This document shows, piece after piece, positions 1-64,000 of a stretch of 64,000 bases of DNA; within the stretch, counting starts at the first letter, position 1; every line of letters starts with the position of its first letter. This stretch comes from Candidatus Gastranaerophilales bacterium (GTDB lineage: Bacteria; Cyanobacteriota; Vampirovibrionia; Gastranaerophilales; Gastranaerophilaceae), in NCBI GenBank assembly GCA_944325625.1, contig CALVAP010000001.1:135649-199648 (forward strand). The letters are read 5' to 3'. Both the position numbers and the translations under genes were made by a program. The notes beneath the pieces are model-generated. The model made no database searches, was not told the DNA's origin, and saw only the letters and a program-made list of their open reading frames with translations.

Positions 1-460
1 GGTGAAATACGCTCATCCCGCCTATAAACGCACCTTTACCAACTCGACAATGACCGCCTAATGTAGCAAGGTTTGCCATTATTACTTCGTCTTCTAATAC
101 ACAATTGTGCGCAACATGTGATGATGTCATTAGCATGCAACGATTACCTACTTTTGTGCAATCTCCATCACCAACAGCGCCCCTGTTAACTGTAGCATAT
201 TCTTTTATTATACAGTTTTCCCCTATGTATGCTTTTGTCGGTTCATTTTTATATCCTAAATCTTGAGGCGCGGTTCCGATTGATGCAAATGGAGAAATAA
301 CCGTACCTGAGCCTATTTCACAGTGTTCAAGATATGCGTTTGGCATTATGGTTACGTTGTTTCCCAGTTTTACGTTTTCTCCAATAATTACGTTCGCACC
401 TATATTACAACCCTCACCTATTATTGCATCAGGCGCAATTATTGCCGTATTATGTATCAT
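1..460 (-). CDS. lpxA: Acyl-[ACP]--UDP-N-acetylglucosamine O-acyltransferase LpxA (3' end outside window)
   Basis: LpxA transfers a 3-hydroxyacyl chain from acyl-ACP to UDP-GlcNAc, the first step of lipid A synthesis in the cytoplasm. About 153 codons are visible, beginning MIHNTAIIAPDAIIGEG. They show the left-handed beta-helix hexapeptide rhythm (IGEGCNIGANVIIGEN) and the stretch SSHVAHNCVLEDE, which contains the expected catalytic His. The C-terminal helical domain lies beyond position 1. It is the last visible gene of a minus-strand lpxD-lpxC-fabZ-lpxA run, 15 bases after fabZ, with an AGGAGAAAA ribosome site just upstream. Identity is firm; only the truncation limits it. Confidence 0.93.
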   Translation of the reverse strand, partial: MIHNTAIIAPDAIIGEGCNIGANVIIGENVKLGNNVTIMPNAYLEHCEIGSGTVISPFASIGTAPQDLGYKNEPTKAYIGENCIIKEYATVNRGAVGDGDCTKVGNRCMLMTSSHVAHNCVLEDEVIMANLATLGGHCRVGKGAFIGGMSVFH

Positions 461-475
461 TTTTCTCCTCTTTCT

Positions 476-913
476 TTAAATAATTGAGAATGTCAATTCA
501 GCAGATACTGTTAGTTTTCCGTCTACAAATCCTTTAACTTCTGCTTTAACTATCGGACCTTTTCTTTTAAGGATACGACTTTCCATATCCAGTCGGTCTC
601 CCGGACGGACTACATTTTTAAATCTGGCTCCGTCTATCCCTGCAAATAACGCTAATTTACCTTGGTATTCAGGCATTGTCATTAGTATTCCGGCACTGAG
701 TTGAGCCATTGCTTCGATTTGTAAAACCCCAGGCATAATAGGATTTTCCGGAAAATGACCACAGAAAAACTCCTCATTCATCGTTACATTTTTGTATCCT
801 TTGCAGTATTCACCTTCTACGCACTCGGTAATTCTATCCACTAAAAGAAACGGATACCTGTGCGGAATCATTTTCATTATTTCCATTATGTTGTAAGTTT
901 TGGTTTCGCTCAT
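476..913 (-). CDS. fabZ: 3-hydroxyacyl-[ACP] dehydratase FabZ
   Basis: FabZ removes water from 3-hydroxyacyl-ACP in type II fatty acid elongation. The 145-aa length is normal for this hot-dog-fold family. Residues 17-26 read PHRYPFLLVD and residues 53-62 read HFPENPIMPG, giving the catalytic His of the HFP motif; the active-site Glu is in LQIEAMAQ just after. Its start codon abuts the lpxC stop, so the two are translationally coupled. Sitting between lpxC and lpxA, it competes for the same 3-hydroxyacyl-ACP pool that feeds lipid A, a common arrangement in diderms including cyanobacteria. Confidence 0.96.
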   Translation of the reverse strand: MSETKTYNIMEIMKMIPHRYPFLLVDRITECVEGEYCKGYKNVTMNEEFFCGHFPENPIMPGVLQIEAMAQLSAGILMTMPEYQGKLALFAGIDGARFKNVVRPGDRLDMESRILKRKGPIVKAEVKGFVDGKLTVSAELTFSII

Positions 914-1717
914 TTATATCTCCTCCACTAATTTTGATTGAATTTGTTTCGCAAAATTCACATGTACTGCATGTCCTGCTTCTTTTGCTATTATTTCCGC
1001 TTTGAGTTCCAATGGGTTAACACCTGTTAGATAAAAATCGCCAAGCAAATCCAGTATCTTATGTTTTGCAGGTTCCATATCACTCTTTAGCGTTGTGGTA
1101 AATCCGTCTTCGGTCATTCCAACTGTGTTTTCTATGCTTACTCCTCTTGCATATCCTGCTTGTTGGAGCATTTCTAAGTCTTTTAGGTAACCAAATGTCC
1201 TTGCTTCAATAATATCTTGAAAATCGTCATTAACACTTACCCAGCGATGATTTAATTGTGGGTGGTTAAAATTGACGGAATACGTAATATTTAACTTATT
1301 TGAAGGTAATACTATAAGGTGTGTTTTTCCGTTAATATAATATTGAGGCTCGTTTATGGTATATGATTTGCTTTTTGTTTCTGTTATTCCCGCCTCTTGA
1401 AATATCTCTATCCATTGTTTTGATGCGCCGTCTAATATTGGCATTTCAAAATGACTTAAATATACGTCCAAACTATCTATTTTGCATAAAGCACATGCTG
1501 CCATAAAGTGTTCTATAAGCATTACTTGTGCACTTTGATTTCCTATAACTGTACAATGTTCTGTAGAAACTACATTTTCAACTTTGGCTTCTACTATTTG
1601 ACCATTAATATGAAACCTTATTCCCTGTTGTTCAGATGGAACAAGTTTGACTTCACACTCTTGGCCTGTCATTAGTGCAACAGACTTGGCTGTTGTTTCT
1701 TGTTTTAATGTTGTCAT
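914..1717 (-). CDS. lpxC: UDP-3-O-acyl-N-acetylglucosamine deacetylase LpxC
   Basis: LpxC is the zinc hydrolase that deacetylates UDP-3-O-acyl-GlcNAc, the committed step of lipid A synthesis. At 267 aa it is shorter than the E. coli enzyme (about 305), mostly by compact insert loops. Visible motifs are IEHFMAACAL near residue 70 (zinc His), HKILDLLGDFYLTG near 220 (zinc His and Asp) and AGHAVHVNFAK near 248 (catalytic His). The start MTTLKQETT is preceded by an AAGAAATG context 17 bases after lpxD. It is the second gene of the lipid A operon. The family assignment is secure. Confidence 0.94.
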   Translation of the reverse strand: MTTLKQETTAKSVALMTGQECEVKLVPSEQQGIRFHINGQIVEAKVENVVSTEHCTVIGNQSAQVMLIEHFMAACALCKIDSLDVYLSHFEMPILDGASKQWIEIFQEAGITETKSKSYTINEPQYYINGKTHLIVLPSNKLNITYSVNFNHPQLNHRWVSVNDDFQDIIEARTFGYLKDLEMLQQAGYARGVSIENTVGMTEDGFTTTLKSDMEPAKHKILDLLGDFYLTGVNPLELKAEIIAKEAGHAVHVNFAKQIQSKLVEEI

Positions 1718-1734
1718 TTCTTTTCTTCCGTTGT

Positions 1735-2820
1735 TTATTCTTCAGGTTCTAGTGCCTTTAGAAGGTGTTCGTACTTTTTAAACTTAGTAACCAACTCTTC
1801 TGCTGATTTTGCTATTTTAAGCTGTTTAACAAAGTCTTTTCTTGGTACAGCAGGCGCACCAATGATGATTGAGCGTTCGGGGAAACTTTTTGTAACGCCT
1901 GCTTGTGCCATTATTATACTGTCAGAACCTATGCTCAGGTGATCAGCCAACCCTGCTTGACCTGCAATTACTACCCTGTCACCAATTACACAGCTTCCCG
2001 CTATACCCACTTGCGATACTATCATACAGGCTTTTCCAATTTTGCAGTTATGGCCTATTTGAACTAAATTATCAATTTTGGTGGAGGCGCCGATTACTGT
2101 GTTTTCTATTGTTCCTCTATCTATTGCGGTGTTTGCTCCGATTTCTACATCATCTTCTATAACTACAGAGCCAATTGATGGAATTTTATATATTTTTTGT
2201 TTTGTATTCGCTTCTTTAATTTCTCCCTCGTGCTTGGCTTTTTCTATGTTGTCAGGGTTTTCGGTTACAAAGCTGAAGCCGTCTGCACCAATAGAACAGC
2301 CCTGTTGTAAAATTACACGATTACCGATTTGCACTTCATCTCCTATGTGGCAGCCTGCGTGAAACAAACAATTTTCGCCAATTATTACGTTTCTTCCGAT
2401 GTAGCAATTAGGCAGTATCTTTGTACCGTTAGCAATTTCTGCGCCTCTTGATATAACTACATTAGCACCGACTGAAACATTTTCTGCAACTTTAGCTTCC
2501 GGATGAACCACTGCTGTCGGGTGAATACCTGATTGTGTTTCGGGTGGAATATAAAAAAGATGAAGTAATTTCATCATTGCCAGTCGTGGTCTTTCAACTT
2601 CTATTGTTGATATATTTTCAAGGTTTACACCAAGCGGAACAAGCGCAACTTGTGCTTTTGTTTGTGAAAGGTTTTCTATTTCTTCTTCGCCTAAAGCTAA
2701 AGCTAATGTATTTTCATCAGATAACAACGGCGGAGCTATTCGATTAATGGTTGCTGTAGTAACTTTTGTAAGTATTCCTCCTACAATCTCGCTGATTTGT
2801 TCCTGTGTGTAAGATTTCAT
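1735..2820 (-). CDS. lpxD: UDP-3-O-acylglucosamine N-acyltransferase LpxD
   Basis: LpxD adds the second 3-hydroxyacyl chain to UDP-3-O-acylglucosamine. The 361-aa protein has the N-terminal uridine-binding domain (about residues 1-100, with ALVPLGVN and [13 protein letters not shown]), then a long left-handed beta-helix of hexapeptide repeats. The catalytic region includes [20 protein letters not shown] near residue 250, where HN contains the general-base His. The C-terminal helix ([20 protein letters not shown]) matches the family trimer helix. It is the first gene of the minus-strand lipid A operon and has an AGAGGA ribosome site. Confidence 0.94.
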
Positions 2821-2862
2821 ATTTCAACATCCTCTTTAAGTATTAATAAGTCTTATGTCAAT

Positions 2863-2891
2863 TTTATAACTAATTTGTAAAATAATCAAAA
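2863..2891 (-). promoter_or_regulatory. Possible promoter of the lpxD operon
   Basis: On the minus strand a TTTTGA hexamer (2886-2891) lies 17 bases upstream of TATAAA (2863-2868), about 40 bases before the lpxD start. A separate TTGACA at 2856-2861 would place the transcript start too close to lpxD to leave room for a leader, so the first pair is preferred. This is a consensus match only. Confidence 0.35.
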
Positions 2892-2956
2892 TTCTTGTTA
2901 ATAATACTACATAAATACTTATGGTTCAAGAAATCTTACATATTTTTAATATCTTT

Positions 2957-2998
2957 ACAAAAAAGGGCGAATTTCAGAATTGAAATTCGCCCTTTTTC
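2957..2998 (-). terminator. Intrinsic terminator between the small exported protein and lpxD
   Basis: A perfect 16-bp stem (2961-2976 with 2981-2996) closes a GAAT loop. On the minus strand it is followed by a T run, so it should stop transcripts of the 3013-3324 gene. The plus strand also ends in Ts, so it could act in both directions. Confidence 0.85.
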
Positions 2999-3012
2999 TA
3001 TCGAGAAATTTT

Positions 3013-3324
3013 CTATAATCCGCTTGGCCTGTCTATACTTGGGTTAATGACTCCTTCTCCGAAACGTTCATTATCAACGGCCGGGTCAGCATATTGCCAA
3101 AAACGCTTTAGCCAACTTACAGGGGTGTTTTTTACTTCCTTTTCCTGATGTGGTGCGTATGGATCTACTATTCTTAAATTAATCATTCTGATAGATTCAG
3201 GTGAATACCCTTGATTTCTTAGGTAGTCTTCCGATAAAAGCTGAGCGCTATCCACAACCGCCAATGAGGGCATTGTAAATGTTGCTGTTATTATTAGAAC
3301 TGTTAAGGTTATCAATTTTTTCAT
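3013..3324 (-). CDS. Small exported protein of unknown function
   Basis: The 103-aa product is not recognised. It begins with a clear Sec signal peptide (MKKLITLTVLIITATF, then a cleavage site near PSLAV-VDS), leaving about 80 residues. The mature part is polar, with two Trp in SWLKRFWQYADPAVD and a Pro-rich end (INPSIDRPSGL). No Cys and no lipobox are present, so it is probably periplasmic. It has its own promoter (3356-3384), an AGGAAG ribosome site and a strong terminator, so it is a single-gene transcript between ispG and lpxD. Confidence 0.7.
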   Translation of the reverse strand: MKKLITLTVLIITATFTMPSLAVVDSAQLLSEDYLRNQGYSPESIRMINLRIVDPYAPHQEKEVKNTPVSWLKRFWQYADPAVDNERFGEGVINPSIDRPSGL

Positions 3325-3355
3325 AATTTCTTCCTACAAAATATTTACTAAACAA

Positions 3356-3384
3356 ATTCTACAATATTATTCAAGAATTATCAA
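3356..3384 (-). promoter_or_regulatory. Sigma-70-type promoter of the small exported protein
   Basis: Minus strand TTGATA (3379-3384), a 17-base spacer, then TAGAAT (3356-3361), about 32 bases before the start codon at 3324. Both hexamers match consensus well. Confidence 0.6.
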
Positions 3385-3417
3385 AATTATAATTAATTGT
3401 TACAGAATGTACACCGA

Positions 3418-4476
3418 CTATTTGGCGTATTCTTTTACAATTTTTTCAAACTCTTCAAGTAATAGGTTTTCAGGAATTTTTTTTATTATTTCTCCTTTCC
3501 TGAAAATATACCCTTCGCCGATAGCTCCTGCGATACCAAAGTCGGCATGCTTTGCCTCTCCCGGACCGTTAACAGGGCATCCCATTACTGCTATGGTGAT
3601 GTTTTTTTCAAAGTCTTTGAACCTTTCTTCGACTTTTTTTGCCAAAGATATCAGGTCAATCTGAGTTCTTCCACATGTCGGACAAGAAACAAAGTTTACT
3701 CCTTTTTGTCTTAAATCCAGCGATTTTAGAATTTCATATCCGGCTCTTACTTCTTCAACGGGATTTTCTGTTAACGAAACTCTTATTGTATCTCCAATAC
3801 CTTCTGCCAGTAAGGTTCCTATTCCTGCGGCAGATTTTATCAATCCGGATTTTAATGTTCCGGCTTCGGTTACTCCCAAATGTAATGGATAGTCTATTTT
3901 TTCGGATATAAGCCTATAGGCTTCAATCGTTGTAAGAACAGAACTGGACTTTAATGAAATTTTCATCATGTCAAAATTATTGTTTTCAAGTATTTTGATG
4001 TGACGCAATGCGCTTTCAACCATTTTTTGCGCAAGTGTCATTTCTTTATCTTGTTCAAGGTCTTTTTCTAATGAACCTGCATTTATTCCTATCCTAATTG
4101 GAGTTTTATTGGTTTTTGCAAGGGCAACAACCTTTTTTACATTTTCTTCACGTCCGATGTTACCGGGGTTTAATCTTAGTGCGTCAATTCCATTTTCTAT
4201 ACATCGAATCGCCAGCCGATAATCAAAGTGTATATCTGCAATGAGAGGAACTGTTGATTTTTTCTTAATTTCCTTTATTGCTTCTGCCGCTTCTTTGTTT
4301 AGTACGGCAAGTCTTACTAGTTCGCAACCGGCGTCACTCAGCTCTTTTATTTGGTTGAGTGTTGCTTTGATGTCCCTAGTATCGGTGTTGCACATTGACT
4401 GAACACTTATTGGGGCATCTGCACCAATTTTTACGTTTCCGATTTGAATTTGTTTTGTTTTCCGTCTTTTTATCAT
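3418..4476 (-). CDS. ispG: 4-hydroxy-3-methylbut-2-enyl diphosphate synthase IspG
   Basis: IspG reductively opens MEcPP to HMBPP, the penultimate step of the MEP isoprenoid pathway, using a [4Fe-4S] cluster. The 352-aa length is the short bacterial form. The N-terminal TIM barrel starts VKIGADAPISVQSMCNTDT. The C-terminal cluster domain carries SCPTCGRTQID near residue 264 and VMGCPVNGPGE near 300, giving the three Cys ligands and the conserved Glu. An upstream TTG would add six residues (MCYINI), but the ATG before IKRRKTKQIQIG matches the family start better. It is divergent from the phosphoesterase at 4530. Confidence 0.95.
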   Translation of the reverse strand: MIKRRKTKQIQIGNVKIGADAPISVQSMCNTDTRDIKATLNQIKELSDAGCELVRLAVLNKEAAEAIKEIKKKSTVPLIADIHFDYRLAIRCIENGIDALRLNPGNIGREENVKKVVALAKTNKTPIRIGINAGSLEKDLEQDKEMTLAQKMVESALRHIKILENNNFDMMKISLKSSSVLTTIEAYRLISEKIDYPLHLGVTEAGTLKSGLIKSAAGIGTLLAEGIGDTIRVSLTENPVEEVRAGYEILKSLDLRQKGVNFVSCPTCGRTQIDLISLAKKVEERFKDFEKNITIAVMGCPVNGPGEAKHADFGIAGAIGEGYIFRKGEIIKKIPENLLLEEFEKIVKEYAK

Positions 4477-4529
4477 AATATTTATATAGCACAAAAAATT
4501 TTTGTTAACATAACAATATGGAGAAATTT

Positions 4530-5279
4530 ATGAAAATTGCTGTTATTTCTGATATTCATGGTAACCTAAGAGCGCTGGAAAGTGTTCTTAAAAACATCGA
4601 AGAAGAATGTTGCGACAGGATTTTTTGTCTTGGTGATCTCGCTATGGCAGGTCCGCAGCCTGATCAGACTATAGATAAAATTAAGCAGTTAGCCCAAGGT
4701 GATAACTTTGAACTTATACAAGGTAACACGGATGAGTATCTCGGGTTAGAAAGTCTGTCCATATATGAGAATATAAAAAAACTTAATCCAATTATGGCGG
4801 AGGCTTATGCTTATGATTTGAAAATTATTAAGCCTGAAAATATTCAATTCTTAAAAAATTTGCCCGCTCAGAAGCAGTTGGTAATATTTGGTCTTAAAAT
4901 TCTGCTTGTTCACGGTTCGCCAAGAGCAAATAATGAAAATATTTTTCCGTCTATGCCGGTTGAAAAAGTTGAAGAAATGTTAAAAGATACAGATGCAGAT
5001 CTGATATTTTGCGGTCATACTCATCAGCCTTGCGGCTATCAAACAAATTCCAAACAAACGGTCGTTAATGTTGGTAGTGTGGGCAGACCTCTCAGTGAAA
5101 TACCAAAAGCTTGTTATGTTCTTTTGACGGTTGATAAAGAGGGGACATTCTATGTTGAACATAGAAATATTTCGTATGATAAAGAGGCAGCGGCAGAAGA
5201 GCTGAAACGTCAACAGTTTGATGGTGCTAATAAACTTGCTTCTATGCTTTTAAGTGCTTCAGAACGATACCCGTCATAG
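4530..5279 (+). CDS. Metallophosphoesterase (YfcE/MJ0936-like)
   Basis: A calcineurin-like two-metal phosphoesterase of 249 aa, probably a cytoplasmic phosphodiesterase; the substrate cannot be read from the sequence. All metal motifs are present in order: SDIHGN at residues 8-13, GDLAMAGP near 36, GNTDEY near 66, LVHGSPR near 127 and GHTHQP near 161. The ATG at 4530 is preferred over that at 4518, because the GGAG overlapping the first ATG lies 6 bases before the second, and MKIAVISDIHGN is the typical family start. It is the only plus-strand gene of its transcript before the OmpH-like gene. Confidence 0.85.
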   Translation: MKIAVISDIHGNLRALESVLKNIEEECCDRIFCLGDLAMAGPQPDQTIDKIKQLAQGDNFELIQGNTDEYLGLESLSIYENIKKLNPIMAEAYAYDLKIIKPENIQFLKNLPAQKQLVIFGLKILLVHGSPRANNENIFPSMPVEKVEEMLKDTDADLIFCGHTHQPCGYQTNSKQTVVNVGSVGRPLSEIPKACYVLLTVDKEGTFYVEHRNISYDKEAAAEELKRQQFDGANKLASMLLSASERYPS

Positions 5280-5293
5280 ATTTTTACAAACTA

Positions 5294-5322
5294 TTGTCAA
5301 AATTGATATTTACTGTTAGTAT
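5294..5322 (+). promoter_or_regulatory. Promoter of the OmpH-like gene
   Basis: TTGTCA (5294-5299), 17-base spacer, TAGTAT (5317-5322), about 30 bases before the start codon. A consensus match. Confidence 0.5.
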
Positions 5323-5351
5323 TCTCAAAGAAGATATAGGAGATTATGTTT

Positions 5352-5816
5352 ATGAAAAAAATTAAATTGTTGGTTACGGTTTTGGCTTTGATGGTTGCAG
5401 CGTCTGCCGCTAATGCAGCTGAAACTATCGGCGTTGCTAATTATAAAAAAATTGAGTCGGAATATAATTATGCAAAACAAGTTTATAAGCAGCTTGATGA
5501 TAAAATTCTTGAATTACAACAGTTTGTAATAGACAAGGATAAACAATTCAAGGCTATCGAATCACCAATCCAAAAGAAAAACTTTGAAGAAAAAACCCAA
5601 AAAGAATACAAAGACAAAGAAGATGCTATTTTGAAGTTAAAAATCAGTAAGCAAGACCAAATATATGAAAATATACTTAATGCAACAAAAGCAGTAGCAA
5701 AGCAAAAAGGTATAAGCATGGTTGTTGATTATCGAGTAATTTTTGTAGGCGGAACAGATATTTCTGACGATATTATCAAGTATCTTAACAACACGCCGGC
5801 ACCTGTTAAAAAATAG
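5352..5816 (+). CDS. OmpH/Skp-like periplasmic chaperone
   Basis: The 154-aa precursor begins MKKIKLLVTVLALMVAASA with a signal peptidase I site near ANA-AET. The mature protein opens IGVANYKKIESEYNYAK, the usual OmpH/Skp start. A long charged coiled-coil arm (about residues 45-110) follows, then the return strand KGISMVVDYRVIFVGGTDISDD. Skp binds unfolded outer-membrane proteins in the periplasm, which fits a diderm. Start at 5352 is chosen because AGGAG sits 9 bases upstream; the ATG at 5346 would be only 3 bases away. Promoter before and terminator after make it monocistronic. Confidence 0.8.
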   Translation: MKKIKLLVTVLALMVAASAANAAETIGVANYKKIESEYNYAKQVYKQLDDKILELQQFVIDKDKQFKAIESPIQKKNFEEKTQKEYKDKEDAILKLKISKQDQIYENILNATKAVAKQKGISMVVDYRVIFVGGTDISDDIIKYLNNTPAPVKK

Positions 5817-5829
5817 TTGAATGATTTTT

Positions 5830-5865
5830 AAAGAGCCGCTATCTTTTGATAGCGGCTCTTTTTAT
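5830..5865 (+). terminator. Intrinsic terminator after the OmpH-like gene
   Basis: A perfect 14-bp GC-rich stem (5830-5843 with 5848-5861) closes a TTTT loop and runs into Ts. Confidence 0.9.
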
Positions 5866-5982
5866 GTGTTAATAAAGTTTACAAAATTGCTGTTTAGGGG
5901 CGGAATTCATGCAATTCTTTTTTATATATTGTTTTTATATATTTAAGTCCTATTTATTTAGGAGAGAGGGAGTATAGTTTTC

Positions 5983-7908
5983 ATGCAAGTGGAATACGAT
6001 GATAAATATTGGATGGCCATATTTAAGAAACTTGGGGCTGAGGCAATTAAGAAGCAAGAAGTTATTGATGCTGATCGAAAATCTAAAAAAACTATAACCA
6101 ACCAACAGAGTATTTTTACGGCAAATTCCGACGCTAGTACAACAGAAGACAATGCTTGTTCTAGAGTCATGAGAACTTCTAGTGATGAGCTTACACCGGA
6201 AATGGAACAAAAACGCAAAAAGGTGGAGAGCATAATAGCAACTATTGAAGAGCGTAAACCCAAAATGATGTATCCTGATTGGGATATGAGTTCTGACAAA
6301 GGGTATCAAGACTTTATGGAGTTCATGGAAAATACTAAAATTGATATTGCTCAGCATTGCAATGAACTTCGAAAAAAAGGATTATCAGATGAAGAAATTA
6401 GTAGAGATATCCGCTCTCATCAAATAAGGCAAGTTGATTTAGTAGCCCGGTATTTAAGGGAAAAATTCGATGAAGATCCGACCCTTAGGATTAAAATGCA
6501 AGAAAATTTCAGAAAACTACCATCTCAAGCACAAGCCGCTTTGTTTAAAGAAGCAATTATGGACGGTCGTAAATTGAACCAAGATGAGGTTTATAGGATG
6601 TTTGCCAATTTGTTGTCAGACTCAACTTCAGATGGGGTAAGAATATACGCTCTTTCTGCCTATAAAATCGAACATCCTGATGCTTCTGGAGATGTTGATT
6701 TTATAGCAAAAGCTTTGGATGCAAATGAGACATTGTTAAATCTTTCTTTTAAATTTATGAGTGCTGAGAACCAAGTTTCTAGTGCGGATTATTTTGTAAA
6801 GCAAGGTTCTGATGAGGCTTTGTGCGATTTTGGTTCAGTTGTTCATCATACATGTGAAGATGCTATTCCAGAGGTGAGTGAAACAATAGTTTCTTCAGAT
6901 AGAGTTAAGGAAAATGAAGAATTCCAAGTTGCTGTTTCTAAAAATATACATTCGTGGGATAAAAACTCAAGAAAAGACGTGTATGAGAAGTTTTATTCGT
7001 CTTCGACTTTTGGCTCAAAAGCGCGTAGCGTGATGATATCTGACATAAAATGTTTCGATGATGCTAAATTACAACTGCATTTGGCTAACTTTACCAATGC
7101 AAGTAAGATGTCAGATGAACAAAATAGAGCTACTTTGGCTACTCAGATAAAGTATTTTGATAAATCTATTCAAGCACAATTTGCAGAGACATTTGTTAAC
7201 ACGAAAGAAAATCAAACAGAAGCGGTTACAAAGGTTTTTGCAAACGAAATTCAAAACTTGCAAGTTGATGATAAGTCAAAAGCTGAGTTATTGGATTTAG
7301 CGAAGCAAACCGGAAAAATTTCTGATGAAGTTGTAAATAAAATCGAAACAGAAATAAAAAAGAGTAAGCTTGTCGAAATGACTCCCGAAAATCCGCAGGC
7401 AAAAGCCCAAGAGGAACTGAGAAGGATAGTTCTGGCAGCTACCGGAGGTAATGTAGAACTTACCAATATGGTAGTAGACGGTCAGCTTTCTGCTAACGGA
7501 GCTTCTCTTTCTGTGTTTGTTGATTTACTTGCGAGGGGAACAATTACACCTGAGCTTGTTATTGCATCAGGTCACAAGAGTTCGCTTACTCGTAATTTTG
7601 TTGCTTTAAGTAAACATTCACAAGAAAAAGTTTTTAGTATGCTTTCTTCTGAGGAAATTTCTGAGATGTGGGAAAAAGGTAAAATTCCTGCTCGTTTTGA
7701 GGATAGAGTTATGGCAAAGCTTTCCGGAAACATGAATACTAAAGTTGCCAATCAGCTTGCTCGTAAGTCAAGTTTTTCGGAATTGGTTAAGTTTGCAAAA
7801 AGTTCTGATACTCAAAAACATCAAGATATATTCAAAAAAGCTATTCAAAACCGTTTTAGTGAATATATCACAGACAAAGATATTATGGGTGGGGGCTTGA
7901 TAGCATAG
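5983..7908 (+). CDS. Large helical protein of unknown function
   Basis: The 641-aa protein is not recognised. It has no signal peptide or membrane segment, so it is probably cytoplasmic. It is almost entirely charged, helix-forming sequence. Pairs of helices of 30-40 residues (for example SADYFVKQGSDEALCDFGSV and SKAELLDLAKQTGKISDEVV) suggest an alpha-solenoid, but no clean HEAT or TPR consensus is visible. Residues 15-70 are polar, low complexity and probably disordered; the end is Gly-rich (DIMGGGLIA). GGGAG at 5967-5971 precedes the ATG. It converges on uvrB with only 10 bases between the stop codons. Confidence 0.75.
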   Translation: MQVEYDDKYWMAIFKKLGAEAIKKQEVIDADRKSKKTITNQQSIFTANSDASTTEDNACSRVMRTSSDELTPEMEQKRKKVESIIATIEERKPKMMYPDWDMSSDKGYQDFMEFMENTKIDIAQHCNELRKKGLSDEEISRDIRSHQIRQVDLVARYLREKFDEDPTLRIKMQENFRKLPSQAQAALFKEAIMDGRKLNQDEVYRMFANLLSDSTSDGVRIYALSAYKIEHPDASGDVDFIAKALDANETLLNLSFKFMSAENQVSSADYFVKQGSDEALCDFGSVVHHTCEDAIPEVSETIVSSDRVKENEEFQVAVSKNIHSWDKNSRKDVYEKFYSSSTFGSKARSVMISDIKCFDDAKLQLHLANFTNASKMSDEQNRATLATQIKYFDKSIQAQFAETFVNTKENQTEAVTKVFANEIQNLQVDDKSKAELLDLAKQTGKISDEVVNKIETEIKKSKLVEMTPENPQAKAQEELRRIVLAATGGNVELTNMVVDGQLSANGASLSVFVDLLARGTITPELVIASGHKSSLTRNFVALSKHSQEKVFSMLSSEEISEMWEKGKIPARFEDRVMAKLSGNMNTKVANQLARKSSFSELVKFAKSSDTQKHQDIFKKAIQNRFSEYITDKDIMGGGLIA

Positions 7909-7918
7909 AATAGCAAAT

Positions 7919-9904
7919 TTATTTTAGCATTGAGCGAAGTTTTTTCAGCTGATCACGAATTTCAGCGGCACGCTCAAAGTCAAGTAATTTTGCAGCTTTG
8001 TGCATATCTTTTTCAAGTTTATCAATAAGTTTTGGAAGGTCTTTTGTATCAATATTCATTTCGACCATTTCTTCTGCGATAATATCTTCCAAGTTACGAT
8101 AGCTGGCTACGAGTTGGAGTAAATTGTTTTCTATCGGTTTTTTAATAGTTTGCGGAATTATACCATGTTTTTTGTTAAAGGCTATTTGAAGTTCTCGTCT
8201 TCTTTTGGTTTCATCGATTGCGGCTTTCATGGAGTCTGTTATTTTATCCGCATACATAATAACAGTTCCGCAAGCATTTCTGGCCGCGCGTCCTATCGTT
8301 TGTATAAGACTTGTCTCAGAACGTAAAAAGCCTTCCTTATCTGCATCCATTATTGCTACCAGTGAAACTTCAGGAATATCAAGCCCTTCTCTAAGCAAGT
8401 TAACACCTATTAATACATCAAATTCTCCAAGTCTTAGGTCTCTAAGAATTTCAACGCGTTCAATGGATTGAATTTCGCTGTGAAGATATCTAACCCGAAT
8501 TCCCATTTGAGTAAAATAATCGCACAGGTCTTCTGCCATTCGTTTGGTAAGTGTTGTGATAAGAACTCTTTCGTTTTTTTCTGCCCGTTTGTTAATCTCT
8601 TTTATTAAATCATCTACTTGATATTCAATTGGTCTGACTTCAATATCAGGATCTAGAAGACCTGTCGGTCGAATAATTTGCTCGACAATTTGAGTTGATG
8701 TTTGTTTTTCAAATTCAGCGGGTGTAGCTGAAACATAAATTTTTTGATTAACTCTTTCCATAAACTCATCAAACTTTAGTGGTCTGTTGTCTTTTGCGCA
8801 AGGCAGTCTAAATCCGTAATTTATAAGCGTTTCTTTACGAGCGGCGTCACCGTTGTACATCCCTTTTAGCTGTGGAATTGTTACGTGAGATTCATCTATT
8901 ACAACGAGAAAGTCTTTTTTAAAGTATTCTAAAAGGGTTGCAGGGGGTGAACCTATGGGGCGTCTTTCAATTATTCTTGAGTAGTTTTCAATGCCGGAAC
9001 AATAGCCCATTTCTTTCATCATCTCGATATCGTAATTGACGCGTTGTTCAAGTCTTTGAGCTTCTACTAATTTATTTTCATTTTGTAGTTCAGCAAGGCG
9101 AGCTTTTAATTCTTGTCGAATAAGGGCAATTGTTTCCTCTTGATTTTCATCGTTACTTATATAGTGGACTGCGGGATAAATTATTATTGTTTTTGGTGTT
9201 TCTATGATTTCGCCGGTGACAAAATCAATTTTAGTAATTTTTTCAACTTCATCGCCAAAGAAATTTATGCGGGTAATTACTTTTTCGTAGCTGGGCATAA
9301 CCTCAACAATGTCACCTCTTGCGCGAAAAGTGCCATATTTAAGTTCAACATCATTTCTTTGGTATTGACTGGAAACCAGTTTGCGAAGGAACGTATCTCT
9401 GTCAATTTCATCCCCGACGCTCAAGGAAGATGTGCCTTTAAAGTAGTTTTCCGGAAGCCCTAGCCCATAGATACAACTGACAGATGCTATTACAATTACG
9501 TCGTTTCTTTCAAACATACATCGTGTTGCATTGTGTCTTAGGCGGTCTATTTCCTCGTTAACGGTTGCAGATTTTTCAATAAATGTGTCTGTCCTTGGTA
9601 TATAGGCTTCAGGCTGGTAGTAGTCGTAATAGCTGATAAAATATTCAACTGCATTTTCCGGAAAAAGCTCTTTAAATTCGTTGTAAAGTTGAGCAGCAAG
9701 AGTTTTGTTGTGTGCTATTATCAGCGTTGGTTTTTGAACTCGTTCAATAACGTTGGCGATAGTAAAGGTCTTGCCTGAACCTGTGATGCCTTTTAGAACC
9801 TGAGCGTCATCTCCACGATTAATCCCTTTTACAAGTGCCTCTACAGCTTCGCCCTGGTCGCCGGAAAGGGAATATTTTGAATGTATTTTAAACTTTTTCT
9901 CCAT
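7919..9904 (-). CDS. uvrB: UvrABC excision nuclease subunit B
   Basis: UvrB is the damage-verifying helicase-like core of nucleotide excision repair, loaded by UvrA and cut-competent with UvrC. The 661-aa product has Walker [10 protein letters not shown] near residue 40, the damage-probing beta-hairpin [17 protein letters not shown] near 95, the DESH box ([10 protein letters not shown]) near 335, motif VI ([12 protein letters not shown]) near 540, and a C-terminal UVR helix pair ([17 protein letters not shown]) that binds UvrC. The ATG at 9904 gives the standard start [17 protein letters not shown]; an upstream in-frame extension of 24 residues is unlike the family. No clear ribosome site is visible. 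Confidence 0.97.
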
Positions 9905-10083
9905 AGTTACATTGTAACATATTAAAGCATAAGTTATAGGGCAATTTTTATTTATAATACATAATTCATTATTCAATTGATTAAAATACTTTTAATAAAA
10001 ATTGACATTACATTGAGAGTTATTAATTTTAAAATTTTTGTTTTATAATGTTTGCAGCAAGAATTTTTTAGGGAGTGAAAAAG

Positions 10084-11553
10084 TTGAGTAATAACGAATT
10101 AATTAGCAAGACAGCGATAGAACAAAGCAAATTGTTGAAGAATAGAGAAGTTTCATCTGTAGAGCTTGTAGAAGCTCATTTTGAAAGAATAGAAGAAGTT
10201 GATGAAAAGTTAGGGACATTTAATAGCCTGACAAAAGAAGAAGCAATAAAGACAGCCAAAGAGGTTGATGAAAAGCTTAAAAATAAAGAATCTTTGCCCG
10301 TATTGGCAGGTGTTCCTCTGGCATTGAAAGATAACATGAATATGGTAGGCTCATATACCACTGCTTCAAGTAAAATTCTTGCAAATTTTGTTTCTCCATA
10401 TGACGCAACAGTTACCAAAAAGCTCAAAGAAAATATGATACCGATAGTTGGTAAAGCTAATATGGATGAATTCGCCATGGGAAGTTCCAATGAAAATTCG
10501 GCAACAAAATTGGTACATAACCCTTGGAATTTGAATAAAGTTCCCGGAGGCTCCTCCGGTGGTTCAGCAGCGGCTGTTGCGGCATGTGAAGTTCCTCTTT
10601 CGCTTGGCTCTGATACCGGTGGAAGTATTAGGCTTCCTGCGAGTTTTTGTGGCATCGTCGGTGTAAAACCCACTTATGGAAGAGTTTCGAGATACGGTTT
10701 GATAGCCTTTGCATCTTCATTGGATCAAATAGGTCCTTTTTCTCGTTGTGTAGAAGATAGCGCGTTATTGCTCGAAGCTATTTCAGGTCATGACGAAAAA
10801 GATTCCACCTCGTTAAAACTGGAGGTTCCTAAATATTCAGAATTGATAAAACATGACATAAATGGACTAAAGGTTGGAGTTATTACCGAGCTTTTATCCG
10901 ATGGAGTTTCTCCTTGTGTCAAATCGGCGATAGAAGCAGCAATTCAAAAATATAAAGATTTAGGTGCTCAGATAGTTGAAGTTTCACTACCTCTATTAAA
11001 GTACTCAATCGGAGTTTACTACATAATTGCTACGGCAGAGGCAAGCTCAAATCTTGCGAGATTTGATGGAGTAAAATACGGACATCGAACAAAAGAAGCA
11101 AAATCGCTTATAGAAATGTATTGTAAAACAAGAGCAGAAGGCTTTGGTGATGAAGTTAAGCGCCGTATAATGCTCGGAACTTATGCTCTAAGTTCAGGTT
11201 ATTACGATGCTTATTACAAGAAAGCCCAGCAAGTCCGTAGGTTAATTAAAAATGATTTTGACAAGGTCTTTACTCAAGCGGATGTAATAATTTGTCCGAC
11301 ATGTCCGTATACCGCATTTGAAATAGGTTCAAAGGTTTCTGATCCACTTTCAATGTACCTTACGGATATAGGAACAATTACAGCAAACCTTGGTGGAATT
11401 CCGGGCATGAGTGTGCCTTGCGGATTTGATAAAGATGGTATGCCGATAGGTTTAGAAATTTTGGCTCCTGCTTTAAAAGAGGATGTTATGATGTGCGCGG
11501 CATATAATTTTGAACAAGCAACAGATTTTCACAAGAAAATTGCAAATATTTAA
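10084..11553 (+). CDS. gatA: Aspartyl/glutamyl-tRNA amidotransferase subunit A
   Basis: GatA is the amidase of GatCAB. It releases ammonia from glutamine to convert Glu-tRNA(Gln) or Asp-tRNA(Asn) to the amidated forms. The 489-aa product shows the amidase signature: catalytic Lys in PLALKDNMNM near residue 80, the Gly/Ser loop PGGSSGGSAAAVAA near 155 and SDTGGSIRLPASFCG near 177, which carry the cis-Ser/Ser pair. The TTG at 10084 is preferred because GGGAG (10071-10075) sits 8 bases before it; GTG at 10075 overlaps that site. A TATAAT at 10044-10049 may be its promoter. gatB and gatC are not in the window. Confidence 0.95.
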   Translation: MSNNELISKTAIEQSKLLKNREVSSVELVEAHFERIEEVDEKLGTFNSLTKEEAIKTAKEVDEKLKNKESLPVLAGVPLALKDNMNMVGSYTTASSKILANFVSPYDATVTKKLKENMIPIVGKANMDEFAMGSSNENSATKLVHNPWNLNKVPGGSSGGSAAAVAACEVPLSLGSDTGGSIRLPASFCGIVGVKPTYGRVSRYGLIAFASSLDQIGPFSRCVEDSALLLEAISGHDEKDSTSLKLEVPKYSELIKHDINGLKVGVITELLSDGVSPCVKSAIEAAIQKYKDLGAQIVEVSLPLLKYSIGVYYIIATAEASSNLARFDGVKYGHRTKEAKSLIEMYCKTRAEGFGDEVKRRIMLGTYALSSGYYDAYYKKAQQVRRLIKNDFDKVFTQADVIICPTCPYTAFEIGSKVSDPLSMYLTDIGTITANLGGIPGMSVPCGFDKDGMPIGLEILAPALKEDVMMCAAYNFEQATDFHKKIANI

Positions 11554-11556
11554 CGG

Positions 11557-12399
11557 ATGATGAAAAAACTTCTTGCAGCTACAATTCTAGTTTTTGCACT
11601 TGGTATAAAAGCGCTATGTGCGACAGAGAACTACGATTTAGAAGCGATAAGGCTGTACAATCTAGGTTTGGAGCAGTATAGAAAGGGAGCTTATTCTGCG
11701 GCTATAGAATATTTTAAATCAGCTTTAGAGCGCCAAAATGATTTTTATGATGCGTATTATAATCTGGCGGTAGTATATGATTATGTTGGCAATTCGCAAG
11801 CGGCTGTTTCGTCTTTAGAAATGTTATTGAAGCAGGTTCCTGAGGATTTCGCAGCCAATCTCAAACTGGCTCAAATAAGTTATAAACAAGGTAATGTACA
11901 AAAGGCGCTGGATTTATTGGGGAAAATACCACCAACGGCTCAGGAATATTCGAAAGCCCAAAGCTTAAAAGAACGAATAAATTTAGAAAATAAGGCTAAG
12001 AATGAATTTGGTACAGCTCAGCAAGCGGCAGAGGCGGTCCCCATTACAAAGAAAATCACAGGCATAAATGCCCCCACAGGGATAGCACAAGATAGGAACG
12101 GCAATTTATATGTGGCAAGTTTTAGCGATAACGCAATATTCAAAATTATGCCGAATAATATTCACCAACTTTATTCCAAAAGTACGCAAATTAGTGGTCC
12201 GATAGGTATTGCCATAGATGACATGTCAAATATGTATGTTGCAAATTATAATAAAAATAACATATTGAAGATTGATAAATGGGGGAATGTAAGCGTATTT
12301 ATGGAGTATTCTAACAAACCATATTACTTGTTTATAAAGGACAATATGTTATATGTGAGTGAGCAAGGGTCAAATATTGTTCAAGTAAGGAAGCTGTAG
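11557..12399 (+). CDS. Exported TPR and NHL-repeat protein
   Basis: The 280-aa product begins with a signal peptide (MMKKLLAATILVFALGIKA, cleavage near LCA-TEN). Residues 30-135 hold about three TPR units (LYNLGLEQYRKGAYSAAIEY; YDAYYNLAVVYDYVGNSQAA). Residues 160-280 hold two to three NHL-type strands (GIAQDRNGNLYVASFSDNAI; GIAIDDMSNMYVANYNKNNI), which form part of a beta-propeller blade set. It is probably a periplasmic or surface scaffold binding protein or glycan; the partner is unknown. It starts 3 bases after gatA, so co-transcription is likely although function looks unrelated. Confidence 0.75.
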   Translation: MMKKLLAATILVFALGIKALCATENYDLEAIRLYNLGLEQYRKGAYSAAIEYFKSALERQNDFYDAYYNLAVVYDYVGNSQAAVSSLEMLLKQVPEDFAANLKLAQISYKQGNVQKALDLLGKIPPTAQEYSKAQSLKERINLENKAKNEFGTAQQAAEAVPITKKITGINAPTGIAQDRNGNLYVASFSDNAIFKIMPNNIHQLYSKSTQISGPIGIAIDDMSNMYVANYNKNNILKIDKWGNVSVFMEYSNKPYYLFIKDNMLYVSEQGSNIVQVRKL

Positions 12400-12461
12400 C
12401 ATTAAATTTGTATTAATAGGTAGCAAGTTTTAGCAAAATATAAATCAAAGCCAAAAAAACA

Positions 12462-12491
12462 TTTACAAAAACCGAAAAGACATGTTATAAT
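12462..12491 (+). promoter_or_regulatory. Strong promoter in the gatA-tig gap
   Basis: TTTACA (12462-12467), 18-base spacer ending TGT, then TATAAT (12486-12491). No open reading frame starts within the next 450 bases, so the promoter most simply serves an RNA. Confidence 0.6.
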
Positions 12492-12497
12492 CGAAAA

Positions 12498-12621
12498 CGT
12501 ATTTATCGTATTAGAATTATGGGGGAAAAAGAGCATAGACCCGCAAAGCTTTGTTGGATAGCTAATTGCTGATTGTTATACAAAGAATATTTTTTGTTTT
12601 TGGGATTATTGTAATCCCAAA
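12498..12621 (+). other. Transcribed, non-coding stretch with two hairpins
   Basis: Downstream of the promoter, CTTTGT (12549-12554) can pair with ACAAAG (12580-12585) around an inner AGC/GCT pair. A perfect 10-bp stem (12599-12608 with 12612-12621) follows. No reading frame with a ribosome site is seen. It may be the 5' half of one RNA with the 12694-12823 element, or a separate leader. Confidence 0.3.
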
Positions 12622-12693
12622 TAAAAAGATAGTGGTTTTCATAAAAGATTAAAATAAAATTACAAAAAGAAATATGAATTTTGGAATAATTAT

Positions 12694-12823
12694 AAACCTG
12701 CCAAACGAAGCCTCTAAACACTTCAAGGTATTCGTAAGACCTCGTTTTAACTGAAATCTAACAGTTTATCGGAAAAATTGACATGACTATATTCTGACTT
12801 CCGAACGAGGTTTTGGCAGGTTT
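12694..12823 (+). ncRNA. Candidate structured small RNA (about 130 nt)
   Basis: A 12-bp terminal helix joins 12694-12705 to 12812-12823. Inside it, ACCTCGT near 12739 pairs with ACGAGGT ending at 12811. Within that, AACTG/CAGTT forms one hairpin (loop AAATCTAA) and TCGGAA/TTCCGA forms another. The set nests without conflict, giving a branched fold like a stable RNA, and T-rich sequence follows. It carries no visible hallmark of SRP RNA, tmRNA or RNase P RNA. The next gene, tig, has its own promoter, which argues for an independent RNA rather than a leader. A 6S-like role is possible but unproven. Confidence 0.4.
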
Positions 12824-12920
12824 ATTTTATTGTTGAGAAGGAGAGCTAAGAAGTTTAATAAATTACAGTTTCGTAAAAATAAATACGAATAGTTTCTTAT
12901 ACGTACTCTTTGTGTAGGCA

Positions 12921-12949
12921 CTGGACGTATTTTATATTTGTTATATAAT
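12921..12949 (+). promoter_or_regulatory. Promoter of the tig-clpP-clpX operon
   Basis: CTGGAC (12921-12926), 17-base spacer, TATAAT (12944-12949), about 36 bases upstream of the tig start. Confidence 0.55.
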
Positions 12950-12985
12950 GTTGACAAGAGTAAACATAAAAAAAGGAATTATGAT

Positions 12986-14281
12986 ATGAAAACAGAAGTA
13001 AAAAAGCTTGGCACAAATGTGGTGGAAGTTAATATTGAAATTGAAGAAAAAAATGCCGAAAAGGAATACGAAAAGGCTTGTAAACGTATTGCGCAAAATG
13101 TAAATATTGCAGGGTTTAGAAAAGGAAAAGCACCAAGAAATATAGTAGAAAAATATGTAGGTGTTGATTCAATTCGTCGTGAAGCTTTGGATTCAATGTT
13201 ACCAAGAGTTTTTACGGATATTATAAAAGAAAATCAATATGAACTAATTACAGAACCAACATTGATGTCTTTTGATTTTGAAAAGGGTAAGCCTTGTAAA
13301 GTTGTAGCAAAGTTTGAGCTTCGACCAGAAGTAAAAATAAGCGCCTACAAAGGATTAACTGTAGAAACCGAAGAATATAAAAATGAAGATGGTGCATTGG
13401 ATAAAGAGCTGGAAAAGCTTTCAGACAGATATGCGGAGTTTGTAAAAGTAGAAGGCAGAAAAACAACAGACAAAGATGTTGTTATGATAGATTTTGAAGG
13501 TTCAGTCGGAGATGAGTTAATCAAAGGCGGTGCTGCAAAGAATTATATGCTTGATTTGGCAAATTCGACATTTATCCCGGGTTTTGCAGAGCAACTGGTT
13601 GATAAAGAAGTAGGCAAAGAGTTTACAATTGATGTAAAATTCCCCGAAGAGTACCATGACGAAAAACTTAAAGGTGCAGATGCAAAATTTAAAATTACGA
13701 TAAATGAAATAAAAGAAAAAAAACTGCCTGAAATAAATGATGAATTTGCAAAAAAAGTTGGTAAATTTGAAACATTAGATGAACTAAAGGCAGATATTCA
13801 AAAGTATCTTGATGGTACAGCAAAAGCGGAAAATGAAAAACGCTCATATGAAGCAATATTTGGAAAAATATTGGACAATGCGGAAATGGAAATTCACCAA
13901 GAGATGGTAGAACGTGAAGCAGAAGCGTTGATAGAAGAAATGAAGCATAGAGCAAAACAAAGAGGGCAAAACATAGACGAAGCTATCGAAAAAGAAGGTA
14001 AAGACAATGTAAAAAAAGAAATGGAGAAAGAAGCTTTGTCAAGAATAAAAAATTCTCTTGTCATTTCCAAAATAGCAAAAGAAGAAAAGATACAAGTAAC
14101 TCCTCAAGATATAGAAGCAAAACTTCATGAAGTTGCGAGAATGTATGGCGTAGATCAAGCAACAATGTTGAAAGAAATGTACAAAAATGTTAGTCTGATA
14201 CAGTCAATGACACAGCAAATAATCAGTGAAAAGGTCAGCAGATTTATTTTAGATAACAACACAGTGAAATACAAGAAATAA
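12986..14281 (+). CDS. tig: Trigger factor, ribosome-bound chaperone/PPIase
   Basis: Trigger factor docks on ribosomal protein L23 at the exit tunnel and shields nascent chains. The 431-aa protein has the N-terminal ribosome-binding domain with the signature GFRKGKAPRNIVEK near residue 40, a central FKBP-type PPIase domain (about 150-245; KDVVMIDFEGSVGDE, FIPGFAEQLVDKEVG) and a long helical C-terminal chaperone domain. ATG 12986 is preceded by AAAGGAA at good spacing; an upstream ATG at 12938 overlaps the promoter -10 box and is excluded. The tig-clpP-clpX order is the classical proteostasis operon. Confidence 0.96.
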   Translation: MKTEVKKLGTNVVEVNIEIEEKNAEKEYEKACKRIAQNVNIAGFRKGKAPRNIVEKYVGVDSIRREALDSMLPRVFTDIIKENQYELITEPTLMSFDFEKGKPCKVVAKFELRPEVKISAYKGLTVETEEYKNEDGALDKELEKLSDRYAEFVKVEGRKTTDKDVVMIDFEGSVGDELIKGGAAKNYMLDLANSTFIPGFAEQLVDKEVGKEFTIDVKFPEEYHDEKLKGADAKFKITINEIKEKKLPEINDEFAKKVGKFETLDELKADIQKYLDGTAKAENEKRSYEAIFGKILDNAEMEIHQEMVEREAEALIEEMKHRAKQRGQNIDEAIEKEGKDNVKKEMEKEALSRIKNSLVISKIAKEEKIQVTPQDIEAKLHEVARMYGVDQATMLKEMYKNVSLIQSMTQQIISEKVSRFILDNNTVKYKK

Positions 14282-14312
14282 TAGGTTAAAATACAATTAG
14301 AAAGGAAACAAT

Positions 14313-14900
14313 ATGAGTTTTGTACCGGTAGTAGTAGAACAATCATCGAGAGGAGAGCGATCTTTTGACATATTTTCGAGATTGCTGAGGGAAAGAATCA
14401 TTTTCTTAGGAACGCCCGTAGATGATATGGTGGCAAATCTGATAGTTGCACAGTTGTTGTTACTGGACAGTGAGAACCCCGAGAAGGATATAATGTTATA
14501 TATAAACAGTCCTGGTGGTTCAGTAACGGCAGGGTTGGCGATATATGATACGATGCAACATATTAGGGCAGATGTATCGACAATATGTCTGGGTCAAGCG
14601 GCATCGATGGGAGCATTCTTGTTGGCTGCCGGAACGCCAGGGAAGAGATTGGCGTTACCTCATTCAAGAGTACTAATTCACCAACCTTTGGGTGGAGCGC
14701 AAGGGCAAGCAACGGATATTGAAATCCAAGCAGCAGAAATTGTACGGATTAAAAAGACATTGAATGAAATATTGGCTAAAAACACAGGTCAGTCTTTGAA
14801 AAAAATAGAGAAAGATACAGACCGAGATTACATAATGACGCCCGAGGAAGCGCTTGCATACGGAATGATAGACAAGGTAGTTTCGCAAGGCGCGAAATAG
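14313..14900 (+). CDS. clpP: ATP-dependent Clp protease proteolytic subunit
   Basis: ClpP forms the barrel-shaped serine peptidase chamber fed by ClpX. At 195 aa it has normal length. The catalytic Ser is in [14 protein letters not shown] near residue 98, His in [13 protein letters not shown] near 123 and Asp in [11 protein letters not shown] near 172. The N-terminal gate loop reads [16 protein letters not shown]. It lies 31 bases after tig, with AAGGAAAC ahead of the ATG, and 12 bases before clpX. Confidence 0.97.
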
Positions 14901-14912
14901 CAGGAGAAATTA

Positions 14913-16238
14913 ATGGCAAATATTGACGAAAATCGTTTAAAGTGCTCATTTTGCGGAAAGACGCAAGATCAGGTAAAAAAGCTTATTGCAGGACCCGAAG
15001 TATATATCTGTGATGAGTGTGTAGAATTGTGCAACGAAATTCTGGATGAAGAGTTTTTTGAGCACAAAGACAAACCTGAAGCCAAAAAAGAATCAGAGGT
15101 TTTTACGGAAATTCCTAAACCCCAAGAAATAAAGGCATATTTGGATGAACATATAGTTGGTCAAGATGATGCAAAACGAGTTTTGTCGGTAGCCGTTTAC
15201 AACCACTATAAGAGGATTGCGCATAACAATTCGGAAGCAGATGATACGGGAATAGAAATTCAAAAGAGTAACATATTGCTTGTAGGACCGACTGGTTCCG
15301 GAAAAACATTGTTGGCACAAACACTGGCAAAGATGTTAGATGTCCCGTTTGCAGTTGCTGATGCAACAACATTAACCGAGGCGGGGTATGTTGGCGATGA
15401 TGTAGAAAACATATTGTTGAGGTTATATCAAAGTGCGGATTTTGATGCTCAAAGGGCAGAGCGTGGAATTATATACGTGGATGAAATAGATAAGATTGCC
15501 AGAAAGTCCGAAAATACATCCATAACCAGGGATGTGTCTGGAGAGGGTGTTCAACAGGCTCTTTTAAAAATGATAGAAGGAACAGTAGCAAATGTACCCC
15601 CTCAAGGCGGTAGAAAGCATCCTCACCAAGAATTTATTCAAATAGATACCAAGAATATTTTGTTTATAGTCGGTGGTGCGTTTGTCGGTTTGGACAAGAT
15701 AGTTGAAAGACGAGCAGACGAAGGTTCGTCCATAGGTTTTGGAGCCAAAAAGCCGGCTACTGTAGCAGAGAAAGAATTGGCAGCAGCGCAAATGCTAAAG
15801 AAATTGCAGCCTGAAGATTTATTAAAATTTGGTTTAATTCCTGAATTTATAGGTCGTATACCAATATATGCGGTGTTAGATGCGTTAGATGAGGCAACGT
15901 TGAAGATGATTTTGACTGAGCCAAAGAATGCTATTATTAAACAGTATCAATGTTTGTTAAAAATGGACGGTGTAGACTTAAAATTTGAACCCGAAGCTAT
16001 AGATTATATAGCGAAAGAAGCACTGAAACGTAAAACAGGAGCAAGGGCGCTTCGTTCAATAGTCGAAGAGACAATGTTGGATATAATGTATGAAGTGCCG
16101 AGTAAGCCGGAAATAAAGGAATTTGTTGTTACGGCAGATATGGTTAAGAAGCATGAAAATATGGCAGAGCTTATAAAGTTACCGCAGAAAAATAATGAGA
16201 GCACTGCGGTAGTAGAAGCGAAGGAAGATATAGCGTAG
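14913..16238 (+). CDS. clpX: ATP-dependent Clp protease ATP-binding subunit ClpX
   Basis: ClpX is the AAA+ unfoldase that selects substrates and threads them into ClpP. The 441-aa protein has an N-terminal C4 zinc-binding dimer domain (CSFCGKTQ ... [10 protein letters not shown], residues 11-40), Walker [15 protein letters not shown] near 117, Walker [12 protein letters not shown] near 186, the pore-loop region and a C-terminal sensor-2 segment [14 protein letters not shown] near 370. AGGAG lies 7 bases before the ATG. It ends the tig-clpP-clpX set; dapF follows after 24 bases and may be co-transcribed. Confidence 0.97.
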
Positions 16239-16262
16239 GTAAGGTGCCTTCGGAGAGGGAGA

Positions 16263-17111
16263 ATGGAAAAAATATTTTTCACAAAAATGCAAGGTCTTGG
16301 TAATGATTTTGTGGTTATTGATTGGGAAGAATATCAAGAGATAAAGATGCCGGTTGCAGAATTGGCAAAGAGAATTTGCAGAAGAAACTTCGCAGTTGGT
16401 GCAGATGGATTGATTGTAGTAGTTCCGGAGGTAGAAGGTGCCGATTTGGGTTGGATATTCTACAATTCAGATGGAACACCTGCGCAAATGTGCGGAAATG
16501 GAATGAGATGTTTTGCCAAATATGCACTAAATAAGGGTTATGTTAACAAGCATGAATTTACGGTAAAAACCGAAGCAGGAATAATAACCCCCAGAATAAA
16601 TGAAGATGGTACCGTTACGGTAAATATGGGTAATCCGATTTTAGAGCCGAAGAATATACCGTTCAAGGGTGAAAAGAACCTTAACAATACTGTGGAAATA
16701 TGGTCAAAGAAGTTTGATTTAAATGTAGTTAGCATGGGTAATCCACACTGTGTAATATTTACACAAGAGGATATAACAACATTGGCGAAGGATTATGGTC
16801 CGGACATAGAGGTGCACGAACTTTTCCCCGAAAAGACGAATGTAGAATTTATAAAAGTAAAATCGCGAAGCGAAATAGATTTGGCAGTATGGGAACGTGG
16901 CTGCGGTATAACTTTGGCTTGTGGAACAGGTGCTTGTGCTTCGGTTGTTGCCGGAATTTTAAGTGGCTTGTTGGATAATAAAGTTAAGGTAAACCTTCCA
17001 GGCGGTGTATTGACAATAGAATGGTCAGGTACAATGGAAAATACAGCGAAACCAGTTTATATGACAGGTGATGCAGAGTTTTCATTCGAAGGCGTATTTT
17101 TTAATAAATAA
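16263..17111 (+). CDS. dapF: Diaminopimelate epimerase
   Basis: DapF interconverts LL- and meso-diaminopimelate for lysine and peptidoglycan synthesis. The 282-aa protein has the two active-site Cys in MCGNGMRCFAKYA near residue 77 and ACGTGACASV near 221, each at the N-terminus of its half-barrel helix. The N-terminal GNDFVVIDW motif is also present. GGAGAGGGAG precedes the ATG. A weak T-flanked hairpin (about 17164-17187) follows the gene. Presence of DapF fits mDAP-type peptidoglycan. Confidence 0.96.
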   Translation: MEKIFFTKMQGLGNDFVVIDWEEYQEIKMPVAELAKRICRRNFAVGADGLIVVVPEVEGADLGWIFYNSDGTPAQMCGNGMRCFAKYALNKGYVNKHEFTVKTEAGIITPRINEDGTVTVNMGNPILEPKNIPFKGEKNLNNTVEIWSKKFDLNVVSMGNPHCVIFTQEDITTLAKDYGPDIEVHELFPEKTNVEFIKVKSRSEIDLAVWERGCGITLACGTGACASVVAGILSGLLDNKVKVNLPGGVLTIEWSGTMENTAKPVYMTGDAEFSFEGVFFNK

Positions 17112-17232
17112 TGTGGTCTTGTAAATATTTTTTAAGATAAAGAACAAAGTTTGTAATTTTGAGCAATTTTCCTTTGGAAAAATTTTTCATTTAACTATGA
17201 GGAAGGAATGAAAGCAAGGGAGATATAAGGGT

Positions 17233-17793
17233 ATGGAAAATGTTCAACTACAAGCGCAAAACTTTAGCTCACAAGCAAATGCACAGATTGGGGTAACAAA
17301 AGGATTAAATGCAGCGAAAAGCGGTGCACAAAATAAAGTTGCCACTCAAGTAATAAATACAGGCACAGAAACTGTCGGTGACAGGTTGGTAAAATCAAGT
17401 GATAAGGATGCCAAACCAAGTCCAAAGTTGATATTAACAAAAGAAATAGCTCAAGAGCAGTTGGGAGAATTTTTGGATGTAGAAGTTGATGCAGATGGTA
17501 CATTAACAATAACTGCAAATGACAAAGAATTCGGTTGGTTTGATGATGCGCATTCTGAGCGAAGCATGGGACAGATTAGGTCAAAGCTTGGTTTAAGGAA
17601 AGGGGTATTGAAGGAGCATAATCCGGATATAGGTGACAGGTATAGTAAAGAAATAGTGAGGGGGTGGGGCTCTACACCTGATGACGGAATATTGGTTTCT
17701 GGAGCAAGTATAACAATACCAGCCTCAGAAGTCGGAAAAGATCCACACTTTTTCCAATGGTTATTTGGGACGTTTGATGATTTGAAAGATTGA
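17233..17793 (+). CDS. Unknown protein with LysM-like C-terminal segment
   Basis: The 186-aa protein is not recognised as a whole. Residues 1-75 are polar and Gln/Ala/Ser-rich with no signal peptide. Residues 110-170 resemble a LysM fold: QIRSKLGLRKGVLKEHNPDI followed later by GILVSGASITIP, the usual helix, Asn-Pro and closing Ile-Pro strand. LysM modules bind N-acetylglucosamine polymers such as peptidoglycan, but without an export signal the location is unclear. AAGGGAG precedes the ATG and a terminator follows, so it stands alone between dapF and the ribosomal operon. Confidence 0.6.
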   Translation: MENVQLQAQNFSSQANAQIGVTKGLNAAKSGAQNKVATQVINTGTETVGDRLVKSSDKDAKPSPKLILTKEIAQEQLGEFLDVEVDADGTLTITANDKEFGWFDDAHSERSMGQIRSKLGLRKGVLKEHNPDIGDRYSKEIVRGWGSTPDDGILVSGASITIPASEVGKDPHFFQWLFGTFDDLKD

Positions 17794-17815
17794 AGATAAA
17801 ATAGAAGATGAAACG

Positions 17816-17840
17816 GAGCTCCGAGAGGGGCTCTTTTTAT
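17816..17840 (+). terminator. Intrinsic terminator before the ribosomal protein operon
   Basis: A 7-bp stem with one G-T wobble (17816-17822 with 17827-17833), loop GAGA, then a T run. Confidence 0.8.
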
Positions 17841-17922
17841 TAAGAAAAGTAACGATACATAAATAATTGCAAAAAATTATTAAGAAAATATTACAAATGT
17901 AAGAAAAAAACAAAATAAAGAA

Positions 17923-17949
17923 TTGACGAAGAAATATGTTTGTTATAGA
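17923..17949 (+). promoter_or_regulatory. Likely promoter of the S10-spc operon
   Basis: TTGACG (17923-17928) and TATAGA (17944-17949) with a short 15-base spacer. It is the best match in the 383-base gap between the preceding gene and rpsJ. Confidence 0.4.
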
Positions 17950-18176
17950 TTAAGGAGTACACTGGCGAGCCATCAGAGCCGAGGGTGACGGATAAGTTAC
18001 AAAGGTTCGAAAAACGTAAGCAGATAAGGCGAACAGGCTAAAATAAGTGAGAAAGGAAGTTCCAACAAGTTATTTACAGGAATAATTTGAAAGGGGCGAA
18101 AGATACAAGACTCATTGGCATTACGCAAAAGGTTCCCGGCTAAAGACAAAAGAAACAAGCAAAAGGTAAAACTGAA
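17950..18176 (+). promoter_or_regulatory. Long 5' leader of the S10-spc operon
   Basis: About 225 bases of purine-rich, GC-richer sequence lie between the likely promoter and rpsJ, with no open reading frame that looks coding. Long S10 leaders in other bacteria hold a ribosomal-protein autoregulatory structure (L4 in E. coli). The same role here is inference; no specific family structure was recognised. Confidence 0.35.
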
Positions 18177-18491
18177 ATGACAACAAAGAGACAAAGAATC
18201 AGAGTTTGCTTAAAGGCATATGACCACAAGCTAATAGATGTGTCAGCAGAAAAGATAGTAGAAACAGCAAAGAGAACTGATGCAACGGTGGCAGGTCCTA
18301 TACCTTTGCCGACGAAAAGACGTGTGTATTGTGTACTTCGTTCACCACACGTAGACAAGAAGTCGAGAGAGCATTTTGAGATGAGAATTCACAAGAGAAT
18401 CATCGATATTTACGATCCGACCCAACAAACGACAGAAGAACTTAGCAGAATGGACTTACCGGCAGGGGTAGGAATAGAAGTTAAGTTGTAA
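18177..18491 (+). CDS. rpsJ: 30S ribosomal protein S10
   Basis: S10 of the 30S head, also known as the transcription antitermination factor NusE. The 104-aa sequence is canonical: [20 protein letters not shown] at the start, [20 protein letters not shown] in the middle, [16 protein letters not shown] toward the end. It is the first gene of the operon; fusA and tuf, which often precede it in cyanobacteria, are absent here. Confidence 0.98.
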
Positions 18492-18712
18492 AAGACGAAT
18501 CCGGTTAAGCCGGAGAAGCATTAATATACCATGAAAATTGAATATTAATGTGATCTACGAGGGGGCTGCATAGCGAAGGCGAAGAGCCGAAAAAGCAAAG
18601 GAGCAGCGAAGGTACCCCGAGTAAAAACCGCAGAAGCAGAGGTGATGATTCCCAAAGGGATTTGAGTCGAAGCTGACGCAAACGTAGCGCTCACAAGAAG
18701 AAAGGTAGAAAA
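18492..18712 (+). other. Structured spacer rpsJ-rplC (221 bases)
   Basis: No gene is visible. CATTAATAT (18519-18527) and ATATTAATG (18542-18550) form a perfect 9-bp hairpin; TCCGG/CCGGA just before it and a GGGG-GCTGC/GCAGC-CCCC helix after it are also possible. The sequence is strongly purine-biased. It lacks terminator T runs, so transcription should continue into rplC. Confidence 0.5.
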
Positions 18713-19366
18713 GTGACCAAAAGAGATTCTAGATTAGGTGTAATCGGAAAGAAACTTGGAATGACACAAGTTTTTGACGAACAAGGACTCGCAATACCGG
18801 TAACGGTAATCAAAGTAGATCCTTTGACCGTAACGCAGGTAAAAACTGTTGAAACAGACGGTTACAATGCGATTCAGGTAGGTGTTGGTGCTGCAAAAGA
18901 AAAACACCTTACAAAAGCACAAATAGGACACCTCCAAAAGAACAAATTGGATAACTTCAGATTATTGCAAGAGTTTAGACTTGACAATGCGTCTGATTAT
19001 CAAGTAGGGCAAGCGATAGATTTATCCGTATTAGATAACATAGAAAAAGTTGATGTAACCGGTAAATCTATAGGAAAGGGCTTCCAAGGTACAGTAAAAC
19101 GTTGGAACTTCTCAAGAGGACCGATGGCGCATGGTTCAAAGAATCACAGAGCACCTGGTTCAATCGGAGCAGGAACAACTCCCGGACGCGTTATCAAAGG
19201 CAAAAGAATGGCTGGAAATATGGGTAACGAAAAGGTTACAATCACGAAATTAACAGTGGTAAAAGTAGACAAAGAAAACAACTTGCTGTTAGTGAAGGGA
19301 GCGGTGCCCGGATGTGAAGGCAGAATGGTAACAGTAAAACCGTCAAGAGTTAAATGGAACTCTTAG
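18713..19366 (+). CDS. rplC: 50S ribosomal protein L3
   Basis: L3 is an early-assembly 23S rRNA binder that reaches the peptidyl transferase centre. The 217-aa protein starts with GTG (LGVIGKKLGMTQVFDEQG) and contains the rRNA-binding loop FSRGPMAHGSKNHRAPGSIG near residue 132 and RVIKGKRMAGNMGNE. It is preceded by AAAGGT and a 221-base structured spacer. Confidence 0.98.
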   Translation: MTKRDSRLGVIGKKLGMTQVFDEQGLAIPVTVIKVDPLTVTQVKTVETDGYNAIQVGVGAAKEKHLTKAQIGHLQKNKLDNFRLLQEFRLDNASDYQVGQAIDLSVLDNIEKVDVTGKSIGKGFQGTVKRWNFSRGPMAHGSKNHRAPGSIGAGTTPGRVIKGKRMAGNMGNEKVTITKLTVVKVDKENNLLLVKGAVPGCEGRMVTVKPSRVKWNS

Positions 19367-19390
19367 TAAGAATTATTGAGGAAACAAAAA

Positions 19391-20026
19391 ATGTCAAAAG
19401 AAATATCATTACTAAGTACAAATGGAAAGAGTTTAGGTCAAATCTCCCTTGACGAAAACGTTTTTGGGGTAGAACCGAACATTCACATTATGCACTTAGC
19501 TTTAAGAAGACAATTAAATAACGCAAGACAGGGTTCTGCTTGTGCAAAGACAAGAGCAGAAGTCTCAGGAGGCGGAAAGAAACCTTGGAAACAAAAAGGA
19601 ACAGGTCGAGCAAGAGCAGGTTCGTTAAGATCACCTTTGTTTGCAGGTGGTGGAGTAATTTTTGGACCCAAGCCGAGAGATTACAGCTTCTCGATGCCTC
19701 AAAAAGCAAGAAGACTGGCATTACGTTCAGCGCTTTCTGCTAGATTAGAACAAACAGTAGTGGTAAAAGATTTTTCAGAAATCAAAGAGCCAAAAACGAA
19801 ATTAATGGTAGAAGCATTAAAATCGTTGAAGCTGGAAGGAAAAATTCTTATAATTGCGGATACGAAAGCAGCAGAAAATCAAAATCTTGAGTTGTCTGCA
19901 AGAAACATTCCGAGTGTAAAAATCATTTTACCGTCGAACTTAAATGTAAAAGATTTATTAGAAGCTGACAACGTTGTAATCACGGAAGCTGCTATTAAAG
20001 AAATAACTGAAAGGTTGTTAAAATAA
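19391..20026 (+). CDS. rplD: 50S ribosomal protein L4
   Basis: L4 lines the nascent peptide tunnel. The 211-aa protein contains the extended loop KPWKQKGTGRARAGSLRSPL and GGVIFGPKPRDYSF, the tunnel constriction segment. The ATG at 19391 (MSKEISLLSTNG) follows GAGGAAAC; an upstream TTG would add five residues overlapping that site. Its stop overlaps the rplW start by one base (TAATG). Confidence 0.98.
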   Translation: MSKEISLLSTNGKSLGQISLDENVFGVEPNIHIMHLALRRQLNNARQGSACAKTRAEVSGGGKKPWKQKGTGRARAGSLRSPLFAGGGVIFGPKPRDYSFSMPQKARRLALRSALSARLEQTVVVKDFSEIKEPKTKLMVEALKSLKLEGKILIIADTKAAENQNLELSARNIPSVKIILPSNLNVKDLLEADNVVITEAAIKEITERLLK

Positions 20027-20334
20027 TGAGTAAAACTAGAACTAACAAGGAAAAATTATTCGACATCCTAAAAAGACCGCTCATAACAGAGAAGTCGATG
20101 GGTGCGACAACAATGAATCAGTATACTTTTGAAGTTGCTAAGGATGCTACAAAGATAGAAATCGCAAAAGCGGTAGAAGCAGCATTTGCAGGCAGAAAAG
20201 TAACAAAAGTAAGAACTGTTTACATGCCATCTCACGCAAAGAGAATGGGTTACAGTGTAGGCAGAACTCAATCGAGCAAAAAAGCAATAGTTACGATTGA
20301 GGGTGAACCAATTGAAGAACTAATAGGAGCATAA
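20026..20334 (+). CDS. rplW: 50S ribosomal protein L23
   Basis: L23 sits at the tunnel exit and is the docking site for trigger factor, encoded nearby at 12986. The 102-aa protein has the usual [17 protein letters not shown] start and the loop [20 protein letters not shown]. Coupled to rplD by a one-base overlap and 2 bases from rplB. Confidence 0.97.
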
Positions 20335-20336
20335 AA

Positions 20337-21164
20337 ATGGGTATCCGTACAATAAATCCTACTTCTCCGGGACAAAGAGGAATGTCAAAGAGTGATTTTG
20401 CAGATATCACTACAGATAAACCTGAAAAGTCATTACTCAGTCCTCTAAGAAAAAAAGGGGGAAGAAATAACAAAGGAAGAATTACATGTCGACACAGAGG
20501 TGGCGGAGCGAAAAGGGCTTATCGTGTAATAGACTTCAAGAGAAACAAATTTGGTGTACCGGGAACAGTGAAGACAATTGAGTATGATCCAAACAGAAAT
20601 GTAAGGATATCACTTGTGGTATATGCCGATGGTGAAAAGAGATATATTTTAACGCCGCATGGACTAAACGTTGGAGATGTAATAGTTTCCGGAACCGAAG
20701 TAGAAATCAAGACAGGAAATGCAATGCCATTAGATGTTATACCATTGGGTACAATGGTTCACAACATTGAGATGACACCTGGCAAAGGCGGACAAATTGT
20801 CAGAACTGCAGGTGGAGCTGCTCAATTAATGGCAAAAGAAGGAAATTATGTAACGATAAAATTACCTAGCTCGGAAATGAGAATGGTAAGAAAAGAATGT
20901 CTTGCAACAATCGGAACACTGGGAAATGCCGAATTCAAAAACATGAAAATAGGTAAGGCAGGAAGAAAGAGATATCTTGGAATCAAGCCAACAGTAAGAG
21001 GTGTAACGATGAACCCATGTGATCACCCGCATGGTGGTGGTGAAGGAAAAACCGGACCCGGTGGACATCCAAAGACACCATGGGGCAAACCGGCACTTGG
21101 GTACAAGACACGTAAGAATAATAAGCAATCTAATAAATTGATTGTAAGAAGACGTAAAAAATAG
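20337..21164 (+). CDS. rplB: 50S ribosomal protein L2
   Basis: L2 supports subunit joining and peptidyl transfer. The 275-aa protein has the N-terminal [20 protein letters not shown] segment and the C-terminal signature [20 protein letters not shown], which carries the conserved His near residue 229. It ends in a basic Lys/Arg tail. Confidence 0.98.
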
Positions 21165-21235
21165 TGCGATAACATTTTGTGAAAACAATATGTAAGAGCA
21201 TAAGAAAAGACAAAAACTAAAAGGAGATAATATTA

Positions 21236-21517
21236 ATGGCTCGTTCATTAAAAAAAGGTCCATATGTACTAGAATCACTTCAACGCAAAATAGAAAAGAT
21301 GAATGCGGCTGGAGAGAAGAAGGTCGTAAAAACATGGTCGAGAGCATCTATGATAGTACCCGATATGTTGGGACATACAATAGCTGTTCACAACGGAAAA
21401 ACCCATGTACCTGTATATGTGACTGAACAAATGGTAGGACACAAGCTAGGAGAGTTTGCGCCGACAAGAATGTTCAGAGGTCACGCAGGTCAGGACAAAA
21501 CAGCAAAACGTAAGTAA
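21236..21517 (+). CDS. rpsS: 30S ribosomal protein S19
   Basis: S19 forms a head complex with S13. The 93-aa sequence is canonical: [11 protein letters not shown] at the start, [20 protein letters not shown] in the middle and [14 protein letters not shown] near the end. AAGGAGAT precedes the ATG. Confidence 0.98.
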
Positions 21518-21561
21518 GAGATTACAAAGAGGCGAAGCCTCACAAAAAAAGGAAAAGGACA

Positions 21562-21903
21562 ATGCAAGAAGCAAAGGCTAAACAAACAAATATAAAGATG
21601 CCGGCACGTAAGTTAAGACGAGTAATTAATGAAGTGCGCGGAAAATCGGTTGAAGAAGCGGTAAGAATATTACGCTTTATGCCGTACTTTGCAGCAAGAG
21701 TCGTAGAAAAGAACTTAACAGCAGCAGTAGCGAATGCATCTGAGAAGTTTGGTGCAAGTGCAGCAAGTTTAAAAGTTTCTGAGATTTTTGCAGATGAAAG
21801 TATAACACTGAAAAGAGCAAGACCAAGAGCTCAAGGTAGAATGTACTCAAGAAAGAAACGTACATCCCACCTAACAGTCGTAGTAGCAAGTAAGACTAAA
21901 TAG
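21562..21903 (+). CDS. rplV: 50S ribosomal protein L22
   Basis: L22 extends a beta-hairpin into the exit tunnel. The 113-aa protein contains [20 protein letters not shown] near the start and the hairpin region [20 protein letters not shown] toward the end. Macrolide resistance loops lie in that hairpin in other species. Confidence 0.97.
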
Positions 21904-21914
21904 GAGAATATAAA

Positions 21915-22652
21915 GTGGGACAAAAGACTCACCCGAAAGGATTCAGAGTAGGAATAATCCAACCTTGGGAAAGCACATGGTTTGCCAAGAAAGATTATCC
22001 TGAATTTGTAGCAGAAGATGCTAAACTAAGAAAATACATTAAGAAAAAGCTATATGCAGCAGGCGTAGCGCGTATTTTGATAGCAAGAAAAGCGCAAAAC
22101 GTAACCGTAACTGTAGTGACGGCGAAGCCCGGTATAGTAGTAGGACGTGGTGGTCAAGGAATAGAAGAATTGAGAGCCGAAGTTCAAAAGCTAATCGATA
22201 AGCAAGTAACTATAGATGTTGTAGAAGTTGCAAGGGTAGATGCGGAAGCACAACTTGTTGCAGAAAATATAGCTCAACAGTTAGAAAAACGTATAGCATT
22301 CAGAAGAGCAATGAAACAAGCTATGCAAAGAACAATGAGAGCAGGTGTTCAAGGTATCAAGGTTATGGTATCGGGACGTCTGGGTGGAGCAGAAATTGCA
22401 CGTTCTGAATGGGCGAAGGAAGGTAGAATACCGCTTCAAACATTAAGAGCAGATGTAGATTATGGATTCACGGAAGCAGATACAGTGATGGGAAAAATCG
22501 GCGTAAAAGTATGGGTATTTAAGGGCAACTTAATGCCAGGCGAAATGGCTGATAGGAACATCAAATCTAAAAAAGTCGGTCAAAATTTTGAGGAAAAAGC
22601 GATAGGCAGAAGAGGCAAGAGAAGACCGAGAACAGACAAAGTAGAAGAATAA
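21915..22652 (+). CDS. rpsC: 30S ribosomal protein S3
   Basis: S3 lines the mRNA entry channel. The 245-aa protein starts with GTG ([20 protein letters not shown]), has the KH-type loop [20 protein letters not shown] and the C-terminal domain [32 protein letters not shown] precedes it. Confidence 0.98.
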
Positions 22653-22671
22653 TTAGGAGCGAAAAACAATC

Positions 22672-23076
22672 ATGTTAATGCCCAAAAAGACAAAATATCG
22701 TAAAAAAATGAAAGGAAGAATGACAGGATCCGAAACACGCGGAACGACGTTAGAGTTTGGCGGATACGGTTTGCAGTCTACAGAGCCGGCTTGGATTACG
22801 AGTCGTCAGATAGAAGCGGCAAGACGTGCTATGACTCGTGAGATTAAGCGTGGTGGTAATGTTTGGATAAAGATATTTCCGGATAAACCGATTACTGCAA
22901 AACCTGCTGAAACCCGTATGGGAAAAGGTAAAGGTAACCCAGAATATTGGGTAGCGGTAGTAAAACCGGGAAGAATGTTGTTCGAATTAGATTATCCTGA
23001 ACGAGATACAGCAGTAAGAGCGTTAGAGCTGGCTGCGCAAAAACTTCCGATAAAAGTCAGAATTGTTGAGAAATAG
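22672..23076 (+). CDS. rplP: 50S ribosomal protein L16
   Basis: L16 contacts A-site tRNA. The 134-aa protein begins [19 protein letters not shown] and holds the basic loop [20 protein letters not shown] near residue 78. The residue pattern is complete for the family. Confidence 0.98.
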
Positions 23077-23084
23077 GTGACATT

Positions 23085-23273
23085 ATGAAGATACAAGAAA
23101 TCAGAGAAATGTCAGTAGAAGAACTAGGCAATAAAGTAGTGGAACTCAAGCAGGAGCTATTTAATTTGAGATTACAAAAATCGATGCACAAGCTTGAAAA
23201 TCCGGCTAAAATTGGCGAAGTTAAAAAATCTATTGCACAAATAAAAACAGTAATTACAGAAAAAAGCAATTAA
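23085..23273 (+). CDS. rpmC: 50S ribosomal protein L29
   Basis: L29 is a two-helix protein at the exit tunnel rim. The 62-aa product has the typical helices EIREMSVEELGNKVVELKQE and PAKIGEVKKSIAQIKTVITE and the conserved ELFNLRLQKSM link. Confidence 0.95.
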   Translation: MKIQEIREMSVEELGNKVVELKQELFNLRLQKSMHKLENPAKIGEVKKSIAQIKTVITEKSN

Positions 23274-23284
23274 GGGGTTATAAA

Positions 23285-23530
23285 ATGCCTAAGAAAGAAA
23301 AACAAGGAATTGTGGTAAGTTCTAAAATGGATAAAACGGCAGTTGTAAAAGTTTCAGAATTTGCACCACACCCGAAATATAAGAAAATTATAGAAACAAC
23401 AAAGAACTACAAAGCACACGATCCGAAAAATGAATGCGAAGAAGGCGATGTAGTAAGAATTATTGAATCTAAACCAATTTCAGGCGATAAACGCTGGATG
23501 GTTGAGTCTATAGTTGAAAAGGCTAAGTAG
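23285..23530 (+). CDS. rpsQ: 30S ribosomal protein S17
   Basis: S17 is an OB-fold primary 16S rRNA binder. The 81-aa product contains GIVVSSKMDKTAVVKVSEF, HPKYKKIIETTKNYKAHDP and CEEGDVVRIIESKPISGDKR, in family order. Confidence 0.97.
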   Translation: MPKKEKQGIVVSSKMDKTAVVKVSEFAPHPKYKKIIETTKNYKAHDPKNECEEGDVVRIIESKPISGDKRWMVESIVEKAK

Positions 23531-23679
23531 ATTTGATAATGTTTGCAGTCTAAAGCTGCAGAAGACGAGCACTGTAGATAATAAAACGGTGAAAGGCAAT
23601 ATGACAGAGAAACGAAAGAATCCTGTCCACTATTGAATAGAAGAAAGTTCCAAAACGGGACGAGAAAAGGAAAAGGAAA
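23531..23679 (+). other. Structured spacer rpsQ-rplN (149 bases)
   Basis: No gene is visible. TGCAG (23544-23548) pairs with CTGCA (23556-23560) around a 7-base loop; a further GTCC/GGAC pairing is possible downstream. Purine-rich, no terminator. Confidence 0.4.
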
Positions 23680-24048
23680 ATGATACAACAAGAGTCAAGA
23701 TTAGTAGTAGCAGACAACACAGGGGCAAAAGAACTTTTGTGCATCCGCGTAATGGGTGGTTCAAACAGAAAGTTTGCAGGTGTTGGTGATGTTATAGTAG
23801 CGACAGTAAAGTCTGCTAACCCGAATATGCCGGTAAAGAAATCTGAAGTTGTAAAAGCTGTAGTTGTAAGAACGAAAGCAGATATAAAAAGAGCAGACGG
23901 CTCGGTAATCAGATTTGACGAAAACGCGGCAGTAATAATAAACAAAGACGGCAACCCGCGCGGAACGCGTGTGTTTGGACCGGTTGCCCGTGAGTTGAGA
24001 GATAAAAACTTTATGAAGATTATTTCTCTGGCTCCCGAGGTAATTTAG
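23680..24048 (+). CDS. rplN: 50S ribosomal protein L14
   Basis: L14 forms intersubunit bridges. The 122-aa protein starts [20 protein letters not shown] and contains the signature [20 protein letters not shown] and [20 protein letters not shown]. Complete. Confidence 0.98.
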
Positions 24049-24060
24049 GAGAATACGACA

Positions 24061-24414
24061 ATGATGAAAAGAAAAGAAAAATCAAAAATCAATAATAAGC
24101 TTCACGTAAAAAAAGGTGACAGAGTTATTGTGATTTCCGGCAAAGATAAAGGAAAAGTCGGAAGTGTAAGCAAAGTATTTACAACAGAGGCAAAAGTGGT
24201 TGTTGAAGGTGTAAATATGGTAACAAAAGCAGTAAAAGCTAATCCTATGGCAGGAATTCAAGGTGGATTGACAAAAACAGAAGCACCGATGAATTGCTCA
24301 AAGGTAATGCTTTATTGTCCGTCTTGTGAAAAAGCTACAAGAGTAAAACATGAAGTAGTGAACGACAAGAAGGTACGTGTTTGCAAGAAATGTGGCGAAC
24401 AACTCGATGTATAA
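24061..24414 (+). CDS. rplX: 50S ribosomal protein L24
   Basis: L24 initiates 50S assembly. The 117-aa product has the KOW motif KKGDRVIVISGKDKGKVGSV near residue 18. The C-terminal half carries two CxxC pairs (LYCPSCEKATRVKH and VRVCKKCGEQL), the zinc-ribbon variant seen in many bacteria. Confidence 0.97.
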   Translation: MMKRKEKSKINNKLHVKKGDRVIVISGKDKGKVGSVSKVFTTEAKVVVEGVNMVTKAVKANPMAGIQGGLTKTEAPMNCSKVMLYCPSCEKATRVKHEVVNDKKVRVCKKCGEQLDV

Positions 24415-24525
24415 TTAATGTATGGGCGGGTTGAAAGGTAACACAAGTCAGTATGATTTGCGTAAGCACATACGCTAAGAGTTAAATTTTGAACCCGAAT
24501 TCTACTTAAGAAAAGGAAAGATAAA
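24415..24525 (+). other. Structured spacer rplX-rplE (111 bases)
   Basis: CGGGTT (24427-24432) pairs with AACCCG (24492-24497), enclosing a perfect GCGTA/TACGC hairpin (24460-24464 with 24471-24475). No gene and no T run. Confidence 0.45.
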
Positions 24526-25074
24526 ATGACAACAACACAAGATTTAAAAAAGAGATATGAAACTGAAGTCAAAAAAGCAATGATTGACAAGTTCGGTTAC
24601 AAAAACCAGCATCAAGTTCCAAAATTAAGCAAGATTGTTATAAATATGGGTGCTGGCGAGTGTACACACAACTCAAAGTTTGCTGAAACAATAGTAAAGC
24701 AGCTTTCAAAGATAGCCGGACAAAAATGCGTTATAACAAGAGCAAAAAAATCAATAGCAACTTTCAAATTGAGAGAAGGAATGCCGGTTGGTGCAATGGT
24801 TACGCTTCGTGGTGAAAGAATGTATGATTTCTTGCAAAAGCTTAATTGCGTAGTTCTTCCACGTATTCGTGACTTTAGGGGTGTTTCTGCAAAGTCTTTT
24901 GACGGTCGCGGAAACTACACGCTTGGTTTAAAAGAACAAGCTTTGTTCCCAGAAATTTCATATGATGAAGTTGATGTGGTACAAGGTATGAATATTTCGA
25001 TAATAACTACGGCAAACACAGATGAAGAAGCAAAAGCACTTCTTTCTGAATTGGGTGTGCCGTTTAAAAAATAA
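24526..25074 (+). CDS. rplE: 50S ribosomal protein L5
   Basis: L5 binds 5S rRNA in the central protuberance. The 182-aa product contains [20 protein letters not shown] near residue 35, [20 protein letters not shown] near 75, and [20 protein letters not shown] near 110. AAGGAAAGAT precedes the ATG. Confidence 0.98.
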
Positions 25075-25153
25075 ACTGTAAATTAACTTTACAGAGAAAT
25101 AAACAAAAAATATGTTTATGCTAAAATAAAAACAAACAAAAAGGAGATAAATC

Positions 25154-25360
25154 GTGGCTAAAAAAGCGATGATAAACAAAGAACAAAAAAGAATGGAACT
25201 TGCTTTGAAAGGTAAATACCCCAAAGTAAGACTTCACAACCGTTGTTCAATCTGTGGTCGTCCGCATGGATACAACAGAGACTTCGGCTTGTGCAGAATC
25301 CACTTGAGAGAAATGGCTCACAGAGGTCTTCTCCCTGGTGTGACAAAAGCTAGTTGGTAA
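25154..25360 (+). CDS. rpsN: 30S ribosomal protein S14, short zinc-type variant
   Basis: S14 sits in the 30S head and binds 16S rRNA. The 68-aa length is that of zinc-type S14 (about 61 aa) rather than the 100-aa form. One CxxC pair is present ([10 protein letters not shown]), but the second pair reads CRIH, so the fourth ligand would be His. The N-terminus ([14 protein letters not shown]) and C-terminus ([17 protein letters not shown]) resemble the long cyanobacterial form. The GTG start follows AAGGAGAT. From memory, cyanobacteria lack rpsN at this operon position, so its presence here is notable. Confidence 0.95.
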
Positions 25361-25622
25361 GAATTTTATTGTTTAATAAATTTCTAACTATACTGCCTGA
25401 AAATTCACGTAAGTAGTTAGCTCATTAAGTTTTAAAAGGACGCGAAGCCGGAGAGGACAAATCTAAGAGTCCGAAAGGTCAAAGCAAAAGAGCGAGAAGC
25501 TCAGAGGTTATGAATCCGGCGACAATGCTTCGGTAGAAAATTGAGGTAAATGTTTAAGAGCTAAGGCAGGCAAGATTCGCGGGACTTTTAAAACTTTATT
25601 GACAAAAGAAAAGGAAAAAGAA
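25361..25622 (+). other. Long spacer rpsN-rpsH (262 bases)
   Basis: No convincing gene. Short hairpins are possible (GGAC/GTCC around 25456-25473; GAGC-GAGAA-GCTC near 25490-25502). The second half is purine-rich, like the other operon spacers. No terminator-like T run. Confidence 0.4.
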
Positions 25623-26018
25623 ATGAACACAGATCCGATAGCAGATATGCTAACAAGAATCAGAAACGCAAACACAGTTTCTCACCCTGAAGTATCAATG
25701 CCTTCTTCAAAATTGAAAGTAGAGTTGGCAAAACTTCTTAAGTCAGAAGGTATGATTTCCGATTATGAAGTTAAAGACGAAGGAAAGTTTAAAGTTTTGA
25801 ACATTATCCTTAAGTATGACGAACACAATAAACCGGTAATCACAAACCTAAAAAGAGTATCTAAACCAGGTTTAAGAACTTATTGCAAGTCAAAAAATCT
25901 TCCAAAAGTTCTTGGTGGAATGGGTATTGCGATAGTGTCAACAAGCAAAGGTTTGTTGACAGACAGAAAAGCAAGAAAAGAAAACATTGGTGGGGAAGTT
26001 CTTTGCTACGTATGGTAA
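25623..26018 (+). CDS. rpsH: 30S ribosomal protein S8
   Basis: S8 is a central-domain 16S rRNA binder and, in E. coli, the repressor of the spc operon. The 131-aa product begins [20 protein letters not shown] and ends with the signature [23 protein letters not shown] 25623 follows AAAAGGAAAAAG; an upstream TTG or ATG extension is a Lys/Glu run that is really the ribosome site. Confidence 0.97.
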
Positions 26019-26076
26019 GGAATTTTATTCAAGCCGATAATTAAATACTAGAAAAAATAAAATTGGAGATAAGAAA

Positions 26077-26616
26077 ATGTCACGTATAGGTAAATTACCT
26101 GTAGCTATTCCGGAAGGCGTAAAAGTTACAATCGAAGGTCATAAAATCACAGCAGTAGGACCTTTGGGAACTGAAACACTGGAATTATGCCCTGAAATTA
26201 ATGTAGCACAGGAAGAAAATTCAATAGTTGTAACAAGAATCAACGACGACAGAAAAGTAAGAGCATTGCACGGGCTATCCAGAACATTGGTTAATAACCT
26301 TGTAAACGGAGTAAAAACAGGGTTTGAAAAACGACTAGAAATCAATGGTGTAGGTTATCGTGCAGCAATGCAAGGAAAAGACTTAAACCTTTCATTAGGC
26401 TATTCTCACCCGGTAATTGTGGAAGCTCCTGCAGGAATCAGAATTGAAGTAGAAGCAAACACAAAAATAAAAGTATCAGGTGCAAATAAGCAACTTGTTG
26501 GTGATGTCGCTGCTGAAATCAGAAGCAAACGACCGCCTGAAGTATACAAAGGAAAAGGTATTAAATACGAAGGCGAATTCATTAGAAGAAAAGCTGGTAA
26601 AGCAGGTAAGAAATAA
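26077..26616 (+). CDS. rplF: 50S ribosomal protein L6
   Basis: L6 lies near the factor-binding site. The 179-aa protein starts [20 protein letters not shown] and has the C-terminal signature [19 protein letters not shown]. Two L6 alpha-beta repeats are visible. Confidence 0.98.
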
Positions 26617-26817
26617 GGCTGCATAAGTCAAAAGTAATCTTTATCCTAAATTGCAAGCTTGAAGTTTGGATTATACCGGATACCAAATAAATCAAGTGAT
26701 TTAAGTGATAAAGAGAAAAAAGGAAAAAAGCCGGTATAAAATCTGGCAAAATAGATAATAAAAGCCCGAATAGTCTTTCCGCAAGTGGCGAAAAAGACTG
26801 GGTGAAAGGAAAGAAAA
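26617..26817 (+). other. Structured spacer rplF-rplR (201 bases)
   Basis: TATACCGG (26672-26679) and CCGGTATA (26731-26738) form a perfect 8-bp stem around about 50 bases. A second hairpin uses AGTCTTT and AAAGACT near 26775-26802. No gene is visible and no T run is present. Confidence 0.45.
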
Positions 26818-27186
26818 ATGATTAAACAATTAAACAAAAAAGAACAAACCAGAAAAAGACATCAACGTATCAGAGTCAAAATTTCGGGAACGACAGAATG
26901 TCCGCGTTTGGCTGTTTACAGAAGTACAAAGCATATTTATGCGCAAGTTATTGATGATGTAAAAAGAGTTACTCTTGCAGCAGCATCTTCAAATGATAAA
27001 GAGCTGAAGGAAAAACTTGCACATGGTGGAAATATAGAAGCAGCTAAGGTTGTTGGCGAAGCCGTAGCTAAAAAAGCTTTAAAAGCAGGAATCAAAGACG
27101 TAGTATTTGACCGTGGAGGTTTTGTGTATCACGGACGAGTAGCGGCGTTGGCAGATGCAGCAAGAGAAGCAGGTTTGAACTTCTAA
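26818..27186 (+). CDS. rplR: 50S ribosomal protein L18
   Basis: L18 binds 5S rRNA with L5. The 122-aa product contains [37 protein letters not shown] and the C-terminal [20 protein letters not shown]. It is the last gene: a terminator lies 25 bases downstream, whereas spc operons normally continue with rpsE. Confidence 0.98.
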
Positions 27187-27210
27187 TTTGAACAACAAAA
27201 TAACATAACA

Positions 27211-27246
27211 AAATGGCAACCCTGTTAGATGGCTGCCATTTTTGTT
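27211..27246 (+). terminator. Intrinsic terminator of the ribosomal protein operon
   Basis: AAATGGCA pairs with TGCCATTT, extended by CC/GG across one mismatch, and is followed by TTGTTG. It ends the operon directly after rplR. Confidence 0.75.
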
Positions 27247-27281
27247 GTAAAAGGTCTCGTATATTGTATAAGTTATATTAC

Positions 27282-28054
27282 TTAGTAGTTCATCGCGCCT
27301 TCTTCAAGCACCCGACCTGCGCAGTATACCGCCTGAGTCCATCGAGCTCCCTCAATTTCATCTCTGTTTACAATCTCAGTGGTGCAGAGTGGAGAATTTT
27401 TGTCGTAGTTTGAGCCATAGGGTATAACAGTCCCTGTTGCTATTGTAATTCCAACGCTGCTACTAGCGCAATCAGGATATATACTAAAAGCAAATATGTC
27501 CCTACCCCACTTATTAGGTCCTTTTTTACCATTTACATCAACAGTTACAGCATAATCTGACCATGTCATACCATCAGCTGTTATGTAGATTTTGTCATTT
27601 CCTGCTGCCATTTTTGGCTCACCATAATTATCTAAAACTGTACATTCTTCCCAATTGCTTTCGTCACAAGTTTTTACAATTTTCATGTATTTTTTTATAA
27701 TATTGGGCCAACTGTTATAGAAGTCAATGCATCCATTGCTATAATACTCCAACACTTCATCATCATGCATAGCAAGTGACATAACATTAGAAATAGTAGA
27801 ATAAGCTTTTTTTAACCCTGTGACATAAGAATGTTTTTGGTACTTAGAAACGAGAGTGGGGATAGTCATAGCAGCTATGACACCGATAATAGTTAAAGTG
27901 ATAAGAGTTTCAGCCAGGGTAAAAGCACGATTAGTGTGACGCCTAAAGAGCCCAAAACCCTTATTAGAAGCTAACTTCTGGGGGGGGGGGGGCAGCTTAG
28001 CGGCACAGTTTGTGCTATTTCGACATTTTTGACTATGTAGCTGTCAAAATTCAT
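27282..28054 (-). CDS. Type IV prepilin-like protein, frame broken at a 13-C tract (candidate phase-variable gene)
   Basis: From ATG 28054 (with GGAGG 8 bases upstream) the frame reads MNFDSYIVKNVEIAQTVPLS, then enters a run of 13 C and stops (CPPPPRS, stop). In another frame the protein resumes after the tract with the type III prepilin motif RAFTLAETLITLTIIGV and a full pilin body to residue-end LEEGAMNY. The intact paralogue at 48804-49553 aligns across the whole length, including the segment before the tract. Eleven or 14 C would restore one frame of about 257 codons; 13 is OFF. The pilin body has conserved Cys, Trp and the NGKKGPNKWGRDIF stretch. Product would be a pseudopilin or minor surface pilin. 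A homopolymer sequencing error is the main alternative. Confidence 0.75.
27980..27992. repeat. Homopolymer tract of 13 G (C on the coding strand)
   Basis: It lies inside the prepilin gene between its N-terminal leader and the prepilin cleavage motif. It is the only long G/C homopolymer in an otherwise AT-rich window. Tracts of this kind change length by slipped-strand mispairing. Confidence 0.95.
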
Positions 28055-28189
28055 AAAATATTGCCTCCTATAATCATGTACATATTCACCATATATGATT
28101 TTACAAAATTATGGAATAATTTGCAACAAACTTAAGAAAATTTACTCAAAAGAATATATTTAGCGAGAAAACAATTTAGCAGTCTATGC

Positions 28190-28981
28190 TTAATGGATTT
28201 CTACAGAAAGATTCATAAGTTCTATATCATCATAGTCTATGGATTGTGTTTGAAAGAGATTTCTACCGGTTTTTATTGTAATTTCATTCATTTGGTTCGG
28301 GATTATAAGGTGTTTTGGTAGCTTTATTTCCTGGTGGTCACCGTTAATTTTAAGTTCGGCAATTTTTTGGTTATTAAAAAATATTTCAGGTGGTGAGGAA
28401 TAAGCAGTTTTTACTCTTGATTGACCTATATCTATCGCCATTTTTGTGTCAATGCCTATGACGGAACCTATTATAAAATAAACGTCTTCGTTCATTTTTG
28501 GTTGTGAAATTCTAAATTTTTTGCTATAAAACGGACCATGCGAGTTGGATTGAAATTCTTCTGCATTGGCTGATGTGTCGGAAAATTTGTCATCACCGAG
28601 GTGAAGCAAGTTTTGTTCTATAATTACATCTGCGGGGTTAGATTTTTCGATGCCGATAACTATGGGTTTTGATACTGCGAGTCTGTCCATAGTTAAGGAA
28701 AAGGGTTTGTAACCGTCTTTTTCCACACTCATAATTGTTGGTGCGTTGATATCTGCTTGAAGTTGAAAGCTTCCGTTTTCATCTGTTGTTGTTGAGAAGT
28801 TTTTGGATGGAATATTTATTTTTGCTGAGGAAATTGGCATCCCGTTTTTTGAGTCTACTACTCGATTGGGTTTGATAGTTATACCGTCTTTTTTTGCATA
28901 ACCGCTAATTGGCGCGCCTAAAGCCGCCATATGAAAGTTAAGCATTGTTGCTATTAGTGTAAATAAGATTATTCCTCTCAT
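28190..28981 (-). CDS. Exported protein with carboxypeptidase-regulatory-like domain
   Basis: The 263-aa precursor has a signal peptide (MRGIILFTLIATMLNFHMAA, cleavage near ALG-API). Residues 35-110 match a carboxypeptidase-D regulatory-like beta-sandwich: NRVVDSKNGMPISSAKINIP, then TTTDENGSFQLQAD and VEKDGYKPFSL. The remaining 150 residues are beta-rich and unrecognised. Such domains occur in surface and cell-envelope proteins, often as stalks. GGAG lies 5 bases before the ATG. It is on the same strand as the prepilin gene 135 bases downstream, which may be a separate unit with its own promoter. Confidence 0.65.
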   Translation of the reverse strand: MRGIILFTLIATMLNFHMAALGAPISGYAKKDGITIKPNRVVDSKNGMPISSAKINIPSKNFSTTTDENGSFQLQADINAPTIMSVEKDGYKPFSLTMDRLAVSKPIVIGIEKSNPADVIIEQNLLHLGDDKFSDTSANAEEFQSNSHGPFYSKKFRISQPKMNEDVYFIIGSVIGIDTKMAIDIGQSRVKTAYSSPPEIFFNNQKIAELKINGDHQEIKLPKHLIIPNQMNEITIKTGRNLFQTQSIDYDDIELMNLSVEIH

Positions 28982-29130
28982 AGGGGCTCCAATCTTAAAA
29001 TCCTTATGTTTATTTTAAATTTATTCAGTAGCTTTATAATTACCCGATTATGTTATAACTGTTTAATTCGAGAAGGTGTTATGAGTACAATTATTATTGT
29101 AAATATTTATGAAACTACTCTTATAATGCA

Positions 29131-29159
29131 TTGTGAATAAGTAATCAGGTGGTTATAAT
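29131..29159 (+). promoter_or_regulatory. Promoter of the 686-aa membrane protein
   Basis: TTGTGA (29131-29136), 17-base spacer, TATAAT (29154-29159). Confidence 0.6.
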
Positions 29160-29165
29160 AAGAGG

Positions 29166-29284
29166 CAGACTCTGAAATGAGTTCGTCATTATCGGCAATG
29201 TAAAATTTTATTAAACATGCCTGAAATATGCGCAAATTTTAAATTTCAGAGCAATTTATAAATATATAGTTAGTTTTTACAATT
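29166..29284 (+). promoter_or_regulatory. Structured 5' leader of the 686-aa membrane protein
   Basis: CTCTGAAAT (29170-29178) pairs perfectly with ATTTCAGAG (29243-29251). Inside, TAAAATTT near 29201 pairs with AAATTTTA near 29234. The start codon lacks a clear ribosome site, so the fold may influence translation. The upstream part of this 303-base gap (28982-29130) shows nothing else. Confidence 0.45.
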
Positions 29285-31345
29285 ATGAAGATAGATACAA
29301 GTAACAACAGTAGTTCGAAACAGATTAATGCTTCTTTAAAACCATTACAAAGTACGAAAATTGTACCGAATACACATTTTCAATCTTTTGGTGCAGGCGG
29401 AGTCGGAAATGCAGTAATAAGCGTAATGGACGCAGTGGATAGAGGCGGATTGGTTGCATCATTTCTTATTCAAGATTTTTTGGGAATGAATATTCCAAGA
29501 ACAGCAACCGGCTTGTTCAGAAATAGTGAAATTACCGGACAGTACAATTATATGGAAGCTGCTGAGGTTGGTATCCGAGAATTTTTGTCAGGTCCCGTCA
29601 TGTTTGCGGTACCTATGCTTATGATTTGGGCAATAAAAAGACTTTTTGGTAAGGCTAATGATATTCCAGCAAATATTATTAATGCTTTAGGCGATAATTT
29701 TTCCAAATTTTCTCAAGGTAAAGATGTTGAAAAATTTAAAGATGTAGGCGTTGTAAAAAAAGAGTTTTACAATGACTTGTTCAAAAATATACTCAAAAAT
29801 ACTTATGCAGAAGGCACTTCTGATGAAATAATATCCAAAGAGGCTGGAGAATTTACCAAGGAGCTTTTGGAGTATGAAAAGCTTGTTGATAATAAGCAGA
29901 AAAAAACTTTCTGGCAAAGATTTAGAGGTGTCAGGGTTGAAAATACGGCAGAGGACAAGCTTGCTGATTTGACGGAAAAGTTTAGTGAGATTTCCAAGTC
30001 AAATGCTGCTAACCCATCGACTAACTTCCTTGAGGCTAAAATTTCTGTTGGTGATAAAAAAGTTTCTAAGTCCATAGATAAGCTTGTTGCAGATATGCGA
30101 AATTACGTGGAAGATGCTGTAGAAACTGTTTCCAAGCGTGCTAAAAAAGGACTTTTGACAAATATGGATATGCAAGAGTTCTTTAAAAAGTTCACGGATT
30201 TAAGAGCTGGTTCTAGGGTTTTAACCAATTTCTCAATGCTTACAGGAATCATAGCATTTTGTTCGGTTATTCCCAAGCTATACCAGTTGAGTGAAAAAAA
30301 TCCCGGGTTGAAGGGTATTGAAGGAAATTCAAGTGCGGATAGTGTTGATTTATCCGATAATGAAGATAAAAACAAAACAAAAGACGCTAAAAAAGTAGCT
30401 TTTAGCGGGCTTGTTGATAAAATAGGTCAATCTGCGGTAAAAGAAGGTAAATTGTCCAAATGGCTTAGTGAATTTGAGTTTGACAGTTACAACGCGTCTT
30501 TCCTCGGTTTTCTTACGGCTTGCGGATTGGGGGTTTTAATGCCTCGTCTTAGAAGTGCGAGAGAGGAAAACGAATATAAAGAAGTTCTGTTCAGAGATAC
30601 AACAACAATTGCTACGGTTTGTTGTGCGGCAAAAATTTTGCAGCAGGTTTTTGCCAGATTTTGTTCAAAAATGACTGGGCTTGCATTGTCAATCAAACCA
30701 GAAAGAAATGAAAATTCTACTTTATCTAAAATCTGGTCGTATTTAAGGCCTGTTAAGGGACACAAAGTTTTAACCAGTGATCAGCTTGCTTCTAAATACT
30801 CGAACATTGATAGGTACAAAGACGGTATTGCAGGTATGGCAAAATTTGTTGATGAACAAGGCGGAAATATTCGCAAAATGTTCGATATAGATTCTAAAAC
30901 AGGCGGATTACTAAAAGAGCTTTATAATAGTTCTGAAAAAGCGAAGACAGTTGATTTTGCTAAAGCAACAAACAAAGACTTTATAGAGGCTTTGTTGGAT
31001 GTTGTGAAAAATAACAAAGCACCTGAGGCTTTGGATAAAATGTATCAAATTTTCAAGAGTGATAAAAATGCTATTTTGAGAAAAGCCAAAATAATGAATT
31101 CGTCATTCAATTTTGCATCAATATTTGCGGTTGTACCTGTACTTTTAGGTTGGTTTATTCCCAGAATGAACGAAGAACTCACGAAAAAACGCCAACGCGA
31201 AAAAAATGAAATAAAAACGCAAGATACAAAGAATGTTGAGTTGAACAAAGACGATAAAAAACAGGTAAAATCAGTACCTATAGCTCTTTCCGGTTCTGGC
31301 AACAATAAGACCTCTGTTGCGTTTAAGGAATTTATTGCTCAGTAG
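29285..31345 (+). CDS. Large multi-pass membrane protein of unknown function
   Basis: The 686-aa protein is not recognised. Residues 1-35 are Ser/Asn-rich and end in FQSFGAGGVGNAV. Hydrophobic segments occur near residues 105-120 (GPVMFAVPMLMIWAIKRLFG), 315-340 (FSMLTGIIAFCSVIPKLYQL), 400-420 (FLGFLTACGLGVLMPRL), 435-450 (TIATVCCAAKILQQVFARF) and 615-635 (FASIFAVVPVLLGWFIP). Between them lie long charged helical regions, for example 120-300. It lacks a classical signal peptide. The C-terminus is Lys/Asn-rich. It is transcribed alone from a good promoter and converges on the 31386 gene. Confidence 0.7.
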   Translation: MKIDTSNNSSSKQINASLKPLQSTKIVPNTHFQSFGAGGVGNAVISVMDAVDRGGLVASFLIQDFLGMNIPRTATGLFRNSEITGQYNYMEAAEVGIREFLSGPVMFAVPMLMIWAIKRLFGKANDIPANIINALGDNFSKFSQGKDVEKFKDVGVVKKEFYNDLFKNILKNTYAEGTSDEIISKEAGEFTKELLEYEKLVDNKQKKTFWQRFRGVRVENTAEDKLADLTEKFSEISKSNAANPSTNFLEAKISVGDKKVSKSIDKLVADMRNYVEDAVETVSKRAKKGLLTNMDMQEFFKKFTDLRAGSRVLTNFSMLTGIIAFCSVIPKLYQLSEKNPGLKGIEGNSSADSVDLSDNEDKNKTKDAKKVAFSGLVDKIGQSAVKEGKLSKWLSEFEFDSYNASFLGFLTACGLGVLMPRLRSAREENEYKEVLFRDTTTIATVCCAAKILQQVFARFCSKMTGLALSIKPERNENSTLSKIWSYLRPVKGHKVLTSDQLASKYSNIDRYKDGIAGMAKFVDEQGGNIRKMFDIDSKTGGLLKELYNSSEKAKTVDFAKATNKDFIEALLDVVKNNKAPEALDKMYQIFKSDKNAILRKAKIMNSSFNFASIFAVVPVLLGWFIPRMNEELTKKRQREKNEIKTQDTKNVELNKDDKKQVKSVPIALSGSGNNKTSVAFKEFIAQ

Positions 31346-31385
31346 AGTTTTTTTTCAAGCAGCTAGGGGATATAAGCTTAAGAGA

Positions 31386-32264
31386 TTATTGTTCTCTTGA
31401 TGCGAGGTTAGCTTCAAACTCTCTAAGAGCCTCGTTGCCTGCAATTTGTTCAAGTGCTGAGCGTCTGGATAAGAATTCTGCACGTTTTTTGTTTTCAAAA
31501 TTCATAGCTTCACGGTAGTATGCATCAGCAATTAGAACTTCATTACGTGAGCGATTGGTCATGCTTAAAGCTCTTTCTTGTCTTTTTTTTGTTATGTCAG
31601 ACGCCATTTTTAAAACTTTTCTGGATGTCATATAATCGCAATACTTATCGGTTAATGTTCTTTGCAGGTCGTCAATTTTACGGACGAGAATAACCATATC
31701 AGCATCAGTTACTTTGGAATATTTGTAGTTTATTTCATTATTGTCAGATGCTACAGCGCCCATAATATTACCACTGATTAATGCAGAGGTTGCAAGAATT
31801 GGGTCTGCGACGCCTATACCTGCCATTGATGTGAGATTGGCAATTGGTTTAATTATTTTTTTTACAACATTTTGGTTGGGTTTTTCTGCGTCAGGGTTTG
31901 CAAGCTTATACATAGCGTAGCTAATAGTTTCACTTCTTGTTGCTGCACCAACCCAAAGTGTTTTTACATCTTCCATTATGTCCGTCATATCCATATCTAA
32001 GTCTTGAGAAATTTCGCCGGCAAGCTTGTTAAGACTTAAATCTGCATATGTGTATTTTGAGTAGTCTGCTTTATCTTGAATAAGGATTGCAGTATTTTTT
32101 TGGACGTCATTATCTTTTTTTATTATTTCAAACTTGTTTTCAGGTTCATAGGTTACTCCAAGCTTATTTAAAGGAGGTTTGGGTTGGCGAATTTCGTAGG
32201 GGGTGATTGCAAAACTCGGAAGATTTAGTGCTAGGGCACTTAGGAGTATAAATAATTTTTTCAT
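31386..32264 (-). CDS. Exported helical protein, tandem paralogue 2
   Basis: The 292-aa precursor has a signal peptide (MKKLFILLSALALNLPSFA-ITP). Residues 95-125 (DIMEDVKTLWVGAATRSETI) and 145-175 (a Gly/Ala-rich hydrophobic helix, GVADPILATSALISGNIMG) align with its upstream neighbour. The C-terminal half is long alpha-helix with coiled-coil character, ending SALEQIAGNEALREFEANLA. The pattern recalls the helical arms of TolC-type outer-membrane factors, but no such family can be claimed. Its start overlaps the neighbour's stop by 4 bases (ATGA), so the two are co-translated. Confidence 0.65.
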   Translation of the reverse strand: MKKLFILLSALALNLPSFAITPYEIRQPKPPLNKLGVTYEPENKFEIIKKDNDVQKNTAILIQDKADYSKYTYADLSLNKLAGEISQDLDMDMTDIMEDVKTLWVGAATRSETISYAMYKLANPDAEKPNQNVVKKIIKPIANLTSMAGIGVADPILATSALISGNIMGAVASDNNEINYKYSKVTDADMVILVRKIDDLQRTLTDKYCDYMTSRKVLKMASDITKKRQERALSMTNRSRNEVLIADAYYREAMNFENKKRAEFLSRRSALEQIAGNEALREFEANLASREQ

Positions 32265-33103
32265 TTATTTTCTCCTTTCTTTCCTGCATATAAGAGCTCT
32301 TGGTCAACAAGTTCATTGTTAATGTTGTATTGATAGAGACTGAGTTTTTTGACGGCTTTTTCACCTGCGAGTCTTACAAGAGCAAGTTCGTATTTTTTAA
32401 CATTTTCTTTTAGTTCAAGTTCTTCAAGCTGGATATTATCATAAAGATTTGAGGAAATTAAAATCTCAAGCTCATCTCCGGCTTGGAGGGCATTGGTAAA
32501 ATTTTGGTTGTACAAGACAAGCATAGAGCGAGCTTCTTTTAGCTGATTAAGTGCCATTTTGTAGTCATAGTAGGTGCTTATAATATTATCTTGCAAGGAT
32601 TCTATGACACCGGCAAGTTCTATAATCTCTGTATCTGTCAGGGGAACTTCTTTGGGTGTCGAATTTTTGTTAATCAATGTATTTGCAAGTCTTGCGGAGG
32701 CAAATGATGCTGATTGTATCATCGAATTTTGCCCTGTAAACGACGGTAAATAACATGCCCCGCTTATTATTGCAGAAAGAGTTTTTGTCATTAGAGATGA
32801 GTGAACTCTCCTTTGTTCTTCGGGAATTGCAAGTTTTTTTAATGCAAATTTAATTACATTATGGTTCCCCACAGCCGCATCCCAAAGCAGTTCTATGTCT
32901 TCTATATCTTTTTTTTGTTGTTGTGTTAAAAGTGACTTTATAACTTCTTCGTTGTTAATAGCGAGGGATTTTGTTTCTTTATCAACGGGTTTATGGAGAT
33001 TTATTTGATTTTTTTCCGTACGTTCCAGATTAATTTCCTCTGCCGAACAAATGAGCGGAGTTAATAGCGTAACGATACAACATAAGGCAAAAATCTTTTT
33101 CAT
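32261..33103 (-). CDS. Exported helical protein, tandem paralogue 1
   Basis: The 280-aa precursor has a signal peptide (MKKIFALCCIVTLLTPLICS-AEE; a Cys lies near the cleavage site, but the context is not a clean lipobox). Residues 66-90 (DIEDIELLWDAAVGNHNVIK) match the downstream paralogue, as does the hydrophobic stretch around 110-140. The C-terminal coiled coil ends KYELALVRLAGEKAVKKLSL, a phrase like the helix ends of outer-membrane efflux proteins. First gene of a two-gene transcript, divergent from tRNA-Arg. The paired, coupled paralogues may form a hetero-oligomer in the periplasm; this is inference. Confidence 0.65.
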   Translation of the reverse strand: MKKIFALCCIVTLLTPLICSAEEINLERTEKNQINLHKPVDKETKSLAINNEEVIKSLLTQQQKKDIEDIELLWDAAVGNHNVIKFALKKLAIPEEQRRVHSSLMTKTLSAIISGACYLPSFTGQNSMIQSASFASARLANTLINKNSTPKEVPLTDTEIIELAGVIESLQDNIISTYYDYKMALNQLKEARSMLVLYNQNFTNALQAGDELEILISSNLYDNIQLEELELKENVKKYELALVRLAGEKAVKKLSLYQYNINNELVDQELLYAGKKGENK

Positions 33104-33140
33104 AATACATGTATAGCATAAAATTTACACAAATAAAATC

Positions 33141-33170
33141 TTGTGCTTTAGGGATAGTTGTTGATATAAT
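33141..33170 (+). promoter_or_regulatory. Promoter of tRNA-Arg
   Basis: TTGTGC (33141-33146), 18-base spacer, TATAAT (33165-33170), 11 bases before the mature tRNA 5' end. Confidence 0.6.
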
Positions 33171-33181
33171 ATCCTTGATAT

Positions 33182-33255
33182 ATGCCCGTAGCTCAGTTGG
33201 ATAGAGTAGCAGTTTCCGAAACTGTTGGTCGTGGGTTCGAATCCCATCGGGCATA
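33182..33255 (+). tRNA. tRNA-Arg (anticodon CCG)
   Basis: A 74-base cloverleaf: acceptor ATGCCCG/CGGGCAT, D arm GCTC...GAGT, anticodon stem GCAGT/ACTGT with loop TTCCGAA (anticodon CCG, reading CGG), T arm GTGGG-TTCGAAT-CCCAT, discriminator A. CCA is not encoded. The glycosyltransferase gene at 33273 follows after 17 bases and may be co-transcribed. Confidence 0.93.
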
Positions 33256-33272
33256 ATTTTGAAAGGGAAATA

Positions 33273-34355
33273 ATGAATCCGGAAATTTCTATTGTAGTTA
33301 GTGTTTATAATGTTGAAAAATATTTGCCAAGATGTTTGGACAGTTTAATCAACCAGACATTTAAGGAAATAGAGATAATTTGTGTAAATGATGGTTCGAC
33401 AGATGGTTCATTAGCTGTTTTAAGAAAATATGCTGAAAAAGATGACAGAATAAAAGTTGTCAATCAGACGAACAAAGGTGTTGCCGGTGCGAGAAATCGA
33501 GGGTTAGTTGAAGCTGTAGGAAAGTATATTTTGATATTTGATGCCGATGATTGGGTCGATTTGAACCTTTGTAAAAAAGTTTATGATATTGCTGAGGCGA
33601 ACAATAGTGATATTGTTATGTTTAATGTAGCTTTTTATGACCAAAAAAAGATGGCGATAACAAAAGGACATTTTTTCTCGATTAAACATTGGAGAAATCA
33701 CAATGATGAGAATACTTTGCACACTTTTAGAGATTGTAAGGCTATATTTTACGGAAATCTTTCCTGTGCAAATAAACTCTATAGAAAGAGTTTTTTAGAT
33801 GATTTAGGCGTTAAGTTTATCGAAGGTACAAGGTTTGAAGACCATCCTTTTCATCTTGAGACGATGTTTATGGCTAGGAGAATTAATATTTTAGATGAGC
33901 AGTTGTATTATTACCGGCAAAATCGAAAAAACTCAATGATGACTACGCTTTTAACGACTAAGGTTATATATGATATATTTGGCGTGGTTGATGCAATAGA
34001 GGAAATGATTGAACGTCGTAAGTTGTGGGATGAGTTGAAATATGCATTTTTTCAATTTAAGTGCGAAGCCCTTGTGCATTACTATATGCGAGCAAGCATA
34101 TTTACCAGACCAAAGTTTTATAAAAAAATGAAAGAAGAGTTCTATAAGTTTTACGACAAAGATTATGATTTCAATATATGCAAGACGATACCCAAGTATT
34201 ACCATTTTACGGATGTTATAAATTATAATTGGTTCACTTGCATGGTGTTAAAATTATTGCTTGATAATGAAAAGTATAATATGAGGAAAAAGGTAGAACC
34301 CTATAAAAAACTATTGGAAGATGTATTAAAGGATGGATATGGACAAAGAGGTTAA
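33273..34355 (+). CDS. Family 2 glycosyltransferase (1 of 3)
   Basis: A 360-aa GT-A inverting glycosyltransferase that moves a sugar from a nucleotide donor; substrate unknown. The N-terminal domain has SIVVSVYNVEKYLPRCLDSL, IICVNDGSTDGS near residue 35 and the metal-binding DADDW near 92. The C-terminal part contains FEDHPFHLE near 190, shared with the next gene. No transmembrane helix is clear, so it probably acts at the cytoplasmic membrane face. ATG 33273 follows AAAGGGAAA; an upstream in-frame ATG lies inside the tRNA and is rejected. It overlaps the next gene by about 17 bases. Confidence 0.88.
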   Translation: MNPEISIVVSVYNVEKYLPRCLDSLINQTFKEIEIICVNDGSTDGSLAVLRKYAEKDDRIKVVNQTNKGVAGARNRGLVEAVGKYILIFDADDWVDLNLCKKVYDIAEANNSDIVMFNVAFYDQKKMAITKGHFFSIKHWRNHNDENTLHTFRDCKAIFYGNLSCANKLYRKSFLDDLGVKFIEGTRFEDHPFHLETMFMARRINILDEQLYYYRQNRKNSMMTTLLTTKVIYDIFGVVDAIEEMIERRKLWDELKYAFFQFKCEALVHYYMRASIFTRPKFYKKMKEEFYKFYDKDYDFNICKTIPKYYHFTDVINYNWFTCMVLKLLLDNEKYNMRKKVEPYKKLLEDVLKDGYGQRG

Positions 34356-35385
34356 TGTTTCGGTAGTTATACCGGTTTATAATGCGCAGAAGTATATAAA
34401 AAATTGTTTGTTTAGCATAATAAGCCAGACATACAAGGATATTGAGATTATTTGTGTAAATGACGGTTCTGTAGATAATTCATTGAAGATACTGAAAGAA
34501 TATGAGAAGGAATATGATTTTATAAAAGTTATAGACTCAAAGCATGAGGGTATAGGCGCTGCAAGAAATAAAGGGCTAGATGCTGCAAGAGGAAAGTATT
34601 TACAATTTATAGATGCAGATGATTGGATAAGTGCCGATGCAATAGAAAAGTGTGTAAAAAAAGCGCAAGAAAGTGATTTGGATATAGTCTGTTTTAATGT
34701 AGCTAATTATGACAATGAAACAAAATTGATAGTGGAAAATCAATTTTATCCTCATAATTTTTGGCCAAGAAATGCAGAAAATATGGTCTTGACGTGGAAG
34801 GATTACAGGAATATATTTTGTGGAAATTTTTCTTCTGTGAATAAATTATACCGACTGGAGTTTTTGAGAGAAAATGGTATTAGATTTTTAGAGAAATTAA
34901 ATTTTGAAGACTTGCCGTTTCATCTCAAATCATTTATGGACGCAAGCAGAATTGGTGTAATAAATAGTTCATTATACTTTTATAGAAAAAATATTAAAGC
35001 ATCCTTTATGGGATCAATGGGACGGGATGGAAGAATTTTTGATATTTTTCCTATACTGGAGGAACTTAGGAAAATTGTTGAACAAAAAGGTCGTTTCGAA
35101 AATCTTAAATACAGTTATTTTGAACTAATGTTATCCCTATACAGAGGGATGTATCTGAATGATTCATCCTTATTCGCGAAACCGAAGTTTTATTCAAAGA
35201 TAAAAGATAATTTAAAAAAGATTGAAGAAAATTCAGAAGATAGAGAAGCAGTTATGAAGATAAAAAGTTCTTTTTTGTTTTTTGATTTTCTCACATGCTC
35301 ATGGATGGTATTTTTGATAAAATATAAGTTGCTGGAAATAGGTCGAGAGGCAAATTTAAAACTGGAAAAAATGAGGGCTGAGTAA
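34339..35385 (+). CDS. Family 2 glycosyltransferase (2 of 3)
   Basis: 348-aa paralogue of its upstream neighbour: VSVVIPVYNAQKYIKNCLFS, IICVNDGSVDNS, DADDWI near residue 92, and FEDLPFHLK in the acceptor region. It probably acts in the same glycan pathway. The ATG at 34339 is preferred because AAAGG ends 6 bases before it; 34333 overlaps that site. The start lies inside the previous gene, indicating translational coupling. Confidence 0.87.
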   Translation: MDKEVNVSVVIPVYNAQKYIKNCLFSIISQTYKDIEIICVNDGSVDNSLKILKEYEKEYDFIKVIDSKHEGIGAARNKGLDAARGKYLQFIDADDWISADAIEKCVKKAQESDLDIVCFNVANYDNETKLIVENQFYPHNFWPRNAENMVLTWKDYRNIFCGNFSSVNKLYRLEFLRENGIRFLEKLNFEDLPFHLKSFMDASRIGVINSSLYFYRKNIKASFMGSMGRDGRIFDIFPILEELRKIVEQKGRFENLKYSYFELMLSLYRGMYLNDSSLFAKPKFYSKIKDNLKKIEENSEDREAVMKIKSSFLFFDFLTCSWMVFLIKYKLLEIGREANLKLEKMRAE

Positions 35386-35386
35386 A

Positions 35387-36421
35387 ATGGTAAGTGTAAC
35401 TAGAGAAACACATACGGTATCGGTTATAGTTCCTATTTATAATGCGGAGAAGTTTCTGGATAAATGTTTACACAGTATAGTAACTCAGTCTTATCCGTAT
35501 TTGGAAATAATTTGTGTAAATGACGGTTCGACGGATGAAAGCTCGGTGATAATTGAAAAATATAGAAAAAGAGATTCCAGAATAGTTGTAATAAATCAAG
35601 AGAATAAAGGACTCAGTGCCGCGAGAAATGCCGGTACGGATAAAGCAAGCGGAAATTACATAACATATGTTGATGCGGATGATTTTATAGAAGTTAACAT
35701 GATAGAAGTTATGTTAAAAAATATCATAACGTATGATACGGATATAGTTTTTGAAGCTGTTTGGCCTTATGATGATTTAACAAAAACCAGATTACCAAAG
35801 GAGGTACCATATCTTACGCTTTCTTGGATAGATAGTACTTTCGATAATAGGGCTTTTTCATATACTGAGTTAATAGATAAATTGTTCATACTACCAGTGA
35901 TGGCTTGGGCAAAGTTATATAATGCAGAGTTTTTGAAAAAAAGTGGAGTAAGATTTCCAGACGGGTTAATTTATGAAGACAATATTTTCTTTTTTGAATT
36001 ATTGTTTAAGACAAACAGAATTTCTATAGATCGCAGGCAGTTATACAACACTAGATTAAACGTGCCTAGTTCAATAATGAATCATCCAAAAGAACGAGTA
36101 TTCGATATGATTGAGATAATGGATCGTTTGGAAGCCCTGCTAAAGAAACAGCCTTTTTATGAGAGCATAAAGTTATATTTCTTGTTATATCGTATTAACA
36201 GTTTAATTAGGCCATTAAAGTTTTTGGGTGGAAAAACTGAGCGGAAGTATTTCTATAAATTGCAGGAAGAATTTCTAAGTATCGATTTACTATATTATAA
36301 TGAGGCGATTCTGGCGCAAAAGCCTTTCTACAAAATTTATTGTGAAATAAGGAATTATAGTTATTACAGGTACAAAATTAATAGAATAGTGGATAATCTC
36401 AAAGAAAGATTGAGGTTATAA
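35387..36421 (+). CDS. Family 2 glycosyltransferase (3 of 3)
   Basis: 344-aa member of the same set: VSVIVPIYNAEKFLDKCLHS, IICVNDGSTDES, DADDFI near residue 95, and YEDNIFFFELLFK in place of the FEDxPFH box. It is more diverged from the other two in the acceptor region, which suggests a different acceptor. It starts one base after the previous stop. The flagellar operon begins 134 bases downstream; that gap shows no clear promoter. A link to flagellin or LPS glycosylation is possible but unproven. Confidence 0.86.
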   Translation: MVSVTRETHTVSVIVPIYNAEKFLDKCLHSIVTQSYPYLEIICVNDGSTDESSVIIEKYRKRDSRIVVINQENKGLSAARNAGTDKASGNYITYVDADDFIEVNMIEVMLKNIITYDTDIVFEAVWPYDDLTKTRLPKEVPYLTLSWIDSTFDNRAFSYTELIDKLFILPVMAWAKLYNAEFLKKSGVRFPDGLIYEDNIFFFELLFKTNRISIDRRQLYNTRLNVPSSIMNHPKERVFDMIEIMDRLEALLKKQPFYESIKLYFLLYRINSLIRPLKFLGGKTERKYFYKLQEEFLSIDLLYYNEAILAQKPFYKIYCEIRNYSYYRYKINRIVDNLKERLRL

Positions 36422-36555
36422 ATCGAAAGGTCTATTTTGTTATAGAAAAATTCAACCTAATGGATGATGAGTCAGACGTGAGATATGTAGTACCCTTTAG
36501 TTGTGGAGAGTTGTAACTTTTCATATGGTAAGTAAAAAACTTGGGGAAAAACTTA

Positions 36556-37143
36556 ATGTCAGTAGAAATATCAGGACTTGATATAGCTATAAGGCGTATG
36601 CAATCTATAGAACGGCAGTTTGCAACACTTTCAAATATTGGAAGTGTACCGGATGTAGATTTTCAAAGTATATTGGATGCTAAAATAAATACATCAAGGA
36701 ATGAAAATAGCCAAAGCAAGGTTTTTTCTCCACAATCACCCCAAAGAGCAGAAATAGAAGGGTTAATAGAAAAATACTCAGCAAGAAACGGATTAGACAA
36801 AGATTTTGTAAAGGCATTGGTAAAGCAAGAATCCGGATTTAACCCCAATGCAACATCCAAATGCGGGGCTATGGGGCTTATGCAGTTAATGCCGGCAACA
36901 GCACAAGGGCTTGGTGTTACAAATCCATATGACATAGAGCAGAACATAGCCGGAGGTACAAAATATCTGCGTTCTATGATAGACAGATTTCAAGGTAACG
37001 AGCAGTTAGCGCTGGCGGCGTATAATGCTGGTCCAAATGCTGTAAAGAAATATGGTGGAATTCCTCCATATCAAGAAACGCAGAATTATGTAAAGAATGT
37101 TATGAGCATGTATCAAGGTTATAAGAACGGAGGTATAAGATAA
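36556..37143 (+). CDS. Flagellar-operon lytic transglycosylase (SLT domain)
   Basis: The 195-aa protein has about 65 N-terminal polar residues, then an SLT/lysozyme-like domain: the catalytic Glu in [14 protein letters not shown] near residue 97, then [17 protein letters not shown], and [17 protein letters not shown] near 160. It cuts peptidoglycan glycan strands. As first gene of the flagellar rod/ring operon, it likely opens the wall for the rod. No signal peptide is visible, so export may be through the flagellar apparatus. ATG 36556 follows GGGGAAAA; a TTG at 36541 is less likely. The rod-binding FlgJ domain is separate at 41286. Confidence 0.85.
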
Positions 37144-37958
37144 TGATTACTCCGGGAATGTACGCTGCAGCAAAAGGAATGTTGGGATACATAGAACAAA
37201 ATGATGTAATAGCTAATAATATAGCGAATGTTAATACAACAGGATTTAAGAAAAGTTCGCTAGTATTCAAAAACCTTTATAATACAATGGTAGAGCAAAC
37301 AGACAGAACGCAAAATCCTAAATACAGGGAGTCCGAAGCCGTGGGTGAGATATCTATGGGTTCGGGAGTTCAACAGTTGGTGCATGAGTTTTCACAAGGA
37401 AATCTTGTTAAAACAGATAATCCGTTAGATTTGGCAATTCAAGGTGATGGATTTTTTAAGGTTCGTTCGCAAGACGGACAAATTTCATATACCAGAAATG
37501 GCTCTTTTATGATAAATAATCGCAACCAACTGGTAACTGAAGAGGGAGATAATGTTTTAGATGTTCTAAACAGACCTATTATAATAAACCTAAACGAGCT
37601 TCAGATGAGAAGTTACAGGGATATTAACATAACAGAAACCGGTCAAATAGAAATTAACCACGAAGATAATAAAGAAGTACTGCAAACTATAGGAATATAT
37701 GATTTTCAGGACAAAGAATTTATGCAGTGGAACGGGCATGCAAAGTTCAGACCTCAAGATCCTGAATATAATCCGGAACTTAAGGCTGAGAAATTTTTAA
37801 TTCAGCAAGGCTCGATAGAAACGTCTAACACAAATTTGGTAAACGAGATGATAGGAATGATAAATGTATCGCGAGGATACGAAACGTTATCGAAGTTTAT
37901 GAAGGAGCAGTCGTCTATGTTGTCGACCGCGATAGGGGTAGGCAGACCGAACTCATAA
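37143..37958 (+). CDS. flgF: Flagellar basal-body rod protein FlgF
   Basis: Proximal rod protein of 271 aa. The N-terminal flagellar motif reads NDVIANNIANVNTTGFKKSS; LDLAIQGDGFFKV and YTRNGSFMINN follow near residue 100; the C-terminal helix ETSNTNLVNEMIGMINVSRG packs with the N-terminus. It starts in TAATG overlap with the lytic transglycosylase. The paralogous flgG follows after 31 bases; gene order and slightly atypical core favour FlgF rather than FlgG here. Confidence 0.85.
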   Translation: MITPGMYAAAKGMLGYIEQNDVIANNIANVNTTGFKKSSLVFKNLYNTMVEQTDRTQNPKYRESEAVGEISMGSGVQQLVHEFSQGNLVKTDNPLDLAIQGDGFFKVRSQDGQISYTRNGSFMINNRNQLVTEEGDNVLDVLNRPIIINLNELQMRSYRDINITETGQIEINHEDNKEVLQTIGIYDFQDKEFMQWNGHAKFRPQDPEYNPELKAEKFLIQQGSIETSNTNLVNEMIGMINVSRGYETLSKFMKEQSSMLSTAIGVGRPNS

Positions 37959-37989
37959 GAAAGAATTATTGCAATAAGAGGAAATAAAA

Positions 37990-38775
37990 ATGTTAAGATC
38001 ATTAACAACAGCAGCAACCGGAATGCTGGCACAACAAACGAATTTAGACGTAATCGCAAACAATATTGCGAACGTAAATACAACAGGGTTCAAGAAAGTA
38101 AGGGCGGAGTTTCAAGATTTATTGTCTCAAGTATCAAGAACGCCGGGAGCTATGATGAACCAAGGTACATTTCAGCCTGTAGGCGTACAAGTTGGTTTGG
38201 GTGTAATGACAGCTGCAACCAACAGAATACATACGCAAGGAATAATGGAATCCACTGGAAGACCGCTAGATATAGCGATACAAGGCGAAGGTTTCTTCCA
38301 AATAACAAGAGAGGATGGAACAATAGCCTATACCAGAGATGGTTCATTCAAAAGAGATGCTCAAGGTCAGTTATGTACCACAGACGGACTTTTGTTGCAG
38401 CCATCAATTCAAATTCCACAAGATGCCACAGAAATCAGTATAACCTCAGACGGAAACGTTGCTGTAAAAATTGGTAATGACACACAACAAACACAAGTAG
38501 GACAAATTCAACTTGTTAAATTCCAGAACCCGGCAGGTCTGCTTTCGATTGGTCACAACTTGTATGTAGAAACATCCGGTTCGGGAACGCCAATACAAGC
38601 TACACCCGGTCAGCAGGGTATAGGGCTTTTGCAACAGAACTTTTTGGAAGGTTCAAATGTTCAAATAGTAGATGAGTTGATAAATCTTATCAAGGCAGAA
38701 AGAGCTTTTGAGTCAAATTCAAAAGTAATCAATACTTCAAGTGATATATTGCAACAAACAAATCAAATAGTTTAG
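37990..38775 (+). CDS. flgG: Flagellar distal rod protein FlgG
   Basis: The 261-aa distal rod protein: MLRSLTTAATGMLAQQTNLD start, VIANNIANVNTTGFKKVRAE, LDIAIQGEGFFQI near 98, YTRDGSFKRDAQGQL, and FLEGSNVQIVDELINLIKAE at the end. The length equals the E. coli protein. AAGAGGAAA precedes the ATG. The rod assembles distal to FlgF and passes the P and L rings. Confidence 0.96.
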   Translation: MLRSLTTAATGMLAQQTNLDVIANNIANVNTTGFKKVRAEFQDLLSQVSRTPGAMMNQGTFQPVGVQVGLGVMTAATNRIHTQGIMESTGRPLDIAIQGEGFFQITREDGTIAYTRDGSFKRDAQGQLCTTDGLLLQPSIQIPQDATEISITSDGNVAVKIGNDTQQTQVGQIQLVKFQNPAGLLSIGHNLYVETSGSGTPIQATPGQQGIGLLQQNFLEGSNVQIVDELINLIKAERAFESNSKVINTSSDILQQTNQIV

Positions 38776-38782
38776 AGGAATT

Positions 38783-39499
38783 ATGAAAAAAATATATAAG
38801 TCAGCATTAATAGTATTAACCTTTATGTTTGCTTCGGTTGTAACAATGGGGCAAACGCTCAGTGCTGATTATATAAAAGGAGAGGTCGTAAAAGCAGTAG
38901 AAAAGGATTTGGAGCTTCAAGGTTTTTCAGATGTTGAAGTAAATGTTTTGGGTGTGCCTTTTCAGGCATTGGAGTTACCAGAAGGTAAGATGAAAATGGT
39001 AATTGTACAAAACCAAGGCAGCGGATACTCAAAAAGATGTATAAAAGCGTTGAGAGTGTATGTCGGAAATACATTAATTCGCTCATTTGGAGTTCCTTTG
39101 GAAGTTACTGCCTATAAAACGGCTCTAGTAGCGACAAAAGAAATAGGTATGGGAAAATCAATAAATTCGACAAATGTTGTGTTAAAGAAGGTGCAAGTTG
39201 ACGGCAATCATACAAATCTTGTAGGTATCAATGCATTAAATTCAGATATAATAGCGACAAAATTATATCGGGCAGGTCAGCCGATAGACAGACGTTTTGC
39301 AAAAATGCGCTCAGATGTTCAGAAAGATGAATATGTAACTGTAATTTTTGATATGAAGAATAATCTTTCGGTATCCATAAAGGCTAAGGCGCTGGCAAAC
39401 GCTTCAAGAGGGGATATGGTAGCAGTACAAAATGCAGATAACAAAAAAGTATATTACGGTGAAGTTATAGATAAGAATATAGTGAAAGTAAACATATAA
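38783..39499 (+). CDS. flgA: Flagellar P-ring assembly chaperone FlgA
   Basis: FlgA is a periplasmic chaperone for FlgI. The 238-aa precursor starts with a signal peptide (MKKIYKSALIVLTFMFASVV). Residues 115-180 hold the SAF domain (TKEIGMGKSINSTNVVLKKV and LYRAGQPIDRRFAK), and the C-terminus reads GDMVAVQNADNKKVYYGEVI, a FlgA-type ending. It lies 7 bases after flgG, with GAGGAA before the ATG. Confidence 0.88.
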   Translation: MKKIYKSALIVLTFMFASVVTMGQTLSADYIKGEVVKAVEKDLELQGFSDVEVNVLGVPFQALELPEGKMKMVIVQNQGSGYSKRCIKALRVYVGNTLIRSFGVPLEVTAYKTALVATKEIGMGKSINSTNVVLKKVQVDGNHTNLVGINALNSDIIATKLYRAGQPIDRRFAKMRSDVQKDEYVTVIFDMKNNLSVSIKAKALANASRGDMVAVQNADNKKVYYGEVIDKNIVKVNI

Positions 39500-39513
39500 T
39501 TTGCAGGTGAAAG

Positions 39514-40143
39514 ATGAAGAATATAGCTCAAAGAAGTTTAATAGCAATAGTAATGATGGTGACGATAGGTTCGTTAACGGCAAGGAGTGAATCGTTGTTT
39601 ACGATGTCTGCAATGCAGTCATATGTGTCGGAACCGAAGTCCTTATATGGTTCAGTAAGAGCGAGAAGTGTCGGCGATGTTGTAACGATTGTCTTAAGTG
39701 AGTCGGTAAAAAGTGTTGATAATCTGGCATATGATTCAGAGCGGACTTCATTGACAACGGATAATTTTAGTTCATTAATAAATAAAATTTTACCCGGAAA
39801 ACCGTTAAATGACCAATGGAACCAATTTGGAGGCGGAAACTCCGTAACTTCCAGCTCGTCAACAAACAGATCTATGTCTTTTGAAAATAGTATAACAGTA
39901 CAAGTAGTACAGTTACTGCCAAACGGAAATTTGATGGTGCAAGGGAAAAAGACACTTATAAACGCAAATGAAAGAGTAGATTTGTTAGTAAGCGGAATAG
40001 TTGATCCAAGGTTTATAAATGAGCAAGGATATATAAACTCGGCGAATGTAGCAAATCTGCAATTTGCGTTGAATGGAAAGGGTTCAACATCCAGACTTGA
40101 TAACGAAGGCATAATAAACAGAGTAATAAGATATCTGTTCTAA
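39514..40143 (+). CDS. flgH: Flagellar L-ring protein FlgH
   Basis: FlgH forms the outer-membrane L ring. The 209-aa protein contains SLYGSVRARSVGDVVTIVLS near residue 44, VQVVQLLPNGNLMVQGKKTL near 130, VSGIVDPRFINEQGYINSAN near 165 and the conserved end GIINRVIRYLF. The N-terminal signal-like segment (LIAIVMMVTIGSLTARSE) has no Cys, so the usual lipobox is missing. It lies 14 bases after flgA. Confidence 0.92.
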   Translation: MKNIAQRSLIAIVMMVTIGSLTARSESLFTMSAMQSYVSEPKSLYGSVRARSVGDVVTIVLSESVKSVDNLAYDSERTSLTTDNFSSLINKILPGKPLNDQWNQFGGGNSVTSSSSTNRSMSFENSITVQVVQLLPNGNLMVQGKKTLINANERVDLLVSGIVDPRFINEQGYINSANVANLQFALNGKGSTSRLDNEGIINRVIRYLF

Positions 40144-40172
40144 TAAAAATCTCAATTGGGGAGAAAGAGGAA

Positions 40173-41276
40173 ATGAAATTACTAAGAACACTAATAATAT
40201 TTATGATGATAATGAGTATGGCAGTGCCTGCGTCATTGGCATCAGTAATGGTTCGAATAAAAGATGTATCACACGTAAAAGGTATAAGGGATAACCAACT
40301 TGTAGGATACGGTGTTGTAGTTGGTTTACCCGGTACCGGAGATAATTCTCGTTCTACCCAAATAACCAGTCAGAGAATGTTGCAAAATTTAGGAACAGTT
40401 ATTGACCAAGCAAACTATATTCAAAAAGGTTCAACAGCTGCGGTAATAGTAACAGCGACAGTTCCGCCGTTTGCAAAAAATGGAGATAAGATAGATGTAG
40501 TAGTATCAACGATGGCGGATGCAAAAAGTTTGGAAGGCGGAGTATTGGTACAAACACAATTAAGAGCTCCCAATGGGGAAGTTGTAGCTGTAGCACAAGG
40601 TCCTGTTTCGGTTGGTGGAGTAAATGCGAGTGCAAATGGAACATCGAAAAGAACAACAATAACTACAACCGGTCGAGTTCCAAACGGAGGTATAGTAGAG
40701 CGTGATATCCTTACCCAAATAGGTGATGATACAACTTTGACATTGACGTTAAATAAGGCTGATTATACCCTGATAGCAAGAATAGCACAGACTATTTCAA
40801 AGAATATAGCAGAAGCGAAAGCGATAGATGGAAGCAGTGTGGAAATACAAATTCCTGCGAAATTTCAGAACGACAGAATAGCATTCTTGTCAATAATAGA
40901 AAATTTGGAAATAGCACCGGCAAACGAGAAAGCGAAAGTTGTTGTTAACGAAAGAACAGGAACTGTAGTAATAGGTAATCAAGTAAAGCTAATGCCTGCG
41001 GCAGTAGCACATGGAAACATAACTGTATCAATATCTACAAATAATATGGTATCTCAACCTGAGCCATTTTCGATGGGGTCAACGGTAGGTTTTTCAAACA
41101 GCACGGTAGATATACAAAAAACTCCCGGAAGTCTTGTTGAAATTCCTCGTAACTCGACGCTGAATGACTTGGTAAAGGCACTCAATGCGATAGGCGTAAC
41201 GCCAGTTGACTTAATAGCAATACTACAGGCACTAAAAGAGTGTGGTTCGTTGCAGGCAGAAATAGAAATAATATAG
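40173..41276 (+). CDS. flgI: Flagellar P-ring protein FlgI
   Basis: FlgI forms the periplasmic P ring around the rod. The 367-aa precursor has a signal peptide (LIIFMMIMSMAVPASLA-SVM), then RIKDVSHVKGIRDNQLVGYG, VVVGLPGTGDN, and the ending ALNAIGVTPVDLIAILQALK. GGGGAGAAAGAGGAA precedes the ATG. Presence of both P and L rings confirms a diderm envelope. Confidence 0.97.
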   Translation: MKLLRTLIIFMMIMSMAVPASLASVMVRIKDVSHVKGIRDNQLVGYGVVVGLPGTGDNSRSTQITSQRMLQNLGTVIDQANYIQKGSTAAVIVTATVPPFAKNGDKIDVVVSTMADAKSLEGGVLVQTQLRAPNGEVVAVAQGPVSVGGVNASANGTSKRTTITTTGRVPNGGIVERDILTQIGDDTTLTLTLNKADYTLIARIAQTISKNIAEAKAIDGSSVEIQIPAKFQNDRIAFLSIIENLEIAPANEKAKVVVNERTGTVVIGNQVKLMPAAVAHGNITVSISTNNMVSQPEPFSMGSTVGFSNSTVDIQKTPGSLVEIPRNSTLNDLVKALNAIGVTPVDLIAILQALKECGSLQAEIEII

Positions 41277-41285
41277 GAACGATAA

Positions 41286-41618
41286 ATGATAACACCGACA
41301 GTAAATATGGCACCGGCAATAGATGCGGTAAATAGGGAAACACAAATAGTAAACGAAATAAAAAACTCAGGTGGGCAAAAAGCTCAGTTGAAGAAAGTTT
41401 CACAAGAATTTGAGTCCATATTTATCACCAAAATGCTTAACATGATGGACAAAACTGTAGATGAGGAAGGTGGAATTTTTGGTAAAGGCAAGTATATGGA
41501 AAACTTTAAGTCTTTTATATACAACGAAATGGGTCGGGAAATGGCCTCAGATCCGCATACAACATTTGGATTTGCCAAACAAATTTATGAACAAATGGAA
41601 AGATTTACAACAGATTAG
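41286..41618 (+). CDS. flgJ: Rod-binding protein FlgJ (N-terminal domain only)
   Basis: The 110-aa protein matches only the rod-binding/capping half of FlgJ: KKVSQEFESIFITKMLNMMD near residue 37, then GIFGKGKYMENFKSFIYNEM and GFAKQIYEQME. The muramidase domain of enterobacterial FlgJ is absent; the SLT enzyme encoded first in this operon probably supplies it. It starts 9 bases after flgI. Confidence 0.88.
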   Translation: MITPTVNMAPAIDAVNRETQIVNEIKNSGGQKAQLKKVSQEFESIFITKMLNMMDKTVDEEGGIFGKGKYMENFKSFIYNEMGREMASDPHTTFGFAKQIYEQMERFTTD

Positions 41619-41630
41619 GAGACAGTTCAG

Positions 41631-41906
41631 ATGATAGGAGCAGTAGAAACAGGAAATATAAGCGCACTGAGGCTTTTTAATGCCACTAATGCATTCGGGA
41701 AATCAAATCCACAAAAGCCAGAAATGCAAGCTCAACAAATATCAGATGTATCAACTGATGTCATAGAAAACTCTATTTTGAAAAATGTCGACGTGGAGGA
41801 GATAAAACAATTTGCAAGCTCAGTAGGAGAAAATAATCTTAGCGATGAGGATATAAAATACGGATTAAGATTTGGAAGAAGTGTTTTGGTAGATTATTCA
41901 GCATAG
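41631..41906 (+). CDS. Unknown protein in the flgM position
   Basis: The 91-aa protein is not clearly recognised. It sits between the flgJ domain and flgN, where flgM (anti-sigma-28) is usual. The N-terminal half is polar and likely disordered (NAFGKSNPQKPEMQAQQISD), which also fits FlgM. The C-terminal part (DVEEIKQFASSVGENNLSDE, then DIKYGLRFGRSVLVDYS) has helix-forming stretches as FlgM does, but the classic FlgM consensus is not visible. AGGAGA lies 8 bases before the ATG. FlgM-like is a positional guess. Confidence 0.7.
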   Translation: MIGAVETGNISALRLFNATNAFGKSNPQKPEMQAQQISDVSTDVIENSILKNVDVEEIKQFASSVGENNLSDEDIKYGLRFGRSVLVDYSA

Positions 41907-41916
41907 AGGAAAAGCA

Positions 41917-42408
41917 TTGAAAAACTTAGAAGAATTAAAAAAATCGATATATGAAGAAATTCAGTTATACAAGACACTGGATGAATTGTTTGAAGAAAAG
42001 CGCAAAGTAATAATTTCAAACAAGGCAGAGGATTTACTAAAGGTAGACGAGAAAATTTTGAATGTTGTAGATTCTATAAAATCTGCTGTAAATCATAGGC
42101 AAACCTTGTCAAAAATTTTGGCGGATAAAAATTTGAGCATATCAGAGATGATAGAATTGGCAAAAACATCTGCGCCTACGCTTGTAGGTGAATTTGAAGC
42201 GGCGCAAAACCAAATAATTGAGTTGAGTAACGAGATAGCTCGAAAAGAGCGAATAATAAAAGAGTTGTTGCGACATGGTATGAATCTGGTTAACAAAACT
42301 TTGAATTTGATATCGAATGCAGTATCCATGGCGGGAGATTATAACAGGACAGGCAAGAATGTACAAAGTGATATAGATAGAATATCTTCGATAGTTGAAG
42401 AGGTTTAA
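41917..42408 (+). CDS. flgN: FlgN-like export chaperone
   Basis: The 163-aa protein is a long helical coiled coil with the FlgN pattern: LEELKKSIYEEIQLYKTLDE at the start, a second helix around residues 30-60, and IARKERIIKELLRHGMNLVN toward the end. FlgN holds the hook-filament junction proteins FlgK and FlgL before export, and both follow at once. TTG start with AGAGGAAAA upstream; 10 bases after the preceding gene. Confidence 0.75.
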   Translation: MKNLEELKKSIYEEIQLYKTLDELFEEKRKVIISNKAEDLLKVDEKILNVVDSIKSAVNHRQTLSKILADKNLSISEMIELAKTSAPTLVGEFEAAQNQIIELSNEIARKERIIKELLRHGMNLVNKTLNLISNAVSMAGDYNRTGKNVQSDIDRISSIVEEV

Positions 42409-42420
42409 CGGAAGGTAAAA

Positions 42421-43977
42421 ATGTCAATAATTTCGAGTTTAAATATAGCAAAATCAGCACTGAACGTGAATCAATTTGCATTAACGGTGGTTTCTAATAA
42501 CATAGCGAACATGAATACAGAAGGTTATTTGAAGCAAACAGTAAATCTTGAGGAGCTAAAGGGTTATACTCCATATACAAGCAGTAAAGGGATTCAAATA
42601 TATACAGGTGGCGGTGTAGGAATAAGTGATATTTCACAATATACAAACCAACCTTTGTTTGATTATCTAAACGGGCAAAACTCAATATATGGCGACTTGA
42701 GCGCACAACTGGGAGCGATGAATGACTTAGCGGATATAATGAATGAACTTGGTGATGGGGCACTATCAACGGCACTGACAGAATTTTATTCAGCTGCTCA
42801 AAGACTCACAACAAACCCCTCTGACTCAGTTTTGAGAATTAACTATGTAAATGCTGCTCAGACTGTGGCGGAGAAGTTCAATGAAATATCTAATGCGATA
42901 ACGACGAAGAAGAATGATTTAGTAGGTGACATAAATTATCCTGCGTCAGTGGAGCAGAGTCAAGCAGGTAGACTGACAACATCAGCAAATTCGATAATTT
43001 CTCAAATTGCGCAAATAAATGATTCTATAACCAAAATGAGTACGACGGATACTCCGCCGTCAAACTTGATAAATCAAAGAAATCAGCTCTTGCAGGAATT
43101 ATCTTCGATAGTTGATTTCACGACAAGCTCAAACACTAATGGCACGATAAATATTTCAATAGCAGGAGTAGACGTTGTTCAAGGTGCTGAACAGGTAGCA
43201 GAGCTCAATATAACTGTAGGAGATGCTGATAATCCGGCAAAGGTACAAATTCAAACACTGGATGATCCTCCTAAGGTAAAAGTATCTGATATTAGTGACA
43301 AGATAACAGGTGGCGAGCTAAAAGGTGTCTTAACAGCAGCATCATCAACGGCAGAAGGTTTAACGTATCAAAAAGTGTTAGACCAGATAAATTTGATGGC
43401 AAAGACATTTGCAGAAGCAGTAAACGAAATACAAACTTATAGTGATGGTAATACAGGGGCAATGGCTATAGGGATTGATGCAGATGGAAATCAAATTTTG
43501 GTTCCCTCAACCGAACCACTCTTTGAGATACCGGCAAATGGTGAATTTGATGCATCTAACATAAAGATAAATCAAGCCGTATATGATAACCCTAATTTGG
43601 TCGCAGCAGCAAGAGTAGAAGTTGATGGTGGAGGAAACCCTATAGACCCTCGCGCGATAGGTGATTCTAACAACCTTAAAGAAATTATAGCTTTACAAAA
43701 CAAGAATTTAGGTGAACTTGGCGGAGTAACTTTTTCAACTTGTTTGAAAAACCTTGTTACTAAAGTTGGGTTAGAAGCAGCAGATTTAAACAATCAAGCG
43801 GAAGCTCAGGCAAATGTGGTGGATCAGGTTTCAACAAAATACTATTCCGAAGGCGGAGTTAATTTGGATGAGGAACTAATAGATATGGTTAAATATCAAA
43901 GGGCGTACGAGGCAGCGTCCAGAGTGGTTTCTGCATGTAATGAAATGCTTCAAGTATTGGTAGCGTTAGGAAAATAG
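42421..43977 (+). CDS. flgK: Flagellar hook-associated protein 1 FlgK
   Basis: FlgK is the first hook-filament junction protein. The 518-aa protein starts SLNIAKSALNVNQFALTVVS, then NNIANMNTEGYLKQTVNLEE; the C-terminal helix reads GGVNLDEELIDMVKYQRAYE followed by AASRVVSACNEMLQVLVALG. The variable middle (residues 200-450) is beta-rich. AACGGAAGG precedes the ATG; flgL begins 6 bases after the stop. Confidence 0.95.
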   Translation: MSIISSLNIAKSALNVNQFALTVVSNNIANMNTEGYLKQTVNLEELKGYTPYTSSKGIQIYTGGGVGISDISQYTNQPLFDYLNGQNSIYGDLSAQLGAMNDLADIMNELGDGALSTALTEFYSAAQRLTTNPSDSVLRINYVNAAQTVAEKFNEISNAITTKKNDLVGDINYPASVEQSQAGRLTTSANSIISQIAQINDSITKMSTTDTPPSNLINQRNQLLQELSSIVDFTTSSNTNGTINISIAGVDVVQGAEQVAELNITVGDADNPAKVQIQTLDDPPKVKVSDISDKITGGELKGVLTAASSTAEGLTYQKVLDQINLMAKTFAEAVNEIQTYSDGNTGAMAIGIDADGNQILVPSTEPLFEIPANGEFDASNIKINQAVYDNPNLVAAARVEVDGGGNPIDPRAIGDSNNLKEIIALQNKNLGELGGVTFSTCLKNLVTKVGLEAADLNNQAEAQANVVDQVSTKYYSEGGVNLDEELIDMVKYQRAYEAASRVVSACNEMLQVLVALGK

Positions 43978-43983
43978 AATAAA

Positions 43984-44940
43984 ATGATAACAAGAGTTTC
44001 AACATCTTTAATGCAAAATAATTTAATATCGCAAATATCGAATAATCAAAATAAATTATACGAATTGCAAATTCAGGCCTTGACGGGTAAAAAAGTAAAT
44101 TCTATACTGGACAATCCTGTGGATGCTGCAAAGATATTGTCAGTATTGGAAGAACAGGGCAAAGTTGAGAGTTACAAGACAAATGTAAATGCAGCGCAAG
44201 GCGAGTATGAAGCGATGGACAACGCCTTAGCGATAGTAGTAGAGAAAATCCAACGCCTAAATGAGCTGGCTAATTCAGCAGGTAATGAATATAATACCCC
44301 AGAAAATCTTAATGCCATAAAAAATGAAGTATCATCAATAAAACAAACAATAATAGATATTGCAAATACTCAGTATGACGGGCGATATATATTTTCGGGA
44401 ACAAACACTGGAACACCAACTTTTACAATGTCAGATGATGGAACGGTTACATACGGAGGCACACCTTCTACCGGTGATTATAAGCGGCAGGTAGAGGTTT
44501 CTCAGGGAACCTACCTGACATTGAATGCGGCAGGTGATAGTTTGTTTGGTTCATATGATGCAGCGACAGGAACAGGAACAGGAATTTTTAAAACTATAGC
44601 AGACTTGGAGGCGTCCCTTGACAAAGCGGCAAACGAAGATGCTGATATTAGTTCAGAAGGGTTTGCAGAAATCAGAGCCAGTATTACTTCTATTCAGGAT
44701 GATTTAAGAAATATAACCAATGTTCGCACTCAATATGGAACTTACGCGCAAAAAGCAGATTTGAGTGAAAATTCACTCTCAGATACGGCAATATTGCTAG
44801 AATCTGACAGGTCGGATTTGCAAGATGTTGATTTGTATGAAGCATACAGCAATTTGGTTTATCAGCAATATGCACTGCAGGCTTCAATGCAAGTTAGTGC
44901 TATGACGTTGCAGCAAAGTTCATTGTTGAACTATATATAA
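43984..44940 (+). CDS. flgL: Flagellar hook-associated protein 3 FlgL
   Basis: FlgL links FlgK to flagellin. The 318-aa protein has the flagellin-like N-terminus (RVSTSLMQNNLISQISNNQN, QIQALTGKKVNSILDNPVDA), a short variable domain (YGGTPSTGDYKRQVEVSQG) and the C-terminal D0/D1 helix ending ALQASMQVSAMTLQQSSLLN. It is the last gene of the flagellar operon before a strong terminator; flagellin itself is not in the window. Confidence 0.94.
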   Translation: MITRVSTSLMQNNLISQISNNQNKLYELQIQALTGKKVNSILDNPVDAAKILSVLEEQGKVESYKTNVNAAQGEYEAMDNALAIVVEKIQRLNELANSAGNEYNTPENLNAIKNEVSSIKQTIIDIANTQYDGRYIFSGTNTGTPTFTMSDDGTVTYGGTPSTGDYKRQVEVSQGTYLTLNAAGDSLFGSYDAATGTGTGIFKTIADLEASLDKAANEDADISSEGFAEIRASITSIQDDLRNITNVRTQYGTYAQKADLSENSLSDTAILLESDRSDLQDVDLYEAYSNLVYQQYALQASMQVSAMTLQQSSLLNYI

Positions 44941-44969
44941 GATTTACTTACCTAAAACTTACCATTTTT

Positions 44970-44995
44970 AAAGGGCGTTGTGTCCCTTTTTTTTT
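44970..44995 (+). terminator. Intrinsic terminator of the flagellar operon
   Basis: AAAGGG (44970-44975) pairs with CCCTTT (44984-44989), loop of 8, followed by a run of T. Confidence 0.85.
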
Positions 44996-45024
44996 GCGTC
45001 AAAATTTCTCTAATGTAAATAAAA

Positions 45025-45053
45025 ATGACAATTTTTAAAATTTATGTTTTAAT
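45025..45053 (+). promoter_or_regulatory. Possible promoter of hom-thrC
   Basis: ATGACA (45025-45030), 17-base spacer, TTTAAT (45048-45053), 26 bases before the hom start. Weak match in very AT-rich sequence. Confidence 0.35.
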
Positions 45054-45078
45054 TTATAAATACAAAAGAGGAGACAAC

Positions 45079-46353
45079 ATGAATAAAGTTAATATAGGAT
45101 TGATAGGATTAGGGACAGTAGGAACAGGTGTAGTTAAAACGCTTCGCAGGTTCAGTAATATAGAGATTAAAAAAATTGCAGTAAAATCGTTAAACAAAAA
45201 AAGAAATATAGAAAATCTTGATGAATCCTTGTTAACAACAGATGCGTTTTCAATAGTTAATGATAAAGATATAGAAATAGTTGTGGAAGTTATAGGCGGT
45301 GTAAATCCGGCATTTGAACTGATAAAAACGGCTATATTGAACAAAAAACACATAGTAACAGCAAATAAAGAGTTGCTTGCAAAACATGGCGAGGAATTAT
45401 TTAAGCTGGCAGGCGAGAACAATGTTGTAATAATGTACGAGGCTGCCGTAGGCGGTGGAATTCCGATAATAATGCCTGTAAAAATGACACTGGGAGCAAA
45501 CAGGATTGATAAGATAGCGGCAATATTGAACGGGACAACAAATTATATTCTGACGAAAATGGATGAAGAAAATGCTGATTACAAAGAAGTTTTACAAGAA
45601 GCGCAAAAACTTGGTTATGCAGAAACAGATCCAACAGGCGACGTAGAAGGATATGATGCGGCATATAAAATTGCGACACTTGCAACCATAGCATTTAAAA
45701 AGAGAGTTAAAATCCAAAATATATACCGAGAAGGGATAACAAAAATATCGGCAAAAGACATGGCATATGCAAAACAACTCGGATATAAAATAAAGCTTAT
45801 AGCACTCGCTAAAATAGACGGTAATAATGCAGACGTAAGAGTTCACCCTATGTTGGTTAAGTCTACACATACATTGGCACACATAAACGGAGTAACAAAC
45901 GCAGTTTTGTTGGAAGGCGAACCGGTTGGTCAGATTATTCTTTCCGGACCGGGGGCAGGAGAGTTTCCGACGGCAAGTTCAGTTGTAGGTGATATAGTAG
46001 CAATATGTTCAGAACTGCATAAGACAGACTCGATGCTTCCTATGATGAGATGTACACATAGTGAAAATGCCGTTCCGGTATTGATATCAGAGACCACGAA
46101 TAAGTATTATATGCTTCTTAGTGTAAGTAATACCCCTGGGGTTATTGGTACTATAGGAACCATATGTGGAAAACATAATATAAACCTTGCCAGCCTGTTG
46201 CAAAAAGAAAGTGAAGAAGGTAACGGAAAGACAGCAGAGGTTGTTGTGGTAACGGCAAAATGTTTGGAAGCGGATGTTCAGTCTGCAATCCAAGAGCTAA
46301 GTTCAAGCGGATGCATAAATGAAGTTATAAACTTAATAAGAGTAATGGATTAG
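45079..46353 (+). CDS. hom: Homoserine dehydrogenase
   Basis: It reduces aspartate semialdehyde to homoserine with NAD(P)H for threonine and methionine. The 424-aa protein has the Rossmann motif [18 protein letters not shown] at residue 4, the catalytic region [16 protein letters not shown] near 170 and [19 protein letters not shown] near 200 (active Lys/Asp), plus a C-terminal ACT domain ([19 protein letters not shown]) for threonine feedback. ATG 45079 follows GAGGAGA. thrC lies 8 bases downstream. Confidence 0.96.
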
Positions 46354-46361
46354 GAGAAAAT

Positions 46362-47432
46362 ATGCTAACAAGTCAACATTATCAAGGATTAATAAACAAA
46401 TACAGAGCTAACCTTCCGGTGTCAGATGAAACGCCTGTTGTGACGCTGAATGAGGGGAATACACCGTTAGTAAAAGCAGAAAATTTGGCGCGAAAAATTG
46501 GTTTAGATTGCGAAATTTATTTAAAATTGGAAGGGCTTAATCCGACAGGAAGTTTCAAAGACAGAGGCATGACAATGGCAGTTTCAAAAGCTGCACAAGA
46601 GGGAGCAAAGGCGATTATATGTGCCTCAACTGGAAACACTTCCGCATCAGCTGCAGCATATGGAGCCAAAGCGGGGATGAGAACATTTGTGCTTATTCCT
46701 GACGGGTATATAGCACTGGGAAAATTATCACAAGCGATGATGTATGGTGCAGAAATTATAGCTATAGACGGCAATTTTGATGAAGCGCTTGAAGTTGTTA
46801 GAGAAGTTTCAGACAAGTATCCCGTAAAATTAGTTAATTCCGTTAATCCCTACAGAATAGAAGGTCAAAAGACGGGAGCTTTTGAGATTATAGAAGCACT
46901 TGGTGACGCACCGGATTATCATTTTATACCTGTGGGTAACGCAGGGAACATAACAGCATATTGGAAAGGTTATGAAGAATATTATTCTCAAGGTAAATCC
47001 AAAAAATTGCCAAAGATGATGGGATTTGAAGCAGAAGGCGCGGCAGCAATAGTTAAGGGTGAAAGAATTCTTCATCCCGAAACAATAGCAACCGCAATAA
47101 GAATAGGTAATCCTGCAAGTTGGGAAAAAGCAGAAAATGCAAGAGATAAAAGCGGTGGAGTAATAAATTTTGTAACTGATGAAGAAATTGTTGAAGCATA
47201 CAGACTTTTGGCAAGAACGGAAGGTGTATTGGCAGAACCCGCATCAGCAGCAAGCGTAGCCGGAGTGATTAAAGCAAATAAATTGGGTCTGATAGAATCA
47301 GGTAAGAAAATTGTTTGTATCCTCACAGGAAACGGATTGAAAGACCCTGATAGCGCAATTAAATACTCAGGAGCGGAAGTTAAGAAGACAACTTCAAATA
47401 TTACTGATATTTTAAAAGTTATGAGTTTATAA
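46362..47432 (+). CDS. thrC: Threonine synthase
   Basis: A PLP enzyme converting O-phosphohomoserine to threonine. The 356-aa protein has the PLP Lys in [15 protein letters not shown] near residue 62, [17 protein letters not shown] near 88, and the phosphate-binding [15 protein letters not shown] near 190. This is the short bacterial class. Its stop overlaps the next gene's start by one base. Confidence 0.96.
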
Positions 47433-48799
47433 TGCAAAAAGGCGATAAAGTAGAGCTTTTTGTAGAAAAGTTAGTTTTCGAAGGTGCCGGTCTGGCTCGA
47501 ATTGGGGACCTTACAGTATTTGTTGAAGGTGCTGCCCCGCAAGAGAAAATTCTGGCACAACTCGTTTCTGTGAATAAAAACTTTGCAAAAGCTAAGATTT
47601 TAGAGATAAAAGAACCTTCAAAATACAGAATAAAACCATTTTGCGCCCTCTCATCCGTATGCGGAGGCTGTAGTTGGCAGCATATTGATTATAATGAACA
47701 ACTCAAGCAGAAAAAACTTATAGTAGAAGAAACTTTAAGAAAAATATCAGGCGTAAATTATGAAGTTAGAGATGTAATTCCTTCGCCTCAAACTCTGGAA
47801 TATCGACACAAAGTGCAGTATCCGGTTTCACAAACGAAGGTTTCTAAACGCCTATTGGCGGGGTATTACAAAAAAAATACACATGAGCTTGTTAACATAA
47901 AACATTGTCCTATCCAACCACCTATTATTGATGACATAATGGAATTTATAAGGGAAAAAGCGATTCAATTTAATGTTAGTGCTTATGATGAAAAAAAACA
48001 CAAAGGACAACTCCGACATATAATTTTTAGACATTCTATGTCGGAGGAAAATGTTCTCATAACTTTTGTCATAAACGATACAAAAACCACTAAGAATATA
48101 AAGCAGCTTGCAAAAAATGTATTTGAACACTTTGAGCAAATAATCGGTTGTACTGTAAATTTTAATAATAAGAAAACAAATGTAATTTTGGGTAGTAAAT
48201 ATGAAACTATTATAGGGCAGGGCTTTTTTAGGGAAAAGCTTGGTGATAAAATCTATCAAATCTCAGCAGGTTCGTTTTTTCAAGTAAATCCGGCTTCAGC
48301 AGAGAATATTTTGAATGTAGCAAAATCAATGATAACCGATGAAATATCGTATCCTGATATTCTGGATGGATATTCAGGAGTTGGGAGTTTTGGCATATTT
48401 TTAGGTGATATAGCAAGAAGTGTTACATGTGTGGAGGATTTTCCACCTGCAACTGCGGATGCAATAGAAAATGTAAGGTTGAATAATTACAGCAATTTTG
48501 AAATTTTAACAGGTGACGCAAAAATTCAGCTTGAAAACTTATTAAAAGCACAAAAAAAGTTTGATGTAGTAATAGTTGACCCGCCAAGAAAAGGACTTGC
48601 TTCAGAGGCAATAAAGACAGCGGCTCAGTTGAGCAAAAAAATAATCATATATGTAAGTTGTAACCCTACAACTCTGGCGAGAGATTTAAAACTATTTAAA
48701 ACAGAAGGGTTTGAAGTAAGCTACGTCCAACCTGTAGATATGTTCTGTCATACTTATCATATAGAAAACGTTGCGCTTTTGAAAAAATGCAAGTCTTAG
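47432..48799 (+). CDS. rlmD: 23S rRNA (uracil-5-)-methyltransferase, RlmD/RumA type
   Basis: An SAM-dependent m5U methyltransferase of 455 aa. An N-terminal TRAM RNA-binding domain (residues 1-60) is followed by the [4Fe-4S] Cys set in CALSSVCGGCSWQH near residue 72. The catalytic domain has DGYSGVGSFGIFLG (SAM binding) near 313, VDPPRKGLASEAI near 385 and the nucleophile Cys in SCNPTTLARDLKLF near 410. Target uridine cannot be told from RlmCD or TrmA relatives. It is coupled to thrC by TAATG, although the functions are unrelated. Confidence 0.87.
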   Translation: MQKGDKVELFVEKLVFEGAGLARIGDLTVFVEGAAPQEKILAQLVSVNKNFAKAKILEIKEPSKYRIKPFCALSSVCGGCSWQHIDYNEQLKQKKLIVEETLRKISGVNYEVRDVIPSPQTLEYRHKVQYPVSQTKVSKRLLAGYYKKNTHELVNIKHCPIQPPIIDDIMEFIREKAIQFNVSAYDEKKHKGQLRHIIFRHSMSEENVLITFVINDTKTTKNIKQLAKNVFEHFEQIIGCTVNFNNKKTNVILGSKYETIIGQGFFREKLGDKIYQISAGSFFQVNPASAENILNVAKSMITDEISYPDILDGYSGVGSFGIFLGDIARSVTCVEDFPPATADAIENVRLNNYSNFEILTGDAKIQLENLLKAQKKFDVVIVDPPRKGLASEAIKTAAQLSKKIIIYVSCNPTTLARDLKLFKTEGFEVSYVQPVDMFCHTYHIENVALLKKCKS

Positions 48800-48803
48800 G
48801 TAG

Positions 48804-49553
48804 TTAATAATTCATCTCTCCTTCTTCTAACACCCGACCTGTGCAATATTCATTTATACGAGTACTATCGCACCTAGGTGAACTTGGGTTATTATTCCAG
48901 TATTCGCTCTCGGTATTATATAGATATTTAGCATCTAATTTTGAGCCGCGAGGAATAACTGTGCCTTGAGCTACGCCATTGCGGTTGTATTCGGCTGACC
49001 TGAACACAAAGATATCCCTGCCATATTTATTTGGGCCTTTTTTACCATTAATATCAACAGTAATATAACTAGTCCAAGTCATGCCATCAGCGGTTACAAA
49101 AATACCAGTATTGCTCTGCAGTGAATTCATATCAATGCACTCTGCCCAATTACTGCTATCACAACTTTTAACAACTTTCATGTATTTTTTTATAATGTTT
49201 TCGCGGCTGGTGTACCAATCAATACCCCCATTGCTATAATACTCCCACACTTCATCATCGTGCATAGCAAGAGCCATGGCATTAGAAAGAGTAGAATAAG
49301 CTTTTTTAAGCCCTGTGACGTAGGTATGTTTTTGGTACTTAGAAACAAGAGTAGGTATAGTCATAGCAGCGACTACGCCGATAATAGTAAGTGTGATAAG
49401 AGTTTCAGCTAAGGTAAAAGCGCGTTTTTTGCAACGCCTAAAAAGCCCTAAACCCTTGTTAGAAGTTAATTCCTGTCGTAGGAGAGCAGGACAGTTTAAT
49501 GGCACTGTTTGTGCGATTTCAACATTTTGAACGATGTAACTGTCAAAATTCAT
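48804..49553 (-). CDS. Type IV prepilin-like protein (intact paralogue)
   Basis: The 249-aa protein has a long leader (about 43 residues, MNFDSYIVQNVEIAQTVPLN onward), then basic RRCKKRA and the type III prepilin motif FTLAETLITLTIIGVVAAMT, cut by a PilD-type peptidase before Phe. The conserved Glu at +5 is present. The pilin body shares SKYQKHTYVTGLKKAYSTLS, NGKKGPNKYGRDIFVF and GRVLEEGEMNY with the 27282 copy, plus four or more Cys. It may be a minor pilin or pseudopilin. GGAGG lies 8 bases before the ATG. The equivalent of the C-tract here is non-repetitive (CPALLRQ). Confidence 0.85.
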   Translation of the reverse strand: MNFDSYIVQNVEIAQTVPLNCPALLRQELTSNKGLGLFRRCKKRAFTLAETLITLTIIGVVAAMTIPTLVSKYQKHTYVTGLKKAYSTLSNAMALAMHDDEVWEYYSNGGIDWYTSRENIIKKYMKVVKSCDSSNWAECIDMNSLQSNTGIFVTADGMTWTSYITVDINGKKGPNKYGRDIFVFRSAEYNRNGVAQGTVIPRGSKLDAKYLYNTESEYWNNNPSSPRCDSTRINEYCTGRVLEEGEMNY

Positions 49554-49630
49554 AAAATATTGCCTCCTATAATTGTGTACATATTTAGCATATATGATTT
49601 TACAGAATTATGTAATAAATTTCAATAAGT
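48804..49630 (-). repeat. Diverged direct repeat, copy 2 (prepilin gene plus promoter region)
   Basis: Partner of 27282-28135. Similarity covers the promoter-like region and the start of the leader as well as the coding part. Confidence 0.8.
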
Positions 49631-49659
49631 TTTGTAAAAGCTGATATAGCTAAACAAAA

Positions 49660-49821
49660 TCATTCTTTATCCAAATGTTTAATTGCATATTCACAGCATT
49701 GTTGCACAAGATTATTAAGTGAGACTTCCTTATTTTGCGCGATGGTTTGCAGTTCCTGCACCAATTTTAAAGGCAACCTAAATGTCTTGTTTATCATTTC
49801 TGTTTTTTCAACTTTAAACAT
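49660..49821 (-). CDS. Small ribbon-helix-helix DNA-binding protein (Arc/CopG-like)
   Basis: A 53-aa protein starting MFKVEKTEMINKTFRLPLKL. The strand NKTFRLP, then helix LVQELQTIAQNKE, the turn VSLNNL and helix VQQCCEYAIKHL match the Arc/CopG ribbon-helix-helix fold, which works as a dimer at operators. AGAGG lies 8 bases before the ATG. It points toward the prepilin gene 106 bases downstream and is divergent from the pilin/collar fusion at 49954, so it could regulate either. Antitoxin is an alternative, but no toxin gene is adjacent. Confidence 0.72.
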   Translation of the reverse strand: MFKVEKTEMINKTFRLPLKLVQELQTIAQNKEVSLNNLVQQCCEYAIKHLDKE

Positions 49822-49953
49822 GTTGCATACCTCTAAATCATGTTAAGTGTAAATGCCGTGTATTTATATACTTTGTTTGTACTTATAAGTACTAGTGCGA
49901 ATATTAAGATTTATGATATACTTGTGTCGTATTCAGACATGGGAGTTTTAGTA

Positions 49954-50736
49954 GTGAAGAAAAGTATATTAAAAATTAGAGCGTTTTCAATAGCAGAAGC
50001 AATGGTGGTCTTGTTGATAGCAAGCATTGCGCTTGCGGCATCTGCGCCAATTATTTCACGGCAAATGAAATCTTCATCAACATCCAGTCCCGAGTTCTTA
50101 AAAAAAGTTATAAAAGAAGAATTGAAACAAGAAATTCTGGTAGAGCTTGAAAACAAAATTACAAGCTCGGATAATCAGTTAAAGCAGGAGATAATAAATA
50201 ACTTAAATGACAAAATTTCTAATTCCAAAACAGAAGTTAAGAATGAAATACAAAGAGAAATGAAAGACAAGCTCGTTCCTTCCAAAACGGTTGCGTTTTT
50301 TAATTCGACCAGTTGTCCGAGTGGTTGGACCAGAGTTAACAGTTCTTGGAACGGTCGTTATATAAAAATATCCGGGAATTATAATGTATGTAAATTCGCA
50401 GAAAACGGCTCTGGTGGTTGTGATTCAAATGGTATTGCGAAAAGTAATATATCATATAGCACCGGTACGATGTTTGGTGATGCGATAAGAGAGATTACCG
50501 GACGTTTATCTCAAGGGGCTTCTACAGAGGGGCGAACTCAGTTATTTGCAGAACCTGTTCATTCGTCTAGTGGGGCTCTTTGGGTCGAAACCAAAAGAGC
50601 TCAGACTGGAGCAGATTCTGGAGTTTGGTTGAATAATATGACGAGTGCAATAAGATTTCAGGCAAGTCGTGTTGTTCCTGTAGGGAATGAAGTCCGACCC
50701 AAAACGATTGTTCTTTTGGCATGCATGAAGTCCTAA
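49954..50736 (+). CDS. Prepilin-like protein with coiled coil and phage-tail-collar-like C-terminus
   Basis: Starting at GTG 49954 (GGGAG 8 bases upstream), the 260-aa protein has a short basic leader (MKKSILKIRA), the prepilin motif FSIAEAMVVLLIASIALAAS, then a coiled coil over about residues 45-105 (KKVIKEELKQEILVELENKI). The C-terminal 150 residues resemble phage tail-collar domains: CPSGWTRVNSSWNGRYIKIS near 120 and NEVRPKTIVLLACMK at the end. The layout suggests a pilus-tip or surface adhesin with a trimeric tail-fibre-type head. A longer start at 49840 or 49939 is possible but would bury the prepilin signal. Confidence 0.68.
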   Translation: MKKSILKIRAFSIAEAMVVLLIASIALAASAPIISRQMKSSSTSSPEFLKKVIKEELKQEILVELENKITSSDNQLKQEIINNLNDKISNSKTEVKNEIQREMKDKLVPSKTVAFFNSTSCPSGWTRVNSSWNGRYIKISGNYNVCKFAENGSGGCDSNGIAKSNISYSTGTMFGDAIREITGRLSQGASTEGRTQLFAEPVHSSSGALWVETKRAQTGADSGVWLNNMTSAIRFQASRVVPVGNEVRPKTIVLLACMKS

Positions 50737-50792
50737 ATGACTAATGTTTGCATGTAGTTGCAATTAGTTGAGAATATCTGTAAAATTGTTGT

Positions 50793-51743
50793 ATGAAACT
50801 GATTAAAACAAAAGCAATAATTGAGCAGCATTTGCACGGGGCTTATGGGGTTGATTTTTTAAATTGTAGTGCCGATGAGCTGCTGTTGTGTGCAAAAAAG
50901 CTACAAGAAGACGGGGTCACTGTTTTTCTTCCTACACTTGCTACTGCGCCGATTGAAATTCTAAGACGGCAAATTGGTGTTGTGAAGTCTGCCATAGAAC
51001 AGCAAAAAAAAGATAATATTGGTGCTAGGATTTATGGTGTTAATCTTGAAGCTTGTTTTATTTCACCTGAAAAAAGGGGGATTCATGATGTTTCGCAGTT
51101 ATTAGCGCCGACGATTGACAACTTTAAATTAATTGAAGATGCCGTAATAAAGCTTGTAACCGTTGCGCCGGAGTTGGACGAAGACGGGTTATTACAAAAA
51201 TATTTGCACTCCAAACAGATTAAAGTTTTTGCAGGACATACACAAGCATTTGATTTAGGAAATGTTGATGGGGTTACCCATTTATTTAATGCAATGGCAG
51301 GTATTCAACATCGCAGCAAAAATACTGTAACCTCAGCACTTTTAGACGATAACTTGTACTGTGAGGTAATTGCAGATGGATTTCATGTGAATTTTGATAA
51401 TATAAAGCTTGTTTTAAAAACGAAACCTTCTCAAAAGGTGATTTTTATATCGGACGCATTGCCGATAGCAAAGAGTGATAAAAAAGAAATGGAGTTCTGT
51501 TCAAAAAAAATATATCTCAATGAAGGTCGAGCAACAGATAAAGACGGGACTTTGGCAGGAAGTTCAATGCTTTTAGCAGATATTATAAGAAAAGCAGTTA
51601 AGTCAAATTTGCTTAGTCTTGAGGAAGCTGTTAGTTTTGCCTCTAATAGTTCAGGGCTGTTTGATTTTAAATTTGATGACTATATATACTGGGATGAGGA
51701 CCTGAATATTGTAGAGGTTCAAATGGGCAAGGGAATTTATTAA
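50793..51743 (+). CDS. nagA: N-acetylglucosamine-6-phosphate deacetylase-like protein
   Basis: NagA removes acetate from GlcNAc-6-P in amino-sugar recycling. The 316-aa protein has the TIM-barrel metal and catalytic residues: EQHLHGAYGVDF at residue 11, Glu in VNLEACF near 87, His in FAGHTQAF near 148 and THLFNAMAG near 160, ADGFHVN near 190 and the catalytic Asp in FISDALPIA near 222. It begins about 50 residues into the family, so the N-terminal half of the beta-sandwich domain is missing. No longer in-frame start is evident. Confidence 0.82.
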   Translation: MKLIKTKAIIEQHLHGAYGVDFLNCSADELLLCAKKLQEDGVTVFLPTLATAPIEILRRQIGVVKSAIEQQKKDNIGARIYGVNLEACFISPEKRGIHDVSQLLAPTIDNFKLIEDAVIKLVTVAPELDEDGLLQKYLHSKQIKVFAGHTQAFDLGNVDGVTHLFNAMAGIQHRSKNTVTSALLDDNLYCEVIADGFHVNFDNIKLVLKTKPSQKVIFISDALPIAKSDKKEMEFCSKKIYLNEGRATDKDGTLAGSSMLLADIIRKAVKSNLLSLEEAVSFASNSSGLFDFKFDDYIYWDEDLNIVEVQMGKGIY

Positions 51744-51775
51744 GTGTCTTTTGTACAATTGATACAAATGTTAAC

Positions 51776-51803
51776 TTGAAATCTCAGCAGGTTGTAGTAG
51801 AAT
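51776..51803 (+). promoter_or_regulatory. Promoter of glyQ
   Basis: TTGAAA (51776-51781), 16-base spacer, TAGAAT (51798-51803). It places the transcript start near 51810 and supports the internal TTG start at 51858. Confidence 0.5.
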
Positions 51804-51857
51804 ATAAAATGCACATTTGTGGCGAAATGGTTACTACACAAAGAGAAGGAATTAAAG

Positions 51858-52748
51858 TTGGCATTAACGTTTCAAGAATTAATATTAAATCTTTCAAAGT
51901 TTTGGTCAGATTATGGTTGTATAATTCAGCAGCCTTATGATATAGAAAAAGGTGCGAGCACGATGAATCCGGCGACCTTTTTGCGTTCGTTGGGGCCGGA
52001 ACCATGGAATACGGCTATGGTTGAGCCTTGTCGCAGACCAACGGATGCAAGATACGGTGAAAACCCAAATCGTCTTGGACATTATTTTCAGTATCAAGTT
52101 ATACTTAAACCTTCGCCTGATAACGCTCAAGAGCTTTATTTAAAGAGCTTAGAGGCTATGGGGATAGATCTTTCGAAGCATGATGTAAGATTTGTTGAAG
52201 ATAACTGGGAATCTCCTACACTTGGTGCGGCTGGTGTCGGCTGGGAAGTTTGGCTTGATGGTATGGAGATTACACAATTTACTTATTTCCAACAGGTCGG
52301 TGGACTTGAGATTAAGCCTGTTGCGCTTGAATTGACTTATGGGCTTGAAAGAATTGCTATGTATTTGCAAAATGTTAATTCTGTATATGATGTTATGTGG
52401 AACAATGAGCTTAAGTATGGTGATATTTATCTTCAAAACGAAATAGAGCAATCCAAATACAATTTTGAGTATTCAAGTGCGGATAGATTATTCAATCTGT
52501 TTGATTTGTTTGAGGCAGAAGTTTCAAGCTGTGTAGAAGCTCAGCTTGTACTTCCTGCATATGATTATGTGTTAAAATGTTCGCATACGTTTAACCTTTT
52601 GGATGCAAGAGGTGTTATTTCAAAAGATGAGCGGATAAATTTTATAAATCGTATCAGAAAAATGGCTGCAATGGTTGCAAAGCTTTATGTAGAGCAGAGG
52701 GAAAAAATGGGATTTCCTTTATTAAAAAAATGCTCTGTTAATGTCTAA
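51858..52748 (+). CDS. glyQ: Glycyl-tRNA synthetase alpha subunit
   Basis: GlyQ is the catalytic subunit of the bacterial alpha2beta2 glycyl-tRNA synthetase. The 296-aa product begins [20 protein letters not shown] and contains [40 protein letters not shown] and the class II motif 3 region [19 protein letters not shown] 51858 follows AAGGA at 7 bases and matches the family start; GTG 51819 would add 13 residues. glyS is not adjacent; a permease follows. Confidence 0.95.
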
Positions 52749-52790
52749 AAATGCTTTTTAGGCGCTGGCACCCGCAAATAAGGAATAAGA

Positions 52791-54383
52791 ATGAATATTA
52801 AAAACTTAATATTAGGTTTGCTGAATAACCTTGTGAAACGCAAAAATCCCGATGATTTGATATCACAATCACAAAAAGCAGGATTGAAAAAGAGTTTAAC
52901 AGCGTTGGACTTGATAATTCTTGGAATAGGTGCGATTGTCGGTTCGGGAATATTTGCAGTAGTGGGAATAGCGGCAGCAGGCAGTGTGGCAAGCCCTGGA
53001 GCCGGACCGGCTTTGATTGTGTCTATGGTTATTGCTGCATTTGCGTGTGTTTTTTCGGCACTTTGTTATTCTGAGTTTGCGGCGATGATTCCTGTTGCCG
53101 GTGGGGCATATACGTATACTTTTGCAACTCTTGGTGAATTTGGTGCCTGGATGGTGGGTTGGGTTCTTATGCTTGAGTATGCTATAGGATTTATTGCTGT
53201 TGCGTGTGCTTGGTCTAATCACTTTATGCAGTTAATTAAGGGGTTCTCGGCGTTTTTGCCTGATTGGATTTGTAATCCGCCTGTTTGGCTTGTTAATGAT
53301 GCAAAATCTGCAACAAAAATTTTGTCGGATAGCGGAGTTGATGTTCTTTCGGCTATGCCTCATATAGGAACAATTCCATTTGCTATAAATCTTCCTGCTA
53401 TCATAATTATTTTGATTACGACTGTAATTTTGGTTAGGGGAACAAAGGATTCTACTAAAATGGCAGGTATTATGGTTGCGGTTAAGCTTGCAGTTATAGG
53501 GTTGTTTGTTCTTGTCGGAATGTTTTATGTCAGACCTGCAAATTGGGTTCCTTTTGCACCCAATGGTGTTGAGGGGATTTTTGCAGGAGCTTTTTTGATA
53601 TTTTTTGCGTATATAGGGTTTGATGCTCTTGCTACTACGGCAGAAGAAACCAAAAATCCGCAAAAAGATTTACCAATCGGGATTATTGGGTCATTGCTTA
53701 TGACGACAGTTATTTATGTAGCAGTGGCACTTGTTTTAACAGGAATTTATCCGACATCTGGAAATGTTTCGGCAGAGTTTTTGAAAGCACCTATGGCTTT
53801 TGTTATGTCCATGGTTGGGCAAGATTGGGCTGCGGGGTTGATTTCTATAGGTTCGCTTGCGGGTTTGACTTCTGTTTTGCTTGTTTTGGAGCTTGCTTCA
53901 ACACGTATTCTTTATGCTATGAGTCGTGATAATTTTATTTCAACAAGATTTCAAAAGCTTCATCCCAAATTTAAAACTCCTCATGTTTTGACTTGGACTG
54001 TTGCGGTAATTTGTATAATTGGTACATTGACATTGGATTTGAACGTTGCTGCCGAGCTTTGTAACTTTGGAACGTTTACTTCTTTTATAATTGTGTGTGT
54101 TGCGGTACTTATTCTTAGAAAAACTGATCCTAAAAGATATAGACCTTTTAAGGTTCCGTTTTCTCCTTGGTTTCCGGCTGCAGGTATTTTATGCTGTTTG
54201 TTTCTGATGTTTATGAAACTTAGAGAACAGTCAGATTCAGCGATGTTATTTCCGTTGTGGTTGATTGTTGGTGTAGTGATTTATGGAGCATACGGGTACA
54301 AGAAAAATCGTGAAATTGAGGCAAAAGAACTACAAACAGTTTCAGTAGAAATGAAAAATACAGATGAAAAAATAAAGGTATAA
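52791..54383 (+). CDS. APC-family amino acid permease (1 of 2)
   Basis: A 530-aa inner-membrane transporter with about 12-14 hydrophobic segments, of the cationic amino acid/YfnA-like branch. Residues 37-55 hold the first helix with the substrate-binding turn LIILGIGAIVGSGIFAVVGI. Further marks are EFAAMIPVAGGAYTYTFATL near 100, FAYIGFDALATTAEETKNPQ near 270 and TRILYAMSRDNFI near 370. The C-terminus is charged. Substrate is unknown. It is followed 2 bases later by a close paralogue. Confidence 0.88.
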   Translation: MNIKNLILGLLNNLVKRKNPDDLISQSQKAGLKKSLTALDLIILGIGAIVGSGIFAVVGIAAAGSVASPGAGPALIVSMVIAAFACVFSALCYSEFAAMIPVAGGAYTYTFATLGEFGAWMVGWVLMLEYAIGFIAVACAWSNHFMQLIKGFSAFLPDWICNPPVWLVNDAKSATKILSDSGVDVLSAMPHIGTIPFAINLPAIIIILITTVILVRGTKDSTKMAGIMVAVKLAVIGLFVLVGMFYVRPANWVPFAPNGVEGIFAGAFLIFFAYIGFDALATTAEETKNPQKDLPIGIIGSLLMTTVIYVAVALVLTGIYPTSGNVSAEFLKAPMAFVMSMVGQDWAAGLISIGSLAGLTSVLLVLELASTRILYAMSRDNFISTRFQKLHPKFKTPHVLTWTVAVICIIGTLTLDLNVAAELCNFGTFTSFIIVCVAVLILRKTDPKRYRPFKVPFSPWFPAAGILCCLFLMFMKLREQSDSAMLFPLWLIVGVVIYGAYGYKKNREIEAKELQTVSVEMKNTDEKIKV

Positions 54384-54385
54384 CA

Positions 54386-55939
54386 TTGGCAAACAAATTT
54401 ATCGATAATTTATTAAAACGAAAGACCCCTGATGAAATTATAAGCGAGGCAGGAAGTTCGGGGTTGAAAAAAACTCTTACGGCATTTGATTTAATAATTT
54501 TGGGTATCGGTGCTGTTGTTGGAACGGGAATTTTTACTATAGTGGGAATAGCCGCACAAGGAGGGGCGGATGGAGTTGCAGCTGGACCGGCGCTTGTTGT
54601 ATCAATGCTTGTTGCCGCTGTGGCTTGTTTCTTTTCGGCTTTATGTTATTCGGAGTTCGCTTCGATGATTCCTACTGCTGGGAGCTCATACTCTTATACT
54701 TACGCAACTATGGGTGAGTTTGCAGCTTGGATGGTAGGGTGGATTTTGATGTTGGAGTACGCTATCGGGAATATTGCGGTTGCAAGCGCTTGGACAGGAT
54801 ACTTTTTTCATTTTTTAAAAGGTTTTCCATTTTTGCCCCAGTGGTTGTTAAACCCGCCTATTTGGCTTGTTAATGATTATCGTTCGGCGATTGCTATTTG
54901 TAATCAAAATGGAATAGACCCGCATAGTCAAATACCATATCTTTTTGATAAAATTCCTTTTGCAATAAATCTTCCGGCGATTGTTATTGTTGTTTTGATT
55001 TCTCTTATACTTATCAAGGGAGTGAGAGAATCTGCACGTTGGGCAGGAGTGATGGTTGCTATTAATATTAGTGTTATTATGACTTTTGTCATTGCAGGAA
55101 TGTTTTATGTTAAGCCTGAGAACTGGACTCCATTTGCACCAAACGGTTTTGAGGGTGTATTTATGGGCGCCTTTATTATATTTTTTGCTTATATTGGGTT
55201 CGATGCCATTTCTACTACGGCGGAAGAAACTAAAAATCCCCAAAGGGATTTGCCTATTGGGATTATTGGAACACTTGTAGCATGTACGGTTTTGTATGTT
55301 ATTGTTGCTTTAGTCTTAACGGGAATGGTTCCATATCAGAATATTGATTTTCAGGCACCTTTGGCACATGCAATGCGTATGGTAGGCAAGGATTGGATTG
55401 CTTTTATAATATCTATAGGCGCGCTGGCAGGTTTGACATCTGTTTTGCTCATTTATCAATTGGGGACGACAAGAATTTTATATGCGATGAGTCGTGATAA
55501 ATTCTTGCCTCGTTCGCTGCAAAAATTACACCCAAAATTCCAAACTCCACATGTTTTAACTTGGATTACGGGAGTTGTTGTAATTATTGGTGCTTTGTTT
55601 ATGGATATAGGTATTTCAGCAGATTTATGTAATTTTGGAACATTTACTTCTTTTATAATCGTTTGTATTGCGGTTTTAATTCTTCGGAAAAAAGAACCAA
55701 ATCGTCCTCGACCTTTTAAGGTTCCTTTCTCACCGGTTACACCTGTTATTGGCGTGGTATGTTGTTTGGGGCTAATGGTTTGTAAGCTCAAAACTCTTTC
55801 AGACTCAGCTATTTTGTTCCCATTGTGGCTTTTAATCGGTGCTGTGATATATTTTGCCTACGGATATAGGCAAAACAGGTTAGAAGAGTTGCGAGTTATT
55901 GCCAGAAAAAGACGAGAAGAAAAAAAGATTGGTGTTTAA
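54386..55939 (+). CDS. APC-family amino acid permease (2 of 2)
   Basis: 517-aa tandem paralogue of the upstream permease: LIILGIGAVVGTGIFTIVGI, EFASMIPTAGSSYSYTYATM, FAYIGFDAISTTAEETKNPQ and TRILYAMSRDKFL align directly. Differences in helix 3 (GSSYSY for GGAYTY) suggest altered specificity. TTG start 2 bases after the previous stop indicates translational coupling. Either independent transporters for related amino acids or a duplicated pair. Confidence 0.87.
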   Translation: MANKFIDNLLKRKTPDEIISEAGSSGLKKTLTAFDLIILGIGAVVGTGIFTIVGIAAQGGADGVAAGPALVVSMLVAAVACFFSALCYSEFASMIPTAGSSYSYTYATMGEFAAWMVGWILMLEYAIGNIAVASAWTGYFFHFLKGFPFLPQWLLNPPIWLVNDYRSAIAICNQNGIDPHSQIPYLFDKIPFAINLPAIVIVVLISLILIKGVRESARWAGVMVAINISVIMTFVIAGMFYVKPENWTPFAPNGFEGVFMGAFIIFFAYIGFDAISTTAEETKNPQRDLPIGIIGTLVACTVLYVIVALVLTGMVPYQNIDFQAPLAHAMRMVGKDWIAFIISIGALAGLTSVLLIYQLGTTRILYAMSRDKFLPRSLQKLHPKFQTPHVLTWITGVVVIIGALFMDIGISADLCNFGTFTSFIIVCIAVLILRKKEPNRPRPFKVPFSPVTPVIGVVCCLGLMVCKLKTLSDSAILFPLWLLIGAVIYFAYGYRQNRLEELRVIARKRREEKKIGV

Positions 55940-56067
55940 AAAAGATATCAAGTTGACCTGTTTTGTTTGCCACAATAATATTTAAGAAGGAAAACCTTGA
56001 TTATTAGGTGAACTTTTTATTTTTTTGTTCTATAATTGTTCTACGGATTAGGATTGATGAGGCGGAA

Positions 56068-57102
56068 ATGAAACAACAGTTAGAAAATATTCTTAATAGT
56101 GCATTGGCAGAGATTAATTGCGCAAAGACTTCCGAGGATGTTGAAAATATAAAATTGAACTATTTGAGTCGTAAGGGAACTTTGAATTCTATTAAGAAAA
56201 ATCTTAAAGATTTGTCGGTAGAAGATAAAAGGATTGTGGGGTCATTTGCAAATGAGGTGGCACAAACACTGGAGGCAAAATTAGCAGATAAGTCAGCTGA
56301 AATATACAGAGCAGAGCTTGCTCAAAAGTTGGAGAATGAGAAGATTGATGTTACGCTAAGCGGTACTGCACATCATGAAGGACATTTGAATCCGCTTACA
56401 TCTACAATTAATGAGATTGTAGAAATATTCCAAGGATTGGGATTTAGCGTTATGGAGAATGAAAATAGTCCTGAATTGGAAACAGAATATGTAAATTTTG
56501 ATATGCTTAATTTCCCTCCGGATCACCCGGCAAAAGATATGCAAGATACATTCTATTCTACTGTTGCACCAAATGTTATATTGAGGAGTCAAACCTCCGG
56601 TGCTCAAATTAGAGAAATGCTCGTTAAAAAACCGCCGATAAGCGTTATTTGTCCTGGAAGAGTTTATAGATGCGAAGCGGTATCTGCTCGAAAAAATAAC
56701 CTCTTTCACCAAATTGAAGGACTGCTTGTTGATACAAATATTACGTTTGGTGATTTAAAAGGTGTATTGAATGAGTTTATTAGGGTATATTTTGGTGAAG
56801 CCAGACCGACAAGATTTAGAAGCAGCTATTTCCCATTTACAGAACCGTCTGCAGAAGTTGATGTTCAGTGTATTATGTGTGGCGGAAAGGGTTGCAGGGT
56901 TTGTTCAGGTACCGGTTGGTTAGAGGTGTTGGGCTCTGGTATGGTTCATGTCAATGTACTTAAAAACGTTGGTATTGACCCTGAAGTATACAGTGGATTT
57001 GCTTTTGGCATGGGAGTTGAGCGACTTGCTATGTTAAAGTATGCAATTGATGATATTAGACTGTTTTTTAATAATGATATTAGATTTTTGAAACAGTTTT
57101 AG
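56068..57102 (+). CDS. pheS: Phenylalanyl-tRNA synthetase alpha subunit
   Basis: PheS charges tRNA-Phe as the catalytic subunit of alpha2beta2 PheRS. The 344-aa protein has an N-terminal coiled coil, then HLNPLTSTINEIVEIFQGLG, motif 2 (RVYRCEAVSARKNNLFHQIE) and motif 3 (GFAFGMGVERLAMLKYAIDD). Four Cys (CIMCGGKGCRVC) form a zinc-like cluster in the loop before motif 3, as in other PheS. ATG 56068 follows GAGGCGGAA; an earlier ATG at 56008 adds residues unlike the family. pheT is not adjacent. Confidence 0.95.
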   Translation: MKQQLENILNSALAEINCAKTSEDVENIKLNYLSRKGTLNSIKKNLKDLSVEDKRIVGSFANEVAQTLEAKLADKSAEIYRAELAQKLENEKIDVTLSGTAHHEGHLNPLTSTINEIVEIFQGLGFSVMENENSPELETEYVNFDMLNFPPDHPAKDMQDTFYSTVAPNVILRSQTSGAQIREMLVKKPPISVICPGRVYRCEAVSARKNNLFHQIEGLLVDTNITFGDLKGVLNEFIRVYFGEARPTRFRSSYFPFTEPSAEVDVQCIMCGGKGCRVCSGTGWLEVLGSGMVHVNVLKNVGIDPEVYSGFAFGMGVERLAMLKYAIDDIRLFFNNDIRFLKQF

Positions 57103-57112
57103 TGTGTTTTTT

Positions 57113-57150
57113 AGGGCGCGCCTTCGATATTCGAAGGCGCGCCTTTGTTT
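57113..57150 (+). terminator. Intrinsic terminator after pheS
   Basis: A 13-bp GC-rich perfect stem (57115-57127 with 57131-57143), loop TAT, then T-rich sequence. It may serve both pheS and the convergent radical SAM gene. Confidence 0.85.
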
Positions 57151-57185
57151 TAATAGAAAATAGAAGTATGAGTGTTTTTAACTAT

Positions 57186-58022
57186 TTAGCGGCTGTTGAC
57201 CCATTGAACACATTGTGAACAAAATTCCGTTTCCAAATAGCATTTTTTTGAAAATGCGCTAAAACTGCTTCCTGCTCGCGCTCTGTAGTCATTTACTAGC
57301 ATTGGACAATTATAGATGCCTTTTGTTGTGAGAATTCTCGAATTATGGCAGGTTAGCATTTTTTCATTTTCAGGTTTGAGGTTTTGCATTTCTATTTGAG
57401 CGTTTTTATCAAACCATGGGAGTATTTCCAAGTAAACATCCTCTTTTTCGATATTGTAGCGTTCTAAAACTCCATTCATCAAGGTTTTGATTGTTTTTTC
57501 ATCCTCTTTATAATAGTTTGTGTATTTAATAACCGGGGTAAATGTGTATTTTATAAGGCTTTGAATTGCGCCGATTGCTTTTCTGAATGAACCGCGACCT
57601 CTTAAATCATCGTTTTTTCTCTCGTCGTAACTGTCTATGCTAATGTAGAAAAATAGTTCATTATCCCCTTCGTCTTCAACTTTTTTTAGAAATCTTGCTT
57701 TTTTATCATTAATGCTCATTCCGTTTGTAAAAATTGTTACGGGCTTATATTTTAAGCAGGTTCTTAAAATAGTGTTAAAATCGGGGTGCAGGAGCGGTTC
57801 TCCTCCGGTTAAGCATATCATTTTTACGTCTAGTTCAGAAGTGTCTGTAAGGGCTTGTTTTATTATATCCAAAGGTAAAAAATCTTTGATTTTTTTGTAA
57901 GGGTCAAAATTTATATAACAATGTTTGCACTTAAGACTACAATTTTGATTTGTAAGTTCTATGTAAAAATTGTCCAAGTTTTTAAGCTCCACTTTTGGAG
58001 CAGTTAAGATAGTCGTACCCAT
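57186..58022 (-). CDS. Radical SAM protein of unknown reaction
   Basis: The 278-aa protein has the SAM-cluster motif CSLKCKHCY at residues 29-37, GGEPLLHPD near 75 and TNGMS near 103, giving the partial TIM barrel. C-terminal Cys (MLTCHNSRILTTKGIYNCPM, then CYLETEFCSQCVQW) suggest a SPASM-like extra cluster, as in peptide- or protein-modifying radical SAM enzymes. No substrate peptide gene is obvious nearby. AGGAGAAAG lies before the ATG. Its partner may be the downstream-of-strand neighbour at 58166, which is unrecognised. Confidence 0.8.
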   Translation of the reverse strand: MGTTILTAPKVELKNLDNFYIELTNQNCSLKCKHCYINFDPYKKIKDFLPLDIIKQALTDTSELDVKMICLTGGEPLLHPDFNTILRTCLKYKPVTIFTNGMSINDKKARFLKKVEDEGDNELFFYISIDSYDERKNDDLRGRGSFRKAIGAIQSLIKYTFTPVIKYTNYYKEDEKTIKTLMNGVLERYNIEKEDVYLEILPWFDKNAQIEMQNLKPENEKMLTCHNSRILTTKGIYNCPMLVNDYRARAGSSFSAFSKKCYLETEFCSQCVQWVNSR

Positions 58023-58165
58023 TTCTTTCTCCTGTTGTCTTACATGATTATTCTAGAGCGTGAAATATTTTTGAAAATTAGACAACAGAATATTTAAAAG
58101 TTTTTTAAAATAGCCTTGTGGGGCTATTTACAATATGACAATAACCATGGTTGTTGCCTTATAAA

Positions 58166-58888
58166 TTAAACTTCTACGCTTTTGCCTTTTCTTATTAAGT
58201 TAACAAGTTTTTTTGAGGCATCATATTCTTTTGAAAGATTTACAACAAAGTCAATTGCTTCTTTGTCTCTTGAAATTGTTTCTTTTAGGGCGATTACTTC
58301 TTCAAGTGTCATTTTCGAGATATCCTGCTCGCTAAGTGTTTTAAAAACACGTTGGAAGTTTTTGCGTGACTTTGTATTAAATCCCGGCAAGCCCAGTTTA
58401 TAACCGTACCATAAATGGAATTGATGTATCATATAGTATATATTTACATCAAGGGGTCTTAAAATAAACATTTCATTGCTTTTAAAAGAAATAACAATTT
58501 TTCTGTATTTTGCAAAATTTACATACAGATTTATTAATAGTGCCTTAAATCCGGTTGTTGGAGGAATAAAGCCTTCTTCTTCGCCAATTATATTTAAGAA
58601 AATATCTGCATTTTTAAGTCTGAAAACGTCGCTACCTTCGTTTTCAATAAAATCGAGAAGGGCTTGAGGATTATTTATTCGCGACTTTACAATTTCTTTA
58701 ACTTTATTATCCAACTGTGTTTTCTTTTCTTCCGTTTTGGCATTTAAAATTAACTCATTTGCGCCATAAAAAACGGTTTTTGAACTGCCTGTTTTTATTT
58801 GAGCAGTTAGTTTTTTTGTGAGTTTTTTATATCTGGCTTCTTGCTGCTTTAGTACAAACTGCAAAAGCTTATGAAAAAATTTTTCCAT
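58166..58888 (-). CDS. Unknown helical protein
   Basis: The 240-aa protein is not recognised. It has no signal peptide or membrane segment. It begins with a basic helix (KLLQFVLKQQEARYKKLTKK), has a central part rich in aromatic residues (VNIYYMIHQFHLWYGYKLGL near residue 150) and ends in a Lys-rich helix. It is on the same strand as, and 143 bases upstream of, the radical SAM gene. Function cannot be inferred. Confidence 0.6.
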   Translation of the reverse strand: MEKFFHKLLQFVLKQQEARYKKLTKKLTAQIKTGSSKTVFYGANELILNAKTEEKKTQLDNKVKEIVKSRINNPQALLDFIENEGSDVFRLKNADIFLNIIGEEEGFIPPTTGFKALLINLYVNFAKYRKIVISFKSNEMFILRPLDVNIYYMIHQFHLWYGYKLGLPGFNTKSRKNFQRVFKTLSEQDISKMTLEEVIALKETISRDKEAIDFVVNLSKEYDASKKLVNLIRKGKSVEV

Positions 58889-58954
58889 AGGTATCCCCTA
58901 AACTATCATTTTAATTATATAAAAACATTTTAATTAAAATAATTGCTCTCATTA

Positions 58955-58980
58955 AAAAAAAAAGACCCGTTGGGGTCTTA
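58955..58980 (-). terminator. Intrinsic terminator of the EF-hand gene
   Basis: AAGACCC (58962-58968) pairs with GGGTCTT (58973-58979), loop GTTG; on the minus strand a run of 10 T follows. Confidence 0.88.
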
Positions 58981-59021
58981 TCTGATAATCATTATAAGAT
59001 GATTTAATCTAATCCATTCCG

Positions 59022-59570
59022 TTATGAACTGCTTTTTGTCGGATATTTGTAATCTAAAACGCTTGAGTAATCTTCAGTTGCATTTTCATCCGCATAAAAA
59101 GTACTTATTGAACTTGCTTGGAAAGACTTGTATTTGTTTTCAAGTTCATGTCTGTCTGCATCCATTTGATAAGAAGCAATTTCTTCACTTGTAATTTTAC
59201 CGTCATGGTTTTTATCAATTTCATTGAAATATGTCAAAACAGTATTGAGCATATCCGTAGGTATAGCACCGGATGCTCCGAGCTGACAAAGTTCATCATA
59301 TGACAAGCCGGATTTAGAAATGTTTTGCATTAATTTTGATAGGTCGGAGGATGTTATTTCTCCATCGCCGTCTTTGTCTATTGAGCTAAAATTATTCGTT
59401 AAATATTGTACAAAACCGGAATTAAGACTAAGTGTATTAACTTTTTCTGTATCAGGGTTTGTAATCTGTTCAAGAGTTAATCCTCCGGTTGTGCTGCCTT
59501 TTGCCAATTGTACAAAAGTATTATTTAGTCCTGCCATTGCACTTGCAAATATACTACTGTTTAGTGTCAT
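59022..59570 (-). CDS. EF-hand calcium-binding protein
   Basis: The 182-aa protein has two canonical EF-hand loops: DKDGDGEITSSD near residue 65 and DKNHDGKITSEE near 118, each with Asp/Asn at the calcium-ligand positions and Glu/Asp at the twelfth. Between them are helices YDELCQLGASGAIPTDMLNT. No signal peptide is evident; the N-terminus is Ser/Ala-rich. A cytoplasmic calcium sensor or buffer is likely. GGAGG lies before the ATG, and a strong terminator follows. Bacterial EF-hand proteins of this style are scattered, so no partner can be named. Confidence 0.82.
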   Translation of the reverse strand: MTLNSSIFASAMAGLNNTFVQLAKGSTTGGLTLEQITNPDTEKVNTLSLNSGFVQYLTNNFSSIDKDGDGEITSSDLSKLMQNISKSGLSYDELCQLGASGAIPTDMLNTVLTYFNEIDKNHDGKITSEEIASYQMDADRHELENKYKSFQASSISTFYADENATEDYSSVLDYKYPTKSSS

Positions 59571-59678
59571 ATAAACCTCCGATTTCAGTTTCTATCAACC
59601 CAAGTATAGTTTAATAAATTTATTTGAAAAGTAAACCATTCGTTTAAACGAGTTTACAATATTTTTTGGTTTATATAA

Positions 59679-59713
59679 AAGAGCGAGCGGGGTATTTTTA
59701 CCCGCTCGCTCTT
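59679..59713 (-). terminator. Intrinsic terminator of the glycogen synthase-like gene
   Basis: GAGCGAGCGGG (59681-59691) pairs perfectly with CCCGCTCGCTC (59701-59711); on the minus strand it is followed by TTTTATATAAA. Confidence 0.88.
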
Positions 59714-59731
59714 GTAGCTTTTTTTATTGTT

Positions 59732-62194
59732 TTAGAGTGTGAAAGGTAGTTTATTTTTTTCATCAGGCATGTCAAAATATGATGTACGGCTTGTTTTGTG
59801 GTAGTCGCCGGTTTTCATTAATCTGACATACTGGTCTAATGCACCACCTTTTGCATCCCAGCTAAAATCTTTTTCCATTGCAGTTTTTTGCATTCTTACC
59901 AATCTTTTGGGTAGCTTATTATACGTATGGAGTGCTTTTTTAAGTGCGTCTTCAAATCCTTCCCAATTGGTTGATGGAAGGTCTTTCATATTGGTTCCTG
60001 CATATATTATTCTTCCTCTATTGGGTGCAATTGCATCCCAAGAGTCTTTCTGGTCATAAAATACGGAAGAAAGAAAGCCGTCATAGGTATCTCTGATTGT
60101 TGAAACCAATCCACCTGTTGCTGTTGCAATAGGTAAAACGCCTTTTGCCATTACTTCCATTTGAATAAGTCCACAAGGTTCAAAATTTGAAGGAATTAAG
60201 AAAAAGTCAGTACCTGCCGCAAGGAGGTTGGTATTTGCATAACCTTTGAAAAGCAGCATTCTATCTGCAAATTTGGGGTTAATGTCACGAAGTTTATTTT
60301 TTAGGTCTTCCAATTCCTTATAACTTGATAATTCTGCCACAGTTCCGCCAACGACAATAACCGGTACTTCCCAACCTTTGTACTTTCTAAGTGCATCAGG
60401 CTTGTTTTGGTCTTCGGTGTATTCTTTTGCGAAAGCTAAAATTGCTTTTTTGAAGTTTGTATCCATACCTTTTTGGTCGGCAACGCGGCCTACAAAAGTC
60501 ATTACAGGAACTTTTGCAGGGTCGGTTATGTCTGATAAGTCTGTTTCCAGCGGTTTATAGAGCATATATCTTCTGCCGGGGTTTGCTGTGTCAAGGCTGT
60601 TATATTCAGCTTCGGGACATTGGCGTTCCCGTTCGATTATTCTGGTTAGCAGTTTAAATATCTCTTTTTTATTTTCTTTTCGGACTTTTTCCATATTATC
60701 TATTGTGTAGGGTTGAAGATTTATGTCATCAGTTTGGATTTTATAATCTGTACCTAGTGACAAATCTTTTGCAACTTGGTGTAACCATCCGTCAAAGTTG
60801 GCTTTTGTTGGAGCTACAAGGTCCTTGGAATAGCCGTTTGTTATCGGAGTGAAGGTGCTATGAGCGTTTCTTAGCTTAAGCAGGTTCTGCATACCGTTTG
60901 CGATATCGCTCGAAGCTAAGAGCTCTTCACCGTAGTTTACTGATACAGGAACTACTCTGTCTGCTAAAGATAACCCCATCATTCCTGCATTTAGCTTGTT
61001 ATATTTAAAGAACGTGTTTTTGTCTTCAGGTGGTAAAAATTCGTGGTTACGCGAATTTTCCATTATTGTTTTGGTATATTTGCCAAAAAGTGTGCCAAGA
61101 ACTTTGGTTCTTATGGCATCGCAATCGCCAAATTCATCTCTAGGTCCAACTTCACCTTGATATCCTAAGTTGTGTGCTATGAACAAGGTTGGTGTTGTGT
61201 GAAAATATTTTGCTACTTTAGTGGATATTTCTCCTTTTTCTTCTTCAGCCATGGAGAGATATTTCATCATTGGGGCGAGAGAACCAACATGCCAATCATT
61301 CATTATCATTATATTTGGAGCTTTATCCCCATTTTTACGTGGTTCGGATTTTAGCTTCTTAGCCAGTTCATATACGCATTTTGAGAAAAATGCAAACCTT
61401 ATGTTTTCGTCGTATCCATAACGGTTTGTCACATAGCATCCTGAACAGTTTTTGTTTTTTTCTCTCGATTTTTGAGAACTGTTATCGGGAGAGATGTCAA
61501 ATATTTCCGGTTCATAGAACATCATATAAGGCGTTCCGTTATCCATTACCCCTTTGTATACACTAACTTTTCTGGGCTTCATCTCTCCGCCGTAGGACCA
61601 TTCATCAAAAATTTCTACGTCTAAATCGGCTATTTTATCAAGGGTAATGACTGAGTTTTTTGTGCTATATCTGGCTTTGTTGCCGTCAAATTCGATTTTA
61701 TTGGTTTTGCCGTCTACGTACAATGGGGTTAGGATAGTCATTTTGTCTTTCTTGCCTTCGTAGCGTTTATTAAAACTGTTTGGAAGGTCTACTGCAACTT
61801 TCGCTAGTCCACCGATTGACATAAAGTGTTCTGTTTCGGCAGATACCATCCAAGCATTAATATTATCTATTTGGGGCCATTTATAATAGTTTGTAATTCT
61901 ATTTGCGGCTTCAAATTGGATATCGCTTCGGGTTTCATCATACAGATAGGTGCCATCCCTTGGCACTTTTACAACGAAATCACCATATGCCCAACCGGGG
62001 CGAGCATATTCTTGTCCTGCACCAAAAGAGATTGACTGTCTATTTGTTTTTGACATTAAGTCTAAAAAATTTAGGAGCAGTGTGTCTTTATTTTGAGTTG
62101 CACTGTTTGCTGTGATGGTATTTGTGCTGTTTGTTATTGCGTTTAGAGTGTTAAAATTAGAGTTCTTAATTAAACTTACTTGTGTTACTGTCAT
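59732..62194 (-). CDS. Glycogen/starch synthase-like GT5 glycosyltransferase
   Basis: The 820-aa protein resembles GT5 glycogen synthase but is far longer than usual (about 480). Residues 1-75 are a polar Thr/Asn-rich leader ending SISFGAGQEYARPGW. The GT5 N-domain starts at residue 111 (WMVSAETEHFMSIGGLAKVA); the usual Lys of KxGGL is replaced by Ser. HNLGYQGEVG near 340 and the C-domain motifs FVGRVADQKGM near 590 and IPSNFEPCGLIQMEVMAKG near 680 are in order. Several insertions occur (for example a Cys pair in KNCSGCYV). If active, it would extend alpha-1,4-glucan. No other glycogen gene is adjacent. Confidence 0.82.
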   Translation of the reverse strand: MTVTQVSLIKNSNFNTLNAITNSTNTITANSATQNKDTLLLNFLDLMSKTNRQSISFGAGQEYARPGWAYGDFVVKVPRDGTYLYDETRSDIQFEAANRITNYYKWPQIDNINAWMVSAETEHFMSIGGLAKVAVDLPNSFNKRYEGKKDKMTILTPLYVDGKTNKIEFDGNKARYSTKNSVITLDKIADLDVEIFDEWSYGGEMKPRKVSVYKGVMDNGTPYMMFYEPEIFDISPDNSSQKSREKNKNCSGCYVTNRYGYDENIRFAFFSKCVYELAKKLKSEPRKNGDKAPNIMIMNDWHVGSLAPMMKYLSMAEEEKGEISTKVAKYFHTTPTLFIAHNLGYQGEVGPRDEFGDCDAIRTKVLGTLFGKYTKTIMENSRNHEFLPPEDKNTFFKYNKLNAGMMGLSLADRVVPVSVNYGEELLASSDIANGMQNLLKLRNAHSTFTPITNGYSKDLVAPTKANFDGWLHQVAKDLSLGTDYKIQTDDINLQPYTIDNMEKVRKENKKEIFKLLTRIIERERQCPEAEYNSLDTANPGRRYMLYKPLETDLSDITDPAKVPVMTFVGRVADQKGMDTNFKKAILAFAKEYTEDQNKPDALRKYKGWEVPVIVVGGTVAELSSYKELEDLKNKLRDINPKFADRMLLFKGYANTNLLAAGTDFFLIPSNFEPCGLIQMEVMAKGVLPIATATGGLVSTIRDTYDGFLSSVFYDQKDSWDAIAPNRGRIIYAGTNMKDLPSTNWEGFEDALKKALHTYNKLPKRLVRMQKTAMEKDFSWDAKGGALDQYVRLMKTGDYHKTSRTSYFDMPDEKNKLPFTL

Positions 62195-62331
62195 TTGTCT
62201 TTTTCCTTTATCTCGACTTTTTGGGCTAAGGATGCTGAATTTATTTTTTTGCTGGTTTTAAAAAAAGAGATAAACATATTTAATAAATATTTACAATATG
62301 CTTGAGTTTTTTATAGGTGTTTTGTCCTTGA

Positions 62332-64000
62332 TTAGTCCTTCAATAGCGTTTCAAACAAATATGAGGGCTCTGTTTGCCGAAGTCGTCCGAATTTTTTATA
62401 CTTTTGTGCAGCGGTAAAGATTATTCTTTTTTTTGCTCGTGTTATGGTAACGTATAGTAGGCGGAGGTTTTCTTGTAAAATCTCTTTTTTTAGTTCCGGG
62501 ATTGTTTTTTTTGCGTAAGAGGCATTTAGTGATTTTAAATCTTCGTAAAAAGATGTATAGTTTCCTGATTTTACATTTTTAATTGATGATGCTAGTGAAT
62601 TTTCACTAAATTCTGGAACAAATACAAAGTCAAATTCATCGCCTTTGGCTTTGTGCATTGTCATAACCTGTACAGTTCCTCCTTTTTTTGTAGAGAGTGT
62701 GGTTTCATCTTCTGAAAAAAGTTTCAGCCCTGCGATTGTTGGACGAGTGGCAATTTGCTCAAGCTTGGTGGGGAGTTCATTGTGATTAGAATTTAGAGCC
62801 AATTTTTTTATTATTTCTATAATTATGTAGAGATTAGAGCGCTCGAGGTCATTTTGAGCATAGTATTCGCCTATTTTTAGGGCAAACTGCTCGATAGGAC
62901 AGTTTATCTGTGAAAGCCAATAGTTTAGTTCCCAGTGGAGTGAGATAAGGTTTTTGTCGTCCAAACAGCCTGCATCAATTGAGATGAATGGTACTTCAAG
63001 GTTTGATAAGTACAAATTTTCTTTTGTTGTGTTGTTAAGTATTTCATAAATTTTTTGCACAACGCTGTTGTCCCAAGGTCGGGAACAAAATTTGAGGATA
63101 TTTAATATTATGTTAAAAATTGGAATTTGTTCAGGGCAATCTGTTTTTGAGATTGTCGTAATCCCATTTTCTCGAAGAAGTGCTGCATAGTGCGAAACCT
63201 GAAAATTATTCCTTAACAAAATAGCACATGATGCGCTTGCATCAGTTTTTAAGATATCTTTGATTTTTGATATAAGGTAGTTTTTTTCGTCCTGTTCGGT
63301 TTCTGATATGTGTGTTATTAAAGGTGTTTCACTTATCGGATTTTTGTTTAGGACTCCTTTCATTTCTATTTTGTAAAAAGCTCCTTTTTTTTCTTCACTT
63401 TGTTCGCTGATTTTAATCAATTGATTTGCCAGTGTGTAGATCCCTTTTGCACATCTTTGTGAGTGGTTCATTTCTATAGAATTGTTTTGAGAAATAAAAA
63501 TTTTAAATCCGTTTGTGTCGGCATTGGTAAAAGTTGATGTTATTGCTTGATTTATGTCTCCGCAGCGAACTACATTTTTGTGTAAACCTGATAGAAGCAT
63601 TATTAGCCTTTGTTGAACAGCAGACGAATCCTGTGCTTCATCTTCAAGGATGTACTTACATAAATTCTGATAATAGTTTAAAATTTGAGGGTTTTCTTCC
63701 AAAATTTTTACTGCAAGATTAAGCATATCGTCATAATCTATCAAGTTATTTTGTGATAACTTTTTTTGATACTTTTGGTAAAAACTTATAAATTCTCGTA
63801 ATTCCCTCGTTTGCGGTTTTAGTTCAGGGGGAAGGGTTTTTGCTATGGATATTCCTTTTTCGTATTTTTCGTATTCATCATATTTTAGGTTTAGCTCACC
63901 TATAGTTTCTCTGATAAGTCTTTGTCTTGTAAGTTCGTCACAGACTTCAAAGTCATCACCAAGATTCACCTTTGTATAATTGCTATTTTCCTTTATAATC
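62332..64000 (-). CDS. UvrD/Rep-family helicase (5' end outside window)
   Basis: A superfamily 1A DNA helicase. The visible 556 codons include motif II (LEDEAQDSSAVQQRL), motif III (GDINQAI), the 1B/2B region, motif V (VQVMTMHKAKGDEFDFVF) and motif VI (LRLLYVTITRAKKRIIFTA). The Walker A segment lies beyond the window: the frame stays open through position 64000 (reading KENSNYTKVNLGDDFEVC), so the GTG at 63969 is not the start. It may be UvrD, PcrA or a related repair helicase. Confidence 0.9.
   Translation of the reverse strand, partial: IIKENSNYTKVNLGDDFEVCDELTRQRLIRETIGELNLKYDEYEKYEKGISIAKTLPPELKPQTRELREFISFYQKYQKKLSQNNLIDYDDMLNLAVKILEENPQILNYYQNLCKYILEDEAQDSSAVQQRLIMLLSGLHKNVVRCGDINQAITSTFTNADTNGFKIFISQNNSIEMNHSQRCAKGIYTLANQLIKISEQSEEKKGAFYKIEMKGVLNKNPISETPLITHISETEQDEKNYLISKIKDILKTDASASCAILLRNNFQVSHYAALLRENGITTISKTDCPEQIPIFNIILNILKFCSRPWDNSVVQKIYEILNNTTKENLYLSNLEVPFISIDAGCLDDKNLISLHWELNYWLSQINCPIEQFALKIGEYYAQNDLERSNLYIIIEIIKKLALNSNHNELPTKLEQIATRPTIAGLKLFSEDETTLSTKKGGTVQVMTMHKAKGDEFDFVFVPEFSENSLASSIKNVKSGNYTSFYEDLKSLNASYAKKTIPELKKEILQENLRLLYVTITRAKKRIIFTAAQKYKKFGRLRQTEPSYLFETLLKD

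Follow-up and report, generated by a model that had tools for sequence, protein, structure and literature searches.

Orphan bacterial small RNAs are strain- or species-specific intergenic transcripts. Housekeeping RNAs tend to stand alone, with a strong promoter and a branched fold, and the non-coding RNA of a retron has, as a rule, its cognate reverse transcriptase adjacent. The Gastranaerophilales are non-photosynthetic relatives of the Cyanobacteria, and among titles and abstract openings of open-licence papers we found no report on small RNAs of the Gastranaerophilales themselves, nor anything on the locus described here. The main text of PMC8040213 contains no mention of Melainabacteria, Gastranaerophil- or Cyanobacteria. 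The locus is a segment upstream of a presumed trigger factor gene, in which a promoter-like site precedes a long branched inverted repeat. Judged from its sequence, it is a real feature that matches no known family and has no evolutionary support as a structured RNA; at best it would be an RNA of recent origin confined to this lineage, and otherwise a relic of folded DNA.

The window, i.e., the whole stretch of 64,000 nucleotides analyzed, comes from a genome of 1.70 Mb in 17 contigs (G000, contig C1, positions 135649–199648). Within it, gatA ends at position 11553 and is followed on the plus strand by a gene from the ORF list (11557–12399) that codes for a protein of 280 amino acids with TPR and NHL repeats (Pfam TPR_19, E 4.4e-14; NHL, E 3.8e-4) and has a homologue in a related genome (locus L048). 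The preliminary description had taken gatA as the direct neighbor of the region, which was wrong, because this TPR/NHL gene intervenes. The intergenic region proper is 586 bp long (12400–12985), with a GC content of 28%, and reaches from the TPR/NHL gene to a plus-strand gene of the ORF list at 12986–14281. The latter we take to be tig (trigger factor), a name that comes from the preliminary description, and the genes after it look like clpP and clpX. A homologue of tig was found in 57 of the 59 genomes searched, its own genome counted. The separate promoter that had been proposed for this gene was recovered by the promoter scan as a promoter-like site, TGGACG-16-TATAAT, at 12922–12949 on the plus strand, within a block that is conserved in both genomes available from the same genus (G001 and G002).

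The same type of scan gave a sigma-70-type promoter-like site, TTTACA-18-TATAAT, at 12462–12491 on the plus strand, confirming the promoter reported before. It matches 11 of 12 consensus positions and has a TG ahead of the -10 box (extended -10). Sites with at least 11 of 12 positions occur four times in the 64-kb window and 2–6 times (mean 3.3) in ten shuffles of it; their number is thus at chance level, which counts against reading the locus as a transcript. Among these four, the site at 12462–12491 is the only one outside long ORFs and the only one with an extended -10. The region downstream had been described as lacking an open frame, and this was right for the plus strand (the ORF list has none of at least 30 amino acids in 12400–12937) and wrong for the minus strand, where ORFs of 72, 56, and 44 amino acids overlap the intergenic region. 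Immediately 5′ of the fold lies TTTTGGAATAATTATAAAC (12679–12697), considered as a possible second promoter. It occurs once in the window, and with 3 mismatches a copy is also present in 17 of 100 shuffles. It resembles TTTTGGAATAATTTTAAAC (L112:1544–1558), which in genome G192 precedes an open frame of 506 aa; with a shorter form of the pattern, L112 was the sole non-self locus among 115. The likeness is possibly that of a shared AT-rich promoter element, or due to chance.

The locus holds a branched self-complementary domain at 12692–12825, identified by fold prediction, repeat search and shuffles. In the predicted plus-strand fold a closing helix (12692–12704/12813–12825) surrounds a hairpin (12705–12735) and an inner helix (12738–12745/12805–12812), which in turn encloses two small hairpins (12749–12766 and 12769–12804). 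A perfect 14-bp inverted repeat (12692–12705/12812–12825) bounds the fold, and an 11-nt repeat at 91% is nested inside it. The 14-bp repeat is the only perfect one of at least 14 bp with a spacer of 20–150 in the window; since 8 of 60 shuffled windows also carry one, it is not unusual by itself. Rarity applies to the fold as a whole, whose self-complementarity is real. The 134 bases of 12692–12825 (GC 37%) fold at -41.3 kcal/mol (z -5.6), and none of 500 dinucleotide shuffles was as stable; for the interval 12697–12826, close to the one first proposed, z was -3.9 (1 of 500 shuffles) and in a second run -4.3 (0 of 200). A comparison that allows for the choice of boundaries gave the same picture: the best 136-nt stretch of the intergenic region reached -41.8, against a mean of -26.4 and a lowest value of -40.0 for the best stretches of 240 dinucleotide shuffles, none of them as stable, with the real sequence scanned at every base and the shuffles at every third. 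On a coarse plus-strand grid with 34-base steps, 17 of 1879 stretches of the window had z of -4.33 or lower, and the grid points at the locus ranged only from -2.7 to +2.0, the one that starts at 12683 cutting the closing helix. Among the three strongest signals of this coarse scan, 2857–2997 (z -6.6) and 57019–57222 (z -5.6) have the appearance of ordinary terminators, each with a perfect hairpin of short loop (2960–2997 and 57115–57143).

Folding of the complementary strand is no less stable (-45.5 for the minus strand of 12692–12832 vs. -41.4 for the plus strand; -46.2 vs. -41.8 for the best stretch of the intergenic region), and folding therefore does not favor RNA over palindromic DNA. 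Of the structured RNA that had been suggested, the significance of the branched fold stands, and the step from fold to RNA is the part that this strand comparison weakens. The 5′ part of the putative transcript (12495–12690) shows no significant folding: its z is -1.65, and 32 of 500 shuffles equal it or do better. The fold of 12495–12832 has there a plus-strand AT-rich hairpin at 12588–12631 (pairs 12588–12595/12624–12631 and 12599–12608/12612–12621) with the core GGGATTA-TTG-TAATCCC and no U-run directly after it on either strand.

Comparison with the two genomes of the same genus, G001 (loci L019/L048) and G002 (loci L024/L050), bears on the origin of the segment. In G001 the gene order found by tblastn is the same, with gatA (89% identical), the TPR/NHL gene (64%), tig (82%) and clpP; the G002 contig begins within the tail of the TPR gene, whose last 20 residues were recognized by eye, and its tig reads as two overlapping pieces. 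The spacing between the TPR gene and tig is 586 bp in G000, 107 bp in G001, and 85 bp in G002, i.e., the region is longer by 479 and 501 bp, respectively. The whole segment from promoter to hairpin is absent before tig in G001 and G002, while the tig promoter block is kept in both. The borders have diverged too far for exact ends to be set, or for defining an empty site or target duplication. The best reading is that of a lineage-specific insert between the TPR/NHL gene and tig. A gain appears more likely than a loss, since in the genomes of the family and class no strong match to the model of the fold turned up apart from the window, although the three genomes of the genus alone do not separate the two.

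That model, R1, is a single-sequence model of the fold, and we searched it against 383 genomes of the family and 382 of the class, two overlapping sets that are both samples of larger groups and were searched with filters whose stricter settings lose weak matches. The only strong match was to the window itself. Weak matches were found in 11 other genomes of the family (E 0.057–0.97 per genome), all inside open frames of 95–638 amino acids; the alignments inspected had no clear common sequence, two sharing a CGGAA..TTCCG hairpin within frames of more than 500 amino acids, and on these grounds all 11 were taken as chance. Among the 45 tig loci searched there were three partial matches, also weak (the best with 19 bits and E 0.058, covering 45 bases), and these were likewise taken as chance. 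At the DNA level, a search of 59 genomes of relatives, its own included, gave 15 matches in 13 others (E up to 0.001), and in the 382 class genomes 7 others matched (E up to 1e-5). All of these matches, mostly AT-rich, fall within 12564–12699, with at most 8 bases reaching the closing helix. We inspected 7 of the 15 loci from the first search and all 7 from the second, and in all 22 loci R1 had no match at E up to 1; nor had it any in 10 loci from a scan for the repeat unit TAAACCTGCCAAA. Searches of phage and plasmid DNA returned only fragments of 26–39 bases, and five exact-pattern scans of viral contigs yielded a single match, of 19 bases and not extended, the other four scans being empty. 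There is thus no sign of selection on the predicted fold, homologues not having been found in the genomes searched.

Ahead of tig in three relatives' genomes we observed a different element: a conserved minus-strand stretch (CATACACTCTGTTCTTCTTTTACT..GTTGCT) ~200–240 bp upstream of the gene, after which come a hairpin of CCCTTT type and a T-run (L052:2939–3017, L053:3030–3111, and L051:3669–3747; L029:1170–1251 is from the same sequence as the L053 locus). The element has the look of a small RNA that ends in an intrinsic terminator. No Rfam family came near the cut-off in L052, a model built from the three loci matched only these loci among 95 sources, the window included, and viral contigs scanned once for an exact pattern had no match.

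The reading that we prefer, tentatively, is that the segment upstream of tig is a small independent transcription unit for an orphan RNA of ~335 nt, whose 3′ end and terminator would be the branched hairpin. From the extended -10 promoter, RNA polymerase would begin at about 12498 and stop in or just after the hairpin (12692–12832). The hairpin has a GC-richer stem, CCTGCC/GGCAGG, after which comes a U-rich run, TTTATTTTATTG (12820–12832, plus strand), the presumable 3′ end if the closing helix terminates transcription. The hairpin would shield tig from read-through, and tig would keep its own conserved promoter. Transcription, its start and termination, and any function of the orphan RNA we infer from the combination of an extended -10 site outside long ORFs, a plus strand free of frames, the fold and the U-rich run, together with the absence of the segment from siblings that keep the tig promoter block. 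This reading is weakened by the folding of the complementary strand, as palindromic DNA would fold, and by the 5′ part, together with a terminator scan of 12300–13100 that found no standard terminator. It is weakened too because no homologue was found, and hence no covariation or sign of selection.

Nearly as likely, since no sign of selection was found and both strands fold alike, is an inert palindromic relic, MITE-like or another remnant of a small mobile element, lying downstream of promoter-like AT-rich sequence. Its inverted repeats would give a fold to RNA of either strand, with no RNA function behind it. The insert-like absence of the segment in both siblings agrees with it, as does the lack of a homologue under selection. 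So do the perfect terminal repeats, which end in TA-AACC and GGTT-TA, where a TA duplication is possible and not necessary. On the other hand, a relic of this kind might be expected in several copies, and 12400–12900 gave one match in its own genome, i.e., it is single copy. Exact copies of the TAAACCTGCCAAA unit in that genome are limited to the two arms of the element, and matches with one mismatch are as many as for the reversed control pattern (11 vs. 11). In G001 the counts were 9 vs. 7. In G002 they were 15 in all vs. 6, an excess over the control that favors a mobile origin; the sole exact match in G002 lies inside a 767-aa open frame, and R1 had no match in the loci fetched, four from each genome (4 of the 15 in G002). 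The phage, plasmid and viral searches described above gave no copy beyond their short fragments, and neither they nor the repeat searches found a transposon with the same ends.

Two other readings keep a role for RNA. A free-standing, strongly folded RNA of ~335 nt, of no described class, regulatory or borne by an element and recently gained from an unsampled source, seems unlikely to us. Quite unlikely is a second long 5′ leader of tig, with transcripts running from 12498 into the gene and the hairpin acting as an attenuator or in translational control. The segment does lie on the same strand, ~150 bp upstream of the predicted start of tig and with no recognized terminator between, but the siblings lack it and yet keep the conserved tig promoter block around 12922–12949, and no leader or riboswitch family matched. 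That the region is a degraded protein gene or gene fragment is very improbable: the three minus-strand ORFs overlap it, but none of them has a Pfam match at E up to 10 (Pfam being the sole protein search), stops occur in all six frames of 12400–12985, and the DNA matches in phages and plasmids are the 26–39-base fragments only. A diverged copy of one of the housekeeping RNAs, be it 6S, RNase P, tmRNA or SRP RNA, would suit the form that such RNAs often have but can practically be dismissed, as the genome has candidates for all four elsewhere and the locus matches none.

The search for known families was made with 4227 families of Rfam 15. At gathering level the whole window gave only a tRNA at 33182–33255, ~20 kb away, and nothing at the locus, where the best match of a relaxed scan had E 2.7; the earlier statement that hallmarks of tmRNA, RNase P and SRP RNA are not recognizable thus holds, and the 6S model did not match either. 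ARAGORN found neither tRNA nor tmRNA at the locus. On other contigs, copies that score over the cut-off are those of RNase P RNA (RF00010, C7:30697–31035, 252.5 bits), tmRNA (RF00023, C11:197–590, 135.5 bits) and bacterial SRP RNA (RF00169, C4:85456–85552, 56 bits), none of which has a covariance-model match at the locus. Low-scoring matches to housekeeping RNAs were disregarded, because weak matches also appear in archaeal control genomes. For 6S RNA (RF00013) the candidate of this genome is at C2:23754–23936, with 39.6 bits and E 9.9e-7, below the gathering score of 46.4. In a sample of 35 genomes, its own included and family and order taken together, 31 had some 6S match, 17 of them over the cut-off and 14 without any over it. 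The candidates of Gastranaerophilaceae mostly score around or below the Rfam gathering score, and a 6S model specific to the lineage might be useful. A retron, group II intron or DGR was rejected because a search of the genome with RVT_1 at E 0.001 was negative, and an integron attC because inspection by eye found no fitting pair of sites.

Set against the described systems, the locus shares some traits with each. Like 6S RNA, it would be a free-standing folded RNA between genes, of a size of similar order; however, the 6S candidate of the genome is on another contig and the locus has no RF00013 match. With retron msr-msd RNA it has in common long closing inverted repeats around several hairpins, but its genome has no reverse transcriptase match. 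MITE-type elements are likewise short non-coding segments with perfect terminal inverted repeats, whereas this one is single copy, with no transposon partner found and no clear target duplication. Compared with intrinsic terminators, the loop of ~106 nt with further helices is unusual and the scan made no call, although the GC-richer stem CCTGCC/GGCAGG with an A-rich stretch before and a U-rich one after is the same. If transcribed, the segment would be a very young non-coding transcription unit, born by insertion before a chaperone gene; it also teaches that a good promoter match and a good fold can together flag an element that has no evolutionary support. From the orphan bacterial small RNAs it differs in being a predicted transcript and in that relatives were not found, while it shares with them a promoter-like site of its own, a plus strand without a 30-aa frame and a terminal hairpin at the 3′ end.

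Follow-up and report, generated by a model that had tools for sequence, protein, structure and literature searches.

To our knowledge, large repertoires of surface genes switched by reading frame have been described mainly in a handful of pathogens that live on hosts and in bacteria closely related to them. The opa genes of Neisseria carry CTTCT pentamer repeats in the region encoding the signal peptide, and pilC carries a poly-G tract. Up to 11-12 opa loci have been described, and the published maximum for Neisseria is 82 loci per genome (PMC5953494). For C. jejuni the reported median is 20 tracts per genome, and the strain with the most tracts has 81 (PMC6321876). For Pil1 from Streptococcus gallolyticus, experiments have established that a premature terminator is disrupted by ribosomes when the frame of a leader peptide changes (PMC3894217).

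A poly-C tract in the 64-kb stretch of Candidatus Gastranaerophilales DNA analysed here (the window) belongs to a set of loci that can be compared with these systems. As in Neisseria opa and pilC, paralogues each possess their own hypermutable repeat near the gene start and appear to be switched by frameshift, with products presumably located at the surface; here, the targets are type IV prepilins, the repeats are mono-C or mono-G, the lineage is Candidatus Gastranaerophilales, and 14 copies are present in the genome and dozens in relatives. With the poly-G/C loci of Campylobacter and Helicobacter they have in common a G or C homopolymer of about 9-15 bases that resides within coding sequence and sets an OFF or ON state by frame, but the tracts in this genome cluster in one protein class and family members reach 100-176 runs of at least 10 per genome. 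As thresholds and definitions differ, setting the 176 tracts against the 82 of Neisseria or the 81 of Campylobacter gives only a rough comparison. Judged from sequence, the mechanism looks to be of the kind known from Neisseria Opa/PilC and Campylobacter poly-G, while scale, target and lineage look new. Of the "new case" announced in a preliminary description of the tract, the latter three aspects thus stand and the mechanism does not. In the literature searched, which mostly did not extend to subscription journals and preprints, we found no report of phase variation in Gastranaerophilales or Melainabacteria.

The tract consists of 13 consecutive C on the minus strand (27992-27980) and is, as had been described, the only long G/C run of the window, in which no other run of at least 6 C or G occurs. 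The plus strand of the window contains 15% C and 21% G, and about 1e-4 runs of at least 13 G are expected on it in 64 kb. The gene region (minus strand, 27282-28126) begins with a promoter TTGCAA-17 nt-TAAAAT (28098-28126), found by consensus scan and conserved in the leader copies of this genome (G000), and a Shine-Dalgarno sequence AGGAGG (28069-28064) that is conserved in 12 copies and provides a good ribosome site for the ATG at 28054-28052. The 5' leader coding segment, MNFDSYIVKNVEIAQTVPLS(C), occupies 27993-28054. Translation from this ATG gives MNFDSYIVKNVEIAQTVPLSCPPPPRS and then runs into a TAG at 27973-27971, seven codons past the Cys. The prepilin body (27282-27980) lies in another frame and comprises the second half of the leader, the N-methylation helix and a variable C-terminal domain. 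No stop interrupts this frame between a point 5' of the tract and 27282, and apart from the frame break the type IV prepilin gene is intact. A search of the prepilin frame of the window copy for ATG, GTG or TTG codons 5' of ATG 27869 gave none, and this first possible start is already situated within the hydrophobic helix; an alternative start between tract and helix was rejected because no such codon is present. Frame counting and direct reading agree that the gene is full length with 11 or 14 C and not with 12 or 13 C. The tract at 27980-27992, the proposed switch, is accordingly OFF as assembled and ON at 11 or 14 C. Sequence and alignment further identify a paralogue on the same strand (48804-49553) in which the same leader and body are joined in one frame without a tract, so that it is always in frame, showing that both sides of the tract form one protein. 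On all these points, i.e. start, stop, paralogue and permissive lengths, the preliminary description proved accurate. As for the surroundings, L18 is the last gene of the spc ribosomal operon here (26818-27282 of the window), the prepilin gene is next and convergent, and the S5 gene is found on the same contig about 142 kb away.

Profile searches place the body of the window gene above the cut-offs of both PF07963 (N_methyl) and TIGR02532. It exhibits a hydrophobic helix and, preceding it, a class III signal peptide whose cleavage site lies in front of F(T/S)LAE, as is typical of type IV prepilins. The predicted mature pilin starts with FTLAETLITL after A/F cleavage (27285-27923, minus strand) and is modelled by AlphaFold2 with a long N-terminal helix at a mean pLDDT of 86. 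Cleavage/methylation motif and N-terminal helix are thus the same as in type IV prepilins and type II pseudopilins, whereas the leader is about 42 residues long and the C-terminal domain is without PDB fold or Pfam match. Profile matches to pilins of solved structure are confined to the N-terminal part, i.e. approximately the first 58 residues; comparing the fold of the modelled pilin with the PDB returned zero matches and no Pfam domain was detected in the C-terminal domain, from which we therefore read no function. The genome has 37 N_methyl matches and a single prepilin peptidase (PF01478). Most named relatives retrieved by protein similarity bear the label Candidatus Gastranaerophilales, Melainabacteria or uncultured bacterium, and many come from gut or rumen samples.

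The preliminary description treated the tract as a single switch, and this view has to be abandoned, as it is one of a genome-wide and family-wide set. The genome (1.70 Mb) contains 16 C/G runs of at least 9, while about 1.4 (some 0.1 for C and 1.3 for G) are expected from the dinucleotides of the window, and 14 of the 16 reside in prepilin leaders, 12 as poly-C and two as poly-G. For the two C runs outside prepilin leaders (G000:C4:178889-178898 and G000:C16:36641-36649), a clear link to a gene was sought and not found. Twelve copies could be aligned, namely ten with an uninterrupted C run of at least 9, one with an interrupted tract and the tract-free paralogue at 48804-49553, and in all of them a single promoter-leader module precedes pilin bodies that differ. 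In the ten poly-C genes the order is TTGCAA-17-TAAAAT, Shine-Dalgarno sequence, a 20-codon leader, the tract, SNKGFGLFRR and the helix, and the shared module also occurs in the other two copies. Conservation among the 12 copies sets in about 100 nt 5' of the ATG and no similarity exists farther upstream. Two further leader types of this genome, MKKSNCLLSIAPPPP and MISIKFCKKTNKKT, each have a poly-C tract of their own. At L003/L075 (C9) and L066 (C3) the pilin body that follows this leader module is a second, clearly distinct one (KIQDQGF...), indicating that leaders and bodies behave as modules.

All 14 tract genes of the genome are OFF as assembled, which would happen by chance with a probability of 0.003 if frames were random, and each retains an open body of about 215-290 codons. 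To come into frame, six would need a shift of +1 and eight a shift of -1. No single frameshift product is therefore encoded, and a programmed frameshift with one fixed shift was rejected for this genome. Tract lengths range from 9 upward (9-15 overall) without a fixed value. They derive from metagenome assemblies and may be miscounted, homopolymer lengths being the least reliable part of such assemblies, which raises the question whether the true genes are in frame and the OFF states stem from errors of assembly or sequencing. Such errors do not, however, create runs of 9-13 C/G at one and the same place in 14 paralogues and in some 80 further genes from other assemblies, 14 of 14 OFF is unlike random miscounting, and a long homopolymer is real even where its count is wrong, such that we regard this explanation as very improbable. 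Loss of mismatch repair was rejected as a source of tract variability because MutS is present in the genome; slippage is thus not helped by absent mismatch repair.

A uniformly OFF set might also consist of decaying pseudogenes with a fixed frameshift. One copy, G000:C4:219900-220628, has an interrupted and hence less mutable tract (CCCCCCTCCCCC) and is out of frame, which fits decay but possibly represents a switch locked in the OFF state. Against decay stand the open bodies of all copies, the conservation of the tract position across genera and the substitution pattern. In the leader 5' of the tract, pooled dN/dS is 0.10 in the real frame as opposed to 1.46 and 0.72 when the wrong frames are read; 3' of the tract it amounts to 0.34 in the body and 0.24 in the helix region, all values being simple pooled pairwise counts that are not mutually independent. 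The coding segments 5' and 3' of the tract are both under purifying selection. It follows that selection has acted on one continuous protein, even though the assembled sequence cannot encode it, and that the tract genes are not decaying. The decay of the downstream region that the preliminary description had set against a switch is not seen among these copies, and the pseudogene explanation, already largely refuted, has hardly any probability left.

Comparison of tract lengths in a sister genome, which had been proposed as a check, was possible in G002, where 24 comparable leader copies contain 11-15 C. These copies differ on average by 3.5 of 62 nt upstream of the tract and by 0.3 of 36 nt downstream, while the length of the tract is different in 75% of the pairs. 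Even where both flanks are near-identical (at most one difference each), 21 of 26 pairs are unequal in tract length. As paralogous leader copies within one genome and not strains are compared, these figures identify the tract as by far the fastest-changing part and do not give a switching rate. Eight of 27 classified copies in G002, about a third, are ON. Most tracts of this genome are found at contig ends, with the downstream gene outside the assembled sequence. Taken together, recurrence in 14 genes, length variation between near-identical copies and purifying selection on both sides support the original reading of the tract as a phase-variable switch.

Across the family, with one genome per species compared, C/G runs of at least 10 occur in 117 of 146 genomes, many of which have 30 to 129, and the maximum in the class-wide sample is 176 in one genome. 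Outside the family but within the same class, mostly 0-2 such runs are present, with several to about 27 in a few families. Other genera possess different leader sequences with poly-G as well as poly-C, and the tract is found at the same place. In G023, 32 of 34 sampled tracts lie shortly 3' of a prepilin gene start, and most are poly-G runs of 10 (OFF); seven of these 32 prepilin genes are ON and 24 of the 25 OFF genes need +1, with start codons in other genomes assigned by an automatic Shine-Dalgarno rule. From 78 named loci that were fetched by protein similarity and not by tract, 24 tract-bearing prepilin cases could be classified, four of them ON. Over all directly classified cases, 19 of 94 are ON, which is below one third (p = 0.006). 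The OFF cases require +1 in 53 and -1 in 22 instances, and the excess of +1 derives mainly from G023. In G016 and in other, scattered genera, automatic assignment leaves most tracts without a link to a prepilin; they are located elsewhere or further upstream and were kept out of the model.

Tracts in the family are not restricted to prepilins but also present in genes for flagellins and other surface proteins. In L146:1501 and L147:1501, both from other genera of the family, poly-C/G tracts lie within flagellin genes and split the ORF. In L141:1501, a 15-base C/G run adjoins the start of an ORF of 496 residues whose N-terminus resembles a signal peptide. The L290 region (G016:C18:1-15000) features seven C/G runs of at least 10 in 15 kb, several of them in methyltransferase-like ORFs, and may be a variable surface-polysaccharide region.

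The frame states bear on a further explanation, programmed slippage, in which RNA polymerase or ribosome slips on the C run and a little full-length prepilin arises from every copy while the DNA remains unchanged. CCC-C is a shift-prone sequence on the ribosome, and a uniform OFF state in G000, the low overall ON fraction and the nearly uniform need for +1 in G023 are all in line with such a process or, in G023, with a fixed frameshift. On the other hand, shifts in both directions are required in G000 and no tract length is fixed, both sister genomes, G001 and G002, as well as G023 contain copies that are ON, poly-G takes the place of poly-C in other leaders, and near-identical copies have unequal tracts. 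We therefore consider programmed slippage improbable. The 14 of 14 OFF genes nevertheless count against switching as well, as they are not predicted by plain neutral drift; the OFF excess may be due to selection or to a preferred tract length.

G002 offers a second design. Its tract sits in an upstream ORF (MHLNFN...CPPPP), for example in L097, L114 and L122. In frame, this ORF continues for about 45 codons and ends at a stop overlapping the prepilin start (ATG); when it is out of frame, a stop is reached after a few codons. On the way from tract to prepilin the ORF contains a terminator-like element, consisting of a stem of 7 bp (TCAAGCC/GGCTTGA) and a T6 run 3' of it. The stem is kept in all 11 distinct copies with enough sequence, although their loops differ, and the T run is interrupted in one of the 11. 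A repeat in a leader ORF, a hairpin with T run inside this ORF and a pilin start thereafter make up the layout known from Pil1, and anatomically the arrangement resembles an attenuation-type switch. It shares with S. gallolyticus Pil1/Pil3 (PMC3894217) the short OFF peptide that ends 5' of hairpin and T run and the long ON peptide that extends through the hairpin to the pilin start. It differs in its poly-C tract (GCAGA in Pil1), in its approximately 27 copies per genome, in the overlap of the upstream ORF stop with the prepilin start and in concerning type IV prepilins instead of sortase pili. The window gene is organized differently: tract and pilin make up one gene, with no separate leader ORF 5' of the pilin start, and a scan revealed no terminator-like site.

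In our opinion, the tract very probably is a simple-sequence contingency locus and part of a large prepilin repertoire that undergoes phase variation by strand slippage. The homopolymer is far longer than expected by chance and the reading frame depends on its length, the coding sequence 5' and 3' of it is intact and under selection, and length varies among near-identical paralogous copies in G002. The poly-C run would slip during replication and change its length by single bases, presumably at a high rate within one lineage. With two of three tract lengths, translation would end a few codons past the tract (OFF); with the third, the full prepilin would be made and processed by the single prepilin peptidase (ON), and this product can be expected to become surface filament material. 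The window gene would be one of 14 independently switchable prepilin genes, giving rise to a population with many combinations of pilus or pseudopilus subunits, most of them OFF in any one cell. With distinctly less confidence, we lean towards the wider proposal that Candidatus Gastranaerophilales harbor one of the largest homopolymer switch sets known, in some species mostly on type IV prepilins, that at least three unrelated leader designs are in use (poly-C leader, poly-G leader and poly-C upstream ORF with attenuator) and that most genes are held OFF, each cell displaying a small random subset of subunits.

As most tract genes are out of frame in the assemblies, annotation pipelines will miss or truncate them. 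The host lineage is an uncultured, non-photosynthetic sister group of cyanobacteria that lives in animal guts. If our reading is true, it would suggest that gut commensals under pressure from host or phage gamble with their pilus subunits in the same way, and do so at a larger scale.
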